Of a stretch of 31,805 nt of DNA, positions 1 through 31,805 are shown piece after piece. Made by a program: the position numbers and the translations under genes. Where the stretch lies: the IMG/VR virus record IMGVR_UViG_3300031951_000780, positions 1 through 31,805 of that record; one strand, written 5' to 3'. Each line of letters opens with the position of its first letter. Positions within the stretch are counted from its first letter, which is position 1. Under the pieces are notes generated by a model that saw only the letters and a program-made list of their open reading frames with translations, was not told where the DNA came from and did no database searches. This stretch comes from a virus.

Positions 1-248
1 CGGCCTCCTCAAGTTGCTTTAAAAGCTCGGTATTTTTGCCCGCCTTTTCCTGTAATGAATTATATTTTAATTCGAGTTGGCGTAACTCGCGATCCTCATC
101 GGTTAACGTAGCTTGGAAACGCATTTCCTGGGCTTCCTTAATTGCGGCGTTTACCTCATCCTCATTTTGTTTTATTTGCTCGCGTCGACGCTGGGCCGCT
201 GCTTTGGCTTCCTGAGCCGCTTTAGCTATCCTATCGGCCTCAGCTTTG
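1..248. repeat. Left copy of the 248-bp terminal redundancy
   Basis: These bases repeat at 31558-31805 with one difference: c at 128 against t at 31685. The repeat lies inside the tape measure gene and keeps its frame, and the difference is synonymous (CAG or CAA, Gln). The simplest reading is that the sequence is circular, or circularly permuted, and was written out with an overlap, giving a unit of 31,557 bp. A true physical terminal repeat cannot be excluded from sequence alone. Confidence 0.9.
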
Positions 249-1393
249 GCGGCGTCCTCGCGCGTTTTAGCAATTTCGGACGCCTCCTCCTCAGCCGCTT
301 TTATATTTATTTCAGTATTTGCGGCAATAGCTTTACTTCTGGCGTCGGCTTGCTCTTTTGTAAGGAGTACGCCCTTTTTTTCAAGCGCGTTAACCTTATT
401 TATAAGGTTTTCATTTTCCGCTATTTCCTTTTTTCGGTAATCGTCGTTAATCGCTTTTATATCGCCGCCCGTTTTTTGAGCATTTGCAACCGCCAGCCTG
501 CGAGCGTTATCGAGTTTCTTTTGGTTTCCTTCAAGATTAGAAATGGCTGAATCGACAGCGTCAGCCGCGGCAACCGCGGTTAAACCTATCGCGTCGGTAA
601 ATGCAGTTATCGCATCTTTTACCGCGCTAATTACTGAGCCGATAACCTCGAAAGCAGTTCCAACGCCAGGAATAATGTTAGCGAGCTTATCGAAATTTGT
701 AATTATGAGCGCGATAACCGAACCGATTAAAAAAATGGGGTTAGTTAAAAGCGCTTTTCCAAGGTTTAAAACCGATTTAGTAAAAGCCCCCGAACCTTCC
801 GTAGCTCCCGAGAAATTAAGCCCCTTAATGTTTTTAGCAAGGCCGTTAATACTATCGGCCGCACCGCCAAAGTCGAGCGATCCAAGACGGCTTTGTAGGT
901 TTCTTAAATTATTTCCCGCGCTCTCAAAAGCTGGGCCCGCGTTGGCGCCAATTTCCTCGTTAAAATCCTTTTGCGCGTCCTTTAATTGCTCAAGGCGTCG
1001 TTTTAAATTCTGATACTCCTCAGAGGTTTTAGGTAGGTTTGTAGTTTGAAGTTCATTGGTAAGGTCTTTTATTTGCTGGCGAAAGTTCTTAACGGGTTCC
1101 GTTGGGACGTTAGCGCCCAAATCATTCAACCGAGCTTTTAAGTCCTCGACGCTTTGGCTAACGACCTTTGAAGAGCCGCCGAGTTCTTTATATTGTAAAG
1201 CCAGCTCGGCCCATTCGCGAGAACTCGGGTCAACCGAGGCGAGTTGCTTTTTTAAATCGCCGACTTGTTGAGCCCAACTTTTCGCCGAGGCGCCAGCGTT
1301 ATTTATGGCGCCCGTTAAATTATCAATGCTTTTAGTAGCGCCCGAATCATCGACCGTTAAAACTACTTGAGCTTTTAAATTTTCCTCAGCCAT
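1..1393 (-). CDS. Tail tape measure protein, N-terminal part (continues across the circular junction)
   Basis: Start ATG is at 1393-1391, and the frame stays open to base 1, where it continues in frame at 31557 and ends at 30653. Joined across the junction the protein is 765 residues. The sequence shows a helical, coiled-coil N-terminus, a hydrophobic block (around residues 190-260, rich in Ala, Ile, Val and Gly) and then long charged Ala/Glu/Lys/Arg coiled coil. This is the usual build of a tape measure protein, which sets tail length and is ejected with the DNA. The start overlaps the end of the small membrane gene by 8 bases, so translation may be coupled. At roughly 1.5 angstrom per helical residue the tail would be about 115 nm; that figure is an inference. 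Confidence 0.85.
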   Translation of the reverse strand, partial: MAEENLKAQVVLTVDDSGATKSIDNLTGAINNAGASAKSWAQQVGDLKKQLASVDPSSREWAELALQYKELGGSSKVVSQSVEDLKARLNDLGANVPTEPVKNFRQQIKDLTNELQTTNLPKTSEEYQNLKRRLEQLKDAQKDFNEEIGANAGPAFESAGNNLRNLQSRLGSLDFGGAADSINGLAKNIKGLNFSGATEGSGAFTKSVLNLGKALLTNPIFLIGSVIALIITNFDKLANIIPGVGTAFEVIGSVISAVKDAITAFTDAIGLTAVAAADAVDSAISNLEGNQKKLDNARRLAVANAQKTGGDIKAINDDYRKKEIAENENLINKVNALEKKGVLLTKEQADARSKAIAANTEINIKAAEEEASEIAKTREDAAKAEADRIAKAAQEAKAAAQRRREQIKQNEDEVNAAIKEAQEMRFQATLTDEDRELRQLELKYNSLQEKAGKNTELLKQLEEA

Positions 1394-1568
1394 TAAACCA
1401 ATTTATTAAAATGTAAATTATGAAGCCCCACCATATACCAAAGGAACCCCACTTAAATAAACGGAAAAACCAAAGCCTTTTACCTTTGAGCTCAAGTGTT
1501 GGAGTTTTACTACGAACTCCTAATTTTAAGAGTTGTAAAACGGGGGAAATAGGGTTAACTTTTATCAT
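1386..1568 (-). CDS. Small membrane protein upstream of the tape measure gene
   Basis: A 60-residue protein with a basic N-terminal half and one hydrophobic segment near the C-terminus (residues about 44-58, rich in Trp, Ile and Phe). It starts 6 bases after the stop of the tail-tip gene and its TGA lies inside the first codons of the tape measure gene, so it sits tightly in the tail operon. I do not recognise the family. Its position suggests a role in tail assembly or in crossing the membrane during DNA entry, but nothing in the sequence proves it. Confidence 0.6.
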   Translation of the reverse strand: MIKVNPISPVLQLLKLGVRSKTPTLELKGKRLWFFRLFKWGSFGIWWGFIIYILINWFNG

Positions 1569-1574
1569 TTGTTT

Positions 1575-4500
1575 TTATCTTACAGCGGTATATTGAACGG
1601 CTAACGTAGTTTTTAATGTTCTCGGAAAACCAGCGCCACTAACAGTAATGTCAAAACGGTGTTGAGTTGGATCAGCGGACGTGTCAATAGTTAACCCGAA
1701 GGTAATTCCTCCTCCAAATAGATTATCCTCGCTAATCAAAATCGGAATGGATCCAACAGAAACGCCAGTCGTTTTCCATAAATTGCAATGATAAAGCGCA
1801 GTATAATTTTCACCTGTTAACTCTTCAAAAATGGTAATACTAACAAGTGCCATCCAATAACTTTCATTAGGTATTATAAGAAAGTTGCCCGCTATGTTTT
1901 CAATCGGTGGAGTAATAATTTGGCCCGAAAATGCAATCGCATCTTTATTTCCGTGCATTATTATTCCGTATTGCGTACTCCCATCGGCTTGTGCTTTGTC
2001 ATTATTTTTCCAACCGCCGCCCAAATGAAACCCGCTCGAGCTCGTTAATACATTTTTTCCAATCATAGTATTACCACTAACGGCCGTATCTAATTTAAGC
2101 GTGTCGCCAATGGCTAATAAGTTAGAATTGCCGTCTACAATATCTACTTTATTACCCGAAACAATTACATTTAAATTAGAATCGCTAACGGTGTTATTAG
2201 TGCCCACAACGGACCGCGTCGCGCTTTTAGTTTCACGCGTTAAGGCAGTATTGAAAGTATTGGCTATTGTAATATTTCCAAGAAGTTCGTCAGGCGAAAC
2301 TAATCCGTAACAAACCTCGTTCAAAGGGTCCCATTCATAACCATAACGAACACAACAGGAGGCCGTCGGGCTGGCGGGGTCGCCGTTCACATCTTTAAAA
2401 ATAATTATCCCATTTGCATCCATTGAACTTGGTAAAACATCACAGTCGAGCAAAGGAGTAACAATCTTTAATAACTTTACTTTAGTCGATTCTTGAGAGC
2501 CATATTTATACTCTGAAACATCAATAATCCTCCAATAAGAATCTTTAATAAATATTAATGCACTAAAATCTATTGGGGTTATGTCGCTTATTTCGAGCTG
2601 AAAATAAGCCTCCATAATACGAGCGTCAGGCGAATAAATTTCGTTTAAATAATCACGCCAATAGAGATTAAATAAAGTAAAATAAGGGTTGGTGGTTATA
2701 TTGTGTAGCGGAACCTCAGGGCTCCAATTTAAATCAAAATCGGCGATCGTTGGATTTTCAACCGAGTAATGAGACAATGTCGGCGCGTTAAATGCAACAT
2801 AATTTCCTGCGTTAAACATTTTCGGAATATTGATAGTATGCGAGTAATAAAGGCAACGCGGTCCAGGTATTACAAACGATCCATTTACGTCTATAAATTT
2901 AGGAACGTGAGTAGGACCTAAATTCAGCGCTGGCGTCGATTGAGTTATTAATTTAATTTCCTGTTTACCCGTAATAAATTCACTCGCGTTAATACTTGGA
3001 TTAACCGTGTAACCGTCGATTTTAAAATCACCATAAATACGGCCCGCTTGCTGAAATGCTTTAGAAGCGGCATCTGCACCAGCCGAATATGAATAATATA
3101 ACTCGGCCTTTTGTTGCTCAATAGTTGAATAAGTTACTACATCTTTATTTAAATCGAGCTTTTGAGTCCAATCATAAGTTGGACCGCTACCTATATAATC
3201 GGGTAATGTCTTAAATATTAATCGCTTCTCAATAGTGGGGTGTTCAATTACGGCGAGGTTGTGCATTTTAACCACATCCGTAATAAAATCTATTTGGCGC
3301 ATATCGGGAGCGTTGGCCGCAAAGTCGATTTGGAAGCCCTCGAAAGCCGTTGTTATTTGGTTTAATTTCCAACCTGATCCGCCGAAAATAGAAGAGCCCG
3401 ACTCAATTCGAACATTATTCGCAATTACACCCGTTACCTGAACATAACTATAACGAAGTTTAATAACGTCATTTGTTTGCGCTATTATTCCCGTTGCGTT
3501 TCCTGAAATATAAAAAACTAAATCCGCTCCCGAATTAGGGTTAATTGGGAATGAGGTGACCAAAAGGGAAACGCCACTTGTAATATTATCTACATAAATT
3601 TGTAGCGTTCCTATCGCAGTAGAATTTACAGCGGGATTACCAATAACAGTTAAGGTAGTCCAAAAGGAAAATGAATATTCACCCGAAAGCGGAATCGAAT
3701 AAGACGAATTCGCGCCAGCTGAATAACGCCCAGCTGGATCCGAGGTTTCAATAGTTGGCCTAAATAAGCTCGCACTATTCCCTGTTAAAGTTATATCTGT
3801 ATTTAAGTAGGCGTTAAAAAAAAATTTAGCATTTAAGTTAACTGTATAACGAATATTTCGAGAATTTAAAAAAGGCATCCAATAAGCGGCTAACGTATCC
3901 ATTAATTCGGGCGCCTCATAAGTCCAACCCACGCCTGTAATGATTTTATCGAATAGAACGTCCCATCTTAAACAGGGCGTAAAATCGCCCGCGTAAATTG
4001 GATCAGTAATAGAACGCCCGCCCGCATTATTCCAATTTTGCCCACGGTCGCAAAAGGCGAAAAGATAATCGAAAGAACCCGAAGCGGCCGCGTTTACATT
4101 GGCAAAGTTGGCAAGTGGGTTATACGTACTTAAATCTAAATCCGCTAACTTTAATTGGTTAACATCGCGGGCAAAGTCTGAAGTATTGCCATAAAATGTA
4201 ACCTCAAAATCCGTTATTAAATCTCGCTGAGTAATAACCTTATTTAATTTTAGATAACCGTTAATTATTGGAATGGAATCGACGCTAATTCTAGCGGGTA
4301 AACGGTAATAAAAAAAGTTATCTATTTTCGAAAAGTTAGGGTTGCCAATCGCTTCGAAAATAGCCTTATTATTTATTGTGTTTGGTAATCTAAATTGGCG
4401 CGTGAAAGGGCTTTGAATAGAAAAGGAGCCCAAATCAGAAAACGCCCAATTTTGGGAAATCGTTTCGTTTTCGTAAAGATCTAAATATAAATCTTCGAAA

Positions 4501-4814
4501 AGTGTAACAGCCTCATGTATTTCGAAAGCGGCCGAACCTTGGTTAGGAAAACTATAAAAATCCCAAGGCTCTTCCGTAAATAATTCGGTCCACGTAGCGC
4601 CATCGTAAATGGCGTTTGTTATTTTATGGAAACCCCAATCGGTAGGTGTATAATTTTCGAAAATATGCACGTATTTACCAATATAGCCCGTCCAATCGCC
4701 AGCAACAAACGCGGCTTGAGGTGTAACTAAAGAGGTAACATAACCGCTCCCGTTATCAATAATTGCCCCAGGCCCTTGTATTGCTTTTTTAACTACTAAT
4801 TGCGTTTCATTCAT
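1575..4814 (-). CDS. Large tail-tip protein with a C-terminal adhesin-like region
   Basis: A 1,079-residue protein. The N-terminal part (about 105-160) has the pattern LDLYENE...ISQNWAFSD followed by a Phe/Arg/Leu-rich stretch, which I recognise from large tail proteins of Bacteroidota phages. The middle is beta-rich. From about residue 820 a Cys-Cys pair and a further Cys lead into Asn/Ser/Val/Gly-rich short repeats (about 870-920) like a beta-helix, then a globular end; this looks like an exposed binding region. It follows the 4819-6102 gene by 4 bases. Role: probably part of the tail tip or baseplate and possibly receptor binding. The tail assignment is fairly secure; the exact role is inferred. 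Confidence 0.72.
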   Translation of the reverse strand: MNETQLVVKKAIQGPGAIIDNGSGYVTSLVTPQAAFVAGDWTGYIGKYVHIFENYTPTDWGFHKITNAIYDGATWTELFTEEPWDFYSFPNQGSAAFEIHEAVTLFEDLYLDLYENETISQNWAFSDLGSFSIQSPFTRQFRLPNTINNKAIFEAIGNPNFSKIDNFFYYRLPARISVDSIPIINGYLKLNKVITQRDLITDFEVTFYGNTSDFARDVNQLKLADLDLSTYNPLANFANVNAAASGSFDYLFAFCDRGQNWNNAGGRSITDPIYAGDFTPCLRWDVLFDKIITGVGWTYEAPELMDTLAAYWMPFLNSRNIRYTVNLNAKFFFNAYLNTDITLTGNSASLFRPTIETSDPAGRYSAGANSSYSIPLSGEYSFSFWTTLTVIGNPAVNSTAIGTLQIYVDNITSGVSLLVTSFPINPNSGADLVFYISGNATGIIAQTNDVIKLRYSYVQVTGVIANNVRIESGSSIFGGSGWKLNQITTAFEGFQIDFAANAPDMRQIDFITDVVKMHNLAVIEHPTIEKRLIFKTLPDYIGSGPTYDWTQKLDLNKDVVTYSTIEQQKAELYYSYSAGADAASKAFQQAGRIYGDFKIDGYTVNPSINASEFITGKQEIKLITQSTPALNLGPTHVPKFIDVNGSFVIPGPRCLYYSHTINIPKMFNAGNYVAFNAPTLSHYSVENPTIADFDLNWSPEVPLHNITTNPYFTLFNLYWRDYLNEIYSPDARIMEAYFQLEISDITPIDFSALIFIKDSYWRIIDVSEYKYGSQESTKVKLLKIVTPLLDCDVLPSSMDANGIIIFKDVNGDPASPTASCCVRYGYEWDPLNEVCYGLVSPDELLGNITIANTFNTALTRETKSATRSVVGTNNTVSDSNLNVIVSGNKVDIVDGNSNLLAIGDTLKLDTAVSGNTMIGKNVLTSSSGFHLGGGWKNNDKAQADGSTQYGIIMHGNKDAIAFSGQIITPPIENIAGNFLIIPNESYWMALVSITIFEELTGENYTALYHCNLWKTTGVSVGSIPILISEDNLFGGGITFGLTIDTSADPTQHRFDITVSGAGFPRTLKTTLAVQYTAVR

Positions 4815-4818
4815 AGTA

Positions 4819-6102
4819 TTAACTCCAATAATCTTGAGAGTAGGATATTTTTAATGTAAGATTAAATAGACGCCCCGTTCTTTCGCGTCTTGCTACATAG
4901 CTACTCTCTTGAATATTTACGGGTGTTTGGGTTCCGTCCTCATTTACGATTTGGACTTGGTTAGAAATTAAAAGGTTTTTTAAGAATTCAAACTCGCCCT
5001 CTTGTAACCAATCAGAGGTAACCGTTATAATTTTATTTACTACGCTTTGGCGGTCGGTTTGCTGGCGCGAGCTGCTTAGATATTGATTTGGTAAGGGTTG
5101 CCTCCATTGGCGGCGCTCGATATTATAACTATTTTCCGAACGCTTGGTAAAATTAAAATAATCCCAACCGCAACGCGAACTAACCCAAGCCAATCGAATA
5201 ACATCGAAACGGCAATCGATTAACCCGAAACGCTCAGCGTTAATAAAAACGTATTGATAGGAGTTACTTAGTGAATTAGACGCGTTGCGCATTGTTAGCG
5301 TGTAATGAGTCCAATTCGGGTAAGCTGAGGGAATCGGCAAACCGTCCGTATTATTCTCAAGATTTGCGGGGTAAATGGGAATTCCCTCAATTTCTAAACC
5401 CTGCAAATCGAGCACATTTTGAATAGGCAATCCCCCTGTACCGTCGTAAAAATTAATTCGGTATTTACGGGCGAAATTATTAGATAAATCGCTAGTGCCT
5501 GTGACATAAATTAAACCGTAATCCGTTGGCCAAACGGGTATATAAATGGCGTTAGGTTGTAACGGGTTGTAACTATCGGCTAACGGCCAAATATAAGTCG
5601 TTTGTTTACGGTCGCTCCATAAATAGGAGGTTGAATTTTGCATCGCAAATTTTACATTAGCGTTACCCGTTTCGACATTAGGTCTATAACCGTCCGAAAT
5701 CTGATAGTAAGCGTTAAAAACCTTTAAAACATCCGAGGCAGTTACGCCTGTATTTTCACTTAAAATACCATCTATTAACCACCACTCGCTAAATGTTACC
5801 GTGTACTCTTCCCAAGCTGAGCCAATAGGCTCCACATAAGTTCCCGCCGTTACGTTTGAATGAATAGCGTTACTAGATTCGCTATTTCGTAAAAGCACAA
5901 GGGGCGATAAATCAAAATAAAGTTTAGAATCCGCAAAAGTTGGCGAGTAATAATAAAAATATGTTTTACCCGTGGAAGTTTCAACTATACTAACGCCATA
6001 TTTAAAACCAGGTTGCCCCGCGTTATCGCTGCTTACAATAAACAATAACTTTTGGCCGCGCGGTGTAAAATTATACGGTTTCTCTTCAATATTTAACGCC
6101 AT
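4819..6102 (-). CDS. Conserved Bacteroidota-phage tail protein, probably tail tip
   Basis: A 427-residue beta-rich protein. Around residues 295-325 it carries a stretch of the type VIRLAWVSSRCGWDYFNF, followed by an Arg-rich segment and a C-terminal block (about 360-425) built as a separate small domain ending in LKISYSQDYWS. I recall this pattern from a tail protein of Bacteroidota siphoviruses that sits next to the large tail-tip protein, as here. It begins 1 base after the gp10-like gene stops and ends 4 bases before the next start. It could be a distal-tail-like or baseplate hub component; no enzymatic motif is visible. Confidence 0.65.
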   Translation of the reverse strand: MALNIEEKPYNFTPRGQKLLFIVSSDNAGQPGFKYGVSIVETSTGKTYFYYYSPTFADSKLYFDLSPLVLLRNSESSNAIHSNVTAGTYVEPIGSAWEEYTVTFSEWWLIDGILSENTGVTASDVLKVFNAYYQISDGYRPNVETGNANVKFAMQNSTSYLWSDRKQTTYIWPLADSYNPLQPNAIYIPVWPTDYGLIYVTGTSDLSNNFARKYRINFYDGTGGLPIQNVLDLQGLEIEGIPIYPANLENNTDGLPIPSAYPNWTHYTLTMRNASNSLSNSYQYVFINAERFGLIDCRFDVIRLAWVSSRCGWDYFNFTKRSENSYNIERRQWRQPLPNQYLSSSRQQTDRQSVVNKIITVTSDWLQEGEFEFLKNLLISNQVQIVNEDGTQTPVNIQESSYVARRERTGRLFNLTLKISYSQDYWS

Positions 6103-6103
6103 T

Positions 6104-6622
6104 TTACTTAATGTATTTATCGGCCTTTAAACGGGCCTGTTTAAATATTTCTTTCCTATAAAATAAACGGAATTCCTTACCACTTTTGCGAAACTCATCT
6201 TGAAAGGCATCTCGCATATAATTTATACCAACGATACCGCGGCGGCCAATGCTTTCGACCATTTTCGTAACTTGGATATATTCGCTTTTATTAGGATCGA
6301 ATAATTTTTTATATCGCATCCAAGCGCTAATAGGGGCACGTGGTGGCCACGTTGCGGGGTTGGGGTCGGGACGCCTTCCCTTTTCGATTACGTCGGCGTA
6401 ATCCCTAACTGGTGAGTTTGGTTTTACCCCAAACCATTGTAAAATCTGAGAGCCTTTTTTAAAGTAACCCCAGGTTAGTTCCTTTTGTAAGGTGCCCTTA
6501 TAAACCCTATTAACCGAGCGCCCGCGAATTTGGCGTTTACGCCTGAGGTTGGCTTGAGCTCGCGCAATTACTCGGCCTCCAAACTCGTCTAATAATTCTT
6601 TATAATCTGCTAATTTCGCCAT
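6104..6622 (-). CDS. HK97 gp10-like tail completion / neck protein
   Basis: A 172-residue basic protein. The start was set at ATG 6622, not at the longer start at 6706, because GGAGG stands 8 bases upstream and the ATG shares one base with the TAA of the preceding gene (TAATG), a normal coupling in this genome. The segment YADVIEKGRRP followed by a Pro-rich stretch and ISAWMRYKKLF (residues about 80-112) resembles the conserved core of gp10-type proteins, which complete the tail end for joining to the head. Its neighbours, a tail-terminator-like domain and tail proteins, agree with this. Confidence 0.65.
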   Translation of the reverse strand: MAKLADYKELLDEFGGRVIARAQANLRRKRQIRGRSVNRVYKGTLQKELTWGYFKKGSQILQWFGVKPNSPVRDYADVIEKGRRPDPNPATWPPRAPISAWMRYKKLFDPNKSEYIQVTKMVESIGRRGIVGINYMRDAFQDEFRKSGKEFRLFYRKEIFKQARLKADKYIK

Positions 6623-9219
6623 TATAATACCTCCGAATATTCCACGATTGAACCTGCACGAACTGTTAACGTCGCACCTGCAGAAGCGCGAAAGCGAATT
6701 GTCCACGTGCCTGCCGCAGTTGTACGAAATATCCCGTCAGCTGTACTTAATCCGTTAGCACTTACCGCTGCATTTGTTCCTGCATCATACGTTGCTTGAT
6801 TGCTTACCGCGTTAGTCGTTACGTTAAACGTAGTGGTGAATCGCGCGTTGTTAATACTTGTAGTTGGCCCATTCGTTGAGAATGTAATGGCGGCACTCGA
6901 TATGACTGCATAACTCAAAGTCGCGCGCCACTTGTACGTTTTATTTGCACTCACCGCAAAGGATAACCCCGTTACATCTTCGAAGCCCGTGCCGACGTTG
7001 GTAATATTAGAACCCAACACTACCGAAATATCCGTCCCTACCGAAAGGTCCGTTTTTAATTGGGCGAGTGTTAACGCGCTAACGCTATTATCGGCATTTA
7101 TTCTGAGGTAACGAACATCACTAGGGTTAGGTAAAGTAGCCAGGTTGTTTCCAACCGTCGTTAAACCAATCGTATTTTGTTTATTATTAAACGTGATCCA
7201 ATCCGCACTCGATAACGCGCCACGATTTACCGCCGAGGCCGTGGGTAAATTAAACGTGTGGATTGATCCCGCCGAGCTAATCGCGAAATTGGTTCCCGCT
7301 GTACCCGTGGCGAAATTCTGAGTATTGGCAGTAAGCCCATTTAACGAACTGAGGCCAATCGCGTAGGTTGAATGCACCTCGCCAATTTTACTATCCTCGG
7401 TATAAAGCGTTACTGTTTTACCATTAGTATTCTGAATATCGAACTCAATAACGACGCGGTCCGTTGCGGCGGTTACTGTATTAGGTACCGAAATGGCAAA
7501 CGTATAAAGGTCGGGCACATTGCCGTTGGTAATTTGTTCTAACGGTGAGCTGGCGATCGTCGTAAAGGTTGCCCCGTTATATATCTTTAAAACCGCGATT
7601 ATTTCGGCATTATTCGAACCGCCTCCCGTTTCGCTTAAATATACATCGACCGTCCAAACGCCAGCGGGAATAATTAAATGATTTGGAGAATTAACGTCAG
7701 TAATGAACCGCGCAATTACTCCCGTAGTGGCCCGCGTAAAGTTGGCCGCTGGGCCTGTATTGGCCTCGGTACCTAACTCGTAAAATTGATTCCCTCCAAT
7801 GGTACCCTGTGAAATATTCCCGTTAAAATAAAATACTTGGCCCCCACCGCCTCCCGTTGCGGGGAAGTTTGCGAGGGTTCCGTCTCCTCGAATATATTGG
7901 CCCGTATTACCCGCCCCCGTTACGGCTAAAGTTCCCGCTGTGCTCACAGGTGAGCCCGCCACCGTAAAGGCTGAAGGCATCGAAAGCCCAACAGAGGTAA
8001 CGGTCCCCGTTCCAACCGTCGTAAATTCAACCTCGCCCGTGGCGGCGTTACTCAGGGTTAGAACTTGGCCAACCGTTGCCAACGAGTCGTTGACGTTCGG
8101 CGTTTTTAGGCGAGCCGAATTCGGAAATAAGGTTAACGAGGTTTCATTGGCTGAGCTCGAATCGTTGGCCGCTATTACCGCTTTTTGAGTGTCAACTAAA
8201 ACTTGAGTTTGTACGGTCCCCGTAACTTTTTGTGAAGTGACAGAGTTTTTATCAATGCTAAAACTAGCTGTGCCGTTTACATCTAAGTTAAGTTTGCTCG
8301 TTGAGTTTACTGTAAAGTTTGATGTGTCTGATATCGTAAGGCCAAAGGTGTTGCAGTCAATCGTGTTATCCGTAGTCAATACAGGGTCGGTAGTAATGAC
8401 ATCCTGCAACCCCTGAGCAGTTGGAATACTCGGGAACGGTTGAAGCGCTCCCGTTCCGTCGATATAATCGCCCGAGGTACCCGCGCCGCTCAGCGTTAAG
8501 GTTCCCGAGTTTGTAACAGGTGACCCCGAAACGGTAAAAGCCGCTGGCGCGTTTAATCCTACACTCGTTACCGTACCGCCGCCACCGCCGCCACCTGAGG
8601 CGCTAATCGTAATGGTCCCCGAGCCATTATCCGTAATTGTTACGTTAGTTCCCGCTTGCAAGTTAAGTAAAGACTGCGAGCCATTATCGACGCCGTTAGT
8701 TTGAAGTAATAACCCTATCGGCGTTCCTGAGCCGCCAGAGCCCGCGCCCCCGACCGTCCAATCGGCGGGAATATCGCACGCGCTCCAATCCCAAGGAACC
8801 GAAATGGTAAGTGTTAGATTAACTCCCGTTAGCGTATGGGTAAATTCCTTAATGAATGGCTCAATAGTGGCCGAACCCTCGAGCTCAACCGTCGGCCCGA
8901 ATAAAACTAAACCGTTTTGAATTTCCGCTAATAAATCTTCGGCTAACTTAATGCAATCACTCAGGCTCTCGCGCTGATATTCGGCATCGGTTTCCTTATC
9001 GCGTGGTAAATCTGCAAACGTTACAATAAAGGTATAAAGACGCATACCCTGGCGCGGCTCAACCTCGACAGGGAAAACGTGCATCCACGGGAACGTTTGT
9101 TCTTTCTCGAGATCCGTTTGGGATAATTCCCCATGAGTAAACGCCTCAATTAAATAGTGTCCCGACGCGAAGGCCCTAAAACGCTCAATTAATACGTTGT
9201 AACTTATTTGCGTTATCAT
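6622..9219 (-). CDS. Fusion of a tail-terminator-like domain with a fibre-like region
   Basis: An 865-residue protein. Residues 1-155 form a globular domain ending in VPWDWSACDIPADW, a build I know from small tail completion/terminator proteins of Bacteroidota phages. A Gly-rich linker (157-165) leads to a fibre-like region: Gly runs at 209-215 and 456-460 and two copies of a 50-residue repeat (215-264 and 404-453). The end (about 735-865) is beta-rich and closes with TVRAGSIVEYSEVL, typical of fibre C-termini. The ATG overlaps the TGA of the frameshifted chaperone frame (ATGA). Such fibres commonly display host-binding domains. How a terminator-like domain and a fibre work in one chain is not evident. 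Confidence 0.68.
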   Translation of the reverse strand: MITQISYNVLIERFRAFASGHYLIEAFTHGELSQTDLEKEQTFPWMHVFPVEVEPRQGMRLYTFIVTFADLPRDKETDAEYQRESLSDCIKLAEDLLAEIQNGLVLFGPTVELEGSATIEPFIKEFTHTLTGVNLTLTISVPWDWSACDIPADWTVGGAGSGGSGTPIGLLLQTNGVDNGSQSLLNLQAGTNVTITDNGSGTITISASGGGGGGGTVTSVGLNAPAAFTVSGSPVTNSGTLTLSGAGTSGDYIDGTGALQPFPSIPTAQGLQDVITTDPVLTTDNTIDCNTFGLTISDTSNFTVNSTSKLNLDVNGTASFSIDKNSVTSQKVTGTVQTQVLVDTQKAVIAANDSSSANETSLTLFPNSARLKTPNVNDSLATVGQVLTLSNAATGEVEFTTVGTGTVTSVGLSMPSAFTVAGSPVSTAGTLAVTGAGNTGQYIRGDGTLANFPATGGGGGQVFYFNGNISQGTIGGNQFYELGTEANTGPAANFTRATTGVIARFITDVNSPNHLIIPAGVWTVDVYLSETGGGSNNAEIIAVLKIYNGATFTTIASSPLEQITNGNVPDLYTFAISVPNTVTAATDRVVIEFDIQNTNGKTVTLYTEDSKIGEVHSTYAIGLSSLNGLTANTQNFATGTAGTNFAISSAGSIHTFNLPTASAVNRGALSSADWITFNNKQNTIGLTTVGNNLATLPNPSDVRYLRINADNSVSALTLAQLKTDLSVGTDISVVLGSNITNVGTGFEDVTGLSFAVSANKTYKWRATLSYAVISSAAITFSTNGPTTSINNARFTTTFNVTTNAVSNQATYDAGTNAAVSANGLSTADGIFRTTAAGTWTIRFRASAGATLTVRAGSIVEYSEVL
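7861..8010 (-). repeat. Fibre repeat, copy 2
   Basis: Residues 404-453 of the fibre fusion, of the form GTVTSVGLsxPxAFTV, GSPV, GTL, GAG, YIxGxGxLxxFP. It is the partner of the copy at 8428-8577. The two are alike at protein level but diverged in DNA, so the copies are old. Confidence 0.7.
8428..8577 (-). repeat. Fibre repeat, copy 1
   Basis: Residues 215-264 of the fibre fusion; same motif order as the copy at 7861-8010. A run of Gly codons precedes it. Confidence 0.7.
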
Positions 9220-9479
9220 TTGCGAAAGTTTGTTTTCATTATTCTCGTTTGTTCAGCGCTATAATCCCTCATATAACTTAAGTGGGTGAAAATCGCGGTT
9301 GCTGGCGTATCTAAAACAGCCTCATGTTTAGTTATATCATTTCCCGAAATGCTCTCGAGAATATGATACCAACCCCAACGGCTCAATCCTGAGGGCGTAT
9401 AACTGTGCTCAGCTCCGTCATCGTCAGACGGTCCAAATATTCCAACGAATTGTTCACTAATTCGGCGCCGATACTTGAA
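9216..9479 (-). CDS. Tail chaperone downstream frame (gpT-like), reached by -1 frameshift
   Basis: This frame has no start codon of its own near its beginning and is open for 87 codons from the T9 run to TGA 9218-9216. The encoded segment contains SRWGWYHILESISGND and a helical end (IFTHLSYMRDYSAEQ), a shape I recognise from downstream domains of tail assembly chaperones in Bacteroidota phages. It lies in the -1 frame relative to the upstream chaperone gene and its TGA overlaps the next ATG (ATGA). A slip at 9485-9479 would make a fusion of 165 + 87 = 252 residues beside the unshifted 196-residue form. The frame and slip site are visible; that slippage occurs is inferred. Confidence 0.7.
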   Translation of the reverse strand, partial: FKYRRRISEQFVGIFGPSDDDGAEHSYTPSGLSRWGWYHILESISGNDITKHEAVLDTPATAIFTHLSYMRDYSAEQTRIMKTNFRK

Positions 9480-9973
9480 AAAAAAAGCAAACCTCCTTGT
9501 ATTCGATCCATTGTTAAAGCGTGGATCGCGTGAATATATTTTTTCACATTATCCGAATCGTATTTAACGAGGTTGTAATAATCGCCGATTTGTTCGGAAA
9601 TTGGCCTATACAATATCGCCGCCAGCTGAGGTAAGTTAGTATAATCAGTTTCGCCATTATTAAGCCAAATGGTTTTAGATAGTTGGTCTAAATCCACGTG
9701 CTCGCGAAATGTCATGTTACTAATGTCAGGAATAAACCCGAGCTTAACACCTTCGACGGTTACGGTTGGCGTATGGGTATCTTTGCCCGTAATGCAAGCC
9801 GTCCGAAATAAATCGATAACGGTTTGCACCGTCTCAGCCTTTAGCCCCTCGCAGTATTCGCGGCTTTTGTTAATTGCTATCGTTGCCCGCTCAATATCAT
9901 TTTCGGCCTTTTCAAAATCGACGAACCGTTTTAGGCTGATTTGGTCGGCGCTGACGGGAATGTATAGTTTCAT
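9383..9973 (-). CDS. Tail assembly chaperone (gpG-like)
   Basis: A 196-residue, mainly helical protein with a LPQLAAILYRPI segment (about 116-127) and a hydrophobic GGLLFFSSIGAEL stretch (about 159-171). Its start overlaps the small terminase stop (ATGA). The call rests on gene layout and the downstream -1 frame: tail chaperones of long-tailed phages are usually made as a short form and a frameshifted long form, which coat the tape measure during tail assembly. Without the frameshift evidence I would only call it a structural-cluster protein. Confidence 0.6.
   Translation of the reverse strand: MKLYIPVSADQISLKRFVDFEKAENDIERATIAINKSREYCEGLKAETVQTVIDLFRTACITGKDTHTPTVTVEGVKLGFIPDISNMTFREHVDLDQLSKTIWLNNGETDYTNLPQLAAILYRPISEQIGDYYNLVKYDSDNVKKYIHAIHALTMDRIQGGLLFFSSIGAELVNNSLEYLDRLTMTELSTVIRPQD
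9479..9498 (-). promoter_or_regulatory. Probable programmed -1 frameshift signal
   Basis: On the coding strand an AAGGAGG sequence (9498-9492) stands 6 bases ahead of the heptamer T TTT TTT (9485-9479), part of a run of nine T (9486-9478). Frame 0 reads CTT TTT TTT TCA. Slipping back one base lets both Phe tRNAs pair again with TTT and opens the 87-codon frame. Shine-Dalgarno-like sequences upstream of slippery runs stimulate -1 slippage in other bacterial genes such as dnaX, although the spacing there is longer. Confidence 0.65.
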
Positions 9974-10299
9974 AGGTTGGCGCTTATTGTAATTATCGGC
10001 TGGTTATCGGCGCCCGTGAGTTCCTGGCGTTCAATATAACCCCGTTTCTTTCCTTTGGTCTTGAGCCTAAAAATGATTGCGGCTATTTCGCCGTTCTCGA
10101 TAGCCTCCATTAATTTAACTTCGGCGCGGTCGGTCGCCTTTTCATCTTCAATTTGGAGAATTTCGGTTAGTTCGAACTGTTTAATGTACTTATCGGCGGT
10201 ATGCCAATCGCACCCAAGGCGGCGGGCTATTTCGGATATGTAACCACCCGACCCCTCGATCGCCTTTTTAATTTCGGATTTTTGGAAATTATACGCCAT
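9970..10299 (-). CDS. terS: Terminase small subunit
   Basis: A 109-residue protein that starts at ATG 10299; an upstream in-frame start at 10368 would add 23 residues without similarity to the family. Residues about 10-35 form a helix-turn-helix (SGGYISEIARRLGCDWHTA), followed by an acidic helix (about 45-60) and the end IIFRLKTKGKKRGYIER, all typical of small terminases, which recognise packaging sites and recruit the large subunit. Its TGA overlaps the start of the tail chaperone. It lies on the strand opposite to the large subunit and more than 2 kb away, although the two usually sit side by side. Confidence 0.78.
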   Translation of the reverse strand: MAYNFQKSEIKKAIEGSGGYISEIARRLGCDWHTADKYIKQFELTEILQIEDEKATDRAEVKLMEAIENGEIAAIIFRLKTKGKKRGYIERQELTGADNQPIITISANL

Positions 10300-10382
10300 T
10301 TTTTTTCTAATCTTTAAAAAGTCATTTTTCCCGTAAATATTGGTATTCCACCGACGGCGAAATCGCACTTTCGGCGGGTAAT

Positions 10383-10535
10383 TTAGTTATTATTTTGTAT
10401 TAAATCCGCTTGGGCTTGACAAACGGCGTATCGCTGAGCGGCCTCGGGAAATTCCTTAATTGTTTTACTATCAGCCATACAACGGCCTATAAACTCATGG
10501 CGGTCCTCTTTTGGTTGTCTTATTGGTAATGGCAT
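10383..10535 (-). CDS. Conserved 50-residue protein of Bacteroidota phages
   Basis: A 50-residue protein with MPLP near the start, HEFIGRCMAD in the middle and QRYAVCQAQ near the end. I recognise this pattern (FIxRCMxD ... QRxAVC) from short proteins or domains in head and portal regions of many phages. Both Cys are retained. The ATG shares its A with the preceding TAA (TAATG). The usual C-terminal Trp of the motif is replaced. Function is unknown; the position upstream of the small terminase suggests a role in head assembly or packaging. Confidence 0.68.
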   Translation of the reverse strand: MPLPIRQPKEDRHEFIGRCMADSKTIKEFPEAAQRYAVCQAQADLIQNNN

Positions 10536-10642
10536 TATTTCGCTTTTTTTTTGCCCTTTTTGGGTATGTTATCCTTTATTGTAAATATTTCCTCGAGTTC
10601 GGTTTTTATACGTTCCCAAAGCAGTTTAATTTTCTTTCTCAT
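10535..10642 (-). CDS. Small basic protein
   Basis: A 35-residue protein with a hydrophobic and charged N-terminal helix and a Lys-rich C-terminus (KKGKKKAK). An in-frame TAA stands just upstream of the ATG, which fixes the start. Its stop overlaps the next ATG by one base. It is supported by that coupling and by filling the gap; I do not recognise it. Confidence 0.4.
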   Translation of the reverse strand: MRKKIKLLWERIKTELEEIFTIKDNIPKKGKKKAK

Positions 10643-10673
10643 GACTTAATAACGGAAAGGCCGCCCATTTTTG

Positions 10674-10689
10674 CCCCGAATCGTCGGGG
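10674..10689. other. Perfect 6-bp inverted repeat after the cysteine-rich gene
   Basis: CCCCGA and TCGGGG flank a four-base loop just after the stop of the cysteine-rich gene (10692). Neither side has a T run, so it is not a standard intrinsic terminator. It could be an RNA processing or stability element separating the regulatory genes from the packaging and tail genes. Confidence 0.35.
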
Positions 10690-10691
10690 GG

Positions 10692-11147
10692 TTAATCCTC
10701 AATAAGTCCCGCCTCGTTTTTTAAATAGCTTAAAATCATTTTGGCGTTACATGAGGCACAAGATACACGGCGCCCCGTCATTTTATAAACCCAATCAGCC
10801 GCCATTCTAACAGTTAAGGCTGAGAGTTTACCGTCGGTTGGTAATTCTTTAATGAATTTTGCAAGCTCGGCGGCCTCCTCTTCATTCAAACGGTAATAAC
10901 CCCATTTGTTTACTGGGCACCTAAAGAGACTATGTTTGGTTTTTTCAGGTAAAAAACAGCCACATAACCGAGTTTTTTTACGGTAATAAGTAACCAGGTT
11001 GTTTTCCTCAGCCTCGGCGAGCTCCTCGTCGGTTAGTTTACGGCCAATTACTAAGGTTCCGCAACTGTGAGTTGAGGCTTTAAAATATTTACAGGCTTTG
11101 CACGTCTCGTAACGTTGGGCCCGAATTGCTGGGGGTACGCTGAACAT
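10692..11147 (-). CDS. Cysteine-rich, probably zinc-binding protein
   Basis: A 151-residue protein with Cys at 16, 19, 29, 62, 64, 77, 130 and 133: a CxxC near the N-terminus, CGC and CPVNKW in the middle and CxxC near the end. This is enough for two zinc sites. It overlaps the end of the sigma-like gene by 59 bases in another frame. The layout (sigma-like factor, then zinc protein, then late genes) suggests a regulatory or assembly partner, but I do not know a tested function for this family. The stop is followed by a hairpin. Confidence 0.65.
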   Translation of the reverse strand: MFSVPPAIRAQRYETCKACKYFKASTHSCGTLVIGRKLTDEELAEAEENNLVTYYRKKTRLCGCFLPEKTKHSLFRCPVNKWGYYRLNEEEAAELAKFIKELPTDGKLSALTVRMAADWVYKMTGRRVSCASCNAKMILSYLKNEAGLIED

Positions 11148-11646
11148 TTTTTTTTATTTTATTTATGGCTCTTTCGACTAATCGGTATAATTCTTTTACG
11201 GGAATACCCGTAACGCGGCTCGCTTCCTTGTAACTGAAATCATCAAACATATAAAGACGTAAAATAGTGGCGTCTAATTCAGGCATGAGACTAATGTAAG
11301 CGTCTAAATATTCGTTATCTACTCGCGATCCCATCCAAACGGGCACAGGCTCCCCAAGATGTCGCGAACTTTCGGCGTCCCATTTTCGATTAAACTTTGA
11401 ATATTTAACGTGATAACGCGAGCTCGAATCGGTTGCCATTAAATACAGGGCTCTGTTAACGTAAAATTCGAGGGTTCCAACCTGGGCGAGTTCGGCCGCC
11501 TTTTCGGGTTGGTTTTCAAGTAACTTTAAAAGCGTCTCATTTAAACAATCGTCGCCGCCAGCTTTGGACCCCAAAAGACCCCAAGCGTAACGGCGCCACG
11601 TTGGATACATACGTTTTATTTCAGCCTCCAATTTATTCGAGCTCAT
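11089..11646 (-). CDS. Sigma-70/ECF-like RNA polymerase sigma factor
   Basis: A 185-residue protein. ATG 11646 was chosen over TTG 11652, two codons upstream. The N-terminal half resembles sigma region 2 (helices around 5-80 including GDDCLNETLLKLL). Residues about 118-166 look like region 4: LMPELDATILRLYMFDDFSYKEAS, then a helix-turn-helix (VTGIPVKELYRLVERA) and a basic helix. Such factors redirect host RNA polymerase; here, first in the leftward cluster, it is a good candidate for late control. It lacks regions 1 and 3. An ECF-like DNA-binding regulator without true sigma activity is the main alternative. Confidence 0.75.
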   Translation of the reverse strand: MSSNKLEAEIKRMYPTWRRYAWGLLGSKAGGDDCLNETLLKLLENQPEKAAELAQVGTLEFYVNRALYLMATDSSSRYHVKYSKFNRKWDAESSRHLGEPVPVWMGSRVDNEYLDAYISLMPELDATILRLYMFDDFSYKEASRVTGIPVKELYRLVERAINKIKKNVQRTPSNSGPTLRDVQSL

Positions 11647-11677
11647 TTGCAAAGTAGCAAAAAAACCACTAATTTTG
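11646..11677 (+). promoter_or_regulatory. Rightward early promoter, Bacteroidota type
   Basis: TTTG (11646-11649), a 20-base spacer, then TAATTTTG (11670-11677), matching TTTG and TAnnTTTG. The -33 box touches the start codon of the divergent sigma-like gene. The spacer contains GTAGCAAAAAAAC, also found in the promoter at 13782. Expected start of transcription is near 11684, feeding the genes from 11727 on. Confidence 0.7.
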
Positions 11678-11707
11678 CCCCAAGTTACGGCGGCGCGTTG
11701 CCCCGTG

Positions 11708-11715
11708 CAAATTTA
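11708..11715 (-). promoter_or_regulatory. Possible leftward promoter -7 element for the sigma-like gene
   Basis: TAAATTTG on the - strand fits TAnnTTTG exactly, about 60 bases before the sigma-like start. I see no TTG-type -33 box at the right distance, so it may be weak or need an activator. With the rightward promoter the predicted transcripts would overlap by about 15-20 bases. Confidence 0.4.
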
Positions 11716-11726
11716 ATTTTTTCACT

Positions 11727-11864
11727 ATGGAAATAAATGTTAACCCCCTATGGGTAATTATTCCTTTAATGTTTATACCGCTTGCATATTTTATAGGGCA
11801 TTTTCGCGGTTGGGTGTCAGCTCAAAAGGATATAAACGACCAACAAAATTTTGATAATGAATAA
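11727..11864 (+). CDS. Small membrane protein, first rightward gene
   Basis: A 45-residue protein with one hydrophobic segment (about 9-24, LWVIIPLMFIPLAYFIG) and a polar Gln/Asn/Asp-rich tail. It starts about 43 bases after the predicted transcription start and overlaps the next gene by 8 bases. First genes of early operons often act on the host envelope or host takeover, but no family is recognised. Confidence 0.5.
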   Translation: MEINVNPLWVIIPLMFIPLAYFIGHFRGWVSAQKDINDQQNFDNE

Positions 11865-12114
11865 AACCGCCACACGTAGCCCAATGGGTGATTACCTCGA
11901 AACGACCCTTAAAAAGTTACAAAGTAACCCGCTCAGCTTATCGGCGCCAGCTTACCGAGAAACAATAGCCCAAGGGGCCCAAATGCTCGCTAACGAGGCC
12001 GAATTCGCGCGCACCTGTTATATGGAGGGTTATAAAAAAGCTCTTGAAGATATAAAAGAAAATTTTAAACATGAGAATGATAACGAGAAAGGAAATGAGC
12101 TTATTACCGTTTAA
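11857..12114 (+). CDS. Early protein of unknown function
   Basis: An 85-residue, mostly helical protein. The start is ATG 11857 rather than TTG 11851. It overlaps the preceding gene by 8 bases and the next by 20. The segment AQMLANEAEFARTCYMEGYKK (split around residue 48) looks like a long amphipathic helix. No known motif. Confidence 0.55.
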   Translation: MNKTATRSPMGDYLETTLKKLQSNPLSLSAPAYRETIAQGAQMLANEAEFARTCYMEGYKKALEDIKENFKHENDNEKGNELITV

Positions 12115-12250
12115 TGACTTACGCGCCTTGCGGTGGAAATTTTTGGGCACTATCCCAAAAAATCGGCGCGAAGAGTGGCAGTTACATCAATTAATTACAC
12201 GCGTTAATGAAGAGTTGGCCGTAAGGAAAACAAAAATATGTACAAAATGA
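12095..12250 (+). CDS. Small basic early protein
   Basis: A 51-residue basic protein rich in Arg, Lys and Trp. AAAGGA lies 4 bases upstream of the ATG, and both ends overlap their neighbours, the packing normal for this operon. No known motif. Confidence 0.5.
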   Translation: MSLLPFNDLRALRWKFLGTIPKNRREEWQLHQLITRVNEELAVRKTKICTK

Positions 12251-12432
12251 ATTCGAGTAAACTTAACGCGATTGTGGCCGAACATTTCGGAACGCGGGAA
12301 TATTTCAGCCGAAAAATGAAGGTTTCTCGTTGGACGGCTTACCGTTGGTTAAAAAACCCCGAAACAATGGATTTAGCCGATTTAAAAAGACTTAGTACCA
12401 TAACGGGTAAACCATTAAATGAACTGTTTTAA
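12238..12432 (+). CDS. Small XRE-like helix-turn-helix regulator
   Basis: A 64-residue protein. Residues about 16-62 read as a compact Cro/CI-type domain: REYFSRKMKVSRWTAYRWLKN holds the turn and the recognition helix, followed by LADLKRLSTITG and the end PLNELF. An ATG at 12247 is an alternative start three codons later. Its stop overlaps the large terminase start (TAATG). It may regulate early promoters; the shared element in the two rightward promoters is a candidate site, which is an inference. With no integrase present, a Cro-like timing role fits better than lysogeny control. Confidence 0.65.
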   Translation: MYKMNSSKLNAIVAEHFGTREYFSRKMKVSRWTAYRWLKNPETMDLADLKRLSTITGKPLNELF

Positions 12433-13727
12433 TGATTACCTTTTTACCCAAGCAAATCGAATGTTTAAACGCCCTCGGGTTAGATTCTCCCGCTGAGGTC
12501 GTTTTATTCGGTGGAGCCGCTGGGGGCGCGAAATCTTTTACAGGTTGCGCGTGGCAAATCCAACGCCGTTTAAAGTACCCAGGTTCCCGCGGGTTAATTG
12601 GACGATCTAAACTCGACACGCTCAAGAAAACCACGTTAAAAACGTTTTTCGAGGTTGCGGGTTTATTCGGGCTCAGGGCTAACGAGCATTATTATTTTAA
12701 CGCTCAATCTAACGTTATTCGGTTTTATAATGGCTCGGAAATAATTCTTAAGGACCTTTTCGCTTATCCTTCGGACCCGTCTTTCGATTCGCTTGGATCG
12801 CTTGAAATTACGGACGCGTTTATAGATGAGGTTAGCCAGGTAACTAAAAAGGCGGTCGATATTGTAAGGAGCCGTATTCGATACCGTTTAAACCAATTCA
12901 ATTTAACCCCGAAAATCTTGCTAACGTGTAACCCGTCGAAAGGTTGGTTATATAACGAAATTTACGCGCCCTGGCGGGCTGAATCGCTGCCCGCTTTTAT
13001 CCAATTTATACCCTCACGGGTAACGGATAACGTACACCTGCCTCCAACTTACGCCGAGACTTTGGCACGGTTGCCCGAAATGGACCGTAAAAGGCTTTTA
13101 GAGGGCGATTGGGATTATGACGAAACCGCCGACGCCCTTTTCCTTACCGACGACGTTTTAAGAGCATTTAGAGCCTCAGAACCAACAGGCGAATTATTTA
13201 TAACGGCCGACGTCGCCAGACTTGGAAAAGACCGAACCGTTATCGCTCTTTGGCGAGGTTTATCACTTATCCAAATAACGGAACTCAGAAAAAAGAAAAT
13301 AGACGAAACGGCGGCGGTTATTAGAGCGCTGGCGGATCAATACAAAGTAAAGTTGAGTAACGTAATCGCTGACGCCGACGGCCTGGGCGCTGGGTTAGTA
13401 GACGTTCTCAAGTGTAGAGAATTTCGCAACGGGGCCAAAGCCACTAAACCCGAAAGGTTCGTTAATCTAAAGGCCGAATGCTTTTTTAAATTGGCTGAAT
13501 ATATCGAACTTAATCGCGTAATCTTTCCTCAGGCTCACCGCGACGTAATTGTTAAGGAGCTCGATTTAATCCGACGCAAGAATCCCGACGGGGACGGTAA
13601 ACTCGCGGTAACAGGTAAAGAGGAAATTCAGCGTTCCCACGGAATTAGTCCCGACTACGCCGACGCGATCGCAATGAGAATGTTTTTCGAGCTTTTCCCG
13701 AATTACGGGCGGTATTCGTACGCATAA
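12432..13727 (+). CDS. terL: Terminase large subunit
   Basis: A 431-residue packaging motor. ATPase: Walker A GGAAGGAKS (27-35), Walker B with catalytic acid ITDAFIDEV (126-134; D132, E133), coupling motif LTCNPS (164-169). Nuclease: D260 in FITADVARLGKDRT, D314/D316 in VIADADGLGAG, D408/D411 in SPDYADA. Length is typical. It translocates DNA into the prohead and cuts it. It sits at the end of the first early block, coupled to the regulator gene and away from its small subunit, which lies on the other strand. Confidence 0.95.
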   Translation: MITFLPKQIECLNALGLDSPAEVVLFGGAAGGAKSFTGCAWQIQRRLKYPGSRGLIGRSKLDTLKKTTLKTFFEVAGLFGLRANEHYYFNAQSNVIRFYNGSEIILKDLFAYPSDPSFDSLGSLEITDAFIDEVSQVTKKAVDIVRSRIRYRLNQFNLTPKILLTCNPSKGWLYNEIYAPWRAESLPAFIQFIPSRVTDNVHLPPTYAETLARLPEMDRKRLLEGDWDYDETADALFLTDDVLRAFRASEPTGELFITADVARLGKDRTVIALWRGLSLIQITELRKKKIDETAAVIRALADQYKVKLSNVIADADGLGAGLVDVLKCREFRNGAKATKPERFVNLKAECFFKLAEYIELNRVIFPQAHRDVIVKELDLIRRKNPDGDGKLAVTGKEEIQRSHGISPDYADAIAMRMFFELFPNYGRYSYA

Positions 13728-13741
13728 AAACGCTCTGAAAC

Positions 13742-13770
13742 CCGCGCCAATCGCGGCGTTAACATTTTTT
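13742..13770 (+). terminator. Weak candidate terminator after the large terminase
   Basis: CCGCG and CGCGG (13742-13756) flank a five-base loop; a run of six T follows at 13765-13770, eight bases after the stem. The stem is short and the T run distant, so the terminator may be leaky. A new promoter follows directly. Confidence 0.35.
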
Positions 13771-13781
13771 AACAAATGATT

Positions 13782-13814
13782 TTTGGATGTAGCAAAAAAA
13801 CTACATTACATTTG
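13782..13814 (+). promoter_or_regulatory. Second rightward promoter, Bacteroidota type
   Basis: TTTG (13782-13785), a 21-base spacer and TACATTTG (13807-13814), an exact match to TAnnTTTG. The spacer holds TGTAG, CAAAAAAA, CTACA, an inverted repeat around an A run; a near copy is in the promoter at 11646. It should drive the recombination and replication genes from 13847. Confidence 0.75.
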
Positions 13815-13846
13815 TCAAACAAATAACAACAGAAATATTTAAAGTT

Positions 13847-14104
13847 ATGACAAACGATTTTATCACCTTCGACACCAACGCAAAAAATGGAAACGCTATC
13901 GCATTTGGACAGATCGTAAAAGAAACTGAAAAGGCGGTTTTTATTAATTACGAAATAGTTCCTATTTTTTCTAACGGTAATAATGGCGCTACTAAATACA
14001 ATCGCGCCGCTTGGTTGCCCAAAAGCGTTTTAGTATTAAACGAGGTTGGAATGTACACCGTTAAAAATTGGTTCCTTTCTAAAATAACCCCTTTCGCAAT
14101 TTAA
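13847..14104 (+). CDS. Small protein of unknown function, first gene of the second early block
   Basis: An 85-residue protein, beta-rich in its first half (IAFGQIVKETEKAVFINYEIV) and with AAWLPKSVLVL at about 54-64. The WLPKS motif occurs in small proteins of Bacteroidota and their phages that I have seen without a known role. It begins 33 bases after the -7 element. Confidence 0.6.
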   Translation: MTNDFITFDTNAKNGNAIAFGQIVKETEKAVFINYEIVPIFSNGNNGATKYNRAAWLPKSVLVLNEVGMYTVKNWFLSKITPFAI

Positions 14105-14168
14105 AGAACCCCAGGGGCGCGGCTGGCTAACGCGCATATTTTAAACGTAACCCCTTAAACCCTTTTAT

Positions 14169-14363
14169 ATGTATCAGATAATAATAACCCACCTCCAAAA
14201 CCGAACCGCTCAGGTTATCGAATACCCTAAACTCGGCCAATGCCTGAACTCGTTTAAAGAGATTTGCAACGCTAAAGGCTACGAATACGAATGGACCGAA
14301 GAGCTCCCCACCGCTGGCGGTATTGGCCACGATTATCATATCCAAATATTTGTAAATATTTAA
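14169..14363 (+). CDS. Small protein of unknown function
   Basis: A 64-residue protein with an N-terminal beta strand (YQIIITH), a helix and a His/Tyr-containing end. It follows a 64-base gap holding a small GC-rich inverted repeat. Not recognised. Confidence 0.5.
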   Translation: MYQIIITHLQNRTAQVIEYPKLGQCLNSFKEICNAKGYEYEWTEELPTAGGIGHDYHIQIFVNI

Positions 14364-14382
14364 TCCTTTAAAAAATAATAAA

Positions 14383-14673
14383 ATGAAAAAAAGCATTATT
14401 GTAGAAGTAAAACGCCCCGCAACTGTGGATCGAGTAGAAATTGAGTTACCGTTATTCTCGAAATTCGGTAATAAATATTATTGTATTACCTCAGCAAATG
14501 AGGGCGTACAAATTAACGCTTACCCATCGATTAACTGTTACACGCTAAGTTCAATAACCGAGCGCGAATTTGGCGAGGCGCTCGATTGGGACGTCGAAAC
14601 AATTACTAAACAGGAATTCGAAAAGGTGCTCGATAAAGCATTTATGAATATTAATAAGATTCTAAACCAATGA
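14383..14673 (+). CDS. Small protein of unknown function
   Basis: A 96-residue protein: beta-rich to about residue 50 (IEVELPLF-like strands, KYYCIT) and an amphipathic helix at the end (QEFEKVLDKAFMNINKIL). Its TGA overlaps the next ATG (ATGA). Not recognised. Confidence 0.58.
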   Translation: MKKSIIVEVKRPATVDRVEIELPLFSKFGNKYYCITSANEGVQINAYPSINCYTLSSITEREFGEALDWDVETITKQEFEKVLDKAFMNINKILNQ

Positions 14674-14774
14674 AACGCCCCGAGGAGTTAATCCGTTGGG
14701 CAAAGGTTGAAAACCGAATCTTATTAGCCATTTGCCTTATTGAATTCCTTTATATTTTAATTAAAAATCCTTAA
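14670..14774 (+). CDS. Tiny membrane protein
   Basis: A 34-residue protein with a basic N-terminus and a hydrophobic segment (about 17-32, ILLAICLIEFLYILI). It is coupled to the preceding gene by ATGA and ends two bases before the annealing protein gene. Function unknown. Confidence 0.45.
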   Translation: MKRPEELIRWAKVENRILLAICLIEFLYILIKNP

Positions 14775-14776
14775 AA

Positions 14777-15439
14777 ATGTACCCCTTAACCCCCGAAACT
14801 ATGGGCCAACTTCAAAAGTTTACCCAGCGCCTTAACGCCGACCCCGACGTTATGGGCGTCGAATTAACGCCAGACCGCAAAGCCTCAACCGTAGTTATTA
14901 GCCATATCGAAACCACGCTCGACGAACTATTTTTCGGGCAATGGAAAACAGAGGGCTTTAAATGGAGCGCCGTAGCGAATGAAATCCAAGGCTCTTTAGA
15001 GCTCGTTTGTATCCACCCTGTAACAGGTTTCGAAATACGCCGAACGGGAGCCGCCTCGATCGTTATAACTGTCGACCGTGCACCCGAAAACCTCGCGGGC
15101 CAGGAACGGAACCAATGGGCTTTAAATCCCTCCAATAAAAAACCAAACGCCTTAGACCTGGCTTTCCCAAAACTAAAAAGCGAATGTTTAAAGAACGCGG
15201 CCCAAAGCCTCGGAAAAGTATTCGGCCGAGACCTCAACCGTAAAAATAAAGACGTTTATAAGCCTTTTAAACTTCCGAGCGTTGGAGAGTTGAGCGAATC
15301 AATGATAGCACGTTTAGAGGTTGGAATTTTAAACCGTGAGGCCGCCGCTATTGAAGCTATTGACCTCCTCGACGCTCACCTTTCACCCGAACAAAAAAGC
15401 AAACTACAAACCCTTAAAAATTCCATCGAAAATGGCTAA
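14777..15439 (+). CDS. Single-strand annealing recombinase, Rad52/Sak-like
   Basis: A 220-residue protein. The core (about 70-155) has strands and helices ending in FPKLKSECLKNAAQSLGKVF followed by GRDLNR, a helix pattern seen in Rad52/Sak-type phage annealing proteins. Immediate company of a YqaJ exonuclease is the standard layout of a phage recombination pair: the nuclease makes single strands and this protein anneals them. It may also help replication restart. An Erf-like or other annealing family is possible; the recombination role is better supported than the exact family. Confidence 0.62.
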   Translation: MYPLTPETMGQLQKFTQRLNADPDVMGVELTPDRKASTVVISHIETTLDELFFGQWKTEGFKWSAVANEIQGSLELVCIHPVTGFEIRRTGAASIVITVDRAPENLAGQERNQWALNPSNKKPNALDLAFPKLKSECLKNAAQSLGKVFGRDLNRKNKDVYKPFKLPSVGELSESMIARLEVGILNREAAAIEAIDLLDAHLSPEQKSKLQTLKNSIENG

Positions 15440-15593
15440 AATTCTAGGAATAGTTTTTTTAATGCTTTTCGCGGTTATTGCTTTCAGTATTGTTTTTATA
15501 ATCCTGAAAATTGATAACGGTTATACTAAATTAATTAAGGAAATCGAGCAAGAATTAGAAAAAGAGAATAAACAAAATTTAAAAAACAATTAA
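15432..15593 (+). CDS. Small membrane-anchored protein
   Basis: A 53-residue protein with an N-terminal membrane segment (about 4-26, LGIVFLMLFAVIAFSIVFIIL) and a Lys/Glu/Asn-rich helical tail. The ATG overlaps the end of the preceding gene by 8 bases. It looks like a signal-anchored coiled coil. It could tie the recombination machinery to the membrane or act on the host; no family is recognised. Confidence 0.55.
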   Translation: MAKILGIVFLMLFAVIAFSIVFIILKIDNGYTKLIKEIEQELEKENKQNLKNN

Positions 15594-15594
15594 A

Positions 15595-16317
15595 ATGAGT
15601 AATCCCTATTTAAACGAATTTATGCAACAGGTCGAACAACAGTCGAGCGCCTGGGATAAATTACGCCTTGGACGTTTTACGGGCTCAGGAATTAGCGCCC
15701 TACTTACCGACCCGAAAACCAAGGCCGCTAAAGAGGCTGGCGAACTTTCCGAAACCGCCAAAAAATACATTTACGAGAAGGCTATGGAAACCGTAACGGG
15801 TCAATCCGCTAACGAGGCCACTTCCCGCGCTATCGATTGGGGTAACGAATGGGAAGAGCACGCCCTCCGAGAACTGCAAAAGGCCCTCGATAGCCCCGAA
15901 GAGTCGACCAAGTTAAAACCGAGCTTCCGTCTTTTTAACGATTATTTCGGGTGCTCACCTGACGCGTTTATGATCGAGCCGAATTTCGGAGCCGTTGGGG
16001 TAGAAATTAAATGCCCTTGGAATTCTGTTAATCACTATTTACATAGCCAGGTTCAAAATGGCGAGGACCTTAAACGAGTTAATTCGGATTATTATTGGCA
16101 AATTCTCGGAAACTGTTTAACCTTTAGCCTTCCCGCGTGGATTTTTGCAAGTTACGACCCGCGCCAGCCAGAGCACCGTCGACTACATTACACCGTTATC
16201 GAGCCCGAAATATCCGAATTAACCCTCCTTTGTCAGCGAATGGAGGAGGCTCAGAAAATGAAGCTCGAAATATTAAAGGAATGGAATAACCCTAAAACTT
16301 TAATCAATGCTCAATAA
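15595..16317 (+). CDS. YqaJ-type viral recombinase exonuclease
   Basis: A 240-residue nuclease of the lambda exonuclease/YqaJ group. Visible motifs: LRLGRFTGSGISALL (23-37), WGNEWEEHA (82-90), SPDAF with D123, GVEIKCPW with E137 and K139, and YYWQILGN (166-173). These are the metal and catalytic residues of the PD-(D/E)xK fold. It resects double-stranded ends for the annealing protein encoded just upstream and overlaps the next gene by 11 bases. Confidence 0.85.
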   Translation: MSNPYLNEFMQQVEQQSSAWDKLRLGRFTGSGISALLTDPKTKAAKEAGELSETAKKYIYEKAMETVTGQSANEATSRAIDWGNEWEEHALRELQKALDSPEESTKLKPSFRLFNDYFGCSPDAFMIEPNFGAVGVEIKCPWNSVNHYLHSQVQNGEDLKRVNSDYYWQILGNCLTFSLPAWIFASYDPRQPEHRRLHYTVIEPEISELTLLCQRMEEAQKMKLEILKEWNNPKTLINAQ

Positions 16318-16624
16318 TTACGTTACTAAATCGCTGGCTAAACTATTGGCCGAAAACCTCGAGGCGCGGGATAATATGATTATTTGCGTTAAGCATATAC
16401 ACGACTTAGAAATGGGAATCCTCGGGATTAGCCAACACGAATATTATTCGGCGTTCTTTTCCGAACGGCTCTCGAGCGTTAAAACGATCGACCGCGTTTG
16501 GCGGAAAATACAGGAAGATATTCCCGAGCTGAGGGGCCTCGAATGGGAGGCCCGCCAGGCTCAGAGCGGCCGAATCGAAATAACAGACCTTAGTTACCTT
16601 AAAAATCAATTAAATCTATTTTAA
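16307..16624 (+). CDS. Conserved phage protein of unknown function
   Basis: A 105-residue protein with an N-terminal helix, then RVWRKIQEDIPELRGLEWEA (about 64-83) and a RQ followed by Gly. I recall similar proteins (WRKxQ...PELRG) beside replication genes of Bacteroidota phages, without a known role. The basic WRK/LRG region could bind nucleic acid. Confidence 0.6.
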   Translation: MLNNYVTKSLAKLLAENLEARDNMIICVKHIHDLEMGILGISQHEYYSAFFSERLSSVKTIDRVWRKIQEDIPELRGLEWEARQAQSGRIEITDLSYLKNQLNLF

Positions 16625-16626
16625 AA

Positions 16627-17019
16627 ATGAGAAACTGAAAAGTAATCGAGCGCGTAAGTAAAATTTACGACGTTTTAGAACGTAGAACCGAAGTTAACGC
16701 CGAGGAAATGACAAAGGTTTTAAATGAACCAAAAGGAACGATAAGCGTATGTTTAAGTTATATGGTTAGAACGGGGTATTTATACCGTAGTAATTCGCTC
16801 TATTCCATACGTAAAAAAACCGATTCCCGCGAGGTTGCGTTACAAATTAGGAAACTAATTTTAGAAGATAAAGCCGTCAGAAAACAAAGGGCTCTAATTA
16901 ATTCTCGGAGTTTATTCGATCAACCCAAGGTGCATAATAAAATCGAGATGGCGATTGAGTTGTTAAAAACTAATGGCTATAAAATTCTAAAGCCTGTTAC
17001 CGAGTTTACCGAAATTTAG
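16627..17019 (+). pseudogene. Winged-helix-like gene with an in-frame TGA at codon 4
   Basis: From ATG 16627 the frame reads Met-Arg-Asn-TGA (16636-16638), then stays open to 17019. After the TGA it reads like a real N-terminus (KVIERVSKIYDVLERRTEVN) and leads into EEMTKVLNEPKGTISVCLSY, a helix-turn-helix with a wing. There is no start codon between the TGA and ATG 16708, which would give a 103-residue form without the first helix. TGG in place of TGA would give a 130-residue protein. So the gene is either broken, a consensus error, or starts at 16708. TGA is a normal stop elsewhere here. Confidence 0.55.
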
Positions 17020-17031
17020 TATTATTGCCCC

Positions 17032-17120
17032 GACACTCAGTAATGAAAATCTTGAATACAGACCGCCGCCGCATTGCCAAAGCCTAATCTGGCGCTGGGT
17101 GTCCTTTGCGTGCGGTGGTC
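17032..17120 (+). promoter_or_regulatory. Structured leader upstream of the initiator gene
   Basis: Two inverted repeats interleave. GACACTCAG (17032-17040) can pair with CTGGGTGTC (17095-17103), nine pairs with one G-U. GCCGCA and flanking GACC (17061-17073) can pair with TGCGGTGGTC (17111-17120), with a small bulge. They could form a pseudoknot or alternative stems. The block is GC-rich compared with its surroundings and contains a 14-codon reading frame. A cis-regulatory RNA is plausible but unproven. Confidence 0.35.
17043..17087 (+). CDS. Possible 14-residue leader peptide
   Basis: MKILNTDRRRIAKA with three consecutive Arg codons (CGC) inside the structured leader. A short Arg-rich frame overlapping pairing elements resembles attenuator leaders, but a frame of this length also arises by chance. 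Confidence 0.18.
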   Translation: MKILNTDRRRIAKA

Positions 17121-17132
17121 GTATTTTTAAAA

Positions 17133-17744
17133 ATGAGAACTTATTGCGTTTTTTACCGCTCTTTTTATGAAGCTCTTTCTGAACTTCCCGAAAAGAACCA
17201 ACTCGAAATTTATCGAGCCATTTTTGAACTATCACTAAATGAAAATCGTATCGAATTAACAGGACTATCGAAAACTATCTTTACTCTTATCGAGCCTCAA
17301 GTATTAGCTAATTTACAGCGTTTTAAAAACGGAAGTAAACCAAAAGAGAAGCGAAACGGAAGCGAAACGGAAGCGAAAAAAAAGCAAAATAAAAGCGAAC
17401 CTGAAGCTAATAAGAATAAGAATAAGAATGAGAATAAGAAAGAAAATGAGAATAAGAAAAAGAATTTAGAACCGCCAACGATCGAAGAGGTTAAAACTTG
17501 GTTTATCGACCAAGGCTCAACAGCTGAGCAAGGGGCCAAGGCCTGGCAATACTATACCGACGGAAATTGGCACGACGCAAAAGGCCAACCCGTTAAAAAT
17601 TGGCGCCAGAAAATGAGGGGCGGGCGTTGGCTCGAGGTGAAAGCCGAGTCCCCCGTTTCCTCATACCCTCCGAAATACAAAAATCTTAATAACTTAAAAC
17701 CCGTAAACCTTAATGAACTTAACGACTTTTTTACCGCCGAATGA
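17133..17744 (+). CDS. Replication initiator / helicase-loader-like protein
   Basis: A 203-residue protein; ATG 17133 was chosen because FYRSFYEALSELPEKNQ then lies near the N-terminus, as in DUF6291-type phage replication proteins. Residues about 1-70 are the folded N-terminal domain, 72-112 a Lys/Asn/Glu-rich linker with DNA repeats, and 113-203 a C-terminal domain (PPTIEEVKTWFIDQG ... NWRQKMRGGRW) seen at the end of many phage initiators and helicase loaders. It overlaps dnaB by 32 bases. By analogy with lambda O it would bind the iterons at 17349-17414 and recruit DnaB. The replication role is well supported by context; origin binding is inferred. Confidence 0.7.
   Translation: MRTYCVFYRSFYEALSELPEKNQLEIYRAIFELSLNENRIELTGLSKTIFTLIEPQVLANLQRFKNGSKPKEKRNGSETEAKKKQNKSEPEANKNKNKNENKKENENKKKNLEPPTIEEVKTWFIDQGSTAEQGAKAWQYYTDGNWHDAKGQPVKNWRQKMRGGRWLEVKAESPVSSYPPKYKNLNNLKPVNLNELNDFFTAE
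17349..17414 (+). repeat. Six tandem 11-bp repeats (candidate origin iterons)
   Basis: Repeats begin at 17349, 17360, 17371, 17382, 17393 and 17404, exactly 11 bp apart. Each has AAGCnAA; the first two are identical (AAGCGAAACGG). Eleven is not a multiple of three, so the period is one of DNA, not of the protein, and keeps all sites on one helix face. A purine-rich AT tract follows immediately. This matches the plan of the lambda origin inside gene O. Confidence 0.7.
17415..17465 (+). repeat. AT-rich purine tract of GAATAA-like hexamers
   Basis: The + strand here is almost all A and G with occasional T, built from AATAAG/AATGAG units encoding Asn/Lys/Glu. Directly after the iterons it could be the site of strand opening. 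The six-base units do not shift the frame if their number changes. Confidence 0.6.
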
Positions 17745-19056
17745 TACAGACCTCGAAAGAATAGTACTAGGAGCCATTCTCCTCGATTTTAAGGCGTTTT
17801 CTCGGGTCGAAGGTATCCTAACCCCTAAAAAGTTTTTTGACCCCCGTAATGAGGCTCTAATGAATTCCATTATAAACCTCAAAAGTCAAAACCTGCCCGT
17901 CGATATTTTAACCGTTATCCAAGATTTACGCAAAAGAAAAGAATTAGAAGCCGCTGGCGGCCCAACTTATATAGCCGACTTAACCACCCGCGTTAGCTCA
18001 ACCGCCAATTTAGAAGCCTGGGCGCTGAGCTTAACCGAAATGTTTTTAAAACGCGAGTTAGCCAAAAGCGCCGCGCGGTTATCCGAGCTCGCTTTAATGC
18101 CTGAAAACGACCCATTCGACCTTTATAATTCCTTTAGTTCCGAATTAACCGACCTCATTCGTTCGAACTTAAAAGGCGAAACCGCCCACGTCTCGAATAT
18201 TACCCCCGAAACTTCGGCTAATATTGAAGCCAGAGAAAAAACGGGAATAAGCGGTATACCGACAGGAATTCGAGTAATTGATTCGGTTTTAGGAGGCCAC
18301 CAACCAAGCGACTTAATTTACGTGGCCGCTCGCCCAGGAATGGGAAAAACCGCCTACGCGCTGAGCGTTATTCTAAACATGGCACAAAGCGGAAAACCCG
18401 TCGGCTTTTTTTCCCTCGAAATGAGCCGAGTCCAAATCGTTTACAGGCTGGCGTCTATATTGAGCGGAGTTGGAGCCGAAGCGCTGGCGAAATACCGTTT
18501 AGATCGCGAAACAAAATTAAAATATTACCAAACCGTCGACAGGCTTAACGCCCTTCCGATTTATATCGACGATAACGCCTCACTTACTGTTAACGATATA
18601 AAAACCCGCGTCCGTACATTACGCGAAAAGTTCAAAATTCAGGCGGTTTTCGTGGATTACGTGCAATTAATCGCCGCGGCTAAATCTAAAACAGCGAATC
18701 GCGAACAAGAAGTAAGCGCGATAAGTCGAGGCCTAAAGTTAATCGCTAAGGAGAATGGTTTACCCGTTATCGCCCTGGCTCAACTTTCGCGATCGCTCGA
18801 GAACCGAAGCGATAAACGCCCTATGCTCTCGGATTTACGCGACTCAGGAAGCCTCGAGCAGGACGCCGACGTCGTGGCTTTTTTATACCGCGAGGATTAT
18901 TACGACAAAGGAACGGGAATTAACGGGGCTGAGTTCATAATCGCTAAACATAGGAACGGACGGACGGGTTACGTTCCTGTAAATTTCACCCCCGAAACGA
19001 TGCACTACACCGATATTCAAACCAAACCAATAAATAACGAATCATGGGAACTATGA
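17713..19056 (+). CDS. dnaB: Replicative DNA helicase, DnaB family
   Basis: A 447-residue replicative helicase. N-terminal DnaB domain (about 8-110, ERIVLGAILLD), linker, then RecA-like domain from about 178: Walker A ARPGMGKT (206-213), FSLEMS (233-238), Walker B AVFVDYVQLI with D315, LAQLSR (355-360), and a C-terminal EFIIAKHRNG (407-416) with the Arg of the arginine-finger region. Length is normal. It unwinds DNA at the fork as a hexamer; the overlapping upstream gene probably loads it. Its TGA overlaps the next ATG (ATGA). Confidence 0.95.
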   Translation: MNLTTFLPPNDTDLERIVLGAILLDFKAFSRVEGILTPKKFFDPRNEALMNSIINLKSQNLPVDILTVIQDLRKRKELEAAGGPTYIADLTTRVSSTANLEAWALSLTEMFLKRELAKSAARLSELALMPENDPFDLYNSFSSELTDLIRSNLKGETAHVSNITPETSANIEAREKTGISGIPTGIRVIDSVLGGHQPSDLIYVAARPGMGKTAYALSVILNMAQSGKPVGFFSLEMSRVQIVYRLASILSGVGAEALAKYRLDRETKLKYYQTVDRLNALPIYIDDNASLTVNDIKTRVRTLREKFKIQAVFVDYVQLIAAAKSKTANREQEVSAISRGLKLIAKENGLPVIALAQLSRSLENRSDKRPMLSDLRDSGSLEQDADVVAFLYREDYYDKGTGINGAEFIIAKHRNGRTGYVPVNFTPETMHYTDIQTKPINNESWEL

Positions 19057-19262
19057 AAAAACAAACAGCAGTAGAATGGTTGGAACATCACTTAAAAGAT
19101 TTTTTTCAAATCGATTTTGCACATTTAGAATACATGACAAAAGCATTTGACCAAGCAAAAGCAATGGAGAAGGAGCAGATTATTGATGCATTTAATTATG
19201 CACGTTATCGTTTGGGGGATTCATCAAATTACTACAACGAAACATATGGAGGTGACAAATGA
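19053..19262 (+). CDS. Small conserved phage protein with different base use
   Basis: A 69-residue protein; ATG 19053 was chosen over 19044 because it overlaps the dnaB stop as ATGA. QTAVEWLEHHL at the N-terminus and FDQAKAMEKEQIIDAF in the middle match a small protein family common in phages and prophages of Bacteroidota, with no known role. It is AT-richer and uses AAA, TTA and CAT codons more than its neighbours, so it may be a late arrival. Confidence 0.65.
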   Translation: MKKQTAVEWLEHHLKDFFQIDFAHLEYMTKAFDQAKAMEKEQIIDAFNYARYRLGDSSNYYNETYGGDK

Positions 19263-19474
19263 AACTAGAAACAGGAACTAAAATAAGAGATATAGAGGAC
19301 GGCGACGCCTATTTTGAGGGGGTAATAGTAGAACTAAACCCGCTTAAATATCAGATAACAAATATAGTGTGGGGGGGTAAAATAGATGCAAGTATGAATG
19401 GGCAAATAATACGGCCGAAATGGTGGCAACTTGAAGTTTATATAAATAACCAATGGGTAAGAATAAAACCGTAA
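19259..19474 (+). CDS. Small protein of unknown function
   Basis: A 71-residue protein, beta-rich (strands around YFEGVIVEL and WWQLEVYI), coupled to the preceding gene by ATGA. It resembles a small barrel, but this is a guess from pattern only. Base use is AT-rich as in the previous gene. Confidence 0.52.
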   Translation: MKLETGTKIRDIEDGDAYFEGVIVELNPLKYQITNIVWGGKIDASMNGQIIRPKWWQLEVYINNQWVRIKP

Positions 19475-19477
19475 AAA

Positions 19478-19762
19478 ATGAATTTTATAATACAATATCG
19501 CCCCCCGTTTTTTTCAGGGTATGAGAACGAAACAAAGCGTTTCAATTCGCTTGAGGAATTGCTAAAAATTGAATGGATTCACTCTTGGAGTGAATATGAA
19601 GATTTTTACCGCTTTTCTATTTGCAAACATTCGCGAGAAAAACAACCGTTTACTCTTATGGTTGAATTGAATGAGGGCCGAAAATGGTTGGTAATTGGTT
19701 TTATTGATAATGATTTATACATTAATGAACTGCCTAAATGGATAAAAAATGAAAGTTTATAA
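19478..19762 (+). CDS. Small protein of unknown function
   Basis: A 94-residue protein rich in aromatic residues, with RFNSLEELLKIEWIHSW near the middle and strands at the C-terminus (KWLVIGFIDNDLYI). It overlaps the methyltransferase start by 14 bases. Not recognised; its base use also differs from the phage core. Confidence 0.52.
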   Translation: MNFIIQYRPPFFSGYENETKRFNSLEELLKIEWIHSWSEYEDFYRFSICKHSREKQPFTLMVELNEGRKWLVIGFIDNDLYINELPKWIKNESL

Positions 19763-20648
19763 GAATAAAACGGTAATTTTAAAGCACGGCTCTTTATTTT
19801 CAGGAATCGGAGGTTTCGACCTCGCGGCCGAGTGGATGGGTTGGGAAAATAAATTTCATTGTGAGTGGAATGAATTCGGCCAACGTGTTTTAAATTACTA
19901 TTGGCCCGAGGCCGAACTTTTTAAAGACATAACAAAAAGCGATTTTACTAAATATTATGGAACAATTGACGTTATTTCGGGAGGTTTTCCCTGTCAACCC
20001 TATTCAACCGCTGGAAAACGACTCGGAAAAGAGGATGAACGCCATTTATGGCCCGAAATGCTTAGAGCAATACGAGAGGTTTCCCCGCGTTACGTTGTGG
20101 GCGAAAACGTTCGCGGCCTTACTAATTGGAATGGAGGGTTGGTATTCGACGAAGTGTTTAATGACTTGGAAAATATTGGGTATTCGGTCGCGCCCTTTAT
20201 TATACCTGCGAGCGCGGTCAATGCACCGCACCAACGAGAGCGGGTTTGGTTTATTGCCTACGGTGACGGCGTTCGACTCAACAAGCGCAACGGCAAATAT
20301 GAAAAGCACACAAGTAAAAGAAGGATCGATGCACAGCATGACTTTAATGAGAATGTTAACCGAGGGCATGTTACCAACCCCAACGCTTCAGGATATGAAA
20401 AACAGCACTTTTCCGCCGAGTCAATTAAACAGAAACCACGTAGCGGGGTATTTAATGAGAGAGGGAATTTCGAGCGGTTCCCAACTCAACCCCCGATTTG
20501 TAGCGGAAATGATGGGTTTCCCGCCGAATTGGACGGAATTACCTTTTCAAAATGGCGAAACGAATCAATAAAGGCTTACGGTAACGCTGTCGTTCCTCAG
20601 GTTGTTTTTCAAATATTTAAAGCGATAGAAAAAAATGAGAGTTTATAA
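19749..20648 (+). CDS. DNA cytosine-5 methyltransferase
   Basis: A 299-residue enzyme: motif I SLFSGIGGFDLAAEW (15-29), motif IV GGFPCQPYS with catalytic C82, motif VI VGENVRGL (E119), motif VIII HQRERVWFIA (161-170), and motifs IX/X FPAELDG and KAYGNAVVPQVV (275-286). The target-recognition part between VIII and IX is short. It methylates cytosine at C5 and probably shields phage DNA from restriction. A second coding frame runs through bases 19957-20571 (residues about 70-274), including catalytic and target-recognition parts. Confidence 0.9.
   Translation: MKVYKNKTVILKHGSLFSGIGGFDLAAEWMGWENKFHCEWNEFGQRVLNYYWPEAELFKDITKSDFTKYYGTIDVISGGFPCQPYSTAGKRLGKEDERHLWPEMLRAIREVSPRYVVGENVRGLTNWNGGLVFDEVFNDLENIGYSVAPFIIPASAVNAPHQRERVWFIAYGDGVRLNKRNGKYEKHTSKRRIDAQHDFNENVNRGHVTNPNASGYEKQHFSAESIKQKPRSGVFNERGNFERFPTQPPICSGNDGFPAELDGITFSKWRNESIKAYGNAVVPQVVFQIFKAIEKNESL
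19957..20571 (+). CDS. Second gene in the +1 frame inside the methyltransferase gene
   Basis: A 204-residue frame fully inside the methyltransferase gene. It is not random: FPVNPIQP near the start, LWAKTFAALLIGMEGWYSTKC (split near residue 50), SGFGLLPTVTAFD, LPTPTLQDMKNSTFPPSQ, and LNPRFVAEMMGFPPNWTELPF near the end match a family I know from phage methyltransferase loci, where LPTPT and LNPxFVxEMMGFPxxW are hallmarks. Function is unknown; guesses include a partner of the methyltransferase or a modification-related DNA-binding protein. Both frames look conserved, which favours true dual coding. I see no strong ribosome site, so expression level is uncertain. Confidence 0.7.
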   Translation: MEQLTLFREVFPVNPIQPLENDSEKRMNAIYGPKCLEQYERFPRVTLWAKTFAALLIGMEGWYSTKCLMTWKILGIRSRPLLYLRARSMHRTNESGFGLLPTVTAFDSTSATANMKSTQVKEGSMHSMTLMRMLTEGMLPTPTLQDMKNSTFPPSQLNRNHVAGYLMREGISSGSQLNPRFVAEMMGFPPNWTELPFQNGETNQ

Positions 20649-20883
20649 GAATCCAAAAGCGGGGAGCTACGATGTATTAACCGAGAAAAATTTACTTTTT
20701 CACGTGGAAAAGTGGGGGACTCGATTTATAGGCGTCGTAAATAGCAGTTGGCAGGCGAACGGTAAATTATTAAAAAAAATACCGACCAACGTTTCAACCA
20801 GCGTCGTTAACGAAATGGCGAAAAATGGGCGTAAATATGAATTTCTTTTAAAGTATTACGAAAATCTCAATAAAAGAAACTGA
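20635..20883 (+). CDS. Small protein of unknown function
   Basis: An 82-residue basic protein beginning MRVYKNPKAGSY. Its start overlaps the methyltransferase end by 14 bases and repeats the beginning of the methyltransferase (MKVYKNK), as if the junction had been copied. A strand-rich first half (FHVEKWGTRFIGVV) precedes a helix. Not recognised. Confidence 0.55.
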   Translation: MRVYKNPKAGSYDVLTEKNLLFHVEKWGTRFIGVVNSSWQANGKLLKKIPTNVSTSVVNEMAKNGRKYEFLLKYYENLNKRN

Positions 20884-20885
20884 GG

Positions 20886-21422
20886 ATGAAACGTTGTAAA
20901 ATTTGCAAAGCGCCCTTTACGCCAACTTATTCGAGCTTGCAAGCAACTTGCACGAAACCCCAATGTTTAATTGAATGGGGCCGAATGGCTGAGCGGAAAA
21001 AAGCGAAACGCGAAATTCGGCAAATGCGAGAGAACATTAAAAGCGTCAGCCAATACCGCCGCGAGCTTCAAAAAGTGTTTAACGAATTTATAAGGCTCAG
21101 GGACTCAAAACAACCCTGTATAAGTTGCGGCCGACCTTTGCCCGCGAAATATGACGCGGGGCATTTTTACAGCGTGGGCAATTACCCGAACCTGAGGTTT
21201 AACGAGGATAACGTCCACGGCCAATGCGTCGAGTGTAACCAGCATAAGCACGGGAATTTGTTAGAATACGCGCCCAGGTTAACCGACCGAATTGGATTCG
21301 AACGGGCTTCGAAATTAATGCTACTCAGAAACGAGCCGTTAAGGCTCAGCCTCGACGAAATAAAGGAACTAATAACCCACTACAAAAAACGCGTTAACGA
21401 ATGGAAAACGAGGAGCGAATAA
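20886..21422 (+). CDS. NinG/Rap-like recombination nuclease
   Basis: A 178-residue protein of the NinG/Rap family, which in lambda cuts branched recombination intermediates. Zinc-type cysteines C4, C7, C22 and C27; then a helical arm (about 35-70); then CISCGRPL with C78 and C81, the AGHFY motif with H93, and HGQCVECNQHKHGN with C114, C117 and H120. Together these form an HNH-like core. It fits with the recombination pair upstream and would resolve replication or recombination branches before packaging. Confidence 0.83.
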   Translation: MKRCKICKAPFTPTYSSLQATCTKPQCLIEWGRMAERKKAKREIRQMRENIKSVSQYRRELQKVFNEFIRLRDSKQPCISCGRPLPAKYDAGHFYSVGNYPNLRFNEDNVHGQCVECNQHKHGNLLEYAPRLTDRIGFERASKLMLLRNEPLRLSLDEIKELITHYKKRVNEWKTRSE

Positions 21423-21565
21423 AGGAATTAAAAAACGAGCTCTTTATTCTAATCGCCCGCCGTTCGCTCAGGCCATGCGTAAAAGAGAACGCCAGAGCCT
21501 GGGCAATTATGGCGGAACTTTACGAATTAACAGGAAATGAAATGTATAATTTAAAAACCAAATAA
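21401..21565 (+). CDS. Small helical protein
   Basis: A 54-residue helical protein rich in Glu and Arg (RIKELKNELFILIARRSLRP). Its ATG lies inside the end of the NinG gene (22 bases of overlap), with AACGA upstream, and it ends three bases before the next gene. Not recognised. Confidence 0.5.
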   Translation: MENEERIKELKNELFILIARRSLRPCVKENARAWAIMAELYELTGNEMYNLKTK

Positions 21566-21568
21566 AAA

Positions 21569-21808
21569 ATGAGTAGTAACTACCAACCTAAAGAGGGAAC
21601 GGGTTCCCTGTTTAAAAATGAAAAGAAAACAGCCGAAAACCAACCAGATTACAGGGGCTCGACAAACATAGGGGGCACGAATTACATCCTCGCTGGGTGG
21701 ATTAAAGAGGCTAAAAATGGTTCTAAATTCCTAAGCCTTAAAATTCAAAAGGAGGCCGATAATTCAGCCCCGAAAGAAACCGAAACTAATAACGATATGC
21801 CTTTCTAA
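21569..21808 (+). CDS. Small DUF736-like protein
   Basis: A 79-residue protein: EGTGSLFKNEKK, then PDYRGSTNIGGTNYILAGWI, then KNGSKFLSLKI and an acidic tail ending DMPF. The order of strands with GxLFKNxxK, G...YxLxxWxK and KFxSLxI fits small DUF736-like proteins found in phages and mobile elements. Function is unknown. The short barrel and the acidic tail ending in Pro-Phe resemble single-stranded-DNA-binding proteins in outline, so that role is worth testing. Confidence 0.6.
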   Translation: MSSNYQPKEGTGSLFKNEKKTAENQPDYRGSTNIGGTNYILAGWIKEAKNGSKFLSLKIQKEADNSAPKETETNNDMPF

Positions 21809-21961
21809 ATGAGCCTAAAAACGTTAATCGACCAACTCGACGCGATCGCGGCGAATTACGAACCGAAAAACGTACAAATGAGCGACGGTTTACGTAATTA
21901 TTTGCGGGGCCTACGCCAGGCTCGCCACCTCGCCCAGAATCTTTTAGATAAAGAACTATAA
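21809..21961 (+). CDS. Small helical protein
   Basis: A 50-residue helical, slightly basic protein (LIDQLDAIAAN, then NYLRGLRQARHLAQNLL). It starts directly after the TAA of the preceding gene, with no gap. Not recognised. Confidence 0.5.
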   Translation: MSLKTLIDQLDAIAANYEPKNVQMSDGLRNYLRGLRQARHLAQNLLDKEL

Positions 21962-21971
21962 ATAACTGTTT

Positions 21972-22175
21972 ATGAATCCAAGGCCCTTAGATTTTAACGC
22001 GGTTTTTTTGCGCGATTTGCAAATTAAAACGCTAAAGGCTGAGCGCCGATTATTACTCGGGGAATTAATAGAAACGGATTCCCGCCAGAAAACGAAATAT
22101 GAACGGCTAAGCAACAGAATAAAGGCCGTGAATAAAGAGTTATTTCAGTTAACAGGTAACCCAATTTACCGCTAA
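21972..22175 (+). CDS. Small basic helical protein, last rightward gene
   Basis: A 67-residue basic helical protein (FLRDLQIKTLKAERRLLLGE ... RIKAVNKELFQL) that looks like a short coiled coil. It is the last gene before the terminator shared with the leftward lysis genes. Not recognised. Confidence 0.52.
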   Translation: MNPRPLDFNAVFLRDLQIKTLKAERRLLLGELIETDSRQKTKYERLSNRIKAVNKELFQLTGNPIYR

Positions 22176-22176
22176 T

Positions 22177-22202
22177 TAAAAGGCCTGAAAGGGCTTTTTT
22201 TT
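22177..22202. terminator. Two-way terminator between early and lysis genes
   Basis: AAAAGGCC, a TGAAA loop and GGGC followed by eight T; the stem has one mismatch. A run of A on one side and of T on the other lets it act on both strands. It lies between converging genes that end at 22175 and 22201. Confidence 0.6.
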
Positions 22203-22587
22203 ATACCTCGAAATGGGGTAAATCTTTAAATGTTTTCCAATCCCCACCCCATTTAATAAGGCCGTTAAAATTCTCCTTAATGATCGAAGCGAATTTAGCG
22301 AATAACAGAGGACTCCAATCTAATTTATCTTGCGAATCTTTAAAAGCAATATCGAAAGCCTGGGCAGGGTAAACGTTATGTTTTCCACCTTTGCGAATAT
22401 TGGTAACTATCTTCCCTGGCTTGGTTCGTCCTTTGGCGTAAAGTTCGGCTTGCTCTTCATTCGTTCGAAACGTACACGTTAAAAAGGGTTGGGGTAATTC
22501 AGGATAATTTAGGCGCCATTCGTGAACGGCTAACGTGTAAGCCCGTTGTAATCTATAATCGAGGTCGGTAACTTTACGGCTTGGCAT
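22201..22587 (-). CDS. Endolysin, M15-type L-Ala-D-Glu / D-Ala-D-Ala peptidase
   Basis: A 128-residue zinc peptidase. Visible: TFRTNEEQAELYAKGRTKPG (39-58, with Arg41), H70 and D79 in GKH...AQAFDIAF and H125 in LPHFEV, the His-Asp-His zinc set of M15C/VanY-like enzymes. No signal peptide, so a holin is needed to reach peptidoglycan. It overlaps the upstream membrane gene by 14 bases. It cuts peptide links of the host cell wall. Confidence 0.85.
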   Translation of the reverse strand: MPSRKVTDLDYRLQRAYTLAVHEWRLNYPELPQPFLTCTFRTNEEQAELYAKGRTKPGKIVTNIRKGGKHNVYPAQAFDIAFKDSQDKLDWSPLLFAKFASIIKENFNGLIKWGGDWKTFKDLPHFEV

Positions 22588-23152
22588 CGTAAAACAGTTT
22601 TTTGTCTTTCAGGTGAGAACCCCGAGAGCTCCCGACATAATAGGCGAAAATCGACGTTCCAATGGAGAGCACACTTCCGAAAGTCATATCGGCGAGGCGT
22701 TGGTTTTCGATAGGAATAACGATAAAAATGAGGCTTAAAACGACCCCAACGGTAAGCAATAAACCAACGATAACGACAGCGCCGAAAAGCCAATCCCGTT
22801 TACCCGTAGCCGTAACAAACGCCGCCTCCCGTTCTCTGGCGCTGGCGCGATCGCTTACCTCGGCTTTATAAATTTCGAGCTCGGTTTGCATATCGAGCCG
22901 CGTCATTTCGAGCTCAAAGTTCAAACGCAACTTTTCGAACTCTAAAGCCAGCGCGTTATGTTCGTCGCTTTTATGAGTTTGGCCGTTCAAAAAAGCCCCT
23001 ACCGTCTCGAGCGCCTGAATTCCTGTAATATCGCCCGCTATTTCGAGTATATCGCCCGCGACGGGTTTTACCTTATCCCTAACGAAAGCGCCGAATTTTG
23101 AGCCCTTAATACGTTCTCCAATAGGTTTTTTATTTTTCTTTTTTTCGCTCAC
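22574..23152 (-). CDS. 3TM-type holin-like membrane protein
   Basis: A 192-residue protein with a GTG start (23152) that overlaps the TGA of the preceding gene (GTGA). Residues 1-110 are polar and charged; then two membrane segments (about 122-147, LFGAVVIVGLLLTVGVVLSL, and 158-172, VLSIGTSIFAYYVG) and a basic end. The layout matches holin-like proteins of the GTA/3TM family, which follow a long cytoplasmic helix (DRASAREREAAF). It probably takes part in timing lysis with the neighbouring holin and endolysin. Confidence 0.72.
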   Translation of the reverse strand: MSEKKKNKKPIGERIKGSKFGAFVRDKVKPVAGDILEIAGDITGIQALETVGAFLNGQTHKSDEHNALALEFEKLRLNFELEMTRLDMQTELEIYKAEVSDRASAREREAAFVTATGKRDWLFGAVVIVGLLLTVGVVLSLIFIVIPIENQRLADMTFGSVLSIGTSIFAYYVGSSRGSHLKDKKLFYDAKP

Positions 23153-23475
23153 TTTTTAGGCATAAAAAACGAAAGAACTCCTGAGATAATTTTTTTATAA
23201 TTTGCCATAACGTAAATAAACGTTTTTTCGCCCATGAGAGTCGACATTGGAACGGCCCAGCTTGCCTCAGCCTCGAGCCCGTTATTAACGCAATAAACTG
23301 AAGTAAGATAACCTGAGAAAATGGATAACCCAATTACGGCGATCCATTGAATTACAGTAATAGTACGTTTCATGTAAAGTTCATAAGATATTTTTCCCAT
23401 GACGCCAATTAGTACTCCAAAAACCCAATTATTGAGATCACTAAAAAAGGCCGTCAATCCATTAAAAAAGCTCAT
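23149..23475 (-). CDS. Holin-like membrane protein
   Basis: A 108-residue protein with two or three hydrophobic segments (about 14-26 and 43-60 clearest, VIQWIAVIGLSIFSGYLTSV) and a basic C-terminus ending FMPKK. In front of another membrane protein and an endolysin it is the likely holin. The phage would then have two membrane proteins for lysis, perhaps a holin with a partner or antiholin. Confidence 0.68.
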   Translation of the reverse strand: MSFFNGLTAFFSDLNNWVFGVLIGVMGKISYELYMKRTITVIQWIAVIGLSIFSGYLTSVYCVNNGLEAEASWAVPMSTLMGEKTFIYVMANYKKIISGVLSFFMPKK

Positions 23476-23558
23476 TTTTTTTTAGTCTTTAGTATTAATT
23501 GCTTTTCGTATTTCTTGAGCGCGATTAATTGCGCTTTTTTCTTTTCCGTTCGTTTCAT
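23472..23558 (-). CDS. Tiny Lys-rich protein before the holin
   Basis: A 28-residue Lys-rich frame. It starts two bases after the stop of the connector gene and its TGA overlaps the holin ATG (ATGA). It may be a true microprotein or only serve translational coupling; its length leaves doubt. Confidence 0.4.
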   Translation of the reverse strand: MKRTEKKKAQLIALKKYEKQLILKTKKK

Positions 23559-23560
23559 GT

Positions 23561-24121
23561 TTAAGGAATTTGGCTAATTCGGCGGTCGCCATAAGTACGG
23601 CTCGAGGCCGTATTTCCCGAACTAAATAAATAATTTTGGGAACCTTTTTTTATTGATATTGGGCAGCGTTGCGGCCAAACGTTATTAGTGTATTCAGGAA
23701 ACAAATTCGAGTTAGCGCATAAATAATCTACCATAAGGCTCGTATAATGCTCGGCATTTTGCTGCCAACGGGCGAGTTGGTCCTTAAATACCACGTCGGC
23801 GACGGGTGTAGTGTCGTCTGAGGTCCTTTGGACCATAGTGCCGTTATCGACTTTATAAGTTAACGACGGGGCCGCCTCGACCATAGTCCACCACATAACC
23901 ACGCGGCGAGCGTAATCGTCCACTAAAGTTAGATAATCGCCCGAAAGGGTATTATTAGCGATTTCGGTTTTAATCTTTTCGTAAAGGTTCGTCCCCAGGT
24001 AAGGGGCTAAATATTTATCTTGTGCCAAATAAATAGACGGGTAAAGGAGGTTGGGATCAACCGCCCCATTTATATTAGTATATTTTTTAATATAAACGTC
24101 GTTAATAATTAGAATTTCCAT
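23561..24121 (-). CDS. Head-tail connector (DUF6712-like)
   Basis: A 186-residue, mainly helical protein containing YIKKYTNINGAVDP, QDKYLAPYLGTNLYEKIKTE (about 33-52) and YARRVVMWWTMVEAAPSL. The pattern IxxYIGxxLYxKL followed by helices matches DUF6712-like adaptor proteins beside the portal gene in Bacteroidota phages. It should sit under the portal and link head to tail. The C-terminus is Ser/Arg-rich and may be flexible. Confidence 0.72.
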   Translation of the reverse strand: MEILIINDVYIKKYTNINGAVDPNLLYPSIYLAQDKYLAPYLGTNLYEKIKTEIANNTLSGDYLTLVDDYARRVVMWWTMVEAAPSLTYKVDNGTMVQRTSDDTTPVADVVFKDQLARWQQNAEHYTSLMVDYLCANSNLFPEYTNNVWPQRCPISIKKGSQNYLFSSGNTASSRTYGDRRISQIP

Positions 24122-24131
24122 AGCTTAAATT

Positions 24132-26243
24132 TTATCGTCTGTAATTTTTTCCGTTCACGCCGTAAACGGGGTTATCTGGCAAAAAACCGTTATAATCTTG
24201 GTCAACAGGTAGCAAGCTAACCCGAATATCGTTCCGAACTTTATAACCCATTTTCTCGGCTTTTCTAACCGCGATTTGCTGGGCGTCATTCGCCAGCGGG
24301 TTTATTCCTTTGGCGTTAATATAAACCTCCTTTTGCCAAAAGTGGTAACAGTTCCCGCCACCTTTATAAAGCCAAATCGAATAATAATCCGACCCGTAAG
24401 GGCCCCAACCTGGGTTAACCCTTTTATCCTCCATTGCCTCAATATCTTCTTTTCTGTAAAGTTTGTCGGCTGCTATCATTTTAGCGCAAAAAGGACGATT
24501 ACTCGAGGCGCGGCCCTTATATCTGTAACGCGTCATAAAAGTAACGCCCGCATAATTAGTTTCGTCTTGATCGCTTGGCGCCATTGCTTTAGCGGAGCCC
24601 GTCGAAACGGCTAATTCGTGAGCCTCAATTTTAACGAGCTCCTCGTTTTCGGCTTGGTCGTTTTCATAATCGACCTCATAGGAATCTATTAAAATATACC
24701 CCTCGGGAGCGTCTACACCCAACGAAATTAGTTCGTCGGCTATTTCGCTTCCGAACTCCTCGCGCTCAATTCTGGCGACCATACGCGCCGCCCAATCACG
24801 CCCAGGGTCACCGCCCCAAAGTTCCCAAGCTATTCGCCCCGCGCTCGGGAAACCCTCCTCGCCTTGGTTCCAACCGCTCGCCTCAGCATCGACGGCGTGG
24901 CGCGAAAAATAAGAATTCATTCTTTTAATAGTCTCAACCGATAAATTACGGCCGTTAGAAATATCGCGAGCCCTGGCGACCCCGACCTCGGTTCCTCCCC
25001 TGTTATATTCGGCTCGCCATTTTAAACCTAACTCGGCCGCCGCCTTCATTTCGCCCGTAGGCTCGAAACTTTCTTCAGCTAAACACGTGCATTCTTTTTT
25101 TTTTTCCTCCTCAGCAATTACGGGAGCCGTTACCGTTGGAGCCGCGATCGTCGAAACGCTTCCGATAGGGGTATTTTTAACGACTTTAATAGATAGCCCT
25201 GGCATTTCGAAACCTAAAACCTCCTCGAAAGATTTACTAATTTTCCTTTGAGCTGGCTCGACGACTTGGTTAGTGAAAATTTCTAATCCGATAGCCATTT
25301 CGTCTTTATTCGAACCGAATCCACCGCCGACGTCTCGAATACCGAAAACCAAAGGCGTTACGACGCGGTGAGCTACCATAATAAGCGAGGTCGATTCCTT
25401 ACTTAAAAACTCATATTGCTTATCGGCGTCGCTGAGCGGAAAAGTTGTTATTTCTGGGCGTGGTGTATCGCGCTCGTTAAAAGTCATTATAAACTTTCCC
25501 GCGTTACGTGCCCCTGTTAATTGGCGTTCCCAATCCCTTTTTATTTGTTGTTGTTCGTCAGGGGCTGGCGCGCCTTGGAAAAGGCTTACAATCATTGAAG
25601 GGCTAAGCCCGTTCATAATATTATTTACGTGATAAACGCTAATTTCTTTCGCTAATTCAATCGAATTAATTGCCGAGTAATAGTCGGGTCGAGGATAAAA
25701 GTTAGAACCCGCGTAATTATAACAGTAATAAACCTGGCGCGGCTCTTCGGATTTGGATAACTGATTATAAAGCGGGATAAACTCGGGTTTGTTTCTTTTT
25801 TTACGGGTATTGGCCCAATCGTTCGAATGATAAACCCCGACGATTTCCTCCTCCTCACCTGTTACCGCTAATCGGCATTCCTCAAAAGGCAAATGGCGCA
25901 TTTTGGCCACGTTTTCGCGGTCAACGGTATAAATAATTTCAATGTAAAACCCGCCGTATAATTTTAAGTCATTAGCGCAACCGTAAAAAACGTCGTAGGC
26001 TTTTAACTCCTCGAGACGTTTGTTATAAACGCCAGCCTCTAAAGATTTTCCCGCGATCATTTCCCCAATCGAAACGCATAGGGAACCATGAACGGCTCCC
26101 GTTTGGGCTAATTCTCTAAGGTATTGGGGAAATAAATTGTCTACGCCGTAGCTCACCCAGCCCGAGCGGTCTAATTTTTCGGCCGAACTTCTAACCGTAT
26201 AATCGGCGAGCTCGAGGCGTTTAACTTGGTTAGGGGTTTCCAT
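24132..26243 (-). CDS. Portal protein fused to two extra C-terminal domains
   Basis: A 703-residue protein. Residues 1-360 are an HK97/PBSX-type portal (YGVDNLFPQYLREL, LKLYGGFYIEIIY, RVVTPLVFGI), the dodecameric DNA gate. A Thr/Val/Ala-rich linker (361-382), a Lys run and a Cys pair (about 385-387) follow. Domain 2 (396-490) has VGVARARDISNGRNLS, RMNSYFSRHAVD and GRIAWELWGGDPGRDWAARM. Domain 3 (560-703) has RPFCAKMIAADKLYRKEDI and NPGWGPYGSDYYSIWLYKGG. I know both domains from phage head-maturation proteins, often as extensions of the protease; here they sit on the portal while the protease is separate. Function of the extra domains is unknown. Confidence 0.82.
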   Translation of the reverse strand: METPNQVKRLELADYTVRSSAEKLDRSGWVSYGVDNLFPQYLRELAQTGAVHGSLCVSIGEMIAGKSLEAGVYNKRLEELKAYDVFYGCANDLKLYGGFYIEIIYTVDRENVAKMRHLPFEECRLAVTGEEEEIVGVYHSNDWANTRKKRNKPEFIPLYNQLSKSEEPRQVYYCYNYAGSNFYPRPDYYSAINSIELAKEISVYHVNNIMNGLSPSMIVSLFQGAPAPDEQQQIKRDWERQLTGARNAGKFIMTFNERDTPRPEITTFPLSDADKQYEFLSKESTSLIMVAHRVVTPLVFGIRDVGGGFGSNKDEMAIGLEIFTNQVVEPAQRKISKSFEEVLGFEMPGLSIKVVKNTPIGSVSTIAAPTVTAPVIAEEEKKKECTCLAEESFEPTGEMKAAAELGLKWRAEYNRGGTEVGVARARDISNGRNLSVETIKRMNSYFSRHAVDAEASGWNQGEEGFPSAGRIAWELWGGDPGRDWAARMVARIEREEFGSEIADELISLGVDAPEGYILIDSYEVDYENDQAENEELVKIEAHELAVSTGSAKAMAPSDQDETNYAGVTFMTRYRYKGRASSNRPFCAKMIAADKLYRKEDIEAMEDKRVNPGWGPYGSDYYSIWLYKGGGNCYHFWQKEVYINAKGINPLANDAQQIAVRKAEKMGYKVRNDIRVSLLPVDQDYNGFLPDNPVYGVNGKNYRR

Positions 26244-26625
26244 TATAAATTATATCGTCGGTTATGGTTATACTTGGAACGTCATAATACTGAGTCGAAT
26301 TAACGAGCTCAATAGTACCTATTTTGCAAAGACCCACAACGGCCGCGTTAGTCGGATCTAAATTTACGGCTGAATTTTGCCCATAAACATAGTAACGGTA
26401 ACGACCTTGTAAGGTTAATCCTACCGTTGTTACCGTTAATTGGGTTATTCGCTGATTTTCGAGAATAATTAGGGGAACCTGAGCGATTGAATCGCCAACG
26501 GTTGAGTTTTCCTCATGAGATATAATCAAAAGGAAATGGCTAAACGGCTGGGCAAAGTATTGCCGCGTTTCGTTTAAAGTTAGTCGGAGCGTTTGCCCCG
26601 CGAGATTTGTAGTTAAATAATTCAT
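26230..26625 (-). CDS. Small structural protein of unknown role
   Basis: A 131-residue beta-rich protein (NYLTTNLAGQTLRLTLNE, LTLQGRYRYYVYGQNS). The start was set at ATG 26625, not TTG 26649, because the TTG lies inside a terminator hairpin. It overlaps the portal gene by 14 bases. The position between tube and portal genes suggests a virion part such as decoration, but I do not recognise it. Confidence 0.6.
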   Translation of the reverse strand: MNYLTTNLAGQTLRLTLNETRQYFAQPFSHFLLIISHEENSTVGDSIAQVPLIILENQRITQLTVTTVGLTLQGRYRYYVYGQNSAVNLDPTNAAVVGLCKIGTIELVNSTQYYDVPSITITDDIIYNGNP

Positions 26626-26634
26626 TTGGTTATT

Positions 26635-26661
26635 AAAAAGGGCGGGCAATTATACCCGCCC
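26635..26661 (-). terminator. Intrinsic terminator after the probable tube gene
   Basis: GGGCGGG and CCCGCCC flank an eight-base loop (26640-26661), followed on the - strand by a run of five T (26639-26635) and more AT. A strong stem with a T run: most transcription from capsid and tube genes would stop here. Confidence 0.75.
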
Positions 26662-26689
26662 AATTTAAAAATGTATAACCCTCTAAAAC

Positions 26690-27238
26690 TTACGAATTAA
26701 CAACTGTAATTCCTGTGAAATTATCAAAAGGAACCGAGGTATAAGCCTCTAAAAAGTCAGGTTGGTTAGGCTCTTGAGCATTTACCGTAATTTGGTAACC
26801 ATTCAAGTCGCCTTTAGCCTTTCCTGACTGATAAGAACCCGTAGTAAGAAAAGCCCCATCAGTACGGCCAACACATACGATTTGGTCGTCGTAAAGCTGA
26901 ATAAAAACAATTAATTTCGCTTTACTCATTTGCTCGAGTTCTTTCTTTTTATCGTTTGAAAGTTTACCCAAAGTAAGCTCGACCGTTTGATCGTAATAAA
27001 GCGTTCCGTTTTCGAGGTTAGCAGTTGGCACCACAGTTAGAGCGCCCGTATTACGGTTCGGCTGATATTGGAAAATATCTACACTACCCGCAACGCCAGG
27101 CAAAGCGTCTATAATTCCGTTAGCATCTAACGTTATTCCGCTGGCGAAAAATTCCCAATTAGCGAAATAGACGTTTTTAACCCCGCCGACCCCCTCGTTA
27201 CAATCGAGCATAAAGCCCGCACTCAGCAAACATGGCAT
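26690..27238 (-). CDS. Probable major tail (tube) protein
   Basis: A 182-residue protein. DCNEGVGGVKNVYFANWEFF (12-31) and the later pattern ENGTLYYDQTVELTLGKL with KKKELEQM and KLIVFIQ match a virion protein that follows the capsid gene in many Bacteroidota phages and prophages. I place it as tail tube from its sheet-rich shape and its own strong terminator (26635-26661), as expected for an abundant protein. Head decoration is the main alternative. It is separated from the capsid gene by a further terminator-like hairpin. Confidence 0.65.
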   Translation of the reverse strand: MPCLLSAGFMLDCNEGVGGVKNVYFANWEFFASGITLDANGIIDALPGVAGSVDIFQYQPNRNTGALTVVPTANLENGTLYYDQTVELTLGKLSNDKKKELEQMSKAKLIVFIQLYDDQIVCVGRTDGAFLTTGSYQSGKAKGDLNGYQITVNAQEPNQPDFLEAYTSVPFDNFTGITVVNS

Positions 27239-27261
27239 AGTTTTAAATTTTTTTAATTAGT

Positions 27262-27288
27262 ATTATAAAAGGGGGCTTTTACACCCCC
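27262..27288 (-). terminator. Terminator-like hairpin after the major capsid gene
   Basis: GGGGG (27271-27275) and CCCCC (27284-27288) flank an eight-base loop; on the - strand TTTTATAATA follows. It lies right after the capsid stop (27299). Probably leaky, reducing rather than stopping read-through into the next gene. Confidence 0.55.
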
Positions 27289-27298
27289 GTTATTTTAA

Positions 27299-28195
27299 TT
27301 AGAACCAAGTTCCGTAGGCGGCAATTTCATTACCAAAACCGAACTGAGCACCCGCAAAGAATTTAGCAGAGAAACGAACATTATCCTCGGCAAATTGACC
27401 CATATCGACCAACTGAATATTATTCCAATCGGCGAGAACATTAGTACCAAACCAAAGGTTAGATTTTTGAGCCATAATAATAGTATCGTCAGGCATCCCG
27501 CCGCAAACAGCTATCTGATAACCGAGGTAAGATTTCGGCATTTCAGGACCGCCGTAAGTATACCAACCGTTACCCGCGGCCGCGCTTGCTTGCATGAATG
27601 CTTCCCACACGTTTTGAGAAACGTAAATAATAGGTTTTTCGGTTGCGCGCTTTACAGCCGTTGGCAAGGTTGCCACGGTTGCCGCAATTTTAGCAATTAC
27701 GTTAGTATTGTCGATAGCTACGGGAGTAGGTACGAAAAGAACTCCCGAACCGCCAGCGCCCATAAGGGTCAAAAGGCCGTCGTATTCAGTTGGCCCAGCG
27801 GTACCCGTCCAAATCAATTCCTCATTTTTTTGAGCAATACCTTCGAGCATATTAGCGATAAGCGTGTCGGCCAAAGCTGGCTCGATTTCGCCGCGCTGAA
27901 AATCGCCCGCCGCCCAATCATTCAAAAAATCATTTTTACAAATGTTTCGCTGTACTTGGAATTTCGAAAGCGTTAGAACGCGCTCAGTAATTGAAACTTC
28001 GCCAAGCGGGGTAAAATCGCAAGTTGGCTCCTCGAAACTAATATCGTCCACCAACTTTTTTACCACTTGCTTATAATCAATATTTTCTTTTACGGTTACG
28101 TACTGCAAACTTTCGTTAGCCAGAAACGCCGCCTTAATGTACTCCCCAGCGTATTTTCCCGCGTAGGTTGTAGTCAAATTCATTGTTGTAGCCAT
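27299..28195 (-). CDS. Major capsid protein, HK97 fold
   Basis: A 298-residue protein: N-terminal helical arm (YAGKYAGEYIKAAFLANESL), a central domain with SKFQVQRNICKNDFLNDW (about 98-115) and PIIYVSQNVWEAFM (about 187-200), and a closing set of strands (NVRFSAKFFAGAQFGFGNEI) typical of the A-domain/P-domain end. With scaffold directly upstream and protease nearby this is the shell protein. No delta domain is obvious at the N-terminus, consistent with a separate scaffold. Followed by its own terminator-like hairpin. Confidence 0.85.
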   Translation of the reverse strand: MATTMNLTTTYAGKYAGEYIKAAFLANESLQYVTVKENIDYKQVVKKLVDDISFEEPTCDFTPLGEVSITERVLTLSKFQVQRNICKNDFLNDWAAGDFQRGEIEPALADTLIANMLEGIAQKNEELIWTGTAGPTEYDGLLTLMGAGGSGVLFVPTPVAIDNTNVIAKIAATVATLPTAVKRATEKPIIYVSQNVWEAFMQASAAAGNGWYTYGGPEMPKSYLGYQIAVCGGMPDDTIIMAQKSNLWFGTNVLADWNNIQLVDMGQFAEDNVRFSAKFFAGAQFGFGNEIAAYGTWF

Positions 28196-28206
28196 AATGC
28201 TTTAAA

Positions 28207-28821
28207 TTATTTTTTAATTTTTTCGATATTCTTTTGGATTCTTTCCTTAATCGTCATTTGGTTAAATGACTTTTCTTTTTTCTCGGTACCTAAAACGACC
28301 TTGGTCGCTGGCTTATCCTTTACGGATCCGATAGCGGGTTGTTTTTTCACCGCGGCGAGCTCAGCCTTAACAGCGCCTAAATTTTCGGCCGTGGTTTTAA
28401 TCTCGCTTTTTGCAACGGTTAGTTGAGTCTCGAGTTCGGCCTTTTCACCTTCAAGGGTTGAAACGCGCTCGCTCAGCTTATTAATAGCTGATAGTAAATC
28501 TTCGGTGCTCATTTCGACCTCTTCGAGCTCAGGGATACCCATTTCGGCAATTTGCCCCAATTCGTTAACGTCGATAAATTCGCCCGTCTCGAGCTCATAT
28601 CGCCCAGCGGCCGCCGCTACCTTGTTACCCTCCTCGTCCTTAGTGTAAACGTCGACGCCAATGGCAAAAGACGTAGCGCTCGTAAAAATTGGCGTTCCAT
28701 CCTTTAGTTTGCCCTCTAATTCAAGGGATACCTCTTCGAGTTTAATACCGTGTACGCTCGGGTCAATTTTGAACTTTGAGAAAATCTCTCTCAAGGATTC
28801 TTTTAAATTAACTTTTGACAT
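28207..28821 (-). CDS. Scaffold protein
   Basis: A 204-residue protein. Residues 1-100 include a repeated short strand pattern (LKDGTPIFTSATSFAIGVDVY, EGNKVAAAAGRYELETGEFI); 104-160 form a coiled coil with clear heptads (SAINKLSERVSTLEGEKAELE); the end is basic (MTIKERIQKNIEKIKK). This build, directly upstream of the capsid gene, is that of scaffolds in XkdF-protease phages. It guides shell assembly and is removed by the protease encoded at 30061. Confidence 0.78.
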   Translation of the reverse strand: MSKVNLKESLREIFSKFKIDPSVHGIKLEEVSLELEGKLKDGTPIFTSATSFAIGVDVYTKDEEGNKVAAAAGRYELETGEFIDVNELGQIAEMGIPELEEVEMSTEDLLSAINKLSERVSTLEGEKAELETQLTVAKSEIKTTAENLGAVKAELAAVKKQPAIGSVKDKPATKVVLGTEKKEKSFNQMTIKERIQKNIEKIKK

Positions 28822-28866
28822 TTGGTAAAATATTTTTTAATAAAAACGGGAATTTTATTTTTTCCC

Positions 28867-28874
28867 TACTTTCG
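28867..28874 (+). promoter_or_regulatory. Possible promoter of the orphan + strand gene
   Basis: TACTTTCG, one mismatch from TAnnTTTG, 15 bases before the ATG at 28889; no -33 box is seen. The 67-base gap (28822-28888) between diverging genes must also hold a leftward promoter for scaffold and capsid, because a two-way terminator at 29994 blocks read-through; I cannot recognise it, and it may be read by the phage sigma factor. Confidence 0.35.
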
Positions 28875-28888
28875 TAAAAATTCACCCA

Positions 28889-29938
28889 ATGCCAAATATT
28901 AATAAAGCTCTCGAGGTCCTTGGATTACCCGAACATTTCGGCCAATACGACGGCCAAATCCAAACGCGCATAACGCGATCTATAACTGTTTACGAAATAA
29001 AAGATATTTCGACCGTGCCCGCTAAAATGAGTTATAAAGTAGAATTTAATGAGACTTCGCCCACAGCGTTTGGCCTTTATCCACTCAATTACATAGCTGG
29101 GCTTTTAAACCATAACGCTTTTACGGACGAAGGCCCAACAGATAAAGGTTATTTACTGCATTCGCCAGCTAAATTTATAACTCATAACGCGCCAAGTTCT
29201 TTAGCGGGCCAATCGGTTTATTACGTGGAAAATAAAGTATATTTAAACGAGGATAAATTCGAGCATCTTTTCGAGCCATACGAAACAACAGTTAATGGCA
29301 TAGCTGACGATATGAGTAACCCAATTATGAGAGTTCAATATAAAGCTAGAATAACTCGCGGGGAGAAAGTCGTTTGGACCTCACGCTATGCAATTACTCC
29401 AAAAAAGAAATTACGCCGCGCTGAATTCTTGAGCATTTGCGGGCTAACCATTGAAGAGGTAATTTATAAAAGCCGTTGGACGTATAATGTAACGAAAACC
29501 AATCCGTCCACTCATATAAATAACATTTCAATGGATATTGAAAAAATATCGTCCACCCAAGTTAAATCGACCTTTTACATTAATGGCGATCCCGCCAATT
29601 CAATAAATTATAAAACCCTTATAAATTCATTTGGGAAAACTTATAGCGGTTATATTCATCAATACCGACTTTATAACGGCCCAGGTATAAACATGGGAGA
29701 TAATATGTATGGCTCAACCCTAAACGTTGGCATTGATCCTATAAAAGATAGCACCATTAACGTAATACCTGGGGCTATTAATGTTTATACCGCCACAAAT
29801 AAAACATTAACTTTTAATCCTAATCTAACCGAATCGGCTGAGCTTCTCGCATATATGGAGTTTTTGCCCGCTCAGGGGAAAAATGAAAATATTGGACAAA
29901 TTTTAAATCTTGAAACGGGCGAGGAAAAACTTTACTAA
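28889..29938 (+). CDS. Orphan + strand gene in the head cluster, function unknown
   Basis: A 349-residue, largely beta-rich protein with no signal peptide, no membrane segment and no motif I recognise. Short features: FGLYPLNYIAGLLNHNAF, a basic KKKLRRAEFLSICGL (about 171-185), and a Gly/Asn/Tyr-rich part from 240. It lies against the direction of its neighbours, between prohead protease and scaffold, with its own possible promoter and a strong terminator. This is the layout of a moron: a gene added to the virion-gene cluster with its own expression. Codon use is like its neighbours, so it is not a very recent arrival. It could be a decoration, exclusion or defence-related protein; there is no evidence to choose. 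Confidence 0.7.
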   Translation: MPNINKALEVLGLPEHFGQYDGQIQTRITRSITVYEIKDISTVPAKMSYKVEFNETSPTAFGLYPLNYIAGLLNHNAFTDEGPTDKGYLLHSPAKFITHNAPSSLAGQSVYYVENKVYLNEDKFEHLFEPYETTVNGIADDMSNPIMRVQYKARITRGEKVVWTSRYAITPKKKLRRAEFLSICGLTIEEVIYKSRWTYNVTKTNPSTHINNISMDIEKISSTQVKSTFYINGDPANSINYKTLINSFGKTYSGYIHQYRLYNGPGINMGDNMYGSTLNVGIDPIKDSTINVIPGAINVYTATNKTLTFNPNLTESAELLAYMEFLPAQGKNENIGQILNLETGEEKLY

Positions 29939-29993
29939 ATTTGTTGCGCTTGTTTCTCTTGATATATGTTTTTGTAGTTAAGGTTTAAGGTGT

Positions 29994-30023
29994 AAAAAAA
30001 GGCCCCTCGTTTGGGGCCTTTTT
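29994..30023. terminator. Strong two-way terminator
   Basis: A7 then GGCCCC, a TCGTTT loop, GGGGCC and T5. The perfect stem (extended by A-T pairs) has a T run in either direction. It ends the orphan gene on the + strand and the tape measure/protease transcript on the - strand. Confidence 0.9.
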
Positions 30024-30060
30024 AAATTAATCACACTAAACACTATATCACTTAACCACT

Positions 30061-30642
30061 TTATAACTCACTCAGTAAATTATGCACCTCCAAAATTAAA
30101 AGCTCCTCAGGAGTTTGTGAAAGGCTCAGCCCGACATGATCGAAATAACCCTCGATTGAAAAGCCCTTTACTTTTCCCTCTTTAACGCTCGCCCAAATTT
30201 CCGCGTTATCTACTTTCGAACCTATTAACCAAGTTCCAACGGGCACATCTAACCCTAAATGGACGCTCTTATCATTTTCACCCTCTTTATACCAACTTTC
30301 CACAACGGTTAAACCTTCAATCGTTTTTTGATGCTCGAAAGTATGCGATTTTTGAAAGCCGTTTTTCATAAATGCGTGAGCACAGTTGTAAATAGTTTCT
30401 TTATCAAAAACGATATAATACTCCTCTCCCGTTTCCTTATCTATTCTCAAAATTGGTTTGTCAGGAATTAGCGCTGGGCCGTATAACATACGTCTCTCGT
30501 TATCTAATGCGCTTAATTTAGTCTGAGCCTTTAAAGCAACCCAATTAGATTCGATAGCGGGAAATTCAACTAATGAAATGGCATCGACTCCAAGGTTTCC
30601 CTCGGCGTCAATAATGCACTTTACGACTTTCTTTTTATCCAT
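30061..30642 (-). CDS. XkdF-type prohead protease
   Basis: A 193-residue protein of the XkdF/Peptidase S78-like group: ISLVEFPAIESNWVAL (22-37), YGPALIPDKPI (54-64), SHTFEH (99-104) with the probable catalytic His, LTVVESW (111-117), and KGFSIEGYF (159-167) with the probable catalytic Ser162. It would clear the scaffold from the prohead. It is smaller than many relatives because it lacks C-terminal domains that here lie on the portal protein. It starts 10 bases after the tape measure stop. Confidence 0.82.
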   Translation of the reverse strand: MDKKKVVKCIIDAEGNLGVDAISLVEFPAIESNWVALKAQTKLSALDNERRMLYGPALIPDKPILRIDKETGEEYYIVFDKETIYNCAHAFMKNGFQKSHTFEHQKTIEGLTVVESWYKEGENDKSVHLGLDVPVGTWLIGSKVDNAEIWASVKEGKVKGFSIEGYFDHVGLSLSQTPEELLILEVHNLLSEL

Positions 30643-30652
30643 TTTTTTTAAT

Positions 30653-31805
30653 TTATAATCTTGCTAAATCCTGCACACGCTCTCGAGCCTCAAGCGCGGT
30701 TGAAACGTCCGAGGCTAATACATAAGTTACGCGCGGAGTCGTATTTATTGGCTGAGCCGCGTTAGCCAACGGGTTAAATTGGGGTACGGTCGACGTGTTT
30801 ACGTTGGTAGACGGTCCGTTTAAACCGCCAACGTTAGTATTAGTATTCGAAGGGCTTGGCGGTGTACCTGCGTCGAATTTCTGAGCCTTTATTTTTGCCA
30901 CGTTGGCAAGTCCCGCCGCAACAGCCGCCGCCGCTGCAATTACTCCCCTAACTACCGAGGTCGGGTCGCCTGGTATAACCTGAGAGGCGTAAGCCGCGGT
31001 TGCGCTTTGATACGTGTTAACCGCGGTTTGAGCTATCTGTAATTTCTGATTTCTTTCGAACGTCCGTTTTTTTGAAGCGGCATCCTTACCCGAAAATGCC
31101 TCATTTAATGAAAGGAGCGTAGAAATACCATCTTGAGCCGATTTGGTAACCATATCGCTCGTTTTCATAAAAGAATCAATCCTATCCTTTTGGCTCTTTT
31201 CGTCGGCGGCCTTTTCGGTATCCCTAAATTCTTGGTTAATCGCGGCGAGCTTTTCCTTTTGCTCGCGATCTAATTCGGCGGTTAGGCTTGCATTATTTTT
31301 AGCTAATAAAAATTTGGCGTCATATTCGGCGACTAAATCCTCAATCGCCTTTTGTCGCTTTTGTTCGTTAGCCGATAATTTATTTAGCTCGATTTGTTGC
31401 TCAAGCGCGAAAAGGTCGTTTTCCTTTTGAATACGGAGCTCGTTTTCTTTTACCGCTTGAGCCTTTGCCTTTTCAATGGCGGCGGCGTCGGCGGCATCTT
31501 GAGCGTCCGATTCTTGTTTACTGTATTTATCCCGTATTTGTTGGCGTCCTAAAAATTCGGCCTCCTCAAGTTGCTTTAAAAGCTCGGTATTTTTGCCCGC
31601 CTTTTCCTGTAATGAATTATATTTTAATTCGAGTTGGCGTAACTCGCGATCCTCATCGGTTAACGTAGCTTGGAAACGCATTTCTTGGGCTTCCTTAATT
31701 GCGGCGTTTACCTCATCCTCATTTTGTTTTATTTGCTCGCGTCGACGCTGGGCCGCTGCTTTGGCTTCCTGAGCCGCTTTAGCTATCCTATCGGCCTCAG
31801 CTTTG
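30653..31805 (-). CDS. Tail tape measure protein, C-terminal part (continues to 1-1393 across the junction)
   Basis: In this copy the frame is open to the end of the window; its true start is at 1393 in the other copy. This part is coiled coil rich in Glu, Lys and Ala (for example EQKRQKAIEDLVAEYDAKF), then a Gly/Ala-rich hydrophobic stretch (GVIAAAAAVAAGLANVAKIKAQ), then a Pro/Asn/Thr-rich linker and a helical end (VSTALEARERVQDLARL). A start at Met 31681 would give only 342 residues and is an artefact of the linear cut. The stop lies 10 bases before the protease gene. Confidence 0.85.
   Translation of the reverse strand, partial: KAEADRIAKAAQEAKAAAQRRREQIKQNEDEVNAAIKEAQEMRFQATLTDEDRELRQLELKYNSLQEKAGKNTELLKQLEEAEFLGRQQIRDKYSKQESDAQDAADAAAIEKAKAQAVKENELRIQKENDLFALEQQIELNKLSANEQKRQKAIEDLVAEYDAKFLLAKNNASLTAELDREQKEKLAAINQEFRDTEKAADEKSQKDRIDSFMKTSDMVTKSAQDGISTLLSLNEAFSGKDAASKKRTFERNQKLQIAQTAVNTYQSATAAYASQVIPGDPTSVVRGVIAAAAAVAAGLANVAKIKAQKFDAGTPPSPSNTNTNVGGLNGPSTNVNTSTVPQFNPLANAAQPINTTPRVTYVLASDVSTALEARERVQDLARL
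31558..31805. repeat. Right copy of the 248-bp terminal redundancy
   Basis: Repeats 1-248 with one difference (t at 31685). See the left copy. The 31,557-bp circle joins base 31557 to base 1. Confidence 0.9.

Follow-up and report, generated by a model that had tools for sequence, protein, structure and literature searches.

The 31,805-nucleotide window (the whole stretch of DNA analysed, a 31.8-kb virus record) raises the question of why one strand should encode two proteins in the same 615 bases, the longer being a C5-cytosine methyltransferase. A sequence-only reading had placed a second ORF, here called beta, inside the methyltransferase ORF, here called alpha, on the same strand and in the +1 frame; the nesting and its coordinates are correct, and the +1 frame holds LPTPT, PPSQ and LNPRFVAEMMGFPPNW, as had been said (Table 1). 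The explanation favoured here, with a probability of about 0.86, is that of a two-subunit C5-cytosine DNA methyltransferase, made up of a catalytic alpha and a beta with recognition modules and motif IX, and probably serving multi-target anti-restriction. Alpha is located in the early replication region, between two ORFs that we take, from reading the sequence by eye, to encode a DnaB-like helicase (17713-19056) and a NinG-like protein (20886-21422). A 23-nt direct repeat (22/23 identical), at 19744-19766 and 20630-20652, spans the start codons of alpha and of the next ORF and so brackets the methyltransferase gene; it is perhaps a trace of cassette gain.

Table 1. Features of the overlapping gene pair, in window positions.
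Feature	Positions	Strand	Content	Basis
Alpha, C5-cytosine methyltransferase catalytic subunit	19749-20648	+	motifs I-VIII and X, without motif IX; 299 codons	
Beta, +1-frame ORF	19957-20571	+	probable recognition modules and motif IX; 204 codons; putative start codon	phrog_1008 E=2.3e-17; stop avoidance; substitution phases
Alpha motif I	19785-19820	+	HGSLFSGIGGFD; outside the overlap	sequence; alignment to M.HhaI
Alpha motif IV	19980-20000	+	GGFPCQP, catalytic Cys	sequence; invariant columns in alignment A2
Alpha motif VI	20103-20111	+	ENV	sequence; invariant in alignment A2
Alpha motif VIII	20232-20243	+	QRER	sequence; aligns with canonical motif VIII
Beta putative recognition module 1	20254-20370	+	LPTVTAFDSTSATANMKSTQVKEGSMHSMTLMRMLTEGM; recognition role inferred	module clustering; commonest type, 44 copies
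Beta putative recognition module 2	20371-20481	+	LPTPTLQDMKNSTFPPSQLNRNHVAGYLMREGISSGS	module clustering; 3 copies, positions 2/2 and 3/3
Beta predicted motif IX	20482-20535	+	QLNPRFVAEMMGFPPNWT	canonical HMM alignment; hhalign P=0.0036; bridging homologues
Alpha motif X	20571-20618	+	KAYGNAVVPQVVFQIF; begins at beta's end	sequence; canonical HMM alignment

Alpha matches PF00145 (E=3.4e-46), aligned from motif I to just beyond motif VIII, as well as phrog_363 (E=3.3e-70) and, by profile, M.HhaI (E=1.4e-27). The C5-cytosine methyltransferase motifs I, IV, VI and VIII are all in alpha, and motif X is represented by GNAVVPQ, aligned to the canonical HMM. In the predicted model of alpha the catalytic domain is ordered, residues 175-237, where a recognition domain would be expected, are disordered, and motif X forms a helix; M.HhaI structures give the best fold matches, over ~165 columns of the catalytic domain. 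Alpha had been credited with all core C5 motifs from its sequence and PCQ, ENV, QRER and GNAVVPQ are indeed present, but motif IX is absent.

The +1 frame of alpha is open for 212 codons, against a mean of 78 codons and a maximum of 191 for the longest run in 5000 synonymous shuffles, and the longest +1 runs in a comparison set of 11 single-chain C5 methyltransferase genes are 32-96 codons; the +2 frame is as synonymous shuffles predict. Across 77 loci there are no beta-frame stops in the 5' half of the overlap (~217 expected) and no alpha-frame stops in the 3' half (~304 expected), totals that are not independent counts because the loci are kin; a non-overlap control region has 265 stops against 255 expected. 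The beta ORF is conserved and not a product of chance.

Substitution phases indicate which frame is constrained where. In pairs that are 75-85% identical, alpha codon positions 1/2/3 differ in 7/4/32% of cases upstream of the overlap, 10/5/17% across motifs IV-VIII, 34/17/15% in the module region, 18/3/9% in motif IX and 13/8/30% in motif X. As alpha's first position is beta's third, alpha is dominant outside the overlap, both frames are constrained over motifs IV-VIII, and beta is the constrained frame over the modules and motif IX. The C72C1 clade has the same alternation of phases. Over 20037-20216 the proportion of alpha third positions that differ drops from ~34-52% to 17-23%, and in another clade from 48-54% to 15-18%. 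In the module region, beta-synonymous positions are as free to vary (33.8%) as the synonymous positions of non-overlapping alpha (32.0%).

The mutual constraint proposed from the sequence is thus present over motifs IV-VIII but uneven elsewhere: apart from stop avoidance, no amino-acid constraint on alpha is detectable over the recognition modules, and a 12-codon map places only weak constraint on the first ~27 codons of beta. That weakly constrained start is what would be expected if the +1 ORF were an untranslated by-product of codon usage and of the conservation of alpha, a view to which we give almost no credence, as the observed run is reached in 0 of 5000 shuffles and the substitution phases contradict it, the conserved frame over the modules and motif IX being that of beta and not of alpha. 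The proposal that both frames encode conserved proteins stands, on the evidence of stop avoidance, substitution phases and the homologues of beta.

Homologues of the +1 protein are found beyond this locus, in phrog_1008 (E=2.3e-17), 68 phage records and 597 viral stretches. In the best 80 of the 597 viral loci, alpha is always present and open, with beta always in the same +1 register. The sequence-only reading regarded a beta stop beside an intact alpha as evidence against dual coding, and such a case was found once among these relatives: L046 and L048, which come from two metagenomes and whose match coordinates, counted from the gene, are identical, share a single in-frame TAA near beta codon 95, with alpha open. 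Genome contigs provide 80 further loci, mostly from Bacteroidota and again with beta at +1, with broken frames in several copies (e.g. L124, L127, L154, L155, L161 and L167). Among sampled genomes, phrog_1008 is present in 3/396, 28/399 and 4/399 from the phyla of the Chitinophaga (L103), Burkholderiaceae (L122) and Bacillota (L095) genomes, respectively. The pair can also be seen in named phages, namely gp49 with gp50 in Paenibacillus phage Diva, annotated 'g49 internal gene', KE1_032/KE1_033 in Escherichia phage fKuEco01, and Vibrio phage 1.291.O, in which beta is annotated and alpha is unannotated. In the latter (L177:1189-1193) and in a Leptospira plasmid (L085:1305-1309) the ORF starts are ~4 bases apart, so that beta overlaps nearly the whole of alpha.

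A scan independent of beta used N-terminal pieces of alpha from three clades, two of which extend into the overlap while staying in the frame of alpha. Of 223 complete loci, 194 satisfied a strict pattern for motif IX in +1, and a looser +1 motif IX was present in all 23 that were inspected among the remaining 29; related alphas, found without beta, nearly all carry beta in the +1 frame. The arrangement is widespread and little described, as had been supposed, and its range extends from Bacteroidota phages, to which it had been assigned, to Bacillota and Pseudomonadota phages and prophages. In E. coli A16 (L485:1411-2439) RefSeq has only alpha, and an unannotated 311-codon +1 ORF inside it holds several modules and motif IX; the family is matched at the DNA level in 68/5,426 E. 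coli genomes. Separately, Streptococcus phage IPP53 (L176:1295-1774) and L178:1277-1765 have single-chain C5 methyltransferases with their own motif IX plus a +1 ORF of 160-163 codons, a length reached in 0/1000 shuffles. This ORF belongs to phrog_16143, has relatives in 223 phage records and holds LSDILEEEVDERYFLS, resembling a segment that is in frame in other C5 methyltransferases; it is possibly a second overlapping family.

The identity of beta was approached through the motif missing from alpha. In alignments to the canonical HMM, built from single-chain methyltransferases, LNPRFVAEMMGFPPNW of beta falls on motif IX (RKLTPREAARLQTFPDDY) just before alpha's GNAV; likewise SQLNPRFVAEMMGFPPNW aligns as motif IX and is followed by alpha's GNAV, and the end of LNPRFVAEMMGFPPNWT, also a match to canonical motif IX, meets the start of alpha's motif X. 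Stitching alpha, beta and alpha segments in gene order lifts the C-terminal domain score from ~1 bit to 9-13 bits for most members of the window clade. Taken singly, betas have weak direct motif IX scores (0-2 bits). When 170 beta C-termini are compared with canonical methyltransferases by hhalign, motif IX is the only part chosen (P=0.0036). The more distant Paenibacillus, C72C1 and Kagunavirus members gain nothing from stitching, and for this reason the case for motif IX rests also on mycobacteriophages.

In Mycobacterium phage BellusTerra, gp80 has motifs I-VIII and then ends, and gp79, in the +1 frame with a 23-nt overlap, has three LPTP modules, RLNAAFSEWMMGW and motif X. Gp79 belongs to phrog_1008 (1.7e-79) and matches the C5 methyltransferase family phrog_116 (6.2e-9) collinearly, downstream of the match of gp80. 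Ryadel gp8/gp7 are similar, with an overlap of 209 nt. This link to motif IX appears stronger than the direct HMM and hhalign scores, which are themselves modest. Gordonia phage Trax is an intermediate: it has a module in the +1 frame, and motifs IX and X are read in frame with alpha. Its +1 run does not by itself reach significance (145/1000 shuffles equal it). In Mycobacterium phage AlpineSix (L171:1352-1945) a single annotated ORF has a beta-like N-terminus in frame with motifs VIII and X of alpha, as would result from a deletion joining the two frames.

The motif IX alignments and the split mycobacteriophage genes together suggest that beta is best read as the recognition-plus-motif-IX part, so that the +1 protein, previously thought to represent a separate phage family, most likely belongs to the same C5 methyltransferase, carrying its target-recognition region and motif IX. 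We assign recognition to beta because beta's is the constrained frame between motifs VIII and IX. It could be argued instead that beta is a separate accessory protein, e.g. a regulator, which merely overlaps the methyltransferase, since no Pfam model scores above cut-off for beta, no NCBIfam model names it, and its N-terminal half resembles no protein of known function. We consider this improbable: alphas without motif IX are almost always paired with a beta bearing motif IX, mycobacteriophages have the modules and motifs IX and X on a single chain, and gp79 is linked to phrog_116. A search of the beta profile against PDB sequences gave no methyltransferase match, and a structure prediction for beta from 59 sequences reached a pLDDT of 46, too low for a fold search. 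A match of beta to PF13379 (E=0.0055, under the cut-off) was judged to be chance.

The collinearity of motifs I-VIII, modules, IX and X across the frames would also fit a single chain made by programmed frameshifting, from I-VIII in alpha, by a +1 shift, into the modules and motif IX and maybe back to X. This is unlikely too, if a little less so than an accessory protein, because the part of beta that precedes the shift point (~20037-20250) is also an open and constrained frame, which a shift after motif VIII would not select; moreover, X could be reached only by shifting twice, and in BellusTerra alpha ends after VIII, with gp79 annotated as an ORF of its own.

The modules are consistent with two subunits. 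In 58 distinct betas there are 141 LPTPT-type modules in 46 clusters, with 1-4 modules of ~27-50 aa per protein, between motifs VIII and IX, where target-recognition domains belong. The commonest type (44 copies) occurs at positions 1, 2 and 3, and other types combine in many ways, with variable number and order; several exchangeable modules between VIII and IX, a trait of C5 methyltransferases with multiple recognition domains, are thus present. From their position, size and shuffling we infer that the modules recognise DNA targets, by analogy perhaps one target each, and beta is probably multispecific.

In the proposed two-subunit enzyme, alpha would provide motif X together with the domain for SAM binding and catalysis (I-VIII). 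Beta would be translated from an internal +1-frame start on alpha's message (a Shine-Dalgarno-like GGGAGG upstream of its ATG occurs only in Paenibacillus phages among the phages looked at) and would provide the small domain, with tandem exchangeable recognition modules, two in the window, and motif IX. The N-terminal half of beta, overprinted on alpha IV-VIII, probably docks onto alpha, and the two chains would assemble into a complete C5 methyltransferase. The complex probably methylates several short targets in the phage DNA, one per module, and the phage would therefore be shielded from host restriction.

The locus likely represents a large, mostly unannotated class of phage methyltransferases whose modules lie in +1 relative to the catalytic gene, an arrangement in which every module exchange must preserve two reading frames. 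Such a class may have originated when the frame was split after motif VIII, with a later reciprocal overprinting in which beta grew back over IV-VIII and alpha grew forward through the modules to X; the gene pair lets overprinting be traced in both directions, with the barely overlapping mycobacteriophage split relatives for comparison. Reading the pair as two subunits makes a puzzling overlap a testable enzyme and would explain alphas that are annotated as complete yet lack motif IX and a recognition domain. Standard annotation can miss the subunit that probably sets specificity, as in the RefSeq entry for E. coli A16, and alpha expressed alone would, if the reading is true, give misleading negatives.

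In M.EcoHK31I, the small-subunit ORF is nested in another frame of the large-subunit gene, which is true also of the window pair. This YGGCCR enzyme (Lee 1995) is described in PMC3404938 as a two-polypeptide C5 methyltransferase with motifs I-VIII and X in the large chain and IX in the small, a partition that, compared by description, is that of the window pair; its predicted TRD is placed there in the large subunit, whereas the window family has its probable recognition modules in beta, in 1-4 exchangeable copies, and on phages. C5 methyltransferase fragments can assemble into a complete enzyme (PMC3404938). M.AquI (CYCGRG) is likewise a two-subunit C5 enzyme with a natural split between VIII and IX, but its small subunit comprises part of the variable region, IX and X (PMC3404938), which brings it nearer to BellusTerra gp80/gp79 than to the window pair, in which X stays in alpha. 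The multispecific C5 methyltransferases of phages SPR, SPbeta and phi3T (Wilke 1988 and Trautner 1996, as cited in PMC8936443 and PMC12707154) are, in those accounts, orphan phage enzymes with several tandem recognition domains, but in a single chain and one frame, whereas the window modules are in a second, overlapping gene. The annotation of phrog_1008 ('DNA methyltransferase'), which includes betas and BellusTerra gp79, is silent on a partner-subunit role and on the overlap with alpha, and no published description of the overlap in phages was found in literature lacking most subscription journals. Two-subunit C5 methyltransferases and the M.EcoHK31I motif partition were known already; what appears to be new is how widely the arrangement occurs, among phages and prophages of Bacteroidota, Bacillota and Pseudomonadota, together with the modular nature of beta and the overprinting in both directions.
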